Origin: an uncultured Prevotella sp.
GTDB taxonomy: Bacteria; Bacteroidota; Bacteroidia; Bacteroidales; Bacteroidaceae
NCBI GenBank assembly: GCA_900316295.1
Contig: ONCJ01000013.1
Span: forward strand, 1 to 48,093
Direction: 5' to 3'
DNA length: 48,093 nt
Shown one piece after another: positions 1 to 48,093 of this stretch. The position numbers were made by a program, and so were the translations under genes. The notes beneath the pieces are model-generated. The model did not search any database, had not been told where the DNA came from, and saw nothing but the letters and a program-made list of their open reading frames with translations. Position 1 is the stretch's first letter; every line of letters begins with the position of its first letter.

Positions 1-1
1 G

Positions 2-85
2 CAGATGACGAATAGACACACCGGAATGGCGCCAACAAATGAGTGGGCACACATCCTCAATAAGCTGAACGAGAGAACTAACTAA
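2..85 (+). CDS. C-terminal tail of an unidentified protein (partial)
   Basis: A reading frame is open from the left edge for 27 codons and ends at TAA (83-85). The tail reads as a soluble, mildly basic peptide with the stretch GMAPTNEWAHILNKLNERTN at its end. I do not recognise the family. It is on the same strand as rsmG, but rsmG has its own promoter at 201-230, so the two are probably separate units. Without the upstream sequence it could also be a chance open frame. Confidence 0.4.
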   Translation, partial: QMTNRHTGMAPTNEWAHILNKLNERTN

Positions 86-200
86 TTATTAACTAACTTT
101 TTCTTCGAGCGTGAGGAATTTATGCAATAAGTGAGCAGAAAAAACAGGGAAATCGCAGTTCTCTTTTATATTGTTGGATGAAAGTACATATCATTTTATT

Positions 201-230
201 TTGATATTCATTGGAAAATGAGTAGTTTTG
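201..230 (+). promoter_or_regulatory. Bacteroidota-type promoter of rsmG
   Basis: TTG at 201-203, a 19-bp spacer and TAGTTTTG at 223-230 match the TTG-N19-21-TAnnTTTG consensus. Transcription would begin near 237. That is downstream of the ATG at 218, so this site decides that rsmG starts at 260. Confidence 0.65.
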
Positions 231-259
231 CAGTCGCAAAGAAAAACATTATAGCAAGT

Positions 260-880
260 ATGGAGCTGATACAGAGATATTTCCCGAACCTCACAGAAAA
301 ACAAAAGGAGCAAATGGCAGCCCTGAAGGATCTGTATACCGACTGGAATGCGAAGATAAACGTTATCTCTCGTAAGGATATAGACAACCTGTACGAGCAT
401 CACGTACTCCACTCGCTCGCCATCATGAAGGCTCTGAGGTTTAAGGCTGGGAGCAACGTACTCGACTTCGGTACTGGCGGCGGCTTTCCGGGTATACCAC
501 TTGCCATCATGATGCCGGATGTGAACTTCAAGCTCATTGACGGTACGGGAAAGAAGATACGTGTGGTGGAGGAGGTGGCAAGCGCCATCGGACTGGAGAA
601 CGTCACAGCAGAACACCTGCGCGGTGAGGACGAAAAGGGCAAGTATGACTTCGTGGTCAGCCGTGCGGTGATGCCCCTACCCGACCTGGTGAAGATAGTA
701 AAGAAGAATATTTCGCAAAAACAACACAACGCCATGCTCAACGGAGTGTTAGTACTCAAGGGTGGCAATGTGGACGCTGAGATACATCCCTACAGGAAGA
801 GCGTGGAAGTATCGCCAATAAGCAACTGGTTTGAGGAGGAATGGTTTAAGGAGAAAAACGTAATATACCTGCCACTATGA
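260..880 (+). CDS. rsmG: 16S rRNA (guanine-527 N7)-methyltransferase RsmG
   Basis: RsmG (GidB) methylates N7 of G527 in the 530 loop of 16S rRNA using S-adenosylmethionine. Loss of the enzyme is known to give low-level streptomycin resistance in other bacteria. The 206-residue product has the SAM-binding glycine loop GTGGGFPG at residues 71-78 and the family's helical N-terminus, and its length matches the family (about 207). An in-frame ATG at 218 gives 14 more residues, but it lies upstream of the expected transcription start, so I chose 260. The stop overlaps the next start (ATGA at 877-880), which implies translational coupling to the MBL-fold hydrolase. Confidence 0.95.
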   Translation: MELIQRYFPNLTEKQKEQMAALKDLYTDWNAKINVISRKDIDNLYEHHVLHSLAIMKALRFKAGSNVLDFGTGGGFPGIPLAIMMPDVNFKLIDGTGKKIRVVEEVASAIGLENVTAEHLRGEDEKGKYDFVVSRAVMPLPDLVKIVKKNISQKQHNAMLNGVLVLKGGNVDAEIHPYRKSVEVSPISNWFEEEWFKEKNVIYLPL

Positions 881-1521
881 TAGAAGTGAAGAGATTTGTC
901 GTCAACATGCTACAGGAGAACTGCTATGTGGTGAGCGACGAGACAAAGGAGTGTGTCATCATTGACTGTGGAGCGTTCTACCCCGAAGAGCGACAAGCCA
1001 TAGTCAGCTATATCAACGACAACGGACTGAAGCCCAAGCACCTGCTTGCCACACACGGACACCTGGACCACCTCTTTGGCAACAATACTATATATGATGC
1101 CTTCAAACTGCAAGTGGAGGTGTCTGAACGCGACGAGAACCTGGTGAATGGCATAGTAAAGCAAGCCCGCAAATTCTACGACATGGACCTCGACATAGAG
1201 TATCCGCCGATAGGACATTTCCTCGAGGAAAATGAGGAGATCACCTTTGGCAACCACAAACTGAAGGTATTGGAGACTCCGGGACACTCCAGGGGATGTG
1301 TGTGTTTCTGGGAGGAGCAAGAACAAATGTTATTCTCTGGCGACACGCTGTTCAAGGGTTCTATCGGCAGGACTGACTTGGGAGGCGGTTCGATGATGCA
1401 GATAATACAGAGTCTGCGATTCCTCGCACAGCTACCCGACGAGACTCTGGTGCTTCCTGGTCACGGTGGGCAGACTACCATCGGCGACGAACTGGCACAT
1501 AATCCGTATATGGACAGGTGA
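877..1521 (+). CDS. MBL-fold metal-dependent hydrolase (glyoxalase II-like)
   Basis: This 214-residue protein belongs to the metallo-beta-lactamase superfamily. The metal-binding motif THGHLDH is at residues 59-65. The other ligands are expected at His137 (TPGHS), Asp156 (FSGDTLF) and His196 (PGHGGQT). This arrangement is typical of small glyoxalase II/YcbL-like hydrolases, which split thioesters such as S-lactoylglutathione or related substrates. It lacks the C-terminal substrate-binding domain of classical GloB, and many Bacteroidota do not make glutathione, so the substrate is unknown. It overlaps rsmG by 4 bp and is followed 4 bp later by the ruvC start, so the three are probably cotranscribed. 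Confidence 0.85.
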
Positions 1522-1525
1522 GGAG

Positions 1526-2083
1526 TTGAGAAGTGAAAAGATAATATTAGGCATAGACCCTGGTACCAACGTCATGGGCTACGGCGTGATACGGGTGGTA
1601 GGCAACAAGGCGGAGCTTGTCGTCTTGGGCGTGATAGACATGCGCAAGGAGAACGACCCCTACCTGCGACTGGGACGTATCTTCGAACGGGTGACGGGTA
1701 TCATCGATGAGTTTCTGCCTGACGAATTGGCTATCGAGGCTCCCTTCTTCGGCAAGAACGTACAGTCGATGCTCAAACTGGGCAGGGCTCAGGGCGTAGC
1801 TATTGCAGCAGCAATAGAAAGGGACGTGCCAATACACGAATATGCACCCACAAAAATAAAGATGGCCCTTACCGGCAACGGTAGTGCATCGAAAGAACAG
1901 GTGGCAGGAATGCTGCAACGTCTGCTGAAGATGAAGGAGGACGAGATGCCTAAGTTTATGGATGCTACCGATGCTCTCGCTGCTGCCTACTGCCACTTCA
2001 TGCAGATGGGACGACCTGAGTCGGATAAGCATTTCAGTAGCTGGAAAGATTTTGTGAATAAGAACAAGGACAGAGTTGTATGA
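1526..2083 (+). CDS. ruvC: Holliday junction endonuclease RuvC
   Basis: RuvC is the dimeric, magnesium-dependent resolvase that cuts Holliday junctions after RuvAB branch migration. The product has the first catalytic Asp in [14 protein letters not shown], the Glu in [11 protein letters not shown] and the C-terminal acidic pair in [13 protein letters not shown], all in the expected order. There is no ATG at the conserved N-terminus. The best start is TTG at 1526, 4 bp after the MBL stop, which gives 185 residues, a normal length. The alternative ATG at 1466 would add 20 residues of read-through of the upstream gene in another frame. The stop overlaps the next start by 4 bp (ATGA at 2080-2083). 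Confidence 0.92.
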
Positions 2084-3579
2084 GAGAAGTTATACGGATA
2101 GAAGATGGCGTATGCAAGATGGAGCGATGGAGAATGGCAGAACCTGTCAACTTCACATTGCTGGAGGGCGAGCAGATAGCTGTGGTGGGAGCCAACGGCG
2201 CAGGCAAGTCGATGTTTGTCGACATGATCGCGGGCAGACATCCGATATATCCAGATACCGTACACTACGACTTCACACCAAGCACGAAGGAGTATATTGC
2301 CGACAACATCAACTATATCACCTTCCGCGACACCTATGGCGGAGACAACGACCGCACATACTTCCTGCAACAACGATGGAACCAGATGGAGATTGACAAA
2401 GAAACTCCTACTGCCGGCAGCAAACTGGAGGAAGCATTTCTCATGACGGGTGAGGATAACGCCCAACGCAGAGCCATGCAAGACAAGATATATCAGCTAC
2501 TGCAACTGGACAAGATACTCGACAAGTATATCATCCTGCTATCAAGTGGTGAGCTGAGAAAACTGAAGCTGGCATCGGCCCTGTTTGCAGAGCCAAGGGT
2601 GATGATAATCGACAATCCATTCATCGGACTGGATGCCGACACACGACTGCAACTACGTGACTTGCTGGCAACGCTGATACAACCATCGACAGATAAGAAT
2701 ACACCTACCCCACAACTCATATTAGTACTGTCGAAGACTGACGACATACCCGACTTCATAACACATATTGTGGAAGTGAAGGACATGAAGGTGATGCCGA
2801 AGACTACGCGCGTACATTATATATATAATATAGAGCCTCAGCCATCTGTCGTCATAAGCCAGGAACACAGGGAGAAGATACTTCATCTTCCGAATTCGGA
2901 CAGGGACTATCATGCCCAAGAGGTGATAAGAATGAACAAAGTGAGCATCCGTTATGGGGAGAGGACTATTCTGAAAGAACTCGACTGGACGGTAAAGAAC
3001 GGCGAGAGATGGGCGGTGAGCGGACAGAACGGAGCAGGAAAGAGTACTCTGCTAAGTCTTGTTTGTGCCGACAACCCACAGAGCTACGCATGCGACATCA
3101 CCCTCTTCGACAAGCCAAGAGGATCGGGCGAGACCATCTGGGACATCAAGAAACATATAGGCTATGTGTCACCCGAAATGCACAGGAGCTATCATCGCGA
3201 CATACCTACAATAAGGGTTGTGGCAAGCGGACTGAAAGACTCGATAGGAATGTATGTGAAGGTTAGCGACGAGGAACTGGAGATATGCCGCTTCTGGATG
3301 GACATATTCGGAATAAAGGACAAGGAGAACCAATCGTTTACGGAACTTTCGAGCGGCGAACAAAGGCTGGCTCTGCTGGCAAGGGCTTTCGTGAAAGACC
3401 CGGAACTGCTGATACTCGACGAACCACTACACGGTCTTGATGACAAAAACCGCCAACTGGTGAGAGATGTCATAGAGACTTTCTGCCAGAGACAAAACAA
3501 AACACTCATCATGGTGAGCCACTACAAGGAAGAGCTACCACCATGTATCAACAAACATCTGCAACTAATAAGACACTGA
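2080..3579 (+). CDS. ABC protein with two fused ATPase domains (ModF/PhrA-like)
   Basis: The 499-residue protein has two nucleotide-binding domains and no membrane segments, as in ModF (PhrA) ATPases. Domain 1 has Walker A GANGAGKS, signature LSSGELRK and a Walker B reading MIIDNPF. Domain 2 has Walker [10 protein letters not shown], signature [10 protein letters not shown], Walker B LLILDEP and switch His MVSH. The catalytic Glu after Walker B is Asn in domain 1 but present in domain 2, so probably only one composite site hydrolyses ATP efficiently. ModF-type proteins are often found near molybdate transport genes, but none is here. It is translationally coupled to ruvC. The function is not established. 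ABC-F ribosome factors are a less likely alternative because the usual linker between the domains is not obvious. Confidence 0.8.
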
Positions 3580-3642
3580 TAATAAACGAAAACCATTTTC
3601 AAACATCTAAGACAAAGGAAACAATACTAATAATAACATATC

Positions 3643-4149
3643 ATGAAAACTAAAAGACTGATAATCATCGCACTGATGGCATTGGCATTCAACACCACAA
3701 TGAACGCACAAGAGGTGTTCAAGGAGATATACAATGCCGCCAACACCACGCTCAATGACCCAAAGGAAGATATCGGGGTCAGGAAGATCGCACTGTTCAA
3801 GGTGGAAGCACTCACGTACATGAACACCAAATATCTTGAGGTTGTGCTCGACACAACAACCCAGATTCCATACAACGCCATCGCAAGAAGAGACAGTATG
3901 GCATACTACATGTATGACTACGTGAACCTCTTCTTGAAGGAATACAACCGCGCAAGCAAACAGAGAGACAAGGACAAGGTGATGAAAGCATTCAGAGAAA
4001 CAAGCATCAACAATCCACTCTTTAACGATCCTAACAGAGAGTTTGTACTATACTTCTTCAATAAGGAAGACATTCTCACACAATTCTCATTGGACACAGA
4101 CTGGGTGAAGGCTTGCGAGGACGTAAGACGCAAACTGAAGGAACTGTAA
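3643..4149 (+). CDS. Secreted hypothetical protein, 168 aa
   Basis: I do not recognise this family. The N-terminus is a clear Sec signal peptide: Lys/Arg at positions 3-5, a hydrophobic core (LIIIALMALAF) and a probable cut after MNA before QEVF. The mature part of about 145 residues is mostly helical, rich in Lys, Asp and Asn, and has no cysteine pairs beyond one near the C-terminus. It starts 63 bp after the ABC gene on the same strand with no clear promoter between, so it may be transcribed with it. The cluster downstream contains another secreted protein with a similar signal peptide. Confidence 0.75.
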   Translation: MKTKRLIIIALMALAFNTTMNAQEVFKEIYNAANTTLNDPKEDIGVRKIALFKVEALTYMNTKYLEVVLDTTTQIPYNAIARRDSMAYYMYDYVNLFLKEYNRASKQRDKDKVMKAFRETSINNPLFNDPNREFVLYFFNKEDILTQFSLDTDWVKACEDVRRKLKEL

Positions 4150-4222
4150 AAAAATGAAATCAGGACGACGAGAACAGCAAATAGAAATAGGAAAAGTAAA
4201 CGATTGCACACATTTTTTTAAA

Positions 4223-4238
4223 TTGTGTGGGTGCACAA
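4223..4238. promoter_or_regulatory. TTGTG-N6-CACAA palindrome, possible operator
   Basis: The 16-bp site TTGTGTGGGTGCACAA lies about 55 bp upstream of the promoter at 4270-4300. A near-identical site (14 of 16 positions) occurs at 19970-19985 upstream of another strong promoter. Two copies with matching arms and a similar core suggest a regulator binding site. The regulator is unknown. Confidence 0.4.
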
Positions 4239-4269
4239 CAAAACTTTTTTGAAAAAAGCACAGAAAAGT

Positions 4270-4300
4270 TTGGAGGTTATTAAAAAATCGCTTACCTTTG
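4270..4300 (+). promoter_or_regulatory. Strong Bacteroidota-type promoter
   Basis: TTG at 4270-4272 (preceded by T, giving TTTG), a 20-bp spacer and TACCTTTG at 4293-4300. The 15-mer CTTACCTTTGCATCG around the -7 box recurs exactly at 20102-20116. Transcription should begin near 4307, about 110 bp before the next gene. Confidence 0.7.
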
Positions 4301-4306
4301 CATCGT

Positions 4307-4393
4307 TATCCTGAAAACAATCTTTTTACCTTAAAAAAACTAATACCTATTGAAGATTGAAGCGATCGCCTGGGAAGGTCATCGCTTTTTTTA
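4307..4393 (+). ncRNA. Candidate short terminated RNA or attenuated leader
   Basis: A good promoter (4270-4300) and a complete intrinsic terminator (4360-4392) bracket about 85 nt with no credible reading frame. The next gene starts 23 bp after the terminator. The transcript could be a free small RNA, or a leader that aborts most transcription before the secreted protein at 4416. Bacteroidales have several short RNAs with this promoter-terminator layout. I cannot assign this one to a named family by eye. Confidence 0.45.
4360..4392 (+). terminator. Intrinsic terminator upstream of the gene at 4416
   Basis: AAGCGAT (4360-4366) pairs with ATCGCTT (4381-4387). A C-C mismatch follows, then GCC pairs with GGT, around the loop TGGGAA. 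Seven T residues run through 4386-4392. It lies between a promoter and a start codon, which is why it is of interest. Confidence 0.75.
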
Positions 4394-4415
4394 TTAACAT
4401 AAAAACACATAGACT

Positions 4416-5141
4416 ATGAAAAAAAGTATTATAATATCAGTCGTAATGGCACTGATATGTGTCATACCGACAAAGGCACAGGTCATGAAAGCAGCAGACC
4501 TGGAAAAGTATGCGAAACAACGATATGGCGAGAAATGGCTCGATGCAGCTGCCACTATCGGCAGAACACTCACCTTCGACAAGAATGAGTCCTTGACCTA
4601 TCAGGAGATAGTTCAGGCACCTGGCAAGACCATGCAACAACTGTATATCACACTAAACTACTGGGCTACAGCCACGTTCAAGGACAGACAAGCTATCACC
4701 CTGAACGACAAAGAGGCTGGGTGTATCATCATCTCGTCATGTATCAGCAACATCGCTGAACACATGGGAACAATCAACAAATATAGTGTCAGCATCACAC
4801 CTATCATACGTATTGACATAAAAGACCAGAAGGTCAGGGTGACATACACTATACAAAACTATGACATCCTTGCTGACACGAGCGGTGGATGGCTTTCACT
4901 CAACGCGGACGAACGCACCGCAGGCGACGCCAAACGCAAAAAGGATGACAAGACGAATGCCCACCTGTATGATGAACAATGGGAGATAGCACATCACTAC
5001 CCCTTCGTAGAGAAAGACGCACAAAAACGTACATGCGCCAAAGCACTGGTAATGACACACGCCTATTCCAATGCCGTACTCGACAAGATTGAGGAAGCCA
5101 TAAAGAATGGTGTCGTAGGAAATGAGGATGATAACTGGTAG
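4416..5141 (+). CDS. Secreted hypothetical protein, possibly DUF4468-like
   Basis: The 241-residue product begins with a signal peptide (MKKSIIISVVMALICVIP) and a likely cut after TKA before QVMKA. The mature part has the pattern FDKNESLTYQEIVQAPGKT followed by an aromatic helix (LYITLNYWATATF). This resembles the DUF4468 (TBP-like fold) proteins common in Bacteroidota, but I am not certain. Function is unknown; it is probably periplasmic. Its only visible upstream promoter (4270-4300) is followed by a terminator, so expression may depend on anti-termination, read-through from upstream, or a promoter I cannot see. Confidence 0.75.
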   Translation: MKKSIIISVVMALICVIPTKAQVMKAADLEKYAKQRYGEKWLDAAATIGRTLTFDKNESLTYQEIVQAPGKTMQQLYITLNYWATATFKDRQAITLNDKEAGCIIISSCISNIAEHMGTINKYSVSITPIIRIDIKDQKVRVTYTIQNYDILADTSGGWLSLNADERTAGDAKRKKDDKTNAHLYDEQWEIAHHYPFVEKDAQKRTCAKALVMTHAYSNAVLDKIEEAIKNGVVGNEDDNW

Positions 5142-5233
5142 AGATGTGAAGCAAGGAGTGAGAGAATAAATAAAAATCGTTAATTGTTGCAAATAATTAC
5201 GCACAATACATTACGCATTACGCATTTATTTTG

Positions 5234-5241
5234 TAACTTTG
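5234..5241 (+). promoter_or_regulatory. -7 box of the rplU-rpmA promoter
   Basis: TAACTTTG at 5234-5241 matches TAnnTTTG. No TTG stands at the expected -33 distance. The leader to the rplU ATG would be about 110 nt. Confidence 0.5.
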
Positions 5242-5307
5242 CAGCCGCTTTAGCCCTTTTTGGGTGAAAAAGACAGAATATTTAGTTCGTTCGGGCTTGG
5301 TAAAGTG

Positions 5308-5333
5308 CTGACAACGATGGTCAGACGCCTGAC
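5308..5333 (+). promoter_or_regulatory. Alternative hairpins in the rplU leader
   Basis: GTCAG at 5320-5324 can pair with CTGAC upstream (5308-5312, loop of 7) or with CTGAC downstream (5329-5333, loop ACGC), but not both. Ribosomal protein operons are often controlled by leader structures bound by their own product, so a two-state leader is plausible. The stems are short, and chance is not excluded. Confidence 0.35.
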
Positions 5334-5358
5334 GAAGAAACCGTTTACAATAAATAAA

Positions 5359-5676
5359 ATGTACGCAATTGTAGAAATTAACGGTCAACAGTTCAAGGCA
5401 GAACAAGGCAAGAAGCTGTTTGTCAACCGCATTCAGGATGCTGAGGAAGGCAAGACTGTTGAGTTTGAGAAGGTACTGCTCGTAGACAACGACGGAGCGG
5501 TAACGGTAGGAGCACCAACCGTAGATGGTGCAAAAGTAGTAGCTGAGGTTGTAAAACCGCTGGTGAAAGGCGACAAGGTAATCGTCTTCAAGATGAAGCG
5601 CCGCAAGGACTATCGCAAGAAGAACGGCCATCGTCAGCAGTACACTCAGATTGAAATTAAATCAGTAATCGCTTAA
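5359..5676 (+). CDS. rplU: 50S ribosomal protein L21
   Basis: L21 binds 23S rRNA in the large ribosomal subunit. The 105-residue product begins [19 protein letters not shown], the normal L21 N-terminus, and ends with the conserved [19 protein letters not shown] region. The frame stays open upstream to 5260, but those 33 codons cover the leader and do not resemble L21, so ATG 5359 is chosen. rpmA follows after 18 bp, the usual rplU-rpmA pair. Confidence 0.97.
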
Positions 5677-5694
5677 AGTTTAGGAGGACGAGAA

Positions 5695-5952
5695 ATGGCA
5701 CATAAGAAAGGTGTTGGTAGTTCGAAGAACGGACGTGAGTCGGCTTCACAAAGACTTGGTGTGAAGATCTGGGGTGGCCAAAAGGCTACAGCTGGTAACA
5801 TTATTGTTCGTCAGCGTGGTACAAAGCACAACCCTGGTAAGAATGTTGGCATTGGTAAGGACGACACCCTCTACGCTCTTGTAGACGGAACAGTGGAGTT
5901 CCACAAGACACGCTACAACAAGAGCGTTGTCAACATCATACCTGAGGCTTAA
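5695..5952 (+). CDS. rpmA: 50S ribosomal protein L27
   Basis: L27 sits near the peptidyl transferase centre, with its N-terminal tail reaching the tRNA ends. The 85-residue product starts [20 protein letters not shown] and contains [22 protein letters not shown], both diagnostic. It has no cleavable N-terminal extension of the Firmicutes type. An unusually good ribosome binding site for this genome (AGGAGG, 5682-5687) stands 7 bp before the ATG. It is cotranscribed with rplU and ends at the terminator at 5998-6032. Confidence 0.97.
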
Positions 5953-5997
5953 CGACTCAGCAACAAAATCAAAAAAACTTATTCCAAACAAACATAG

Positions 5998-6034
5998 AAT
6001 CCCAATTCTTGCAAAAGAGTTGGGATTTCTTTTT
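5998..6034 (+). terminator. rpmA terminator with GNRA loop
   Basis: AATCCCAATTCTT (5998-6010) pairs with AAGAGTTGGGATT (6015-6027) over 13 bp with one G-T wobble. The loop is GCAA, and the stem is followed by TCTTTTTATTT. It ends the rplU-rpmA unit. The purC promoter follows immediately. Confidence 0.85.
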
Positions 6035-6052
6035 ATTTACTAATTTATTTCG

Positions 6053-6060
6053 TACCTTTG
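6053..6060 (+). promoter_or_regulatory. -7 box of the purC promoter
   Basis: TACCTTTG at 6053-6060, with a run of T residues but no TTG at the -33 position. Transcription would start near 6067, 23 bp before the purC ATG. That excludes the longer frame beginning at 6009. Confidence 0.6.
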
Positions 6061-6089
6061 CACCAAAACTATCACATTTTTATAGAAGC

Positions 6090-7037
6090 ATGAAAGCATT
6101 AACACAAACCGAGTTTCAGTTCAAAGGACAGAAGAGCGTGTATCACGGAAAGGTACGCGATGTATACAACATAAACGACGACCTGCTGGTAATGGTTGCT
6201 ACAGACAGAATATCAGCTTTCGACGTGATACTACCTAAAGGCATACCATTCAAGGGACAGGTGCTGAACCAGATAGCAGCACGATTCCTTGACGCGACAA
6301 GCGACATCTGCCCAAACTGGAAACTGGCTACGCCCGACCCCATGGTGACTGTCGGACTTAAATGTGAGGGATTCCGTGTAGAAATGATTATCCGTGGCAT
6401 CCTCACCGGCTCAGCATGGCGCGACTACCAGAAGGGAGTCAGGGAGATATGTGGCGTAAAACTGCCCGAGGGAATGCGTGAGAACGAACGTTTCCCTGAA
6501 CCAATCATCACTCCGACAACCAAGGCTGATGAAGGTCATGACATGAACATCTCTAAGGAGGAAATCATCGCTCAGGGTATTGTAAGTGCTGAAGACTATG
6601 CCATCATGGAAGACTATACACGCAAGCTGTTCGCTCGCGGACAAGAGATTGCAGCCAAGCAAGGCCTGATACTCGTCGACACCAAATATGAGTTTGGAAA
6701 ACGCGATGGCAAGGTATACCTCATCGACGAGATACACACACCAGACTCCAGCCGCTACTTCTATGCCGACGGATATGAAGAGCGCTTCAAGAACGGTGAA
6801 CCTCAGCGACAGCTATCCAAAGAGTTTGTTCGTCAATGGCTTATTGAACATGACTTCATGAACGAACCTGGACAGACAATGCCAGAAATAACGGACGAAT
6901 ATGCTGAAAGTATCAGCGACAGATATATTGAACTCTATGAGCATATCACCGGTGAACAATTCGACAAGACCGTAGAAGAAGGTGACATAGCCACAAGGAT
7001 AGAAAAGAACGTAAGCGAATATCTGGCAACACGTTAG
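6090..7037 (+). CDS. purC: Phosphoribosylaminoimidazole-succinocarboxamide synthase
   Basis: PurC joins aspartate to CAIR, using ATP, to make SAICAR in de novo purine synthesis. The 315-residue protein has [11 protein letters not shown] near the N-terminus (the usual GKxRDxY nucleotide-binding motif), [20 protein letters not shown], and the later VDTKYEFG and [13 protein letters not shown] blocks, all typical of the longer Bacteroidota form. The start was set at ATG 6090 because the promoter lies at 6053-6060. ubiE/menG begins 7 bp after the stop, so the two are cotranscribed. Confidence 0.96.
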
Positions 7038-7044
7038 TACAATA

Positions 7045-7785
7045 ATGTACGCACAAGAGGACATCAAACCATATAGCGACAGCAGCGACAAGAAGAAGGG
7101 CGAGCAAGTGGAGAAGATGTTTGACAACATCGCCCCGACATACGACCAGCTGAACCATAGACTGTCATGGGACATAGACAAGTGGTGGCGTAAGAAAGCC
7201 ATACGCCAGCTGACAAGCCTACATCCACAATCCATCCTTGACGTGGCGACAGGTACAGGCGACCTCGCCATTCTCTCTGCCCAGATGCTGCATCCTAAAA
7301 GCATTGTGGGCATAGACATCTCTGAGAAGATGATGGAGATAGGAAGGCAAAAGATACACAATCTTGGCTTGGACGACACTATCACGCTCATGAAGGATGA
7401 CTGCATGAACATCTCCTTCGAGGATGAGAGCTTCGACGCCGTGACTGCAGCGTTCGGCATTCGCAACTTCTCTGACTTAGACAAGGGACTAAGAGAGATG
7501 CACCGCATACTGCGAAAGGGTGGACAACTAAGCATCATCGAGCTCACAACACCTGTCACCTTCCCCATGAAGCAGTTGTTTTGGCTCTATTCACACGCCC
7601 TGTTGCCACTCTACGGACGAATGATCTCGCACGACAAGGAAGCATACAGCTATCTCACCAGAACAATCGAAGCCTTCCCACAAGGTGAAAAGATGAAAGA
7701 GATTCTGACAAAAGCTGGTTTCTCTACAGTGTCGTTCCAACGACTGACCTGCGGGATATGCACCCTGTACTCTGCAAAGAAGTAA
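7045..7785 (+). CDS. ubiE: Demethylmenaquinone methyltransferase
   Basis: This SAM-dependent enzyme (UbiE/MenG) methylates demethylmenaquinone in the last step of menaquinone synthesis; menaquinone is the only quinone expected in this phylum. The 246-residue protein has [20 protein letters not shown] near the N-terminus, SAM motif [12 protein letters not shown], and [20 protein letters not shown], all family hallmarks. It follows purC by 7 bp and precedes aroE by 39 bp, so it is probably part of the same housekeeping transcript. The name menG is equally suitable. Confidence 0.94.
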
Positions 7786-7824
7786 ATGGATAATTATAAA
7801 TAGAAAAATTGTAAAAATAACATT

Positions 7825-8568
7825 ATGGACAAGTACGGACTCATAGGCTACCCTTTGGGACACTCGTTCTCCATCAGCTACTTCAACGAGAAGTTTCAGA
7901 ATGAGAACATCGACGCAGTTTACGAGAACTTTGAGATCCCTCATATCGATAATCTTCAGGAGATTATCGACACCAATCCCAACCTGCGTGGTCTCAACGT
8001 GACCATTCCCTATAAGGAGAAGGTACTCGACTTCCTCGACTATGTGAGTCCCGAGGCACGCGCCATAGGTGCGGTTAACGTAATAAAGGTTGACCATAAA
8101 GGTTCTGAGACCACGCTTACTGGTTATAATTCCGACGTTATCGGCTTCACAAGAAGTATTGAAGCATTACTCGAACGATGGCACAAGAAGGCTCTGATAC
8201 TTGGTACAGGCGGAGCTTCAAAGGCAATCAACTATGGTCTGAAATCTCTTGGACTGGAGACGGTATTCGTGAGTAGATATGAAAGACCCGACACCATACG
8301 CTATCAGGACATCACTCCTGAGATTATTAAGGAGTATAATGTCATTGTCAACTGCACTCCTGTGGGGCTTTATCCTAAGACAGACAAATGTCCCGACCTT
8401 CCTTACGAGGCGATGGACTCCCACACCCTACTCTATGACCTGATTTACAACCCTGACGAAACGCTCTTCATGGCGAAAGGCAGACAACGGGGAGCCACCG
8501 TAAAGAACGGACTTGAGATGCTACTGCTCCAAGCCTTTGCGTCTTGGGATTTCTGGCACAACAAATAA
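7825..8568 (+). CDS. aroE: Shikimate dehydrogenase
   Basis: AroE reduces 3-dehydroshikimate to shikimate with NADPH in aromatic amino acid synthesis. The 247-residue product begins YGLIGYPLGHSFSISYFNEKF, where the shikimate-binding SxS motif is SFS. It contains LRGLNVTIPYKEKVLDFLD with the catalytic Lys, the nucleotide loop LILGTGGASKAI, and VNCTPVGLYP near the C-terminal part. The length is slightly short compared with enterobacterial AroE (about 270) but usual for Bacteroidota. It lies between ubiE and the TPM-domain gene, all on the same strand. Confidence 0.95.
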   Translation: MDKYGLIGYPLGHSFSISYFNEKFQNENIDAVYENFEIPHIDNLQEIIDTNPNLRGLNVTIPYKEKVLDFLDYVSPEARAIGAVNVIKVDHKGSETTLTGYNSDVIGFTRSIEALLERWHKKALILGTGGASKAINYGLKSLGLETVFVSRYERPDTIRYQDITPEIIKEYNVIVNCTPVGLYPKTDKCPDLPYEAMDSHTLLYDLIYNPDETLFMAKGRQRGATVKNGLEMLLLQAFASWDFWHNK

Positions 8569-8587
8569 TAACCATATACAAACCAAT

Positions 8588-9808
8588 ATGGAAGCATTCT
8601 TTTTCATCTTTCTCGGATTCATCATCCTACTCTTAGTAGTGGGGTACAACAAGGTTAACAAATGGAACGCCACTATGTCTAAGGCTATTTTGGATAGGAA
8701 ATTAGCCTTAAGCAAGCTCACACTCCAAGCTAACGCAGAAATAAAAAAACTAAAGAATGAATACGACACAAAGAAAGATGGAGACACAAAGGGATTTTTC
8801 AAAAGTTCATCCATAGACAACGAATACTCCAAACGATACAAGAAGATTGAAAAGAAATACAGAGAAGACAGACAGTTATATCTGACAGAATGGATGAAAA
8901 ACAATCCCCAATGGGCAAAAAGCCGCAAAACATGGGGAAAAATATTTATCTTCGGGCTCATAGCCAACTTCATTGGATGCAGCCAGGCTGCAATGAGTTC
9001 AGACGAAGACAAGGAAACACCTACCGCATCAACCGCGATGAGCAGCAATGATATAACCTACTGGAACGCCAAGACTATACCTATGCCTCATCTTCAAGAC
9101 TCCCTACAGTATGTTTCCAACCCCGACCACGTGCTTTCGCAGGTAACAGTCGACAGCATGAACATCTATCTACAGAAACTCGATCATGATTTAAACATTG
9201 AATCGGCTGTCATTATCGTCAACCACATAGAAAACGACGATCCTTTCCGTATGGCACAGGATGTGGGTAACAGCTATGGGGTCGGCAGGAATGACCGCGG
9301 ACTTGTAGTGGTGGTGGGGTATCAAGATCACTCTGTAAACATCTCTCCAGGACGGGCACTGGAGGCCGATCTTACAGATGCTGAGTGCGGAAGACTACAA
9401 AGAGAATACGTCATACCAAGCATGCGAGCGGAGAAGCCAGACAGTGCCATGCTATACCTAACAAAAGGTATCTACGCAACAATGTTGAAGAAGGAACTCC
9501 CAGTGATGTCACCGCTATACGAAAATGAAAACGAAGATTTTCCAACATCATTCTTATTCTACAACTTATTCTTTATTGGCTGGGGCATATTCTTCACACG
9601 AAAGAACCGCCAATATCAATGGATAAGCAACAATGGCGCACCACATCTGACTCCAAACCCATTTGTATCATACGATTACAGCAGCGGTAACTACAGCAGT
9701 GGTGGAGGATATAGTAGCGGTAGCGGCTACAGTAGCAGTAGCAGCAGTGGTGGAGGCAGCTATGGCGGCGGCAGCTTCGGTGGCGGAGGTGCCACGTCGA
9801 GATGGTGA
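8588..9808 (+). CDS. TPM-domain (YgcG-like) membrane protein
   Basis: The 406-residue protein begins with a membrane segment (residues 3-20), followed by a Lys/Glu-rich, probably coiled-coil part (about 30-105) and a second hydrophobic stretch (118-131). A TPM domain of roughly residues 180-300 includes ESAVIIVNHIENDD and GRNDRGLVVVVGYQDHSVNI. A third membrane segment covers 321-337. The tail (365-403) is made almost only of Gly, Ser and Tyr and ends GGGGATSRW. TPM proteins are commonly paired with LemA, as here. Members have been linked to photosystem II repair in plants and cyanobacteria; the bacterial role is unclear. A start at 8513 would overlap aroE, so ATG 8588 is chosen. Confidence 0.85.
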   Translation: MEAFFFIFLGFIILLLVVGYNKVNKWNATMSKAILDRKLALSKLTLQANAEIKKLKNEYDTKKDGDTKGFFKSSSIDNEYSKRYKKIEKKYREDRQLYLTEWMKNNPQWAKSRKTWGKIFIFGLIANFIGCSQAAMSSDEDKETPTASTAMSSNDITYWNAKTIPMPHLQDSLQYVSNPDHVLSQVTVDSMNIYLQKLDHDLNIESAVIIVNHIENDDPFRMAQDVGNSYGVGRNDRGLVVVVGYQDHSVNISPGRALEADLTDAECGRLQREYVIPSMRAEKPDSAMLYLTKGIYATMLKKELPVMSPLYENENEDFPTSFLFYNLFFIGWGIFFTRKNRQYQWISNNGAPHLTPNPFVSYDYSSGNYSSGGGYSSGSGYSSSSSSGGGSYGGGSFGGGGATSRW

Positions 9809-9810
9809 GG

Positions 9811-9850
9811 GATAATTGATAATTGATAATTGACAATTGAGAATTGATAA
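9811..9850. repeat. AATTGATAATTGACAATTGA-type intergenic repeat, copy A
   Basis: An AT-only-like run built of ATAATTG and ACAATTG blocks starts 3 bp after the stop of the TPM gene. The same block order recurs at 36351-36383 (opposite strand) and 42381-42412, each time directly after a stop codon. Confidence 0.65.
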
Positions 9851-9866
9851 TAAAAAAATAACAGCT

Positions 9867-10448
9867 ATGAAAAAGTCAACAATCGGATTAATCGCAGCGG
9901 TGGCAATTATCGCTATGTGGGCAATGGGAGGTTACAACTCTATGGTACAGGAACAGGAGAAGGCAACGACAGCATTTGCCAACGTGCAGTCGGCATACCA
10001 GCGTCGCGCTGACCTGATTCCAAATCTCGTAGAGGTAGTGAAGGGCTATGCCACACACGAAAAAGAAACTCTCGAGGGTGTCGTTGCAGCACGTTCCAAG
10101 GCAACACAGATTACCGTAGACCCTGAGAATCTTACTCCAGAGAAGTTGAAGGAGTATCAAAAGGCACAAGGCGAACTGGGAAGTGCACTTGGAAAACTCA
10201 TCGCCATACAAGAGAATTATCCCGACTTGAAAGCCAATGAGAACTTCCGCGATCTGCAAAATCAACTTGAAGGCACCGAGAATCGTATCAACGAGGCACG
10301 TAACAAGTTCAATGAGGTTGTACAAAACTATAATATCACCATTCGCAAGTTCCCAAAGAGTCTGCTCGCTGGCATGTTTGGTTTCAGCACCATGAGCAAA
10401 TTCGAGGCTGAAGCAGGTGCAGAGAACGCACCGAAAGTAAAGTTTTAA
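9867..10448 (+). CDS. lemA: LemA family protein
   Basis: The 193-residue protein has one N-terminal membrane helix (STIGLIAAVAIIAMWAMGGY) followed by the long helical LemA domain: VQSAYQRRADLIPNLVEVVKGYATHEKETL and the ENRINEARNKFNEVVQNYN block with RKFPKSLLAG. LemA proteins are membrane anchored with an outside helical bundle. Their biochemical role is not known. They often accompany TPM-domain genes, and one lies directly upstream here. The frame opens at 9837, but those codons are within the repeat, so ATG 9867 before the signal anchor is chosen. Confidence 0.94.
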   Translation: MKKSTIGLIAAVAIIAMWAMGGYNSMVQEQEKATTAFANVQSAYQRRADLIPNLVEVVKGYATHEKETLEGVVAARSKATQITVDPENLTPEKLKEYQKAQGELGSALGKLIAIQENYPDLKANENFRDLQNQLEGTENRINEARNKFNEVVQNYNITIRKFPKSLLAGMFGFSTMSKFEAEAGAENAPKVKF

Positions 10449-10506
10449 TAATACACAGTTCATTGTGCATAATCCATAGTTATAATATACATTATTAAAA
10501 ATATAG

Positions 10507-11670
10507 ATGGACAACAGATATATGATGCGTGGCGTGAGTGCCGCTAAAGAGGATGTACACAACGCTATTAAGAACATAGACAAGGGACTTTACCCACAGG
10601 CTTTCTGCAAAATTATTCCCGACATACTGGGCGGTGACCCGGATTACTGTAACATCATGCATGCCGATGGTGCCGGAACAAAGTCGGCACTGGCATACAT
10701 GTATTGGAAGGAAACGGGCGACCTAAGTGTATGGAAAGGCATTGCACAGGATGCTATCGTAATGAACACCGACGACCTGCTCTGCGTGGGTGCCGTTGAC
10801 AACATCCTGGTAAGCTCCACCATCGGCAGAAACAAGATGCTCGTCCCTGGCGAGGTCATCTCTGCAATCATCAATGGCACAGACGAGCTACTTGCCGAGA
10901 TGCGTAACATGGGTATAGGTATCTATCCCACTGGAGGTGAGACAGCTGATGTGGGCGACCTTGTACGCACCATCATCGTCGACTCTACCGTTACTTGCCG
11001 TATGAAGCGCAGCGACGTGATTGACAACGCTAACATCCGTCCTGGTGACGTCATAGTAGGACTGTCCTCTACAGGTCAGGCTACGTATGAGAAGCGTTAC
11101 AATGGTGGCATGGGTAGCAACGGTCTTACCTCTGCTCGTCACGATGTATTCGCTAAGTATCTGGCAGAAAACTATCCTGAGAGTTACGACCATGCCGTAC
11201 CTGACGAACTGGTATACAGCGGAAAGTATAAACTGACGGATGCTGTCGACGGCGCACCTGTCGATGCAGGTCAACTGGTCCTCTCCCCCACCCGCACCTA
11301 TGCTCCAGTCATCAAACGACTGCTCGATGAGCTTCGTCCTGAGATTCACGGCATGGTACACTGTACCGGTGGTGCACAGACAAAGGTGCTCCACTTCGTG
11401 AATGACAACTGCCGCGTCATTAAGGACAACATGTTCCCTGTTCCCCCACTCTTCCGTGCCATCCACGAATGTAGCGGTACCGACTGGAAGGAGATGTATC
11501 AGGTATTCAACATGGGCCATCGTATGGAGATATATGTCCGTCCTGAGGTTGCCGAACAGGTTATCGCCATCAGCAAGTCGTTCGACATCGACGCACAGAT
11601 TGTCGGCCACATTGAAGAAGGAAAGAAGAGCCTCACTATCAAGAGTGAGTTTGGAGTCTTTGATTATTAA
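10507..11670 (+). CDS. purM: Phosphoribosylformylglycinamidine cyclo-ligase (AIR synthase)
   Basis: PurM closes the imidazole ring of FGAM to give AIR using ATP in purine synthesis. The 387-residue product contains HADGAGTKSALAYMYWKETG, VMNTDDLLCVGA (acidic metal and ATP-binding segment) and GGETADVGDLVRT, in PurM order. It has the longer form seen in Bacteroidota compared with about 345 residues in E. coli. The gap to lemA is 58 bp with no clear promoter, and prfA follows after 44 bp. It shares the region with purC and pyrF, so several nucleotide synthesis genes are near each other. Confidence 0.93.
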   Translation: MDNRYMMRGVSAAKEDVHNAIKNIDKGLYPQAFCKIIPDILGGDPDYCNIMHADGAGTKSALAYMYWKETGDLSVWKGIAQDAIVMNTDDLLCVGAVDNILVSSTIGRNKMLVPGEVISAIINGTDELLAEMRNMGIGIYPTGGETADVGDLVRTIIVDSTVTCRMKRSDVIDNANIRPGDVIVGLSSTGQATYEKRYNGGMGSNGLTSARHDVFAKYLAENYPESYDHAVPDELVYSGKYKLTDAVDGAPVDAGQLVLSPTRTYAPVIKRLLDELRPEIHGMVHCTGGAQTKVLHFVNDNCRVIKDNMFPVPPLFRAIHECSGTDWKEMYQVFNMGHRMEIYVRPEVAEQVIAISKSFDIDAQIVGHIEEGKKSLTIKSEFGVFDY

Positions 11671-11714
11671 TATTAACAGGTACTATAGTCACTATAGATA
11701 CCATAACAACTATC

Positions 11715-12824
11715 ATGGAAAACAACAGAATACTACAGAAGCTCGACGGTCTGGAGGCTCGCTTCGAGGAGGTATCGACACTGATTACCGACCCCAATGT
11801 TATTGCCGACCAAAAGCGCTTCGTCAAACTGACTAAGGAATACAAAGACCTTGGCGACATCATGGATGCTCGCAAGCGATATGTAGCCTGTCTGAACAGC
11901 ATCAGCGAGGCGAAAGACATCCTTGCCAATGAGAGCGACCCTGACATGAAGGAGATGGCGCGCATGGAACTTTCCGAAAACGAGGCTTTGCAGCCGCAGC
12001 TCGAAGAAGAGATAAAGATTGCACTGGTGCCAAAAGACCCTGAGGATGCCAAGAACGTACAGATGGAGATACGTGCTGGCACAGGTGGTGACGAGGCTTG
12101 TCTTTTTGCAGGCGACTTGTTCAACATGTACAAGCGCTATTGCGAATCAAAGGGTTGGCAACTGTCTGTCACTGACTATAATGAGGGAGCTGTTGGTGGT
12201 TTCAAGGAGATTGACTTTGCCGTTTCTGGTGCTGATGTTTATGGGACGCTGAAATACGAGTCAGGCGTCCATCGTGTGCAGCGAGTACCCGTTACTGAGT
12301 CCAACGGTCGCATGCAGACTTCCGCAGCTACCGTTGCCGTACTGCCCGAAGCCGACAAGTTTGAGGTTAACATCAACGAAGGTGAGATCAAGTGGGATAC
12401 CTTCCGCAGCTCGGGTGCTGGAGGACAGAACGTCAACAAGGTCGAGTCTGGAGTACGTCTGCGCTACATGTGGAAGAACCCAAACACGGGCGAAAGCGAG
12501 GAGATACTCATTGAATGTACAGAGACGCGTGACCAGCCAAAGAACAAAGAACGCGCCCTGTCACGTCTTTATACATTTATATATGACAAGGAACATCAGA
12601 AGTATGTCGACGACATTGCAAGCCGACGTAAGAGCCTTGTCTCTACTGGCGACCGCTCTGCAAAGATACGTACCTATAACTTCCAGCAAGGACGTGTCAC
12701 CGACCATCGCATCGGATACACCACACACGACCTGCAAGGATTTCTCGCCGGCGACATCCAGCCAATGATAGATGCTCTCACCGTAGCCGAGAACGCAGAG
12801 AAACTGAAAGAAAGCGAACTATAG
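11715..12824 (+). CDS. prfA: Peptide chain release factor 1
   Basis: RF1 reads UAA and UAG stop codons and triggers peptide release. The GGQ motif is at residues 236-238 (SSGAGGQNVNKVESG). The stop-codon-reading tripeptide is PVT (RVPVTESNGRMQT) in place of the common PAT, a normal variation of PxT. The 369-residue length is typical. It is followed after 80 bp by pyrF on the same strand. Confidence 0.96.
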   Translation: MENNRILQKLDGLEARFEEVSTLITDPNVIADQKRFVKLTKEYKDLGDIMDARKRYVACLNSISEAKDILANESDPDMKEMARMELSENEALQPQLEEEIKIALVPKDPEDAKNVQMEIRAGTGGDEACLFAGDLFNMYKRYCESKGWQLSVTDYNEGAVGGFKEIDFAVSGADVYGTLKYESGVHRVQRVPVTESNGRMQTSAATVAVLPEADKFEVNINEGEIKWDTFRSSGAGGQNVNKVESGVRLRYMWKNPNTGESEEILIECTETRDQPKNKERALSRLYTFIYDKEHQKYVDDIASRRKSLVSTGDRSAKIRTYNFQQGRVTDHRIGYTTHDLQGFLAGDIQPMIDALTVAENAEKLKESEL

Positions 12825-12904
12825 TCCCCGTATGTTGTCATCTATAAGCATTTAGTCTTTTATCCGTACGTTATCATTTTACGACAACAAAAACAAGAAG
12901 AATC

Positions 12905-13732
12905 ATGAACCGCAAACAACTTATACAGCAAATCCTCGAAAAGAAATCATTCCTATGCGTAGGTCTTGACACCGATACCAAGAAGATACCGCAACACCTT
13001 CTTTCTGAGGAAGATCCAATCTTCTCGTTCAACAAAGCCATCATCGACGCTACGGCTCCTTATTGCGTCAGCTACAAGCCCAACCTTGCCTTCTATGAGG
13101 CTTTCGGGCTGAAAGGCATTCAGGCATTCGAGAAGACAATAAACTATCTCAACACCAACTACCCCAGCCACTTCATCATAGCTGACGCCAAGCGCGGCGA
13201 CATCGGTAACACCTCGGCTATGTATGCGCGTACTTTCTTCGAGGAATACAATCTCGACGCACTCACCGTTGCGCCATATATGGGCGAGGACTCTGTCACA
13301 CCATTCCTGCAATACGATGGCAAGTGGGTCGTCCTGCTTGCTCTGACCAGCAACAAGGGTAGCCATGACTTCCAGCTGACTACCGACACCGATGGCGAAC
13401 GACTCTTTGAGAAGGTGCTGCGTGTGTCACAGCAGTGGGGCAACGAGGAGAACATGATGTACGTTGTCGGAGCTACACAAGGCAAGATGTTCGAGGATAT
13501 CCGCAAGATAGCACCCAACCATTTCCTACTCGTACCTGGTGTAGGAGCCCAAGGTGGAAGCCTTGAAGAGGTTTGCAAGTATGGTATGACTAAAGACTGC
13601 GGCCTGCTTGTCAACTCCTCGCGCGGCATCATCTATGCCTCCAATGGTGAAGACTTTGCCGAGATAGCAGCACTAAAGGCAAAGGAACTACAGCAACAGA
13701 TGGCAGAGCAACTGCTCCTCTGCGGAAAATAG
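12905..13732 (+). CDS. pyrF: Orotidine 5'-phosphate decarboxylase (type 2)
   Basis: PyrF decarboxylates OMP to UMP, the last step of UMP synthesis. The 275-residue product carries [13 protein letters not shown] at the N-terminus, the catalytic [11 protein letters not shown] block and VPGVGAQGG near the C-terminal phosphate site. The length and motif spacing fit the longer type 2 subgroup. carAB, also needed for pyrimidines, lies 7 kb away on the other strand. tex starts 28 bp after the stop. Confidence 0.95.
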
Positions 13733-13760
13733 GAATCTACCCTACCCCAAACTAACTACC

Positions 13761-15899
13761 ATGAACCAGTTCACCAAATTCATAGCCCAACGGCTCAACC
13801 TTCATGAGAAGAGTGTCGAGAACACACTGGCTCTGCTCGAAGAGGGTTGTACCATTCCCTTCATCTCTCGCTATCGTAAGGAGCGTACAGGCAATCTCGA
13901 CGAGGTACAGATTGCGCACATCAGCGACCTGAACGACAGGTTGAAGGAGATGCAGAAGCGCAAGGAGACTATCTGTAAGACCATCACCGAACAGGAGAAG
14001 ATGACTCCCGAACTCCAACAACGCATCGATGACTGCTGGGATAGTACCGAACTGGAAGATATCTACCTGCCATTCAAACCAAAACGAAGGACTCGTGCGC
14101 AAGTGGCACGCGAACGTGGACTGGAGCCACTGGCAAAGATTATCATGCTTCAGCGTGAGAATAATCCGAAATTGGCAGCACAGAAGTTTGTAAAGGGAGA
14201 GATTGCCAACGTTGACGAGGCAATACAGGGAGCTCAGGATATCATTGCCGAACACATCAGCGAGAACGAGGTGTCACGCAATCAGCTGCGTGGAGCCTTC
14301 CGGCGTACCGCAAGCATAACGTCCAAGGTGGTCAAGAGCAAGCAAGACACCGACGAGGCACAGAAATATCGCGACTACTTCGACTGGACAGAGCCGCTTC
14401 GCCGCTGCTCATCCCACCGTCTGCTGGCTATGCGAAGAGGAGAATCCGAAGGCATCCTACGTGTCAGCATATCACCAATAGATGAGGAATGTATCGAACG
14501 CCTGCAACGTCAATACGTCAGATACAGAAGTGCATGCGGCACCCTTGTTGCCGAAGCTGCAGAGGATGCCTACAAGCGCCTACTGAAACCATCCATCGAG
14601 AACGAGTATGCAGCACTTAGCAAGGAGCAAGCCGACGAAGAGGCTATCACCGTCTTCAGCGAGAACCTGCGCCAGCTACTGCTCTCCGCTCCATTGGGTC
14701 AGAAGAGAGTGATGGGCATCGACCCTGGCTTCCGTACAGGATGCAAGGTAGTATGTCTCGACGCACAAGGCAACCTGCTACATCATGACGCCATCTTCCC
14801 CCACCCTCCAGTAAACAAACGCATGCAAGCCTCGGTTGCAGTGGAACGCATGATAGACAAATACCATATCGAGGCTATTGCCATAGGCAACGGTACTGCC
14901 AGTCGTGAGACCGTGGATTTCATCAAATCTCTCATCTCTCACCTCTCGCCAGCCCCAAAGGTGTTCACCGTCAGCGAGGATGGAGCCTCGGTATATTCTG
15001 CATCCAAGGTTGCACGCGACGAGTTTCCCGACGAGGATGTCACCGTTCGTGGTGCTGTCAGCATCGGAAGGAGACTCATGGACCCACTTGCCGAACTGGT
15101 GAAGATTGACCCCAAGAGCATTGGTGTGGGACAATACCAGCATGATGTAGACCAGACTAAACTGAAGCACTCACTCGACCAAACGGTGGAGAGTTGCGTT
15201 AATCTCGTTGGAGTAAACCTCAACACAGCCTCACAACACCTGCTTACATACGTCAGCGGACTTGGTCCTGTACTGGCAAAGAACATAGTAGACTATCGGA
15301 AAGACAACGGAGCCTTCACCTCACGCTCGCAACTGAAGAAGGTGCCACGTCTCGGACCCGCAGCCTATCAACAATGTGCAGGCTTTCTGCGCATCAACGA
15401 TGCCAAGAACCCGCTCGACAACTCAGCCGTTCATCCCGAGAGCTATCACATTGTAGAAGAGATGGCACACGACTGTGGATGCAGCGTGGCGGAACTTGTC
15501 AATGACAAGACCCTTCAGAAGACCATTGACATAAAGAAATACGTTCGTGAGGACGTGGGCATCCCTACGCTCACCGACATCATGAGCGAGCTGGAGAAGC
15601 CTGGACGTGACCCACGTGAGCAGTTAGAGGAGTTCGAGTTCGATCCTAACGTCAAAGAGATCGACGACCTTGTCGAGGGCATGGTGCTTCCTGGTATCGT
15701 CACCAACATCACCAACTTTGGATGCTTTGTCGACATAGGAGTCCATCAGGACGGACTCGTCCACGTCTCCCAACTTGCCGACCGCTTTGTACGTGACCCT
15801 AACGAGGTGGTAAAGCTCCACCAACACGTAAAGGTCAGAGTCATGGAAGTAGACCTCCGACGCAATCGCATATCACTATCAATGAAAGGGGTGGAATAG
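13761..15899 (+). CDS. tex: Tex family RNA-binding protein with S1 domain
   Basis: Tex (YhgF) is a conserved nucleic-acid-binding protein linked to transcription and to expression of some virulence genes. The 712-residue product has the helical N-terminal region (ERTGNLDEV), a YqgF/RNase H-like domain (GIDPGFRTGCKVVCLD, IAIGNGTASRET), a helix-hairpin-helix part (HLLTYVSGLGPVLAKNIVDYR) and a C-terminal S1 domain at about 637-708 (VLPGIVTNITNFGCFVDIG). This order is diagnostic. It ends the long plus-strand run and faces rplT across a terminator. Confidence 0.95.
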   Translation: MNQFTKFIAQRLNLHEKSVENTLALLEEGCTIPFISRYRKERTGNLDEVQIAHISDLNDRLKEMQKRKETICKTITEQEKMTPELQQRIDDCWDSTELEDIYLPFKPKRRTRAQVARERGLEPLAKIIMLQRENNPKLAAQKFVKGEIANVDEAIQGAQDIIAEHISENEVSRNQLRGAFRRTASITSKVVKSKQDTDEAQKYRDYFDWTEPLRRCSSHRLLAMRRGESEGILRVSISPIDEECIERLQRQYVRYRSACGTLVAEAAEDAYKRLLKPSIENEYAALSKEQADEEAITVFSENLRQLLLSAPLGQKRVMGIDPGFRTGCKVVCLDAQGNLLHHDAIFPHPPVNKRMQASVAVERMIDKYHIEAIAIGNGTASRETVDFIKSLISHLSPAPKVFTVSEDGASVYSASKVARDEFPDEDVTVRGAVSIGRRLMDPLAELVKIDPKSIGVGQYQHDVDQTKLKHSLDQTVESCVNLVGVNLNTASQHLLTYVSGLGPVLAKNIVDYRKDNGAFTSRSQLKKVPRLGPAAYQQCAGFLRINDAKNPLDNSAVHPESYHIVEEMAHDCGCSVAELVNDKTLQKTIDIKKYVREDVGIPTLTDIMSELEKPGRDPREQLEEFEFDPNVKEIDDLVEGMVLPGIVTNITNFGCFVDIGVHQDGLVHVSQLADRFVRDPNEVVKLHQHVKVRVMEVDLRRNRISLSMKGVE

Positions 15900-15944
15900 G
15901 TGACCTTTTAAACCGAAAAATAAAACGGAGTATACAATAAAAAA

Positions 15945-15974
15945 CGGAGCCATAACACGATTGTTACGGCTCCG
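15945..15974 (-). terminator. Terminator of infC-rpmI-rplT
   Basis: CGGAGCC and TAACA (15945-15957) pair with TGTTA and GGCTCCG (15962-15974), leaving one A-C mismatch and the loop CGAT. On the minus strand the stem is followed by TTTTTTATTG (complement of 15935-15944). On the plus strand only a weak T content follows, so it mainly serves rplT but may slow transcription from tex as well. Confidence 0.8.
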
Positions 15975-16001
15975 AATTATAGTTCTATTATAAAATAACC
16001 T

Positions 16002-16346
16002 TTACTTCACCTTCTCCACGATGGCCTTGAAAGCCTCTGGGTTGTTGACTGCGAGGTCGGCGAGAACCTTACGGTTCAGGTCGATGCCAGCCTTATGGAG
16101 TCCACCCATGAGCTGTGAATAGCTCATACCCTCGAGACGAGCGGCAGCGTTGATACGCTGGATCCACAGTGCACGGAAGGTGCGCTTCTTGTTCTTACGA
16201 TCGCGGTATGCATAAGTCAAACCCTTCTCCCAAGTGTTCTTAGCTACCGTCCAGACATTCTTGCGAGCTCCGAAATAACCTTTTGTAAGTTTAAGTATTC
16301 GAGTTCTTTTTGCTTTTGAAGCAACATGATTTACTGATCTTGGCAT
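16002..16346 (-). CDS. rplT: 50S ribosomal protein L20
   Basis: L20 is an early 23S rRNA-binding protein of the large subunit and, in other bacteria, represses its own operon. The 114-residue product begins [20 protein letters not shown] and contains [20 protein letters not shown], both typical. It is the last gene of infC-rpmI-rplT, 33 bp after rpmI, and ends 28 bp before the terminator stem. Confidence 0.97.
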
Positions 16347-16379
16347 AATTTTCTTGTTTTAATGTGTTTGACTAATGTT

Positions 16380-16577
16380 TTAACGAAGACACAGCAAGTC
16401 CTTAACCTGCTTAACGTTTGTTACGTCAACGAGAGTGTCGTGAACGAGGTTTCTCTTCTGCTTCTTTGTTTTCTTAGTCAGAATGTGACTGTGGTAAGCA
16501 TGATGTCTCTTGATCTTACCTGTTCCGGTGAGGCGGAAACGCTTCTTAGCACCGGAGTTTGTCTTTACTTTTGGCAT
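16380..16577 (-). CDS. rpmI: 50S ribosomal protein L35
   Basis: L35 is a small basic protein of the large subunit. The 65-residue product starts [20 protein letters not shown] and ends with [16 protein letters not shown], which is normal for the family. The frame extends upstream to 16652, but those 25 codons lack L35 similarity, so ATG 16577 is chosen. It stands between infC (80 bp upstream) and rplT. Confidence 0.96.
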
Positions 16578-16657
16578 TTTTTTAATTTTTAATTTGTTAA
16601 TATTAGAACTGTTATACAGTCGGTGGCAACGCATATACCTGGCGTTACGCACCTTGG

Positions 16658-17341
16658 TTATTCATCTTTCAGCTTCTTCAGGATGTCCTCACCACCTTTG
16701 ATGTTAGCGAAGAGTCCGTTCTGTGAGGCTTTTGCTTCGTCCTCTGCCTTTGCTGCTTCCTTGGCTTCAGCCTCGCGGCGCTCGTTGTCACGCTTCTGCT
16801 GACTCTTCTTCACCACTCCAGCTTTCTTTGGAGCCATGTAGAGGAACATCTTCTTACCTTCGAGCTTCGGCAGCTGTTCCACCTTGCCATACTCCTCAAG
16901 GTCGTTGGCAAAACGCAGGAGCAGCACCTCGCCTTGCTCCTTGAACAAGATGGAGCGACCACGGAAGAACACGTATGCACGTACCTTGTTACCCTCTTCG
17001 AGGAACTCGATAGCGTGTTTCAGTTTGAACTGATAGTCGTGCTCGTCGGTCTGAGGTCCGAAACGGATTTCCTTAACCTCCTGCTTCACCTGCTTTTGTT
17101 TCAGTTCCTTCTGGCGTTTCTTCTGCTGATACAGGAACTTAGAGTAGTCGATGATACGACAAACTGGTGGCTGAGCATTTGGAGAAATCTCAACAAGGTC
17201 GACACCCTGCTGGTGAGCCATATCCAACGCCTGTCGGGTGGGCATGACCATAGCTCCATCGTCACTCACTACACGTACCTCGCGAGCCCTGATCTGCTCG
17301 TTCACACGGTACTGATTCTTCATTTTGTCGTTCTTCATCAA
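16658..17341 (-). CDS. infC: Translation initiation factor IF-3
   Basis: IF-3 binds the 30S subunit and proofreads start codon and initiator tRNA pairing. The 227-residue product has the N-domain block [20 protein letters not shown], the linker and C-domain block [25 protein letters not shown], and [17 protein letters not shown]. Past the usual end there is an extension of about 45 residues rich in Glu, Ala and Lys (from EKKMF... to KKLKDE), common in Bacteroidota. The start could be any of three Met codons (residues 1, 2 or 7). The promoter at 17378-17407 leaves a short leader containing the hairpin AGCC-GTTTA-GGCT. Confidence 0.95.
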
Positions 17342-17377
17342 ATAAAATTAGTGTTACTATTTAGCCTAAACGGCTGC

Positions 17378-17407
17378 AAAGGTAATAAAATAATGCTTAA
17401 TGCGCAA
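17378..17407 (-). promoter_or_regulatory. Promoter of infC-rpmI-rplT
   Basis: Read on the minus strand: TTG (complement of 17405-17407), a 19-bp spacer and TACCTTTG (complement of 17378-17385). The leader to the infC start is about 30 nt. Confidence 0.7.
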
Positions 17408-17435
17408 TGCTAAATGCATAATTTTTTCAAAAAAA

Positions 17436-18452
17436 TTACAGTTGCGAGTAGTTTTTCTTACCTTTCATATAGTATTGCCACAGAATGGAATAGGGTTGTC
17501 GACATGCCAGAGGCGACTTCTCCACCCTACCCGACAGTATGGTCCTACGATCGTCATCAAAGTCATGTTTCCATCTATGGAAGTCCCTACGGGCGCGCAA
17601 GACCGCCTTGAATTCGCCCACATTATGCTCTAACAGGAGTATCTTCAGGGCAGCGACATAGTCCAATACGAGTCGCATACGGCTCACCTTATGCCACTCA
17701 TTATCAGGCAGATTCTTATAGAGCATCGTCAGATTGTTGCGGAAGTTAAGGTATGTCTTATGAGGATTGGACTTCGGCAAGGTGCCGCCACCTACATGAT
17801 ACACCTGACTGTCGGGCAGGCAGTACACCTTTCTGCCTATCTGTCGCAGTCGCCAACAGAGGTCTATCTCCTCATTATGTGCGAAGAAACGTCCGTCAAG
17901 ACCGCCAACCTCCCAATAGTCGTTACTCCTGACCATGAGACAGGCACCCGTAGCCCAAAGCACCTCTGCGGCAGTATCATACTGTCCGTTGTCCTGTTCC
18001 ACCGTATCAAATATCCTGCCTCGGCAGAAAGGATAGCCATAACGGTCAATGAATCCACCGCATGCACCAGCATATTCAAAGCTGTCATGGTCGTGTACTG
18101 CCAACAGTTTCGGCTGACAAGCCGCCACATCCGCATGGCTGTCCATAAATTCCACCAACGGCGTAAGCCAGTGGTGGGTCACCTCTACATCGGAGTTGAG
18201 CAGCACATAGTATTCCGCCTCTATGTGGGCGAGAGCCTGATTATATCCGTCGGCAAAGCCCCAGTTCTTCTCCAGCACTATCAGCGGCACGTCGGGATGG
18301 TGTTGTCGCAGCCATTCCACGGAGTCGTCGGTAGACGCGTTGTCGGCAACAACGACCGTGGCATCCTCCTGTGAGTATGTCAGGACATTGGAAAGATACC
18401 TCTCCAGCATCTTCCTTCCGTTCCAGTTAAGAATGACTACGGCTATCTTCAT
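17436..18452 (-). CDS. Family 2 glycosyltransferase
   Basis: The 338-residue protein has a GT-A fold of family GT2: VVILNWNGRKMLERYL at the N-terminus, VVVADNASTDDS, a metal-binding-type loop LLNSDVEVT, and DLCWRLRQIG (the ED/DxxxR-like acceptor region). A C-terminal helical part follows (NFRNNLTMLYKNLP). It resembles rhamnosyl- or related transferases for cell-surface polysaccharide; the sugar cannot be deduced. No membrane helix is obvious. It lies 45 bp downstream of mtaB on the same strand, a pairing often seen in this phylum, and is probably cotranscribed with it. Confidence 0.88.
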   Translation of the reverse strand: MKIAVVILNWNGRKMLERYLSNVLTYSQEDATVVVADNASTDDSVEWLRQHHPDVPLIVLEKNWGFADGYNQALAHIEAEYYVLLNSDVEVTHHWLTPLVEFMDSHADVAACQPKLLAVHDHDSFEYAGACGGFIDRYGYPFCRGRIFDTVEQDNGQYDTAAEVLWATGACLMVRSNDYWEVGGLDGRFFAHNEEIDLCWRLRQIGRKVYCLPDSQVYHVGGGTLPKSNPHKTYLNFRNNLTMLYKNLPDNEWHKVSRMRLVLDYVAALKILLLEHNVGEFKAVLRARRDFHRWKHDFDDDRRTILSGRVEKSPLACRQPYSILWQYYMKGKKNYSQL

Positions 18453-18497
18453 ATCTGATTCTTCTGTCTTTTATTACACATTATTTTATATATGGCT

Positions 18498-19886
18498 CTA
18501 CACATTATTATATATAGAAACCTTGAGGGCAGTCTTGTCATGGTTGAGCTCTCCGAGTCTCACCCTCATCAGCTGGTTGTCATATTCAGGACGTGCCTCC
18601 TGCGGCGGCAGTTCCACACGGATATAATTGTCAGTAAAGCCATGCATGGCCCTGCCTCGTGGTGCTTTCTCGAACAACACCTCCATCTCTTTGCCTACAA
18701 ACCGCTGATAGAAAGCCAGCGTCTTATTGTCGGACAACTCAAGCAGGCGCTTCGATCGCAGTTTCTTGTCACGCTCGTCGACCACGTATGGTATGCGGAG
18801 TGCCGCCGTACCCGGGCGTTCCGAATACGGAAAGACATGAAGCTGGGTGACGTCCAGACCGTCGAGGAAGCGGTATGTCTCTTCGAACAGTTCGGGAGTC
18901 TCACCTCTGGTACCTACCATCACGTCTACACCGATGAAGGCATCCGGCATGTATCGTTTTATCAGTTCTATCTTATGGGCAAACAATGCCGTATCATATC
19001 GGCGATGCATAAGCCGCAACACCTCGTCCGAACCACTCTGCAGCGGTATATGGAAATGTGGCATGAAGGATTCTGACGACGCACAGTATTCTATCAGCTC
19101 GTCATCGAGCAGGTCGGGCTCCAGCGAACTGATACGGTAGCGGCGTACACCTTCCACCTTATCCAGTGCCTTCACCAGGTCGATGAAGCGCTCACCAGTA
19201 GACTTCCCGAAGTCACCTATGTTCACACCCGTAAGCACTATCTCCTTACCTCCCTCGCTGACAGCCTGTTCAGCCTGCTCCACCAGGGAGGCTATAGTAG
19301 GATTACGGGAGAATCCCCGAGCGTATGGTATGGTGCAATATGTGCAGAAATAGCTGCACCCATCCTGCACCTTTAGGAAATAGCGGGTGCGATTGCCTCG
19401 CGAGCATGATGGCTGGAACGACTTTATGTCCTTCGTCTTCTCCACATAGATGCGAGAGGGCACATGAGCATCAGCGCCAACGGGAACGGAAGCGGGCACT
19501 CCGGAGTTGCCATCTGACTCCACAAAAGCCTCACTGAGATACTGTATCAGCCGTGCCTTCTCATTGCTGCCCAGCACAAGGTCGACACCTTCGATGCCTC
19601 CCACCTCTTCCGGTTCGAGCTGGGCATAGCATCCTGTGACCACGACAAAGGCTCCCGGATGGTTGCGTACCATACGATGGATAGCCTGACGACACTTGTG
19701 GTCAGCCACCTCTGTGACCGAACACGTGTTGATCAGACAAATATCGGCATGCTCACCCTTCTCTGCCGTGACCACTCCCATGTCCTGGAGCATACGTCCG
19801 AAGGTAGAAGTCTCCGAGAAGTTCAACTTGCAACCGAGCGTATAGTATGCCGCTTTCTTTCCTTGAAAAGCCGATGTGTCAATCAT
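18498..19886 (-). CDS. mtaB: tRNA threonylcarbamoyladenosine methylthiotransferase
   Basis: MtaB is a radical SAM enzyme that adds a methylthio group to t6A37 of ANN-reading tRNAs. The 462-residue protein has the N-terminal UPF0004 domain (YTLGCKLNFSETSTFG, with the first cluster cysteines; others in INTCSV and VTGCYAQ), the radical SAM motif CSYFCTYC (CxxxCxxC), and a TRAM-like C-terminal end (EVLFEKAPRGRAMHGFTDNY). The YTLGCKLN form separates MtaB from MiaB and RimO. The insert around residues 145-165 is rather variable and low in conserved residues. Confidence 0.93.
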   Translation of the reverse strand: MIDTSAFQGKKAAYYTLGCKLNFSETSTFGRMLQDMGVVTAEKGEHADICLINTCSVTEVADHKCRQAIHRMVRNHPGAFVVVTGCYAQLEPEEVGGIEGVDLVLGSNEKARLIQYLSEAFVESDGNSGVPASVPVGADAHVPSRIYVEKTKDIKSFQPSCSRGNRTRYFLKVQDGCSYFCTYCTIPYARGFSRNPTIASLVEQAEQAVSEGGKEIVLTGVNIGDFGKSTGERFIDLVKALDKVEGVRRYRISSLEPDLLDDELIEYCASSESFMPHFHIPLQSGSDEVLRLMHRRYDTALFAHKIELIKRYMPDAFIGVDVMVGTRGETPELFEETYRFLDGLDVTQLHVFPYSERPGTAALRIPYVVDERDKKLRSKRLLELSDNKTLAFYQRFVGKEMEVLFEKAPRGRAMHGFTDNYIRVELPPQEARPEYDNQLMRVRLGELNHDKTALKVSIYNNV

Positions 19887-19906
19887 ATCATTTTCTTAAT
19901 GCTGTG

Positions 19907-19914
19907 CAAAGGTA
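19907..19914 (-). promoter_or_regulatory. -7 box of the mtaB promoter
   Basis: TACCTTTG on the minus strand (complement of 19907-19914), 20 bp before the mtaB ATG. No convincing -33 TTG is present. Confidence 0.5.
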
Positions 19915-19969
19915 ATACTTATTAATTTAGAACGGAAATAAAAAGCACCTAAAATCATTGTTTTTCACT

Positions 19970-19985
19970 TTGTGTGGGAACACAA
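19970..19985. promoter_or_regulatory. TTGTG-N6-CACAA palindrome, second copy
   Basis: TTGTGTGGGAACACAA differs from the site at 4223-4238 only at two core positions. It lies about 100 bp upstream of the -33 element of the lipoprotein promoter, in the divergent gap with mtaB. Confidence 0.4.
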
Positions 19986-20082
19986 AAAGTTTTTAACTTT
20001 TATTAGTATTTCGTAATCACCACAGTATTAACGAGTTACAAAAAGGTTACAAAAAGGCTTGAAAAAAAAACCAAAAAAGTCT

Positions 20083-20111
20083 TTGTAGTATAAAAATAAT
20101 ACTTACCTTTG
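20083..20111 (+). promoter_or_regulatory. Promoter of the small lipoprotein gene
   Basis: TTG at 20083-20085 (within CTTTG), an 18-bp AT-rich spacer and TACCTTTG at 20104-20111. The flanks of the -7 box (CTTACCTTTGCATCG) are the same as at 4291-4305. Confidence 0.65.
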
Positions 20112-20163
20112 CATCGTTTTAATGAACAATTGATTGTTTTACAGATTTAAAAAAGCAAAGAAA

Positions 20164-20337
20164 ATGAAGAAATTAGTTTTGATGTTCGTAGCTATCGCAG
20201 CTATCTCTTTCGCATCTTGTGGTAACGCAGCAAAGACTGAGGCTGCTGTTGATTCACTCGCAGCTGACACAGCTGACACAACAGAGGTTGCTGTTGATTC
20301 AGTTGACAGCGTTGCAACTGACTCTGTAGCTCAGTAA
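20164..20337 (+). CDS. Small acidic lipoprotein, 57 aa
   Basis: The product has a lipoprotein signal peptide (MKKLVLMFVAIAAISFASC) with Cys19 as the likely lipidated residue after ISFAS. The mature 39 residues consist almost only of Ala, Val, Asp, Thr and Ser, with a repeated (A)VDS pattern and no aromatic residue. I know no function for it; similar tiny acidic lipoproteins are common in Prevotella-like genomes. A strong promoter and a strong terminator bracket it, so it is a monocistronic gene that may be highly expressed. The frame opens at 20134, but the signal peptide fixes the start at 20164. Confidence 0.75.
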   Translation: MKKLVLMFVAIAAISFASCGNAAKTEAAVDSLAADTADTTEVAVDSVDSVATDSVAQ

Positions 20338-20359
20338 TCAGTAACGAACTGAAAAGGTT

Positions 20360-20390
20360 AGACCGCAGACAATGTCTGCGGTCTTTTTTT
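20360..20390 (+). terminator. Terminator of the small lipoprotein gene
   Basis: AGACCGCAGAC (20360-20370) pairs perfectly with GTCTGCGGTCT (20374-20384) around the loop AAT, followed by seven T residues. Confidence 0.9.
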
Positions 20391-20417
20391 GTATCCATTA
20401 CGGTATTCATTTGTCAT

Positions 20418-20447
20418 TCATGGGGAGAATCAATATTCTCCCCATGA
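20418..20447. repeat. Perfect 13-bp inverted repeat over the carB stop codon
   Basis: TCATGGGGAGAAT (20418-20430) and ATTCTCCCCATGA (20435-20447) form a perfect stem with loop CAAT. The carB stop codon (20430-20432) sits in the loop region. No T-run follows on the minus strand, so it is not a textbook terminator. It may be an mRNA 3' end stabiliser or part of termination together with the next hairpin. Confidence 0.6.
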
Positions 20448-23400
20448 TTTTATGTCGATATCATCGAGCTTCACATTACAGAACGCATTGATAAAGGCAC
20501 TTGCCAGTCGGCTGTTGGTAATCAGCGGAATATTCAGGTCGATGGCGGCACGACGTATCTTGTAGCCATTCGACAACTCATGCTGAGTCAGGTTCTTAGG
20601 AATATTCACCACCATGTCTATCTCCTTGCTGTGCAGGAGGTCGAGCGCCTGCGGCTGCTGGTCGCTCTCTGACGGCCAGTGTACCAGCGTATTCTCCACA
20701 CCATTGTCCGTAAGATACTTCGATGTGCCTCCCGTGGCATAGAGGTGGTAGCCGTGTTCCTTGAGTGTTCGGGCTGCGTCGAGCATCTCCGCCTTCTGTT
20801 TTGCCCCACCAGTAGACAGCAGGATGTTCTTCTTCGGTATGCGATGGCCCACCGACAGCATCGACTTCAGCAATGCCGTGCTCGTGTCATCACCCAGACA
20901 TCCCACCTCTCCCGTCGATGCCATATCCACTCCGAGTACGGGGTCAGCCTTTTGCAGACGGTTGAAGGAGAACTGGCTCGCCTTTATACCTACATAGTCG
21001 AGGTCGAAGAGGTTCTTCTCTGGTTTCTCAACCGGTACATCCAGCATCACCTTTGTAGCAAGATCGATAAGGTTGAGCTTCAATACCTTGCTGACAAACG
21101 GGAACGAACGTGAGGCGCGCAGGTTGCACTCGATGACGAGTATGTCGTTGTCGCGTGCCATAAACTGTATGTTGAATGGTCCGTTGATATGCAACGCCTT
21201 AGCTATCTGGCGGCTCACACGCTTGATGCGGCGCACCGTCTCTACATAGATCTTCTGCGGAGGAAACTGAATGGTGGCATCACCTGAGTGGACTCCCGCA
21301 AACTCGATATGCTCGGAGATGGCATAAGCCAGTATTTCTCCATTGCGAGCCACAGCATCCATCTCGATCTCCTTGGCATGTTCGATGAATTTTGAGACCA
21401 CTACGGGATGGTCTTCGCTGACGTTGGCAGCCAACTGGAGGAATCGGGTGAGCTCATCCTTGTTGGAACAAACGTTCATTGCCGCACCCGAGAGCACATA
21501 CGACGGGCGCACAAGGACGGGGAAGCCCACCCTGTCCACAAACTTGTCGATGTCGTCCATCGTCGTCAGGGCGCTCCATTCAGGCTGATTGATACCGTTC
21601 TCGGTCAGCATCTGCGAGAATTTGGCACGGTCCTCTGCTCCGTCGATATCCTTAGCCTGCGTTCCGAGGATGCGTACCTTCTGTTCGTCGAGGAACATCG
21701 CGAGGTTGTTAGGTATCTGTCCACCCGTCGACACTATCACCCCGTGTGGCTGTTCCATTTCGATGATGTCCATAACTCGCTCAAAGGTGAGCTCGTCGAA
21801 GTACAGTCGGTCGCACATGTCGTAGTCTGTAGACACCGTTTCGGGGTTGTAGTTGATCATCACCGAGCGGTAGCCCTGCTTGCGGATGGTGTTGAGCGCC
21901 TGCACTCCACACCAGTCGAACTCCACGCTGGAGCCAATACGATAGGCTCCCGAGCCAAGGACGATGACTGAAGGAGCCTCGTCAGCTCCCGAAAGGGCTA
22001 CGTCGCTATTCCTTACCGTAGTGTCTCCCTCGGCAGACGACATGGGGCTTTGTCCCTGATAGGTCAGGTACAGGTAGTTGGTCTGTGCGGGATATTCGGC
22101 TGCCAGCGTGTCTATCTGTTTCACCACCGGCAGTATGCCCCATTGCTTGCGCAGGGTTCTCACCATGAGCAGAGCCTCATGCATTGTGGCGCACTTCTGT
22201 TCCAGTCCGATGGCACGAGCTATTTGGAAGTCGGTAAAGCCATAGACCTTAGCTTCTCTTAGAATTGAAGGATTGAGAGATTGAAGAATTGAAGAGGCAT
22301 CTTCATTTCCATTCCCTGCGTGTCCCCTTGCCAAGCCTTTCATTTCCTCGTCTATATCGATGATATGTTTTAGCTTCTGCAGGAACCAACGGTCTATCTT
22401 TGTCAACTCATGTATGCGGTCTATGTCGTAATGTTGCAGGTGCATAGCCTTGGATATCACGAAGATGCGCTTGTCGGTAGGTTCCTTAAGCGCAGCATCC
22501 ACGTCAGGGATGTTCAGCTCTTTGTTCTCAACAAATCCGTGCATGCCCTGCCCTATCATCCTGAGACCCTTCTGAATGGCTTCCTCGAAGGTACGACCGA
22601 TAGCCATCACCTCGCCCACCGACTTCATCGACGAGCCCAGCTCCTTGTCCACTCCGTGGAATTTGCTGAGGTCCCAGCGTGGTATCTTGCACACCACATA
22701 GTCGAGTGCCGGCTCGAAGAACGCCGAGGTGGTCTTCGTCACCGAGTTCTTCAGCTCGAACAGACCATAGCCCATGCCCAGCTTGGCAGCCACGAATGCC
22801 AGCGGATAGCCCGTTGCCTTGGATGCGAGAGCCGACGAACGTGAGAGTCGGGCGTTGACTTCGATGACACGATAGTCCTCGCTTTTCGGGTCAAAGGCAT
22901 ACTGTACGTTACATTCGCCCACTATTCCGATGTGGCGTATTATCTTTATTGCCAGCGCTCTCAGCTTGTGATACTCCGAGTTGGTGAGTGTCTGTGAGGG
23001 TGCTATGACTATACTCTCGCCCGTATGTATGCCAAGTGGGTCGAAGTTCTCCATGTTGCAGACGGTGATGCAGTTGTCATAACGGTCGCGCACCACCTCA
23101 TATTCTATCTCTTTCCAGCCCTTCAGCGACTTCTCCACCAACACCTGTGGCGAGAAGGCGAATGCTTTCTCTGCCAGTCGGTCGAGCTCCTCCTCGTTGT
23201 CGCAGAAGCCGCTGCCCAGTCCGCCCAGTGCGTATGCGGCACGCAGTATGACGGGATAGCCCAGGTCGAGTGCCGCCTTGCGTGCCTGTTCGATGGTCTC
23301 GCACGCCTCGCTCTTGATGGTCTTCACGTCTATCTCGTTTAGCTTCTCCACGAAGAGCTCACGGTCTTCGGTGTCCATGATAGCCTGGACAGGCGTTCCC

Positions 23401-23744
23401 AACACCTCGACACCATACTTCTCGAGCACTCCCGACTGATAGAGCTCCACTCCACAGTTGAGCGCAGTCTGTCCGCCGAACGCCAGGAGTATTCCGTCGG
23501 GGCGCTCCTTCTGGATCACTCGCTCCACGAAATACGGCTGCACGGGCAGGAAGTATATCTGGTCTGCCACGCCTTCGCTTGTCTGCACTGTCGCAATGTT
23601 GGGGTTGATGAGCACCGTCTTCACGCCCTCTTCCCTCAGAGCCTTCAGTGCCTGACTGCCGGAATAATCGAATTCGCCCGCCTCTCCTATCTTCAATGCT
23701 CCGCTACCGAGGAGCAACACTTTCTTGATATGGTTGTATTTCAT
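20430..23744 (-). CDS. carB: Carbamoyl-phosphate synthase large subunit
   Basis: CarB makes carbamoyl phosphate from bicarbonate, ATP and ammonia supplied by CarA, for pyrimidine and arginine synthesis. The 1104-residue protein has two ATP-grasp halves (VLLLGSGALKIGEAGEFDYSGSQALK at the start, VIVLGSGAYRIGSSVEFDW in the second half) and a C-terminal MGS-like allosteric domain (LLSTGGAKQKAEML, LYATGGTSKYL). It is about 30 residues longer than usual. Extra residues near 470-500 are encoded partly by an octamer repeat (22262-22294) in the linker between the halves. carA is upstream, but 250 bp with a tandem repeat separates them. Confidence 0.96.
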   Translation of the reverse strand: MKYNHIKKVLLLGSGALKIGEAGEFDYSGSQALKALREEGVKTVLINPNIATVQTSEGVADQIYFLPVQPYFVERVIQKERPDGILLAFGGQTALNCGVELYQSGVLEKYGVEVLGTPVQAIMDTEDRELFVEKLNEIDVKTIKSEACETIEQARKAALDLGYPVILRAAYALGGLGSGFCDNEEELDRLAEKAFAFSPQVLVEKSLKGWKEIEYEVVRDRYDNCITVCNMENFDPLGIHTGESIVIAPSQTLTNSEYHKLRALAIKIIRHIGIVGECNVQYAFDPKSEDYRVIEVNARLSRSSALASKATGYPLAFVAAKLGMGYGLFELKNSVTKTTSAFFEPALDYVVCKIPRWDLSKFHGVDKELGSSMKSVGEVMAIGRTFEEAIQKGLRMIGQGMHGFVENKELNIPDVDAALKEPTDKRIFVISKAMHLQHYDIDRIHELTKIDRWFLQKLKHIIDIDEEMKGLARGHAGNGNEDASSILQSLNPSILREAKVYGFTDFQIARAIGLEQKCATMHEALLMVRTLRKQWGILPVVKQIDTLAAEYPAQTNYLYLTYQGQSPMSSAEGDTTVRNSDVALSGADEAPSVIVLGSGAYRIGSSVEFDWCGVQALNTIRKQGYRSVMINYNPETVSTDYDMCDRLYFDELTFERVMDIIEMEQPHGVIVSTGGQIPNNLAMFLDEQKVRILGTQAKDIDGAEDRAKFSQMLTENGINQPEWSALTTMDDIDKFVDRVGFPVLVRPSYVLSGAAMNVCSNKDELTRFLQLAANVSEDHPVVVSKFIEHAKEIEMDAVARNGEILAYAISEHIEFAGVHSGDATIQFPPQKIYVETVRRIKRVSRQIAKALHINGPFNIQFMARDNDILVIECNLRASRSFPFVSKVLKLNLIDLATKVMLDVPVEKPEKNLFDLDYVGIKASQFSFNRLQKADPVLGVDMASTGEVGCLGDDTSTALLKSMLSVGHRIPKKNILLSTGGAKQKAEMLDAARTLKEHGYHLYATGGTSKYLTDNGVENTLVHWPSESDQQPQALDLLHSKEIDMVVNIPKNLTQHELSNGYKIRRAAIDLNIPLITNSRLASAFINAFCNVKLDDIDIKSWGEY
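22262..22294. repeat. Octamer tandem repeat inside carB
   Basis: Four copies of an 8-bp unit with consensus GAATTGAA (GAATTGAA, GGATTGAG, AGATTGAA, GAATTGAA) plus one base. In carB it encodes about SSILQSLNPSIL, near residues 483-494, outside both ATP-grasp active sites. Low-complexity runs of this type are more usual between genes. Confidence 0.7.
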
Positions 23745-23812
23745 CGCTTTTTACGTTTGTTTTATTATCTGTTCTCTATCTCTTTACGACTCAATTCCTA
23801 TCGTTTCAAAAA

Positions 23813-23944
23813 GTAATATATTATATATTGGTCAGTAATATATTATATATTGGTCAGTAATATATTATATATTGGTCAGTAATATATTATATATTGGTCA
23901 GTAATATATGGTATATTACTTAGTAATATAGGGTATATTACTTT
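23813..23944. repeat. Six-unit 22-bp tandem repeat between carA and carB
   Basis: Four identical 22-bp units run from 23813 to 23900, each containing GTAATATATTATATATTGG and ending GTCA. Two diverged units follow at 23901-23922 and 23923-23944. Each unit holds an inverted repeat: AATATA-TTA-TATATT in the perfect ones, and the longer GTAATATA-nGG-TATATTAC in the two diverged ones. The array could fold as six hairpins in the carA-carB spacer RNA. It is flanked by 68 bp before carB and 51 bp after carA. Confidence 0.9.
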
Positions 23945-23995
23945 GTGAAACCTATCATTTTGAGCCATGACTTTATCTGTTTTATGTTATGAATA

Positions 23996-25129
23996 CTATC
24001 CGTTGGCAAGAGCATCTACGAATCGGTCGAACATAAACTCGGTGTCTACGGGACCCGAGCAAGCCTCGGGATGGAACTGGGAGGAGAACCACGGGTTGAG
24101 CTGGTGGCGTATGCCCTCGTTCGATCCGTCGTTCATGTTGACGAAGAGCTCCCTCCAGTCGTTGCCAAGACGCGAGGCGTCGACGGCATAGCCGTGGTTC
24201 TGACTGGTCACATAGCATCGGTTGGTGCCCACCTCTCGTACGGGTTGGTTGTGCGAGCGATGACCATACTTCAGTTTGTAGATAGTAGCTCCGGCGGCTT
24301 TAGCCAGCAGCTGGTTGCCCATGCAGATGCCGCAGATGGGCTTACGGCTCATTGACATCTGGCGGCGCAGCACGTTGACAGCCTCCTCGCAGCGGTCTGG
24401 ATCGCCAGGACCATTGGCAAGGAAGAGTCCGTCGAACTCCATCTGGGTGTAGTCGTAGTTCCAAGGCACCCTGATCACCTCTATGCCACGCCCCACGAGA
24501 CAACGTATGATGTTGGCTTTCACGCCGCAGTCTACGAGCACCACTTTCCTTCCGGCTCCCTCGTTATAGCGGATGATGTCCTTGCACGACACACGTTCCA
24601 CCCAGTTGATGCTGCCATAGTCCTCGATGGGAGCGGCATCTGTCTTGCCTGTTGCAATAGAGTCGCAACAAGCGGAACCTGTATTGCCCGCGTCGGGAGC
24701 GTCGTCAAAGACTATCTTGCCCATCATCACACCGTGCTCGCGCAGTACCTTGGTGAGCTCTCGGGTGTCGATGCCGGTTATTCCTGGCACCTTCTCACGC
24801 TTGAGCCACTCAGCCAGACTCTCCTTAGCGTTCCAGTGGGAGTAGTATTGGCTATAATCGCTCACCACGAGTGCTGTGGCATAGATGCGGTCGCTCTCCA
24901 TAAAGTCGGGCAGTCCGTCGTGGAAGGTGAATGGCGGAACGCCGTAATTGCCCACGAGGGGATAGGTGAGAACCATAATCTGACCCGCATACGAGGGATC
25001 GGTGAGCGACTCCGGATAGCCCATCATCGCCGTGTTGAACACCACCTCGCCCACTACCGGTGACTCATAGCCAAAGGACTTGCCGTGGAAGGTGGTTCCG
25101 TCGCTTAATACTAATGTTACGTTACTCAT
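23996..25129 (-). CDS. carA: Carbamoyl-phosphate synthase small subunit
   Basis: CarA is the glutaminase that feeds ammonia to CarB. The 377-residue product has the N-terminal CPSase domain (LVLSDGTTFHGKSFGYES, GYPESLTDPSYAGQIMVLTYPLVGNYG) and a class I glutamine amidotransferase domain with the nucleophile Cys in GICMGNQLLAKAAG and the His-Glu of FHPEACSGP. ATG 25129 begins MSNVTLVLSDG, in line with the family. An extension to 25171 runs toward the glmS terminator and is not supported. No TAnnTTTG promoter is visible between glmS and carA. Confidence 0.95.
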   Translation of the reverse strand: MSNVTLVLSDGTTFHGKSFGYESPVVGEVVFNTAMMGYPESLTDPSYAGQIMVLTYPLVGNYGVPPFTFHDGLPDFMESDRIYATALVVSDYSQYYSHWNAKESLAEWLKREKVPGITGIDTRELTKVLREHGVMMGKIVFDDAPDAGNTGSACCDSIATGKTDAAPIEDYGSINWVERVSCKDIIRYNEGAGRKVVLVDCGVKANIIRCLVGRGIEVIRVPWNYDYTQMEFDGLFLANGPGDPDRCEEAVNVLRRQMSMSRKPICGICMGNQLLAKAAGATIYKLKYGHRSHNQPVREVGTNRCYVTSQNHGYAVDASRLGNDWRELFVNMNDGSNEGIRHQLNPWFSSQFHPEACSGPVDTEFMFDRFVDALANG

Positions 25130-25181
25130 TTCTTTATATCGTTTCTTTTTCATAATGTCATTCATCCACATGGATATTCAT

Positions 25182-25212
25182 AAAAAAGGCGGGTCGTCAA
25201 AGACAACTCGCC
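25182..25212 (-). terminator. Terminator after glmS
   Basis: On the minus strand GGCGAGTTGTC (complement of 25202-25212) pairs with GACGACCCGCC (complement of 25188-25198) with one A-C mismatch and one wobble, around a TTT loop, followed by six T (complement of 25182-25187). It separates glmS from carA. Confidence 0.75.
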
Positions 25213-25219
25213 ATATAGG

Positions 25220-27064
25220 TTATTCAACTGTAACAGACTTTGCCAAGTTTCTTGGCTGGTCAACATCCTTACCTTTGCAGACTGCGATATGATAAGCCAA
25301 CAGCTGCAGGGGGATAGTGGCAACGAGCGGTTCGAGGCTCTCCATCACGTCGGGAAGCTCTATCACCTCGTCGGCAATCCTTGCAATGGTGTCGTCACCC
25401 TTGGTGACAAGGGCTATCACCCTACCCTTGCGTGCCCTGATCTCCTGTATGTTGGAGAGCACCTTCTCGTAGAGTGCCGTCCTTGTGGCTACCACCACTA
25501 CGGGCATGTCGGAGTCGATGAGGGCTATCGGACCGTGTTTCATCTCGGCTGCGGGATAGCCTTCGGCATGTATGTAGGATATCTCCTTGAGCTTCAGAGC
25601 TCCCTCGAGTGCCACGGGATAGCTGAATCCACGTCCGAGGTATAGGAAGTTGCGGGCATAGGTGAAGGTCCTTGCGAGGTCAGCCACCTGCTCGTTGGTC
25701 TTCAGCACCTCACGTATCATCTCTGGTATACGGCTCAGCTGTTGTACCGTCTCGAGGTACACATCCCTGTCTATCGTTCCCTTGGCATCGGCAAGTGCGA
25801 GGGCAAACATCGTGAGCACCGTCACCTGACCGGTGAATGCCTTTGTGGAGGCAACACCAATCTCAGGACCTACGTGTATATATGTACCCGTATCGGTGGC
25901 ACGGGCAATGCTCGAACCGATGGCATTACATATTCCATAGATAAAGGCGCCCTTGCTCTTGGCGAGCTGTATGGCTGCCAGCGTGTCGGCGGTCTCACCA
26001 CTCTGCGAGATGGCTATCACCACATCGTCCTCGGTCACCACCGGGTTTCGGTATCTGAACTCCGAGGCATACTCCACCTCCACGGGTATACGGCAGAACG
26101 TCTCTATGGTCTGCTTGCCTATAAGTCCTGCGTGCCAGCTGGTGCCACACGCCACGATGATGATGCGCTTGGCGTTGAGCAGCTGACGACGGTAGTCGAT
26201 GAGTGCCGAGAGAGTGACGTGGTCGGCTTCTACGTTCACCCTGCCTCGCATGCAATTGGTGAGGCATTCGGGCTGCTCGAATATCTCCTTGAGCATGAAG
26301 TGCGGATAGCCACCCTTCTCTATCTGACCCAGATTGATGTCTACGGTCTTTATCTCGAGTTGCTGTTCCTCATTGAGTATGCTCACCACCTTCAGTTCCT
26401 CGCCCAGTCGCAACACGGCTATGTTGCCGTCGTCAAGATATACCACCTTGTCGGTATACTCGATGATGGGACTTGCGTCGGAGCCAAGGAAGAACTCGCC
26501 GTCGCCTATTCCCACCACCAGCGGACTCTGCTTGCGCGCCGCTATGATCTGGTTGGGAGTCGACTTGTCCAGTATGGCGATGGCATAGGCACCTATCACC
26601 TGATGGAGTGCTACCTGGACGGCAGTCAGCAGGTCGAGGTTCTTCTTGTTTTGGATATATTCCACCAGCTGTACGAGCACCTCCGTATCGGTGTCCGAAC
26701 GGAATGTCACGCCTTTGTCGATAAGATTCTTCTTTATGTCGGCATAATTCTCTATTATGCCGTTATGGATGATGGCAAGATTCTTGGATTCGGAATAGTG
26801 AGGATGGGCGTTCACCGACGACGGTTCGCCATGCGTTGCCCAGCGTGTGTGGGCAATACCTACGCAGCCCGAGATGTTCTTGTCAGCGCAGAATGCCTCC
26901 AGATCGGACACCTTGCCTTTGGCTTTGTAGACATTCAAGTCGCCGCTGGCGTTCTCCAGTGCAACACCGGCACTGTCATAGCCACGGTACTCCAGACGTT
27001 TCAGTCCTTTGATAAGTATGGGATAAGCCTCCTTCTTACCCAAATATCCCACTATTCCACACAT
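25220..27064 (-). CDS. glmS: Glutamine-fructose-6-phosphate aminotransferase (isomerizing)
   Basis: GlmS makes glucosamine-6-phosphate from fructose-6-phosphate and glutamine, the entry to UDP-GlcNAc for peptidoglycan, lipid A and polysaccharide. The 614-residue product starts MCGIVGYLGKK (Cys2 is the glutaminase nucleophile) and has RWATHGEPSSVNAHPH, two SIS domains (CGTSWHAGLIGKQTIE, ISQSGETADTLAA; LGRGFSYPVALEGALKLKE) and the conserved end DVDQPRNLAKSVTVE. It lies 61 bp downstream of the polysaccharide export lipoprotein gene on the same strand. I see no glmS ribozyme, which is expected only in Gram-positive bacteria. Confidence 0.97.
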   Translation of the reverse strand: MCGIVGYLGKKEAYPILIKGLKRLEYRGYDSAGVALENASGDLNVYKAKGKVSDLEAFCADKNISGCVGIAHTRWATHGEPSSVNAHPHYSESKNLAIIHNGIIENYADIKKNLIDKGVTFRSDTDTEVLVQLVEYIQNKKNLDLLTAVQVALHQVIGAYAIAILDKSTPNQIIAARKQSPLVVGIGDGEFFLGSDASPIIEYTDKVVYLDDGNIAVLRLGEELKVVSILNEEQQLEIKTVDINLGQIEKGGYPHFMLKEIFEQPECLTNCMRGRVNVEADHVTLSALIDYRRQLLNAKRIIIVACGTSWHAGLIGKQTIETFCRIPVEVEYASEFRYRNPVVTEDDVVIAISQSGETADTLAAIQLAKSKGAFIYGICNAIGSSIARATDTGTYIHVGPEIGVASTKAFTGQVTVLTMFALALADAKGTIDRDVYLETVQQLSRIPEMIREVLKTNEQVADLARTFTYARNFLYLGRGFSYPVALEGALKLKEISYIHAEGYPAAEMKHGPIALIDSDMPVVVVATRTALYEKVLSNIQEIRARKGRVIALVTKGDDTIARIADEVIELPDVMESLEPLVATIPLQLLAYHIAVCKGKDVDQPRNLAKSVTVE

Positions 27065-27125
27065 AATCTTTTACCTTAAATTATACAAACATCATTCCTC
27101 CTCCTCATTCCCCCTGCCGCATCTT

Positions 27126-27914
27126 CTACTTCGTCAACGCAATGACGAGCGTAGTCGCCGAGATGAGTGTCGTGGCAGCTCCGAGCCATGCTCCCAAGTA
27201 GCTGTTCATAGCTGTGTTAGCCAGTTTCTGCTTGTTTGGCTCCACATATATGATATCGTTCTGCTGAACGTAGTAGTAGGGAGAGTTCAGAATGCTTGCG
27301 TCGGCGATGTTCAGTCGGTGCGAGTGTTTCTCGCCATATTTGTCCTGACGTATCAGGAGGATGTTGTCGCGCTTACCATATACAGAGATGTCGCCAGCGC
27401 TGGCAATAGCCTCGATGATGCTCATCGACTCGCTGGGCACACTGACCACGCGTGGACCAGCCTCACCTATCACCGTGATGCGGAAACTGGAGAGGCGCAC
27501 CGCCACCAGCGGGTCGGCTGTCTTCGACATGTATGGCATTATCTTGTCGCGTATCATAGCCTCACACTCACGGGTGGTCAGACCCTCCACGTGGATGAAG
27601 CCGAGCACAGGGAAGTTGATGTCACCATTGTTGTCCACCAGATAGCTATACATATTCTGACCCTGTCCGCCCATGTTGGCATAGCCGCTGTTCTGGCTAT
27701 ACAGGCTGAATGGCTCCGATGCCTCGGGGTCGGTAGTCTTCACCATGATGGTCAGCTGGTCTTTAGGCATAATCTTGGCATCATAGAGCTGACGCGAAGG
27801 TGACAGATCCAACGAATCAATACCTTGGAAGTACACCAGATTCTTAATGTTTCCACACCCGGTAAACATCATTGCCACAACACATATCATGGCAGAGACT
27901 ATCAACTTTTTCAT
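27126..27914 (-). CDS. Polysaccharide export lipoprotein (Wza-like, SLBB)
   Basis: The 262-residue protein has a lipoprotein signal peptide ending MMFTGC (Cys20), a polysaccharide biosynthesis/export domain (DQLTIMVKTTDPEAS, NGDINFPVLGFIHVEGLTTRE) and an SLBB-like part (FRITVIGEAGPRVVSVPSESMSIIEAIASAGDIS). A hydrophobic C-terminal segment (AWLGAATTLISATTLVIALT) could cross the outer membrane, as in Wza. Such proteins form the outer-membrane exit pore for capsule or exopolysaccharide. The usual tyrosine-kinase/chain-length partner is not adjacent; glmS follows instead. Confidence 0.9.
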   Translation of the reverse strand: MKKLIVSAMICVVAMMFTGCGNIKNLVYFQGIDSLDLSPSRQLYDAKIMPKDQLTIMVKTTDPEASEPFSLYSQNSGYANMGGQGQNMYSYLVDNNGDINFPVLGFIHVEGLTTRECEAMIRDKIMPYMSKTADPLVAVRLSSFRITVIGEAGPRVVSVPSESMSIIEAIASAGDISVYGKRDNILLIRQDKYGEKHSHRLNIADASILNSPYYYVQQNDIIYVEPNKQKLANTAMNSYLGAWLGAATTLISATTLVIALTK

Positions 27915-27971
27915 ATTATACTACCGCTTAATTTCTACAAGTCAAATATTTGGTTTGAATAAAAATCGGTG

Positions 27972-28002
27972 CAAAGTTACAAATCTTTTTCACATATAAC
28001 AA
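27972..28002 (-). promoter_or_regulatory. Promoter of the polysaccharide export gene
   Basis: On the minus strand TTG (complement of 28000-28002, in a TTTTTG context), a 20-bp spacer and TAACTTTG (complement of 27972-27979). The leader is about 50 nt. It probably also drives glmS. Confidence 0.7.
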
Positions 28003-28085
28003 AAACGATAACAAAAACTTTTTCAAAATATTGATAAACCGACTATCTTCCTTGTGCGCCAAGTACCCTGCTCCCTCCACCTTAT

Positions 28086-28147
28086 TATATATACCTCACC
28101 TCGGCGGGGCGCGTCGATGCGCCTGCCGTCGAGAGTGTGAGGAATAT
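28086..28147. other. GC-rich composite hairpin in the 344-bp gap 27915-28258
   Basis: The gap between the export gene and uxaC has no credible gene. Besides the promoter (27972-28002) and uxaC terminator (28206-28240) it holds a nested inverted repeat: CCTCAC (28094-28099) with GTGAGG (28137-28142), CTCGGCGG (28100-28107) with CCGTCGAG (28126-28133, one wobble), and GGCGC (28108-28112) with GCGCC (28119-28123), with loop GTCGAT and small bulges. The GC content contrasts with the AT-rich surroundings. It could be a structured RNA, a REP-like repeat unit or a remnant. Confidence 0.45.
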
Positions 28148-28205
28148 ATGCAGTTACATTCATTATCAGACTTTAGTACATGCGAAACTTAATATAAGAA
28201 GGAAG

Positions 28206-28240
28206 AAAAAAGGTGTGTTCATCATAAACACACCTTTTTT
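28206..28240 (-). terminator. Terminator of uxaC
   Basis: A 14-bp perfect inverted repeat (AAAAAAGGTGTGTT, 28206-28219, with 28227-28240) and a 7-nt loop. Both sides carry a T-run, so it could act in both directions. It sits 19 bp after the uxaC stop. Confidence 0.9.
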
Positions 28241-28258
28241 CTTATCAGTTACGCTCTA

Positions 28259-29662
28259 TTAATAGAACTTGAAGTAGCGACGAGCGTTGTTGTAAGAGAT
28301 ATCCTCAACCATACGAGAGAGCGACTCCATGTCGTTAGGCAGCAGACCCTTCTCTACGTCATTGCCGAGAAGATTGCAGAGCAGACGACGGAAGTACTCA
28401 TGACGAGGATAGCTCAGGAACGAACGGCTGTCGGTGAGCATTCCTACAAAACGGCTCAGCAGACCGAGCACTGAGAGAGCGTTCATCTGGCGAGTCATGC
28501 CATCGAGCTGGTCGTTGAACCACCAACCCGAGCCAAACTGTATCTTGCCTGGGCAAGAACCGTCCTGGAAATTGCCAAGCATAGTGGCGATGACCTCATT
28601 GGCGCATGGGTTGAGAGTATATAATATGGTACGCGTGAGCTTGCCCTCTACGTTGAGCTCGTTGAGGAAGTGGCTCATAGCCTTGGCTGTATTGAACTCA
28701 CCAATGGAGTCGAAGCCTGTGTCAGGACCAAGCTGGTTGTACATCAGGGTATTGTTGTCACGGATGGCACCATAGTGATACTGCTGAGTCCAGTCGGCAG
28801 CATAGTCTTGCTCTGCACAAACGCGCAGGAAAGCATGCTTGTACTGGCGTATCTCAAGGTTGGACAACTGCTGACCACGCAACGCCTTCTCAAAGATGGT
28901 CTCAATCTGAGAGTCGGTATATGGCTCGTCATAGAACTCCTCAATACCGTGATCAGACAAGCGGCAGCCATTCTCATGGAAGAAGTCGTGACGCTTCTGC
29001 AATGCATCTACCATATCCTTGAAGCTGCTGATGTCCATATCGGCAACCTTAGCCAGCTGCTTGACATAGTCGGAAAACTCTGGCTTCTCTATGTTCATAG
29101 CCTTGTCGGGACGCCATGCAGGAATCATCTTAATCTCGAAACCACTCTCACGGGTAGCCTTGTGCCAACGCAGATCGTCAACAGGATCGTCGGTGGTACA
29201 TACGCACTCTACATTGTAGCGACGCATAAAGCCACGTGCGGTGTATTCCGGCTGCTGCAACTTCTCATTACACTCATCGAAAATCTCACGAGCTGTCTTT
29301 GGCGACAAGAGTTTGTCGATACCAAAAGCTGTCTTCAGCTCCAGATGGGTCCAGTGATAGAGCGGATTGCGGAAGGTGTAAGGCACGGTCTCTGCCCACT
29401 TCTCGAACTTCTCCCAGTCGCTGGTGTCCTTACCGGTACAGAAGCGCTCGTCGACACCGTTGGTACGCATGGCACGCCACTTGTAGTGGTCGCCACCAAG
29501 CCACAACTCGGTGATGCTCTTAAACTTGTGATCGCTGGCAACCATCTCGGGGATGAGGTGGCAGTGATAATCGATGATTGGCATCTTTGCCGCATGATTG
29601 TGATAGAGTTCCTGTGCGGTCTTAGTCTCCAACAGGAAATTCTCGTCCATGAATTGTTTCAT
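28259..29662 (-). CDS. uxaC: Glucuronate isomerase (uronate isomerase)
   Basis: UxaC converts D-glucuronate to D-fructuronate and D-galacturonate to D-tagaturonate, the first intracellular step of hexuronate catabolism. The 467-residue product shows the amidohydrolase-type metal motif HCH at residues 33-35 (DYHCHLIPEMVASD), WLGGDHYKWRAMRTNGV, TTDDPVDDL and a C-terminal FVGMLTDSRSFLSYPRHEYFRR block, all typical. It is monocistronic by its own terminator and divergent from ansA. Together with uxaA, kdgK and eda it makes most of the Ashwell pathway; uxaB and uxuAB are not in the window. Confidence 0.96.
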   Translation of the reverse strand: MKQFMDENFLLETKTAQELYHNHAAKMPIIDYHCHLIPEMVASDHKFKSITELWLGGDHYKWRAMRTNGVDERFCTGKDTSDWEKFEKWAETVPYTFRNPLYHWTHLELKTAFGIDKLLSPKTAREIFDECNEKLQQPEYTARGFMRRYNVECVCTTDDPVDDLRWHKATRESGFEIKMIPAWRPDKAMNIEKPEFSDYVKQLAKVADMDISSFKDMVDALQKRHDFFHENGCRLSDHGIEEFYDEPYTDSQIETIFEKALRGQQLSNLEIRQYKHAFLRVCAEQDYAADWTQQYHYGAIRDNNTLMYNQLGPDTGFDSIGEFNTAKAMSHFLNELNVEGKLTRTILYTLNPCANEVIATMLGNFQDGSCPGKIQFGSGWWFNDQLDGMTRQMNALSVLGLLSRFVGMLTDSRSFLSYPRHEYFRRLLCNLLGNDVEKGLLPNDMESLSRMVEDISYNNARRYFKFY

Positions 29663-29706
29663 TGCTTTTTTGTTTTAAGTTTTTAGTTTTAAGCATTTCC
29701 TACCTG

Positions 29707-29714
29707 CAAATTTA
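29707..29714 (-). promoter_or_regulatory. -7 box of the uxaC promoter
   Basis: TAAATTTG on the minus strand (complement of 29707-29714), 44 bp before the uxaC ATG. No TTG at -33. It overlaps the region of the divergent ansA promoter. Confidence 0.45.
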
Positions 29715-29725
29715 CTGAGTTTTTT

Positions 29726-29755
29726 TTGATTTGAGGAAGAATTAAGCTATATTTG
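29726..29755 (+). promoter_or_regulatory. Promoter of ansA
   Basis: TTG at 29726-29728 after a T-run, a 19-bp spacer and TATATTTG at 29748-29755, 28 bp before the ansA ATG. Confidence 0.65.
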
Positions 29756-29783
29756 CATTAAATTTTACGAAAACGATGCCATT

Positions 29784-30851
29784 ATGAATGTGCAAAGCAA
29801 CAAAAAAGTCCTTCTGATATATACCGGAGGTACTATCGGAATGGGGAAAAACGAGTTGACAGGCGCATTGGAGCCTCTCGACTTCAGAGAACTGACCGAG
29901 CGACTACCAGAACTGAGACAACTGGCAATAGAGGTGGGTGTATATCAGTTTGAGTCGCCCATAGACTCTTCTGACATGTCGCCGGCATTGTGGGCAAAGA
30001 TTGCAAGAATAATCATTGAAGACTATGAGGAATATGATGGGTTTATCATACTTCATGGCACGGACACGATGGCATATACGGCATCTGCGTTGTCGTTTAT
30101 GTTAGAGAATCTGACTAAACCCGTAATACTCACAGGTAGTCAGCTGCCGATAGGTCAGCTGCGCACAGACGGCAGGGAAAATCTTATAACAAGCATTGAG
30201 CTGGCTGCCGCCCATCATCCTGACGGCAGGTCGATGGTGCCCGAGGTATGTATTTACTTCAATGGTCATCTGCTTAGAGGTAACCGCTCGACAAAACAGA
30301 ATGCCGACGGGTTTAACGCTTTCGCCTCGTTCAACTATCCAAGTCTATGTGATGCAGGTGTCGACTTCACATACCATGATCACCACATATTGCAGCCCGA
30401 CTACGACGCACCACTGCTGCCACACCTCGACCTGAATCCCAATGTGATAGTATTCTCGCTGTTCCCGGGACTGCAGGAGAGTCTGGTAGGTCATCTGCTT
30501 GACGCACCATTGCTGAAAGGTATAGTGATGCGTACGTTTGGCTCAGGCAACGCACCCCACGAGAAGTGGATAATGAACCTACTGAAAAAAGCCAGCGAAC
30601 ATGGTGTGGTGGTAGTAAACATCAGCCAGTGTATGGCAGGACGAGTGGCAATGGAGCGCTACGGCACTGGCTATCAACTGCAAGACGCAGGAGTGGTGAG
30701 CGGATATGACAGTACGGTGGAGGCTGCCGTAACAAAACTCATGCACCTATGGGGCAGGTATGATAATTATGAAGATGTGTTCGACAGTATGAACCGTAGC
30801 CTTGCAGGAGAGATAACCCTACCTCAGGACAAACATAAAAGAATAGTATAG
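29784..30851 (+). CDS. ansA: Type I L-asparaginase
   Basis: AnsA hydrolyses L-asparagine to aspartate and ammonia; type I enzymes are cytoplasmic. The 355-residue protein has the first catalytic motif IYTGGTIGM (Thr14 and Thr17) and the second HGTDTMAYTA at about 91-100, followed by LTGSQLPIGQLRTDGRENL. It has no signal peptide, consistent with type I. The 3' end overlaps the converging membrane protein gene by 33 bp (30819-30851), so there is no room for a terminator between them. Confidence 0.95.
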   Translation: MNVQSNKKVLLIYTGGTIGMGKNELTGALEPLDFRELTERLPELRQLAIEVGVYQFESPIDSSDMSPALWAKIARIIIEDYEEYDGFIILHGTDTMAYTASALSFMLENLTKPVILTGSQLPIGQLRTDGRENLITSIELAAAHHPDGRSMVPEVCIYFNGHLLRGNRSTKQNADGFNAFASFNYPSLCDAGVDFTYHDHHILQPDYDAPLLPHLDLNPNVIVFSLFPGLQESLVGHLLDAPLLKGIVMRTFGSGNAPHEKWIMNLLKKASEHGVVVVNISQCMAGRVAMERYGTGYQLQDAGVVSGYDSTVEAAVTKLMHLWGRYDNYEDVFDSMNRSLAGEITLPQDKHKRIV

Positions 30852-31427
30852 CTGGGAAGATACGACAAACAGGGGGACAACAACAGCAAACCATCGGACA
30901 CCAGAGCACAACACTGAATAGGCATCACCAACAGAAGTAACATGTCGGCTCGCAACACAATAGGTGAGCGAACATAGCGTAACGGTAAAACAAAGGATGG
31001 CTATCAAACCGTCAGAGAAGCTACTGGGGAACAGATTGCCCGTGACACTGAGCAACAAGGCATGAGGTACGATGGTGAGCAACAGCACAAGAGTAACGAT
31101 GGTGAGCAACTGGATGACGACAATATGAAGGGCATAGGCTGAAGGAGACTGTCTGTGAGCCTTCAAAGCACTATCGAAGGCTCCACCAGCTATTGACATC
31201 AACAACAGCCATACGAGCAGAGGCGACTGAAGGTTGGTCATGAAATGTCCTACGAACCAACGTATTCCCTCGGCACTAAGCAGCGAGCGCACCATCAGCT
31301 CGGGTGCCGTAGCAGCGATGAGCCACGACACCAGGAAGAGCAGCAGCTGGAGACATACGACGACCAGCGTGGCCCATCCCAACCAACGGCATGCAGCACG
31401 ATAACATTGTAGATGCTTATTCTTCAT
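30819..31427 (-). CDS. Short membrane protein resembling the first part of AbgT carriers
   Basis: The 202-residue protein has about five hydrophobic segments (roughly 17-38, 62-83, 100-120, 138-160 and 176-197). The stretch VRSLLSAEGIRWFVGHFMTNLQSPL and the following helix resemble the early part of AbgT-family (p-aminobenzoyl-glutamate) transporters, which are about 500 residues long. The present protein is less than half that, without evident frameshift, so it is either a shortened paralogue with a new role or only superficially alike. It overlaps the response regulator stop by 11 bp, so it is translationally coupled to the two-component system. The ATG at 31427 is chosen over 31514, which would lie deep in the regulator gene. 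Confidence 0.7.
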   Translation of the reverse strand: MKNKHLQCYRAACRWLGWATLVVVCLQLLLFLVSWLIAATAPELMVRSLLSAEGIRWFVGHFMTNLQSPLLVWLLLMSIAGGAFDSALKAHRQSPSAYALHIVVIQLLTIVTLVLLLTIVPHALLLSVTGNLFPSSFSDGLIAILCFTVTLCSLTYCVASRHVTSVGDAYSVLCSGVRWFAVVVPLFVVSSQLYYSFMFVLR

Positions 31428-32139
31428 CTGGTTGCAGATTGTCGATATCAATAATTCGCAATTCCAAGGCACGCACGACGAGACGGGTGGCATTGACTCC
31501 TCCCCTATTGCCACCAGGGAAGAGTTTCTGTACTAACTCATTCTGGCGCTTTTCCAGACTCTTTACGCCAAACGGCATACCGCGAAGCGATGTGATCTGC
31601 TCCTTGGTATATCCAAGTGCGAGATGGCGCAGGAAGCGCTCATCATACTCATCAATCTCATAGTCGACCATAGCCTCCTGATGGAGCAGTTGGCTGCCGA
31701 CACTCTTCTTAAACCGCTCGACGACTTTCTCAAGTATTGGCTGATTGAACACCAGCCGCTTGCCGCTCATCACACTCGAGACATCGCCTCGGGTAAGTAG
31801 CTCGCCACTCTTCAGACAGATACCATCGGCACCAGCATCAAGCACGTCTACCCACAGTTTCTCGTTGAGTATCTCACCTGTGAAGATAAGCACCTTTACT
31901 TGCGGACTCGTCTCCTTGGTCTGACGACATATCTCCACACCAACCGTAGTAGAACCACCAAGACCAAGATCAAGTAAGACGAGATCCGGCTTCTGTTGCT
32001 TCATCAGTCGCCAATATTCTATTTCATTCTCTGCCTTACCTATTATCTCTGCCTCTGGGATTTCGTTACGAAAGATACCCTCTGTCCCTTTGAGTTCCAA
32101 AGGCACATCCTCAACTATGATAACCTTCAAATTCTCCAT
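31417..32139 (-). CDS. Response regulator with receiver and LuxR-like HTH domain
   Basis: The 240-residue protein has an N-terminal receiver domain: acidic residues in IIVEDVP, phospho-acceptor Asp57 in LVLLDLGLGG, the Thr/Ser in LIFTGE and Lys in ICLKSG. The C-terminal part (about 165-235, YDERFLRHLALGYTKEQITSLRGM ... KSLEKRQNELVQKLF) looks like a divergent LuxR/NarL-type winged or tetrahelical DNA-binding domain. It sits 66 bp downstream of the giant sensor kinase and is the obvious partner. The third gene of the set is the short membrane protein. Confidence 0.85.
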   Translation of the reverse strand: MENLKVIIVEDVPLELKGTEGIFRNEIPEAEIIGKAENEIEYWRLMKQQKPDLVLLDLGLGGSTTVGVEICRQTKETSPQVKVLIFTGEILNEKLWVDVLDAGADGICLKSGELLTRGDVSSVMSGKRLVFNQPILEKVVERFKKSVGSQLLHQEAMVDYEIDEYDERFLRHLALGYTKEQITSLRGMPFGVKSLEKRQNELVQKLFPGGNRGGVNATRLVVRALELRIIDIDNLQPDEE

Positions 32140-32205
32140 ATTCTCTTATCGTGTTATTTCGTTATTTCGTTTTCTCAAAACCTATATGTCTCGATATATG
32201 CCTGT

Positions 32206-35200
32206 TTATATTTCTTTGCTTCGCACCATCGTGATTGTCATGAGTGTTCCTGCAGGATTTGGCGAGGCTATGATGCCACAGCCTCGAGCGTTAGTGGCAT
32301 CACCAAGATCGCGGACTATCTGTCGACACAACAGATATGGCAGATGTTCTACTGACGGAGTGAAAAGGTCATGACACTGTCGTTCGTCGAGAGACAAGCC
32401 CATAACCAGAACCTTAACATCTACATATTGTCCATTGGCAGCACCTACACTGACCTTAATACCGTCTTGACCTGCCTGTCGCTGCAGGATGGTAAACATA
32501 TATCTCAGCATGTCTGGATCGCCAAGCAATGATATGTCTTCAGAGCATTCCACCACATCGGACAACATCAGCCTGCTTACTTGCAGTCGTACGGAGTCAA
32601 CCTGCCGCATAGCTTGCATGCTGAGAATGGAATACAACTCCTTGTAGAAGGTTGCCAGTTCACTTATCGACTGGAGGTCCTGATCCTTATCCTCCAACAA
32701 TTGGTGTATCCTGGAAGGATAATACATGGTCTCGTGCTTGAGTGTGGAAAGGCAGTTATCAAGTATGCTATTGCTGACATGTAGTCGTCCGTCCTCATAG
32801 CGTGCTCGCTGACGTTCGTCTTCCAGCAAAGATATCTGCTCTTTGTCAACCTTATTTTTCTCCAGCGACTGCGACAACACGTCAATGATATCCTGTACTA
32901 TCTGGTGCAGCGTATCAGGAAAACGGTTAGTGGCTATTGGCATTATGCCATCGAGCTTGCTCTCCACATCCATATCGCTGAGAAGTATGGTGTTGATTTT
33001 CTTCACTCTGTCTACGCACAGTCGTTCGTAGAGCCTGTGCCTGTAAAACAGGAAATAATATGCAGGGAAGAGTAAAATCAGCATCACAACAAGTATCCAT
33101 ATAGCAATGTTTTTGTTCATTTCCGAACGTTGCATTGCACGACAGTAATCGCCAAGGGTGACATCGGCAGACAACTCCTTGAAGAGTTGGGTATACACCT
33201 TATTATTATATCTATATAGTTGCCAATCGTGCAGCGCCAATGCTGCCACAGCGCTCTCGTTACGGATAGAAAGAACAACATTATAGTCGACATGCATTCC
33301 ACTACGAAACCATTCCACCTCGGCTATCTTACCGTCGACATCATGGTCACGCGACATCAGCAATCCACTGTTGGGATGCATCTGCTTATAATATCTGTTC
33401 AGACAGTCTCGACAACTATCAGCAAAGAGAAGCGTCTGTCTGTATGTGCCACGTATATTGCTTTGGAAGGCAGAATCTGCGTATGCACTCGCCTTGTCGA
33501 TGATGTCAGCCTGAATATTAACGCTGCCAGCAGCGAATAGTAACTGCGGCAACAACATTATCATACCGACAAGCAGGCGCATGATGCCTCTGGGCAGTCG
33601 GAAGAAAAAGCGACTGCCCTTGCCAAGAGTACTTTCAGCCGACAGAGTACAGACACTGAATATCTGACTTATCTTCTTGTATTTCTCAATGATACCCTTA
33701 CAGTTCATCAGCCCGAAGCCATGACCATTGGCTATCTTATGGTCAAAGATACCTGCCAACTGTTCCTGTGTCATACCTTCGCCAGTATCTTCCACAAATA
33801 TCTCTACGTAGCTGTCTGTAGCCGCGGAACCGATGGTTACCTTACCGCCAGCAGCAGTATACTTGCGAGCATTGTCTGCGATAGTATTGATCATGAAGAG
33901 AGTAAGGATTTTGTCTGCCTTTACCACATCAGCAGTCGGCAAGACATCGAGGCTGATACCCTTCATCTGGAAGCTCATACTACCTCGCTTCACGATATCA
34001 AAGAGCTGAGCCAGCGGAAAACTCTCTATATGCAGGCTTAACTCTCCCTGACGAAGTTGTATCCATTGGGTCAGTACCCCATTGTAGTTGTTGATACTAC
34101 CAGTAAGCTCTTTGATATATTCCAACCGTTCGCTTCTTACTTCGTCCGTCTCCTGAGTATGTTGCAGCTTATCAATCTCATGTAGCATACGATCAATAAG
34201 TGGTGTGATGCTATTGACGAGCGACACCTTAGCGCGCTGTTCCAGATTGCGCTTCTTATTATTTATAATATGTGTAACATTCAGAGCATAGTCTTCTTGT
34301 ATCTCTTCAAGCCTCGATTCCATCTCACTGGTCTTCTGTTCGTTGCGGCGTTTCCACTCCTGAAGAGGTTCCGCCAGTTGCTGGAGTGGATGTAACCGTT
34401 TCTGTCGGCGACGAAGCCAGTCGAACAATAAGAAGAGAGCTATCATGATTAATATAGCCATTATCACCGTCGCAATCATCCAATTGAGCTGACGCGACGT
34501 ACGTTCCAGCTGTTCGGCACGCGACTCCAGATAACGGTCTTGACGTGTCTCATCCTGTAGGTCCAAATAGATATTGCGATTGTAGTCACTTTTTGACTTA
34601 TCGTCGATACTTGAATACGTGACACTCAACTGCTCCCTAATAGATGCTACGAGGTCGGGAGCCTGCTCAATAGCTTTGTTTTCGTTGAGAGCCTTGTCCA
34701 GACAGATTATTGCCGACCTGTAGTCGTTGATATGCCAATAGCACTGCGCCAAGGTACGATAGGCTCCTGCTATCTGATAGACATCACCAAAGGTATGGAA
34801 CATATCCAATGAGCGTTGTGCCAGATTGCCTGCGAGAAGGCTGTCAGGCATGTTATCTACATTGAGAAACTTCATTGCTGGCAGGTTATCGGCTATCAGC
34901 CTGCCTCGCATTGTCTTCTCTTGCAGATGCTCGCTTATAGCCTGCAGGGAGTTTGCCTGCCAGAACAGGTAGCCGTTGCGCACAGAGGAAAGATAGCACC
35001 GCAGCAGATAATCCATCTCCTGTTGGGCAATCTCCTCAGCGGTACCATTGGTAATGATACCTCCTGCTCCCACATTATAATAATAGCTCAGCAACTGAGC
35101 CGTATCGCCTCTCACCTCACCATCGGGATTTATTGCTTCGATGGCTTGTATAGAGGGTTGCTCCAAGCCAACATAATAATAATATGTGGAAGTGACGACA

Positions 35201-35703
35201 GCAAATTCAGACCGAGCATATACCATGCGACGATACAAGTGTTCGTCGAGTCGTTGGGACTCCTCATCAATACGATGCATACGACGAAGTGCCGCCTCAT
35301 GGTAATCATAGAATTCCTTGTTGCGTGACTCACGTTGGCAAAGCCTCATCAACTGGATATCGGCAATCAACAGCTCTACTTGATTGTCTGTCACCAAGGC
35401 TACAGAGTCGAGCAATGTGTAGGCATTCCGATAGTCCATCTTCGAGATGCTTACAAATGCAAGATTGTTGAACGCCTCTGCCCTACCCGCTCCATAGTTG
35501 GAAGCCAACGACAGAGCACGCTGAGCATAGACACGAGCGGAATCAAGATTGCGATAGTGATAGGAATACGACAAGTTGTTCAACTTGTCAACGTCTTCCT
35601 TATAGGACGGCTTGCAAGCCGAAAAAAGAAAGAGACCCAATAGGAGCAAAAGTCCTATTGAGTCTCTTGTCAGGAGTATCTTATGCGCGAGCCTTGGCAA
35701 CAT
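32206..35703 (-). CDS. Large fused sensor kinase (DUF5112/DUF5113 type)
   Basis: Counting from ATG 35703 the protein has 1165 residues. It begins with a lipoprotein-like signal ([13 protein letters not shown], Cys30). A periplasmic TPR-like helical region follows, then TM1 at about 409-428 and a coiled coil. A DHp-like helix comes next, in which the expected H-box reads [12 protein letters not shown] without His. An intact HATPase domain follows (N-box IADNARKYT 608-616, G1 VEDTGEGM 637-644, G2 GHGFGLMN 660-667). Residues 708-726 look like a second signal peptide ([19 protein letters not shown]), followed by a second sensor region, TM3 at about 866-887 and a second DHp with LKHETMYYP (His990), ending in an ATPase-like domain without clear G boxes. 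It looks like two fused kinase genes. The start overlaps eda by 23 bp. Confidence 0.82.
35621..35667 (-). terminator. Terminator of kdgK-eda inside the sensor kinase signal peptide codons
   Basis: On the minus strand a 15-bp stem with one C-A mismatch (complement of 35653-35667 with 35631-35645), a 7-nt loop and CTTTCTTTTTTC afterwards. It starts 14 bp after the eda stop, a normal terminator place, but lies within codons 13-28 of the kinase gene. Confidence 0.8.
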
Positions 35704-36349
35704 AGCCAAGAGCCTCCTTGCATTTGTCGGTGATATATTGCCAGTCGCCAGCCTTAACCTTGTCGCTTGGGAAGAGCTTTGAACCCATACCCACGCAGTA
35801 GACGCCAGCCTTGAACCATCCCTTGAGGTTCTCCTCTTCAGGAGCAACACCACCAGTTACCATAATCTTCGACCATGGCATTGGAGCCTTCAGACCCTTC
35901 ACCATGTTTGGACCTACAACGTCGCCAGGGAAGACCTTCGTGAGGTCGCAGCCCAACTCTTGAGCCTTGCCAATCTCACTCACCGTCATACAGCCTGGGC
36001 AGTAAGGAACGAGTCGACGATTACATACAGGTGCTATGTCTGGATTGAAGAGCGGACCAACAACGAAGTTAGCTCCAAGCTGGATGTAAAGCGCTGCTGT
36101 AGGAGCGTCAACGACAGAGCCAATACCAAGAGCAAGCTCTGGACATTCCTTGTCAGCCCACTTTACCAACTCACCAAACACTTCCTGTGCGAAGTCGCCA
36201 CGATTGGTAAACTCAAAAGCACGTACACCACCCTCGTAGCAAGCCTTCACCACGTTCTTACATGTCTCAAGATCCTTATTATAGAAGACAGGAACCATAC
36301 CGGTGTCACCGATCTTCTTCATTACTGCTATTTTATCAAACTTAGCCAT
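35681..36349 (-). CDS. eda: KDPG aldolase (bifunctional 4-hydroxy-2-oxoglutarate aldolase)
   Basis: Eda splits 2-keto-3-deoxy-6-phosphogluconate into pyruvate and glyceraldehyde-3-phosphate, the last step of hexuronate degradation. In the 222-residue product the proton-shuttle Glu is in AFEFTNRG (Glu46), the Schiff-base Lys is Lys138 in [12 protein letters not shown], and [16 protein letters not shown] closes the barrel. It starts at ATG 36349; two extra Met codons upstream lie in the repeat. It follows kdgK by 30 bp, occupied by an AATTGATAATT-type repeat, and is cotranscribed with it. Confidence 0.95.
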
Positions 36350-36350
36350 A

Positions 36351-36383
36351 ATTATCAATTATCAGTTGTCAATTATCAATTAG
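36351..36383. repeat. AATTGATAATTGACAA-type intergenic repeat, copy B
   Basis: Read on the minus strand the run starts with the kdgK stop codon and is built of the same ATAATTG and ACAA(C/T)TG blocks as copies A (9811-9850) and C (42381-42412). It forms the whole kdgK-eda spacer. Confidence 0.65.
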
Positions 36384-37402
36384 CGCTGTACACGACCATT
36401 TGCATTACCGCCTGCGAGAGACTCTACCTCATCAACACCAACGAGATTGAAGTCACCATTGATAGTATGCTTCAGAGCAGAAGCAGCAACGGCAAACTCA
36501 AGAGCCTCACCCTGAGTTGGCTTAGTGAGCAGACCGTGGATAAGACCACCAGAGAAAGAGTCACCACCACCTACGCGGTCGATGATAGGATTGATCTCAT
36601 AGCGCTTGCTCTGATAGAACTCCTTTCCGTCATAGATAAGAGCCTTCCATCCGTTGAATGTAGCAGAGAAACTTTCACGAAGCGTAGATACTACATACTT
36701 GAATCCGAACTGCTCCTTCATCTGCTTGAAGATAGTCTCATATCCAGAAGCGTCGGTCACGCCACCCTCTACATCTGCGTCTGGCTTGAAACCGAGACAG
36801 AGCTCAGCATCTTCCTCGTTACCGATACAAACATCAACATATTGCATCAGAGGACGCATGATAGAGATAGCCTTTTCAGAGGTCCACAGCTTCTTACGGA
36901 AGTTAAGGTCTACAGATACGCATACGCCATGACGCTTTGCAGCCTCGCAAGCCAGCTTGGTCAGTTCTGCAGCCTTATCAGAAATAGCTGGAGTGATACC
37001 AGACCAGTGGAACCAAGCAGCACCCTCCATAATCTTATCGAAATCGAAGTCAGAAGGATCTGCCTCAGCAATAGAAGAATGCGCGCGATCGTAGATAACC
37101 TTTGACGGACGCATGCTGGCACCAGTCTCTGCATAATAGAGACCTACGCGGTCGCCACCACGAGCCACGAAATCAGTGTTCACGCCATAACGACGGAGTG
37201 CATTCACTGCAATCTGTCCAATCTCATGCTTTGGGAGTTTTGAAACAAAGTAGGCATCGTGACCATAATTTGCCACGCTTACTGCTACGTTGGCTTCACC
37301 ACCACCAGGGATGATACGGAAAGACTCACTCTGAATAAAACGATCATTTCCCTGAGGAGACAGGCGGAGCATAATCTCGCCCAATGTTACAATTTTTGCC
37401 AT
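36380..37402 (-). CDS. kdgK: 2-keto-3-deoxygluconate kinase (PfkB family)
   Basis: KdgK phosphorylates 2-keto-3-deoxygluconate to KDPG, the substrate of Eda. The 340-residue product has the PfkB N-terminal motif with GGGEANVAVSVANYG (residues 33-47) and the catalytic GGGDSFSGG at 278-286 with Asp281 as the base. FHWSGITPAIS and VDLNFRKKLW fit sugar-acid kinases. PfkB members for other sugars are hard to tell apart by sequence, but the direct pairing with eda and the closeness of uxaA make KdgK the clear choice. Confidence 0.93.
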   Translation of the reverse strand: MAKIVTLGEIMLRLSPQGNDRFIQSESFRIIPGGGEANVAVSVANYGHDAYFVSKLPKHEIGQIAVNALRRYGVNTDFVARGGDRVGLYYAETGASMRPSKVIYDRAHSSIAEADPSDFDFDKIMEGAAWFHWSGITPAISDKAAELTKLACEAAKRHGVCVSVDLNFRKKLWTSEKAISIMRPLMQYVDVCIGNEEDAELCLGFKPDADVEGGVTDASGYETIFKQMKEQFGFKYVVSTLRESFSATFNGWKALIYDGKEFYQSKRYEINPIIDRVGGGDSFSGGLIHGLLTKPTQGEALEFAVAASALKHTINGDFNLVGVDEVESLAGGNANGRVQR

Positions 37403-37477
37403 TTGATTTTGATTTTTGAAATTAAATAGTTTGTTGTATATTATTATAAGATTTGTTTACCATCGGCATATTTTCTG

Positions 37478-37485
37478 CAAATATA
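37478..37485 (-). promoter_or_regulatory. -7 box of the kdgK-eda promoter
   Basis: TATATTTG on the minus strand (complement of 37478-37485), 75 bp before the kdgK ATG. There is no good -33 TTG, which fits a promoter needing an activator. The operator candidate at 37552-37565 is 67 bp upstream. Confidence 0.5.
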
Positions 37486-37551
37486 CGACAATTTCTTTAG
37501 TTGACGAAAGAAAAAAGGACTTTTTTATCTCTTTTGTGAAAAATATCTTAC

Positions 37552-37565
37552 TGTGCGTTCGCACA
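37552..37565. promoter_or_regulatory. Palindromic operator candidate TGTGCGTTCGCACA
   Basis: Six-base arms TGTGCG and CGCACA are separated by TT. It lies in the divergent gap between kdgK and the LacI-type gene and covers the -33 position of the regulator's own promoter, so it is a natural autoregulatory site. Confidence 0.55.
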
Positions 37566-37581
37566 ATTCAAAGAAAAACGT

Positions 37582-37589
37582 TACTTTTG
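37582..37589 (+). promoter_or_regulatory. -7 box of the LacI-type regulator promoter
   Basis: TACTTTTG at 37582-37589. The ATG follows only 8 bp later (37598), so the mRNA would be leaderless or nearly so. The palindrome at 37552-37565 occupies the -33 region. Confidence 0.5.
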
Positions 37590-37597
37590 CCGAAGAT

Positions 37598-38662
37598 ATG
37601 ACACAGAAGATAAGAATTAAGGACATTGCTGAGCGTGCAGGCGTATCCGTAGGAACTGTAGACAGGGTACTACACAAACGGCCTAATGTATCTAAGCCAG
37701 CACTCGAGAAGGTAGAGCAAGCTCTGAAAGAGATGAATTACCAGCCAAACGTGTATGCCAGTGCTCTGGCATACAACAAGTCGTATACCTTCTACTGCAT
37801 GCTGCCAAAGCATAGCAGCGAGGCATATTGGAACGAGGTGGAAGATGGTGTCAAACGCTGCGTGGAAGCGCGACGCGACTTCCACATTGACGTTAAGCTG
37901 CTATTCTATCAGAGGTTCGACAACGATAGTTTCAACGAACAAAGTGAGATTTGCCTCAAAGAAAATGCCGACGGGGTAATCATTGTGCCGTCAGAACTGG
38001 ACATCACCCGAAAGTTTACCGATCAACTACACGAACGCAACATACCATTTATTCTTCTCGACTCATACATACCTGACCTGCAACCATTATCATTTTATGG
38101 TCAAGACTCGTTCCAGAGCGGATACTTTGCCGCGCGAATGCTCATGCTGATAGCTCGCGACGAAAAGGCTATAATGATAATGAAGCAGATCAAGGACGGA
38201 CACGTATCATCCAAACAGCAAGCCAACCGAGAGGTGGGATTTCGCCACTACATGCAAGATCACTTCCCATCAGTGAAAATACACGAAGTAGACTTGCCAT
38301 TAGACAAAGATCGTAAATACTACGACATGATACTTGAGAAGTTTTTTACTTCTCATCCAGAGGTACACCACTGTATCACTTTTGCTTCAAAGGCACACAT
38401 CGTGGGCGATTTTCTGCTCAAGACCAACCGACGCAGCATACAGATTATGGGCTACGACTTGGTGGGAAAGAATGTAGAGTGTGTCAAGCAAGGTAGCATC
38501 TCCTTCCTTATCTCTCAGCATGCCTTCATGCAAGGATACCTTTGCGTGGATGCCCTATTCCATGCTATAGTACTGAAGAAAAAGGTAAAACCCGTAAACT
38601 ACATGCCTATCGAACTGCTTACAAAAGAGAACATTGAGTTCTATAAACGTGAGAGTGTCTAA
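37598..38662 (+). CDS. LacI-family transcriptional regulator
   Basis: The 354-residue protein has an N-terminal LacI HTH (IRIKDIAERAGVSVGTVDRVLHKRPNVS) and a periplasmic-binding-protein-like effector domain from about residue 60 (NADGVIIVPSE at about 125, YDLVGKNVECVKQGSISFLISQ near 290). In the recognition helix the usual TVSRVL is TVDRVL. It is divergent from kdgK-eda and 39 bp upstream of uxaA on the same strand, so it most probably senses a hexuronate catabolite such as KDG and controls these genes. Effector and sign of control cannot be read from the sequence. Confidence 0.9.
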   Translation: MTQKIRIKDIAERAGVSVGTVDRVLHKRPNVSKPALEKVEQALKEMNYQPNVYASALAYNKSYTFYCMLPKHSSEAYWNEVEDGVKRCVEARRDFHIDVKLLFYQRFDNDSFNEQSEICLKENADGVIIVPSELDITRKFTDQLHERNIPFILLDSYIPDLQPLSFYGQDSFQSGYFAARMLMLIARDEKAIMIMKQIKDGHVSSKQQANREVGFRHYMQDHFPSVKIHEVDLPLDKDRKYYDMILEKFFTSHPEVHHCITFASKAHIVGDFLLKTNRRSIQIMGYDLVGKNVECVKQGSISFLISQHAFMQGYLCVDALFHAIVLKKKVKPVNYMPIELLTKENIEFYKRESV

Positions 38663-38701
38663 TAGAAATACGACAAAACAAACAATAAAAACAAAATCAT
38701 T

Positions 38702-40198
38702 ATGAAACAATCAGCATTTATAAAGATCAATCCCGCCGACTCGGTGGTTGTATGCCTGCGCCCTATGGTCAAAGGTGAGATAATCGAAATAGACGGTAAA
38801 AAGATAGAACTACTGCAAGACACTCCTGCCGGCCATAAGGTGTTGCTCGACGACGCTCCAGAGGGTACCAACATTATAAAATATGGTTATCCCATTGGTC
38901 ATGCACGTCAAGATCTGAAAGCAGGAGAATGGGTAAACGAGAACAACCTGAAGACCAATCTCGCAGGAACACTCGAATACGAATACAAGCCTGTAAACGA
39001 GATACTTAATATCAAAAACGAAAATAGGACCTTTAAGGGATATGTTCGTAAGAATGGTGAGGTAGGTGTACGTAATGAAATATGGATTGTACCCACAGTA
39101 GGTTGTGTAAATGGTATTGCCGAGAAACTTGTTGAGCTACTGACAAAGGAGACCCAACTTGAAGGTATTGATGCCATACATGCGTGGCACCACAATTTTG
39201 GTTGCTCTCAGCTTTCCGATGATCATGAGAACACACGCAAAGTACTGCGTGACATCTGTCTACATCCGAATGCAGGTGCCGTACTGGTACTCTCTCTCGG
39301 TTGTGAGAACAACATACCAGAAGACTTCATGGCTATGCTCGGCGACTATGACAAAGACCGAATCCGTTTGCTCGTGACACAACGTGTCGAAGGCGACGAG
39401 ATAGAGGAAGGCATGAAAGTGCTCAGAGAACTCTACGCCATTGCAAAGCAAGACAAGCGCCAGGATGTGCCGTTGAGTGAACTGCGTGTTGGACTGAAGT
39501 GTGGAGGATCTGATGGCTTCAGTGGTATCACCGCTAATCCTCTCGTAGGCGAATTGTCCGACTATGTCGTTGCACAGGGCGGAACAAGTGTCCTCACTGA
39601 AGTGCCAGAGATGTTTGGTGCGGAGACTATACTCATGAACCGTTGTAAGACGCCTGAACTCTTTGAGCAGACCGTTTCACTTATCAACAACTTCAAGAAC
39701 TATTTCCTCTCCCATGGCGAGCCTGTCGGCGAGAATCCAAGTCCAGGCAATAAGGCTGGTGGCATCTCAACTCTTGAAGACAAGGCTCTCGGCTGTACTC
39801 AAAAATGCGGTCGTGCACCAGTCAGTGGAGTTATGGAATATGGTGAGAGACTGCAATCGAAAGGTCTGAACCTGCTTTCAGCACCTGGCAATGACCTCGT
39901 GGCTTCTACGGCACTTGCAGCCAGCGGCTGTCAGATAGTACTCTTCACCACTGGTCGTGGCACCCCGTTCGGTACATTCATCCCAACGATGAAGATTTCC
40001 ACCAACAGTGGTCTGTACCAACGCAAGCCCAACTGGATAGATTTCAACGCAGGTGTGCTGACTGAAGGAATAGAGATGAAAGACCTCGTGCGCCAATTTA
40101 TCGACAAGGTAATTGCCGTTGCATCAGGCGAAAAGACGCGCAACGAAGAAAACGGTTATCGCGAGATTTCCATCTTCAAGAATGGTGTAACACTCTAA
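38702..40198 (+). CDS. uxaA: Altronate dehydratase
   Basis: UxaA dehydrates D-altronate to 2-keto-3-deoxygluconate in galacturonate catabolism and needs iron or manganese. The 498-residue product has the N-terminal SAF-type domain (residues 1-95, including HKVLLDDAPEGTNIIKYGYPIGHA) and the C-terminal dehydratase domain with GYVRKNGEVGVRNEIWIVPTVGC, HNFGCSQLSDDHENT, LKCGGSDGFSGITANPL and TTGRGTPFGTFIPTMKI. Length and order match the family. It is downstream of the LacI-type gene and probably cotranscribed. UxaB, needed to make altronate, is not in the window. Confidence 0.95.
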   Translation: MKQSAFIKINPADSVVVCLRPMVKGEIIEIDGKKIELLQDTPAGHKVLLDDAPEGTNIIKYGYPIGHARQDLKAGEWVNENNLKTNLAGTLEYEYKPVNEILNIKNENRTFKGYVRKNGEVGVRNEIWIVPTVGCVNGIAEKLVELLTKETQLEGIDAIHAWHHNFGCSQLSDDHENTRKVLRDICLHPNAGAVLVLSLGCENNIPEDFMAMLGDYDKDRIRLLVTQRVEGDEIEEGMKVLRELYAIAKQDKRQDVPLSELRVGLKCGGSDGFSGITANPLVGELSDYVVAQGGTSVLTEVPEMFGAETILMNRCKTPELFEQTVSLINNFKNYFLSHGEPVGENPSPGNKAGGISTLEDKALGCTQKCGRAPVSGVMEYGERLQSKGLNLLSAPGNDLVASTALAASGCQIVLFTTGRGTPFGTFIPTMKISTNSGLYQRKPNWIDFNAGVLTEGIEMKDLVRQFIDKVIAVASGEKTRNEENGYREISIFKNGVTL

Positions 40199-40212
40199 GA
40201 GAAGTATATGGA

Positions 40213-40236
40213 AGGGAGTGGACACATCCACTCCCT
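40213..40236 (+). terminator. Hairpin after uxaA
   Basis: AGGGAGTGGA (40213-40222) pairs perfectly with TCCACTCCCT (40227-40236) around CACA. The following ATTATATAAATA is AT-rich but lacks a T-run, so termination may be partial and let transcription enter the carrier gene. Confidence 0.55.
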
Positions 40237-40262
40237 ATTATATAAATAATGTGTTAGTCTGA

Positions 40263-41552
40263 ATGAAAGAGATCAGCAGCAAACGGGGACTCAAGGCACT
40301 ATCGCCATTATTGGTATTCATAGTAATCTATGTAGTCCCCAGCATTGTCGCCCGCGACTTCTATGCCGTACCTATCACCGTGGCATTCATGGCTGCAAGC
40401 ATCTATGCCATTGCTATATTTGGCGGATTACCGCTGACCCAACGCATACAGACATACTCAAAGGGTGCCAGTACGGAGAACATGATGCTGATGCTATGGA
40501 TATTCGTACTTGCAGGTGCCTTTGCTTCATCAGCCAAACAGATGGGCAGCATTGACGCAACCGTCAATCTGACATTGTCGCTACTCCCCTCCTCCATGCT
40601 TCTTGCCGGACTGTTTCTTGCTGCATGCTTCATCTCTCTGAGCATCGGCACCAGCGTGGGCACCATTGTAGCTCTGGCACCAATCGCTACGGGCGTGGCT
40701 CAGTCGACAGACTCCAGTATTCCTCTTATGATAGGCTTGGTTGTCGGCGGATCTTTTTTTGGTGACAATCTATCTTTCATCAGCGACACGACTGTCGTCG
40801 CCACACGCACTCAGGGTTGCAAGATGAGCGACAAGTTTCGCGCTAACTCCTTCATTGCCATACCCGCAGCAATAATAATTTTCGCTATGTATGTCTTTGT
40901 CGGATTTGACATTCAAGCTCCATCACAGATTCCAGACATAGACATTGCCAAGGTGACACCATACCTTGCCGTACTCATCTGTGCCATTCTCGGTATGAAT
41001 GTCATGGCGGTACTTATCATAGGTATTATTCTTACAGGGGCTATTGGCATCTTCGAAGGCACATACGACCTCTACGGATGGTTTGCATCTATGGGCGATG
41101 GTATCATCGGCATGGGCGAACTCATCATAATCACGATGATGGCAGGCGGACTATTAGAGATAGTACAGTATAATGGTGGCATTGACTTCATTATCCAACG
41201 CCTTACCAAGAGGGTCCGTAGCAAGCGCGGCGCAGAACTTACAATAGCCGCACTCGTATGCTTTGTTAATTTTTGTACCGCAAACAACACTGTAGCCATT
41301 CTCACTGTCGGTGGGATAGCTAAGCAAATCAGCGACCGCTATGGTGTTGACAACCGTAAGGCAGCAAGCATCCTCGATACTTTTTCATGTTGCATACAAG
41401 GCATCATCCCGTATGGCATACAGGTTCTTATGGCGGCTGGACTTGCAAAGCTCAACCCCATAAACATATTACCTTACTTATATTACCCACTCGTCTTAGG
41501 TCTCATGGCCTTATTAGCAATTCTTCTTCGTTATCCCAAACGATATAGTTAG
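40263..41552 (+). CDS. NhaC-family carrier (Na+/H+ antiporter type)
   Basis: The 429-residue membrane protein has about eleven hydrophobic segments and the NhaC-family core: ACFISLSIGTSVGTIVALAPIATGVA, GGSFFGDNLSFISDTTVVATRTQGC, and CFVNFCTANNTVAILTVGGIA. Family members exchange Na+ for H+ or for organic anions such as malate and lactate. Its place 64 bp after uxaA suggests either sodium balance during uronate uptake or export of an acidic product, but this is inference. It is followed 2 bp later by a hypothetical gene, so the two are cotranscribed. Confidence 0.85.
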   Translation: MKEISSKRGLKALSPLLVFIVIYVVPSIVARDFYAVPITVAFMAASIYAIAIFGGLPLTQRIQTYSKGASTENMMLMLWIFVLAGAFASSAKQMGSIDATVNLTLSLLPSSMLLAGLFLAACFISLSIGTSVGTIVALAPIATGVAQSTDSSIPLMIGLVVGGSFFGDNLSFISDTTVVATRTQGCKMSDKFRANSFIAIPAAIIIFAMYVFVGFDIQAPSQIPDIDIAKVTPYLAVLICAILGMNVMAVLIIGIILTGAIGIFEGTYDLYGWFASMGDGIIGMGELIIITMMAGGLLEIVQYNGGIDFIIQRLTKRVRSKRGAELTIAALVCFVNFCTANNTVAILTVGGIAKQISDRYGVDNRKAASILDTFSCCIQGIIPYGIQVLMAAGLAKLNPINILPYLYYPLVLGLMALLAILLRYPKRYS

Positions 41553-41554
41553 AT

Positions 41555-42376
41555 ATGATGAATATAATACAACGCAATTTCTTCAGACTCTTACGCTCAG
41601 GCGCTTTCGATGAAAATGAACCTGTTGAACCCATGTCCCCGTTCAAATGGAGGCGACTATTCCAAATGGTGATGGCACAACGTGTCGTTCCCGTATTTGC
41701 CAAAGGTGTAGCCAATCACAATGGTGATGTAGGACTCAACCTGCCGGCTGACCTGATGCAACAGATTGCCGAGTCACAGAAAAACGATGATTTGGGATCG
41801 GAGGTCATCACAGAGGAAGAGCTGCAATTCAGCAGCAAAAGGCTCAACAGGAAAATGAAGCGCATCATCAACAAGGAGATGAACGACAACGAGATTTCAA
41901 TGGAGACCGTTGATCTATTGGAGCTAATCATATTCAATGTCTACCACATACTGAATAAGGGGCTAAGCATGGACGGCATCATTCGTTTAGGACGATACCT
42001 ACGTATACGCGGAGACAAGGTAGACTTTGTGAAGTTTGACCAATGGCTCTCTCAGCTTCATCTTCAGCGCATGGCCCAACTACAGGGCAGCATACTTATC
42101 GAGGTGTTCGGTTTTGAAAAGGACGAGGTGCCATTTGTCGTGACAAAAGAGAAGGATGCCCTTCGACTCACCATCCAATCGATTTCCAATCTCGCAAAAG
42201 ACACTGCTGAAGAATGGCATTTCCGTCAGAGTCGCACGGGATTTGTTCAAAACAACTCATCAGTACTTCGTCGCAACGTACGCCGTAGTATTCATTTCTA
42301 CAACTATGCGCCCTGGGAGACAGCTAGCAGCTTTGTACGCAATCTCGGACGTAGTCTGTCTGAGATTGAAGAGTGA
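41555..42376 (+). CDS. Hypothetical protein, 273 aa
   Basis: I do not recognise this protein with certainty. It is soluble, mostly helical and basic, with no signal peptide. The start (FFRLLRSGAFDENEPVEPMSPFKWRRLFQMVMAQRVVPVFAKGV) recalls the N-terminal helices of the NTP_transf_5 putative nucleotidyltransferases, where a tryptophan or lysine-rich helix is followed by an 'RVxPLLY' pattern. The catalytic GxxxKDxD motif of that family is not present, so it may be a non-enzymatic relative. It starts 2 bp after the NhaC-type gene and ends just before repeat copy C. Confidence 0.7.
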   Translation: MMNIIQRNFFRLLRSGAFDENEPVEPMSPFKWRRLFQMVMAQRVVPVFAKGVANHNGDVGLNLPADLMQQIAESQKNDDLGSEVITEEELQFSSKRLNRKMKRIINKEMNDNEISMETVDLLELIIFNVYHILNKGLSMDGIIRLGRYLRIRGDKVDFVKFDQWLSQLHLQRMAQLQGSILIEVFGFEKDEVPFVVTKEKDALRLTIQSISNLAKDTAEEWHFRQSRTGFVQNNSSVLRRNVRRSIHFYNYAPWETASSFVRNLGRSLSEIEE

Positions 42377-42380
42377 AAGG

Positions 42381-42412
42381 TAATTGATAATTGATAATTG
42401 ACAATTGATAAA
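42381..42412. repeat. AATTGATAATTGACAATTGA-type intergenic repeat, copy C
   Basis: TAATTGATAATTGATAATTG and ACAATTGATAA blocks start 4 bp after the stop of the hypothetical gene. This is the same block order as copy A. Confidence 0.65.
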
Positions 42413-42457
42413 TGTTAAAAAGTCTGCGTTAGCATTAGCGTTATCGTCAAATAATCG

Positions 42458-42465
42458 TATCTTTG
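42458..42465 (+). promoter_or_regulatory. -7 box of the lysozyme gene promoter
   Basis: TATCTTTG at 42458-42465, only 5 bp before the ATG at 42471. The mRNA would be leaderless. No good -33 TTG is present. Confidence 0.5.
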
Positions 42466-42470
42466 CACCC

Positions 42471-43175
42471 ATGAACATTAGAAAACTCATAATAATCATA
42501 GTCGCAATGCTGGCGATGACAAGTGCTAAAGCACAATACTATATACAATGCGAGGACACATGTAACCATATTCATGGCTTGGACATGAGTCACTATCAGG
42601 GCAACGTATTCTGGGAGGCTGTTGGTGACAATGGTCGTATGTACTACGTCTACCTTAAAGCTACTGAAGGCGGCAACAACATTGACAAGCGATACATGGA
42701 CAACATACGCATGGCTAAGGATGCTGGTCTGAAGGTAGGCTCCTACCATTTCTATCGTCCACGCATTCCTCAAGCTGAGCAGCTACGCAACTTCCGTGCT
42801 CAATGTCGACCTGAGGATCAAGACTTGCTGCCAATGATTGACGTTGAGGTAAATGGCGGACTCGGTGCCAGTGCTCTTTGTGACTCTTTGCATAAATTCC
42901 TGGAACTGGTGGAGAGAGAATACAAGCAAAAACCTCTGGTATATACCTACACCAATTTCTATAATCGATATCTACCAGGCGCACTTGACGGCTATAAACT
43001 CATGATAGCCCAATATAGTGCCGACCGTGAACCTGTATTATGCGACGAACGCGACATCTTTGCATGGCAGTATACCGGCAAAGGACACATCAACGGAGTC
43101 AATGGTTTCGTAGACAAGAGCCGTCTCATGGGTAGGCATACTATGAGAGAAATCAGATTTATACATAAAAGATAA
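42471..43175 (+). CDS. Secreted GH25 lysozyme-like muramidase
   Basis: The 234-residue product has a signal peptide (MNIRKLIIIIVAMLAMTSAKA) and a GH25 (Lyz1) domain: HGLDMSHYQGNVFW with the first catalytic Asp, VYLKATEGG, GLKVGSYHFYRP, LLPMIDVEV with the Asp-Glu pair, and FAWQYTGKGHINGV at the end. GH25 enzymes cut the MurNAc-GlcNAc bond of peptidoglycan. In Bacteroidota they may serve cell-wall remodelling or attack on competitors. The frame opens at 42405, but the signal peptide and the -7 box at 42458 fix the start at 42471. Confidence 0.9.
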   Translation: MNIRKLIIIIVAMLAMTSAKAQYYIQCEDTCNHIHGLDMSHYQGNVFWEAVGDNGRMYYVYLKATEGGNNIDKRYMDNIRMAKDAGLKVGSYHFYRPRIPQAEQLRNFRAQCRPEDQDLLPMIDVEVNGGLGASALCDSLHKFLELVEREYKQKPLVYTYTNFYNRYLPGALDGYKLMIAQYSADREPVLCDERDIFAWQYTGKGHINGVNGFVDKSRLMGRHTMREIRFIHKR

Positions 43176-43235
43176 CAGAACGAGATATCGTTATATATCA
43201 CCATATCGAAACACAAAAGAAAAAAAAATAATATC

Positions 43236-44183
43236 ATGCTTATTACATGTCCTGAATGTGGCCATCAGGTGAGCGACAAAGCTCCAGTATGTCCAAACTG
43301 CGGAATCGAGATAGCAAACAAGCCAATCAATCCACAATCCACAAACACCATAGAACAGCAACCTGCATACGAAGAAGAACAAGTAATAGAGGCTACTCCT
43401 GTGTATGAGCCACAACCTGTTGTTGAGGCTACGCCCGTGTATGAGTCCCAGGCTGTACCACCCATATCCAGACCAGCCTCCCGCAATACCCAACAAAAAA
43501 AGGATAGCAGAAAAACACTCCTGATTTCTTTCGTCATCGCAGCAGTGCTATGCGCCGTAATGCTATACATCTATAATGATGCTAAGCAACAACTGGGTAC
43601 GAATGACGTAGTCAACATGGACAAGCTAAAGACCATGGAGGAAGACGTAGACATGTCTATGGTGGATCCTAACTACAAGAAGCAGGAAGCTGAAAGCAGA
43701 CAACAAGCAGACAACACAGAACCTACAGAGTACAAAGACAATGCAGAAGATGAAGAGGCTATAGAAACCTCAACAAACACAACCTCTGCCACTGAACCCA
43801 CAACAGCCGAGATGGACAAAGCCACCTCTGCCGTACGACGTTTCTTCCAAGCCATCAACTCCCGCAACAAGGAGGCTCTAAACAACAGTGTGTCGTCTTT
43901 TCTAACCAATTTCAATGGTAAGGAACGCGCCACCAAGCAGGATGTTCAGCAATACATGGTTGACCTCTATCAAGCAGACGTGAAGAACATCAACTGGTAC
44001 ATCGGCGACATAAGCAACATCAGCAAGCGTGAAGTGGGCGAAAACCGATACGAATACGACATCACACTCGACGCCAAGAACGTCACCGAGCGTGAGGGCG
44101 GGACCTCTACTCGCAACTACACCGTCAAGGCTACCGTTGAGAGCGACGGAAAAATTGGAGCGATGAACGTTGCACGTAAATAG
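43236..44183 (+). CDS. Zinc-ribbon membrane protein
   Basis: The 315-residue protein starts with a zinc ribbon (CPEC at 5-8 and CPNC at 19-22), then a Pro/Glu/Val-rich linker with the near-repeat VIEATPVYEPQ / VVEATPVYESQ (50-72), one membrane helix at about 94-113, an acidic low-complexity linker (135-190) and a C-terminal domain (about 195-315, including TSAVRRFFQAINSRNKEALNN) similar in layout to DUF4878 or nuclear-transport-factor-like lumazine folds. The single helix implies a cytoplasmic ribbon and periplasmic C-terminal domain. Function is unknown. Confidence 0.8.
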   Translation: MLITCPECGHQVSDKAPVCPNCGIEIANKPINPQSTNTIEQQPAYEEEQVIEATPVYEPQPVVEATPVYESQAVPPISRPASRNTQQKKDSRKTLLISFVIAAVLCAVMLYIYNDAKQQLGTNDVVNMDKLKTMEEDVDMSMVDPNYKKQEAESRQQADNTEPTEYKDNAEDEEAIETSTNTTSATEPTTAEMDKATSAVRRFFQAINSRNKEALNNSVSSFLTNFNGKERATKQDVQQYMVDLYQADVKNINWYIGDISNISKREVGENRYEYDITLDAKNVTEREGGTSTRNYTVKATVESDGKIGAMNVARK

Positions 44184-44233
44184 TATAGTATCTCGCAAAC
44201 GTTTTCACTTTATTTTTTATTAAAAATGTATAG

Positions 44234-44259
44234 AAGTAGGCACAAATTGCCTACTTTTG
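44234..44259 (+). promoter_or_regulatory. Overlapping terminator hairpin and pectate lyase -7 box
   Basis: AAGTAGGCA (44234-44242) pairs perfectly with TGCCTACTT (44248-44256) around CAAAT. The right arm continues into TTTTG and contains the -7 box TACTTTTG (44252-44259). It may end the zinc-ribbon gene, act as an operator for the pectate lyase, or both. No -33 TTG is seen. Confidence 0.5.
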
Positions 44260-44325
44260 CATTTGCTATATTTCCGGACAAGAGAAACCTAATATTAAAA
44301 AACTATAACTAAAACTATCAATCAA

Positions 44326-47300
44326 ATGAAAAAGCATTTACTTAGCTTAATGGTGATGTGTATGGCATTCATCTGTGCCACACCTGCTTCGGCAGCTATC
44401 ACCAAGGAGTACGGATGGTTCGAGTCGGCAGCTGTCGAATGGGAGGCTGTCAGTGGAGCCACCGACTACAATGTGTATGTGAAGCCTGCTGGTGGCACCT
44501 ACACACGTCTCGACAAGGAACTCGTGCGTAAGTATGCCGACTTCTATCGTGCAGACGCACTCGGACTGAAGGCTGGCAGCTACCAGATGAAGGTGGTGCC
44601 TGTAATCTCAGGTTCGGAGGATGCAAGCAAAGCTATGGAGACATCGGCTCTCACCGTTACGGCTCACGACCGTTCAGGTTTCGCCCATGTTGGTATGCCT
44701 GGCGGTATCGGTGCATACAAGAACGACGGTACGCTGAAGGACGGCGCACGTGTCATCTACGTTACTGCCAAGACTGCCAAGACCGTTACTTGTAACGTAA
44801 ACACTGGTACCGATACTGAATTTACAGGACTGCAAGCAATCCTTGGTGCTTTCGAGAAGGGCAAGGAGACACGTCCTCTCTGTATCCGTATCGTCGGAAC
44901 CATAAAGAAGGCCGACGTTGACGCCTTCAACTCGAGTGCCGAGGGTATACAGATCAAAGGTAAGAGTGGTTCCACCGATATGAACATCACCATCGAGGGT
45001 GTTGGATTCGATGCAACTACTCATGGCTTTGGATTCCTCATCCGTAGTGCCAAGAGTGTTGAGCTGCGCAACTTCGCCAACATGATTTGTATGGACGACG
45101 CCGTATCTCTCGACACCGACAACCACAACGTATGGGTTCACAACATGGACTTCTTCTATGGTGGCACTGGTGGCGACGCTGACCAGGCTAAGGGCGACGG
45201 AACCGTCGACATCAAGGGTAAGTCGAGCCATATCACCGTGAGCTACAACCACTTCTATGACAATGGTAAGTGCTCACTCGGTGGTATGAAGAGTGAGACC
45301 ACCGACTGCTGGATGACATATCACCACAACTGGTTCGACCACTCCGACTCTCGTCATCCACGCATCCGTACAGCTTTCTATCACTGCTACAACAACTACT
45401 ACGACGGTAACTCCAAGTATGCTGTCGGTGTGACAAGCGGTGGTTCAGCATTCGTTGAGGCCAACTACTTCCGTAATGTAAAGTATCCTATGCTAAGCTC
45501 TAAACAGGGTACCGACGCTGAGGGCGACGGCACTTTCTCTGGCGAGAACAGTGGTGTGAACAAGGCTTTCAACAACGTCATCATCAATCCTCGTAAGATA
45601 CAATACTGGTCGGCTGATGCTCAGGCTACAGGTGCCTGGGATGCCGTATTGGTAGACAATCGTGCTGACGCTGTTACCGCTACGGCCTTCACTGGTGGCA
45701 CAAGCTATAACAGTGCTGCTGACAATGCTGCCAGGACTCAGTATATTGAGAACAAGATGGACGACCCAGAGGACATCCCAACAATCGTTCGCGGCAGTCT
45801 CGGTGCCGGTCGTATGGAGCATGGCGACTTCACATGGACATTCAACAACTCTCTGCAGGATGAGAACTACGATGTCATTAGCGACATGAAGAGCACTTTG
45901 GTCAATTACGAGTCTACCGTACAGAGCTTTGCTGACGGCTCAGCCATCAGCGACCGCACACCTGCCACATCTACCGTTAATGGTGGCGATGGCAAGGGAC
46001 TCGACCAGGAGGCCAACGACGCATACGTGCCTACATGGGCTGGTGGTAGCGGTGGTAGTGCCGTTGTCAGCGGTAAGCAAGTCATCGGCGAGAACGACGA
46101 CTGGTTCTGGTTCAATGCAGACAACCAGGCACAGGTCAACACCTACATGTCTGATGGTGGTGAGACCAAGCCAAGTACCATTATGACCAACGGTACATTT
46201 AACCCTACACGCACCATCACAAACTCCAAGACAGGCTCCTGCTCAGACTACGCTGGCTCCATCCTGCTTGCAGCTGGTGGCTACCTCACCATGTATTACC
46301 CTCAAGCAATATCTTCTATAGCATTCTATGTTTCTGGTAACGGAAGCCAGAAATGGATTGTGGAGAAATCTGTCGACGGCAACACTTGGACTGAAGTCAC
46401 AACCGTAGAAGGCAAGACAGCCACACACCCATCTGTTGCTGCAAACTTCGAAGAGACAGATATTAAGTATGTACGCGTAACCAACAAGGCCACTGGCGGT
46501 CGTGATATTCAGGGTGTGAAGGTTTATACTCCTACAGGTGCTTCCGACCTCACAAAGGTGAACACTGCTAACATCACCCTGACACGTGGACAGACCTATA
46601 CCCTCGCACTGGGTACAGATTACACCACGACATCTACGGGTGCTATCAGTTACAAATCAAACGCGACAAAGATTGCCACCGTTGATGCCAATGGTAAGAT
46701 TACGGCAGTTGCCGAAGGCAACGCAACCATTACCCTGTCACAGGCAGCCGATAACGAGCACAACGGTGCAGAACTGAAGTTCACCGTTACCGTATCAGAC
46801 AACCGTAACCCATCCGACCTCACACTGAACTCCAATGAGGAGATTACCGTTGAGAAGGGAGCAACTGCACAGATAAGCGTCACATGCTCCAACACCCTGA
46901 CCTACACCTCCGGTGCATCTTCCATCGCTACTGTCGATGAGAACGGCAAGATCACAGCCGTTGGCTATGGTACCGCAACCATCACTATCAGCGATCCAGG
47001 TAGCACAACCAACAAGCCAGGCACAAAGACCGTTACCGTCAACGTTCCTGACAATCGTACCGAGTCTAACCTCAAGGTACAGAACGACGAGCTGACTGTT
47101 GACCGCAACGCTACTGTTCAGATCAACGTGACCCAGCACGACGGTGCCCTCACCTATCGTTCTGTTGACGAAGACATTGCAACCGTTGATGCTGACGGTG
47201 TCGTTACTGGTCTGTTGGCTGGTGAGGCAACTATCGTTGTCAGCGATGCAGGTTCAGAGACCGCAAAGGCTGGTTCTATCAACGTTACCGTTACAGTAAA

Positions 47301-48093
47301 CGACACACGTGCAGAGTCACAACTCGCCATCACCTCTGGTACTAACATCGAGATTGAGATGGCAAATTCGAGAACTGCAACCATCACCACTTCAGGTGCA
47401 GCAGGTGCACTCAGCTATGAGTCTTCCGATGAGTCTATCGCATCGGTTAGTGCCGAAGGTGTCATCACAGGTAAGAAGGCTGGTACCATAGAGATTACCG
47501 TATCTGATGCTGGTAACAACCAATATAAGCCTGGTACAAAGACCATCACCGTTACCGTCATCCCTGTTCCAACTCTCGACCCCGTCACATGGATTGTAAA
47601 TGACAAGAACACACTGAAGAATGGTGCTTCATTCGTTGCAAATGCAAACAACACATTTGTCAGCACCGACGAGACTGGCTCTGAACTTCTATATGTTGCA
47701 GGTTCAAGTTGTAAGATTGCCGACGGCTCACTGAAGATGGGTGGTGGTACACAGTTTGCAGATGGATCACTCGGCAATCGTTACTTCGTATTGCCTCCTC
47801 TCACAGGAGCTGGTACGCTGACTGTGACATACGGCTCGTCCAACACAAGCGACATCACCGTAAGCACATCAAAGGCGAAGAACGATCCTGCATTGGCTAC
47901 TATTACAAAGGCAAGCAACAGCGTTCGTCTGACAGACCTCAATAATACCGTATTGTATCTTTATGCAACAAGCAAAGCATACATCAATAGTATTACATGG
48001 ACACCAGAGGCTCCTGACACACGCCTCGCATCTGAGTTTGCTCTCACTTCTGGCGAAGAGGTAACTATCGACGTTGATGAGACAAGTGCTATC
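44326..48093 (+). CDS. Secreted pectate lyase (PL1) with Ig-like repeats, 3' partial
   Basis: The frame is open from ATG 44326 to the window edge (1256 codons, no stop). A signal peptide (MKKHLLSLMVMCMAFICATP, cut near ASA) is followed by a fibronectin-like stretch, then a right-handed beta-helix pectate lyase domain of family PL1: DDAVSLDTDNHNVWVHNMDF, DGTVDIKGKSSHITVSYNHF and the catalytic RHPRIR at 343-348. After a discoidin-like part (about 620-735), at least four BIG2-type Ig repeats occur, with cores IATVDANGKIT (about 783), IATVDENGKIT (868), IATVDADGVVT (951) and IASVSAEGVIT (1041). Another may begin at the edge. It cleaves polygalacturonate by beta-elimination and is probably surface exposed, supplying substrate for the uxaC/uxaA/kdgK/eda enzymes. 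Confidence 0.93.
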   Translation, partial: MKKHLLSLMVMCMAFICATPASAAITKEYGWFESAAVEWEAVSGATDYNVYVKPAGGTYTRLDKELVRKYADFYRADALGLKAGSYQMKVVPVISGSEDASKAMETSALTVTAHDRSGFAHVGMPGGIGAYKNDGTLKDGARVIYVTAKTAKTVTCNVNTGTDTEFTGLQAILGAFEKGKETRPLCIRIVGTIKKADVDAFNSSAEGIQIKGKSGSTDMNITIEGVGFDATTHGFGFLIRSAKSVELRNFANMICMDDAVSLDTDNHNVWVHNMDFFYGGTGGDADQAKGDGTVDIKGKSSHITVSYNHFYDNGKCSLGGMKSETTDCWMTYHHNWFDHSDSRHPRIRTAFYHCYNNYYDGNSKYAVGVTSGGSAFVEANYFRNVKYPMLSSKQGTDAEGDGTFSGENSGVNKAFNNVIINPRKIQYWSADAQATGAWDAVLVDNRADAVTATAFTGGTSYNSAADNAARTQYIENKMDDPEDIPTIVRGSLGAGRMEHGDFTWTFNNSLQDENYDVISDMKSTLVNYESTVQSFADGSAISDRTPATSTVNGGDGKGLDQEANDAYVPTWAGGSGGSAVVSGKQVIGENDDWFWFNADNQAQVNTYMSDGGETKPSTIMTNGTFNPTRTITNSKTGSCSDYAGSILLAAGGYLTMYYPQAISSIAFYVSGNGSQKWIVEKSVDGNTWTEVTTVEGKTATHPSVAANFEETDIKYVRVTNKATGGRDIQGVKVYTPTGASDLTKVNTANITLTRGQTYTLALGTDYTTTSTGAISYKSNATKIATVDANGKITAVAEGNATITLSQAADNEHNGAELKFTVTVSDNRNPSDLTLNSNEEITVEKGATAQISVTCSNTLTYTSGASSIATVDENGKITAVGYGTATITISDPGSTTNKPGTKTVTVNVPDNRTESNLKVQNDELTVDRNATVQINVTQHDGALTYRSVDEDIATVDADGVVTGLLAGEATIVVSDAGSETAKAGSINVTVTVNDTRAESQLAITSGTNIEIEMANSRTATITTSGAAGALSYESSDESIASVSAEGVITGKKAGTIEITVSDAGNNQYKPGTKTITVTVIPVPTLDPVTWIVNDKNTLKNGASFVANANNTFVSTDETGSELLYVAGSSCKIADGSLKMGGGTQFADGSLGNRYFVLPPLTGAGTLTVTYGSSNTSDITVSTSKAKNDPALATITKASNSVRLTDLNNTVLYLYATSKAYINSITWTPEAPDTRLASEFALTSGEEVTIDVDETSAI

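Follow-up and report, generated by a model that had tools for sequence, protein, structure and literature searches.

The stretch of DNA analysed here, which we call the window, comprises 48,093 nucleotides from an uncultured Prevotella sp. (GenBank assembly GCA_900316295.1, contig ONCJ01000013.1, positions 1 to 48,093). Its minus strand carries a double sensor kinase gene followed by the gene for a response regulator (Table 1). The kinase frame is read through 1,165 residues with zero internal stops, and beyond an N-terminal sensor region it contains two successive kinase cores, referred to below as half 1 and half 2. Searches with Pfam recognise DUF5112, a single DUF5113 and, in half 1 only, HATPase_c; at E ≤ 1 they find neither HisKA nor a second HATPase_c in the kinase. 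DUF5112 and DUF5113 score 378.4 and 216 bits against curated cut-offs of 29.4 and 27.1, placing the protein in both families, and TPR accompanies DUF5112 in the N-terminal region. Two relatives from another genus of the family (G230 and G238) contain two complete DUF5113 copies in single frames of 1,440 and 1,495 amino acids. A further relative, L154 (3672–6743, minus strand), encodes a 1,024-amino-acid version from which most of the N-terminal sensor is missing; its two kinase halves remain and show the complementary defects described below. A search for defence families in the window returned 0 families and no tRNA was found in it; a phage library search gave two PHROG matches, both to the kinase region.

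Table 1 Features of the kinase and response regulator locus in the window.
Feature	Residues	Position	Strand	Basis
Double sensor kinase gene, whole	1,165 aa	32206..35703	-	Translated frame; family profile matches
Lipoprotein-type signal peptide, N-terminal, lipobox FSAC	1-30	35614..35703	-	Cys at C30 in 201/208 homologues
DUF5112, predicted periplasmic sensor	38-302	34798..35592	-	Pfam E 2.4e-113
First DUF5113 copy, partial	342-427	34423..34680	-	hhalign to second DUF5113 copy, prob 93.4
TM1	~407-428	34420..34485	-	Hydropathy; apolar run median 20 (208 homologues)
DHp1 helical hairpin without His	439-552	34048..34389	-	AlphaFold helices; alignment columns; register
His-equivalent of DHp1	V496/N497	34213-34218	-	Register from Pro count and HK853 superposition
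CA1, intact ATP-binding domain	604-705	33589..33894	-	HATPase_c E 9.6e-15; boxes 208/208
Internal signal-peptide-like segment	706-726	33526..33588	-	Run length and end-of-run test; matrix test weaker
Second DUF5113, end overlapping TM3	734-888	33040..33504	-	Pfam
TM3	~866-886	33046..33108	-	Apolar run median 22 (208 homologues)
DHp2 helical hairpin	930-1035	32599..32916	-	AlphaFold
His990 codon, presumed phospho-acceptor in KHETMYYP	990	32734..32736	-	208/208 non-redundant, 257/257 rows
CA2, degenerate ATPase fold	1043-1161	32221..32577	-	Fold match to kinase CA domains; boxes lost
Partner response regulator, receiver and DUF5932		31417..32139	-	Pfam; adjacent in 127/129 loci
Phospho-Asp57 codon of response regulator	57	31969-31971	-	D57 128/128

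The kinase was compared with 256 homologous loci, giving an alignment of 257 rows. Eighty loci come from Prevotellaceae contigs (the best 80 of at least 593) and the others were added in batches of 29, 20, 27 and 100; 208 of the 257 rows are less than 95% identical to one another and form the non-redundant set. The original prediction, made from the window alone, held that the protein consists of two fused sensor kinases with complementary defects, and all the sequence motifs quoted in it are present in the translated protein. Across the 208 homologues, loss of the histidine from half 1 and of the G boxes from half 2 are both conserved family-wide.

Half 1 retains the clear ATP-binding boxes that had been predicted for it. 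Residues N611, K614, D639, G641, G643 and G664, together with W547 and G553, are identical in 208 of 208 homologues, and G662 in 207. The H-box-like VNSITPLID of half 1 had been read as lacking a histidine, with asparagine in its place. As a reference we used 17 ordinary Bacteroidales kinases that resemble half 1 and have AHDLKNP-type boxes, in which proline lies at H+5 in every case and tryptophan at H+52 in 16 and H+53 in the remaining one. Half 1 keeps both landmarks, P501 and W547, 46 residues apart in 94 of 129 rows versus 47 in the ordinary kinases, and because this spacing agrees to within one residue the histidine position can be placed at 495–497. Counting back from the proline as in the ordinary kinases gives V496 as the equivalent, and superposition on HK853 (rows 2c2a, 4jav, 4jas and 4jau; arithmetic on the first aligned residues) gives 497. 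None of the 208 homologues has histidine at 495 or 496, and at residue 497 there are 128 with Asn, 22 with Thr, 22 with Tyr and 3 with His. The histidine is thus missing from half 1 whichever register is used; its replacement by asparagine holds for the HK853 register, in which 497 is the residue originally named, and for somewhat more than half of the homologues, and the proline count points to V496 instead. In none of the three homologues with His497 does an acidic residue follow, and this histidine may be a reversion or a relic. A different half-1 H-box, H508-E509, which hhalign had aligned with H990-E991, was considered and rejected: residue 508 is His in only 86 of 208 homologues and Asn in 88, and it lies about 12 residues past the place set by an H-to-W distance of 52, too far down the helix. 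No universally conserved histidine was found elsewhere in half 1 among the 208 homologues.

Half 2 has the reciprocal pattern. Its predicted His-bearing motif LKHETMYYP is borne out by K989, H990, E991 and P996, each present in 208 of 208 homologues, and in an earlier alignment of 129 rows, which otherwise gave the same picture, H990 was the sole invariant histidine of the protein. The absence of N, G1 and G2 boxes from the second ATPase-like domain likewise extends to the family: at the half-2 equivalents of the half-1 residues, Asn occurs at the N611 place in 3 of 208 homologues, Asp at the D639 place in 50 and the two G1 glycines together in a single one; a set of ATP-binding residues was not found in half 2. 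Some other genera have a relic DTRR at the place of the half-1 D-x-G-x-G box. Residues N611, D639, G641, G643, G664, H990 and E991 occur together in one frame in all 257 rows. The surroundings of H990 are atypical, with proline at H+6 rather than at H+5 as in all 17 ordinary kinases, and with tyrosine at H+4 in 202 of 208 homologues, a departure from the usual HE/DxxN/T phosphatase motif. Superposition of half 2 on HK853 (11 rows, by arithmetic) places the usual histidine at 983–986 in nine rows and at about 979 in two, four or more residues before H990, in a region where the DHp2 model alone has middling confidence. The presumed equivalence of H990 to a phospho-histidine rests on its conservation and on the HE...P motif, and not on superposition. 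Neither DHp-CA unit combines a phospho-histidine with an intact ATP-binding domain, as an ordinary kinase would; in 208 of 208 homologues the invariant histidine is in one half and the intact boxes are in the other, three of these also having His497 in half 1, and judged by sequence the protein has the layout of a split kinase, with kinase function and phospho-histidine on different units.

Comparison of profiles for residues 342–711 and 712–1165 gives a match over 315 columns with a probability of 98.5 and E = 2.9e-15, and the N-terminal region compared with half 2 and with the core of each half scores below a probability of 1. On this profile evidence the two halves are homologous, the product of an internal duplication of a DUF5113-TM-DHp-CA unit followed by complementary decay. 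Structure prediction of the halves yields DHp-CA folds in both models. AlphaFold modelled half 2 alone with a pLDDT of 87.9 and a pTM of 0.52, and residues 404–1165 as a single chain with 84.8 and 0.60. Each of the 50 Foldseek matches listed for half 2 either is a kinase DHp-CA structure or includes one, pointing to a histidine-kinase core in half 2. CA2 superposes on kinase CA domains with an rmsd of 2.1–3.3 Å over 112–120 residues (rows covering CA2 alone) and CA1 mostly with 1.5–2.2 Å over 129–147 residues (rows covering CA1 alone); the top structural match of CA1 is the CA domain of DivL. The predicted fusion of two homologous halves with divided labour is strongly supported by these family-wide complementary defects, and is backed further by the internal duplication and by a single adjoining response regulator with an invariant phospho-aspartate.

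Between the halves, a complete second signal peptide had been predicted to survive as a membrane segment. A signal-peptide-like segment is indeed present, with a basic start (LPKGxxR-like) and then an apolar run with a median length of 15 over 208 rows, compared with 17 in the N-terminal signal peptide, 20 in TM1 and 22 in TM3. An AxA motif occurs at the junction in 38% of the 208 rows versus 8.7% for TM1 and 0.5% for TM3, and 26 rows have a lipobox. Ala or Cys stands among the final three residues of the run in 67.3% of junctions versus 42.7% after shuffling (208 rows); in the same test, N-terminal signal-peptide-like stretches of neighbouring genes, chosen by a crude picking rule, give 78.9% versus 46.6% (n = 38), TM1 and TM3 give 9.6% and 2.9%, and other membrane-like segments give 29.3% versus 37.2% (n = 82). 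A test for signal peptidase I sites, using a -3/-1 matrix and a score of at least 4, finds a modest excess at the junction (0.413 versus 0.312 shuffled), a weaker result than that of the end-of-run test. The short run and its Ala/Cys ends make the segment look unlike a leftover membrane span, and the plain reading of these sequences is that the junction has been kept as a signal peptide, in many lineages probably as a substrate of signal peptidase I or II. This cleavable character looks like a new point that goes beyond the earlier membrane-segment view. In several relatives from other genera (L140, L138 and L111) the internal signal peptide reads as a lipoprotein signal, and half 2 may be lipid-anchored there.

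A junction that resembles a cleavable signal peptide raises the possibility of a polyprotein cut into a heterodimer. We give close to an even chance to a signalling polyprotein in which a signal peptidase I or II cut would separate the kinase half, a lipoprotein, from the histidine half; made in a fixed 1:1 ratio, the two would form an obligate heterodimer with exactly one ATP site and one phospho-histidine. That labour is split in the same way while the linker acts as an ordinary membrane anchor within a lasting single chain is a serious possibility too, somewhat short of even: in each of the 257 rows the reading frame continues unbroken across the junction, and neither a strong signal peptidase I site by this matrix nor a lipobox is seen in 103 of the 208 rows, that of the window among them, whereas the run length, the Ala/Cys ends and the 26 lipoboxes argue for cleavage. 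Of the original claim of one polypeptide, the single open frame stands; given a linker with cleavage-site features, the halves may no longer share one chain after synthesis.

Whether as one chain or two, the halves appear to meet through their helical hairpins. Mean-field residue couplings were computed from the 208 rows (about 168 effective sequences), ignoring shared descent. With that simplification, DHp1-DHp2 pairs account for 27 of the top 200 couplings against 12.2 expected, and the resulting ratio of 2.22 is the highest among the inter-domain classes counted; ratios within domains are 1.62 for DHp1, 1.06 for DHp2 and 2.43 for CA1, and CA1-DHp2 couplings show no enrichment (0.71). Compared with permuted columns, coupled DHp1-DHp2 pairs more often occupy equivalent layers of a four-helix bundle (p = 0.002 for the top 50 and p = 0.001 for the top 100), and the same holds against circular shifts (p = 0.031 and 0.010), with the best match at zero shift; in this layer test the DHp1 hairpin, which served as the positive control, gave no signal, and the signal of the DHp2 hairpin was weak. 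AlphaFold confidence for residues 976–1035 is about 14 points higher with half 1 included in the model, and the helix before it, 926–975, loses about 4 points in the joint model (about 91 to 87). Couplings and model confidence together moderately suggest that DHp1 pairs with DHp2, with the couplings blind to whether contacts form within a chain or between chains. We regard as unlikely the arrangement in which DHp1 and DHp2 each form separate homodimers, with CA1 phosphorylating H990 between dimers or never. Ordinary kinases are homodimers, and our AlphaFold models, being single-chain, are uninformative on homodimer pairing; against this, DHp1-DHp2 couplings exceed those within either hairpin and match by layer, and DHp2 gains confidence when DHp1 is present.

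The phosphate on H990 would pass to the adjoining regulator, whose gene lies directly downstream on the same strand in 127 of 129 loci; in the other two the sequence ends about 730 bases past the kinase frame. The regulator has the receiver residues of a two-component partner, with the acidic pair E10 and D11, the phospho-aspartate D57 and T87 identical in 128 of 128 sequences and K110 in 127. Among 301 family genomes, 233 carry kinase and regulator together and 67 carry neither, a concordance of 300 of 301 when kinase presence is set at E ≤ 1e-20, with G544 and G568 kinase-negative and 48 genomes regulator-negative by subtraction. No genome has the regulator only, and the one with the kinase only has a kinase frame heading for the contig end. 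These counts bear on a reading in which half 2, as a phosphotransfer module, would receive its phosphate from another kinase and CA1 would only bind ATP as a sensor or regulator. Pseudokinase regulators such as DivL and a ChrS variant are described (PMC9491836), yet the ATP-binding residues of CA1 are invariant, and no outside kinase is needed because kinase and regulator co-occur; we consider this reading quite unlikely. It is more improbable still that H990 stays unphosphorylated and the protein serves the regulator as a scaffold or phosphatase, an idea to which the off-register KHETMYYP box lends something, against the invariance of H990-E991 and of the receiver Asp57 and Thr87, the near-invariance of Lys110, and the absence of the usual phosphatase motif.

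The DUF5932 domain of the regulator is highly conserved and by eye resembles a degenerate NarL/LuxR-type DNA-binding domain. Beside the regulator, at 30819–31514 on the minus strand, lies a gene for a small membrane protein with no Pfam family and a weak match to the AbgT-type transporter PRK11339; it occurs in 78 of 80 Prevotellaceae loci and 0 of 20 loci from other genera, and is perhaps a third member of the system. On the other side (35681–38662), within flanks of a few kilobases, a KDPG aldolase gene lies near the sensor kinase in 53 of 80 Prevotellaceae loci, a KDG kinase gene in 51 and a gene for a LacI-type regulator in 50, against only 1–2 of 20 loci from other genera. In the window the sensor kinase gene starts (ATG at 35703) inside the end of the aldolase gene. 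A link to uronate use is possible and is offered as a lead only.

The kinase profile matches 279 of 301 family genomes at E ≤ 1e-3 and 234 at E ≤ 1e-20, about three quarters of those sampled; by the stricter threshold the gene is missing in 67, some of which are incomplete genomes. A search for genomes that carry the halves as separate genes, as the fusion hypothesis invited, found none among 198 genomes of the order and 296 of the phylum. A half-2 profile gave 4 matches in the 198 genomes, three in family members (the window's own included) and one a weak match to the ATPase region, and DUF5113 gave 4 in the 296, the sole one outside the family being a TPR protein. DUF5113 is also present in Bacteroides ihuae. 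The 256 aligned loci were picked by match to the whole protein and are a biased sample for finding split genes. Within the samples searched, the halves were met solely together and solely in this family.

We consider it probable, on conservation and modelling, that H990 receives phosphate from CA1 across a DHp1:DHp2 pair and hands it on to the regulator, making this a naturally asymmetric kinase. In the scheme we favour, a DUF5113-type membrane histidine kinase would have duplicated and its copies fused before complementary loss, half 1 retaining a working CA1 and dropping its histidine while half 2 retained H990 and dropped ATP binding. DHp1 and DHp2 would pack as one asymmetric four-helix bundle, and phosphorylation of H990 by CA1 would be obligately in trans, with one phospho-site per pair, before H990 hands the phosphate to Asp57 of the adjoining DUF5932 regulator. 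The DUF5112/TPR region and the two DUF5113 regions would face the periplasm and set activity, and the junction segment would take half 2 back across the membrane and, in many lineages, would probably be a cleavage site of signal peptidase I or II. What the sequences and models show is the conservation, the duplication, the predicted fold and the partner gene. From conservation and modelling we infer the CA1-to-H990 transfer; the DHp1-DHp2 pairing, catalysis, direction of phosphate flow, topology, cleavage and signal are inferred too.

Parts of this design have precedents. The incomplete kinases Rv0600c and Rv0601c of Mycobacterium tuberculosis place ATP-binding and histidine functions on two proteins from separate genes, whereas the Prevotella halves are fused. 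The Bradyrhizobium cytochrome b/c1 polyprotein FbcH is a single chain cut at an internal signal peptide; it forms a respiratory complex, whereas the Prevotella kinase is a signalling protein. In the Rhodobacter sphaeroides CheA3/CheA4 split kinase, the kinase domain is on one protein and the phospho-histidine on the other, and the two jointly phosphorylate the histidine; one estimate puts possible split bifunctional kinases at 1.7% of HisKA proteins (PMC3591291). The likeness lies in the separation of kinase function and histidine onto different units, but CheA3/CheA4 are two CheA-type genes, whereas here two mutually homologous membrane DHp-CA halves share one frame. Histidine pseudokinases, DivL among them, similarly combine a kinase fold with a catalytic defect, but DivL is a separate regulator of another kinase (PMC9491836), whereas the Prevotella gene contains two complementary defects. 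Literature searches, which left most subscription papers outside their scope, found no paper on DUF5112, DUF5113 or DUF5932 and no description of a fused complementary kinase, and the words heterodimer, split and degenerate are absent from the accessible part of PMC8534201. Split kinases and pseudokinases are already known; complementary halves fused in one frame appear, within the literature searched, to be new.

Most histidine kinases are symmetric homodimers, and this symmetry obscures whether transfer occurs in cis or in trans and why often only one of two sites fires. Here evolution would have separated the roles, and because the two roles sit in separate halves a single mutation in either half should isolate one step. 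The protein also offers a clean example of complementary loss after duplication. If cleavage occurs at the internal signal peptide, these bacteria would produce a signalling enzyme as a polyprotein, and if the proposed transfer from CA1 to H990 is correct, they would possess a natural, hard-wired asymmetric kinase, retained in most of a bacterial family that inhabits the gut, mouth and rumen.
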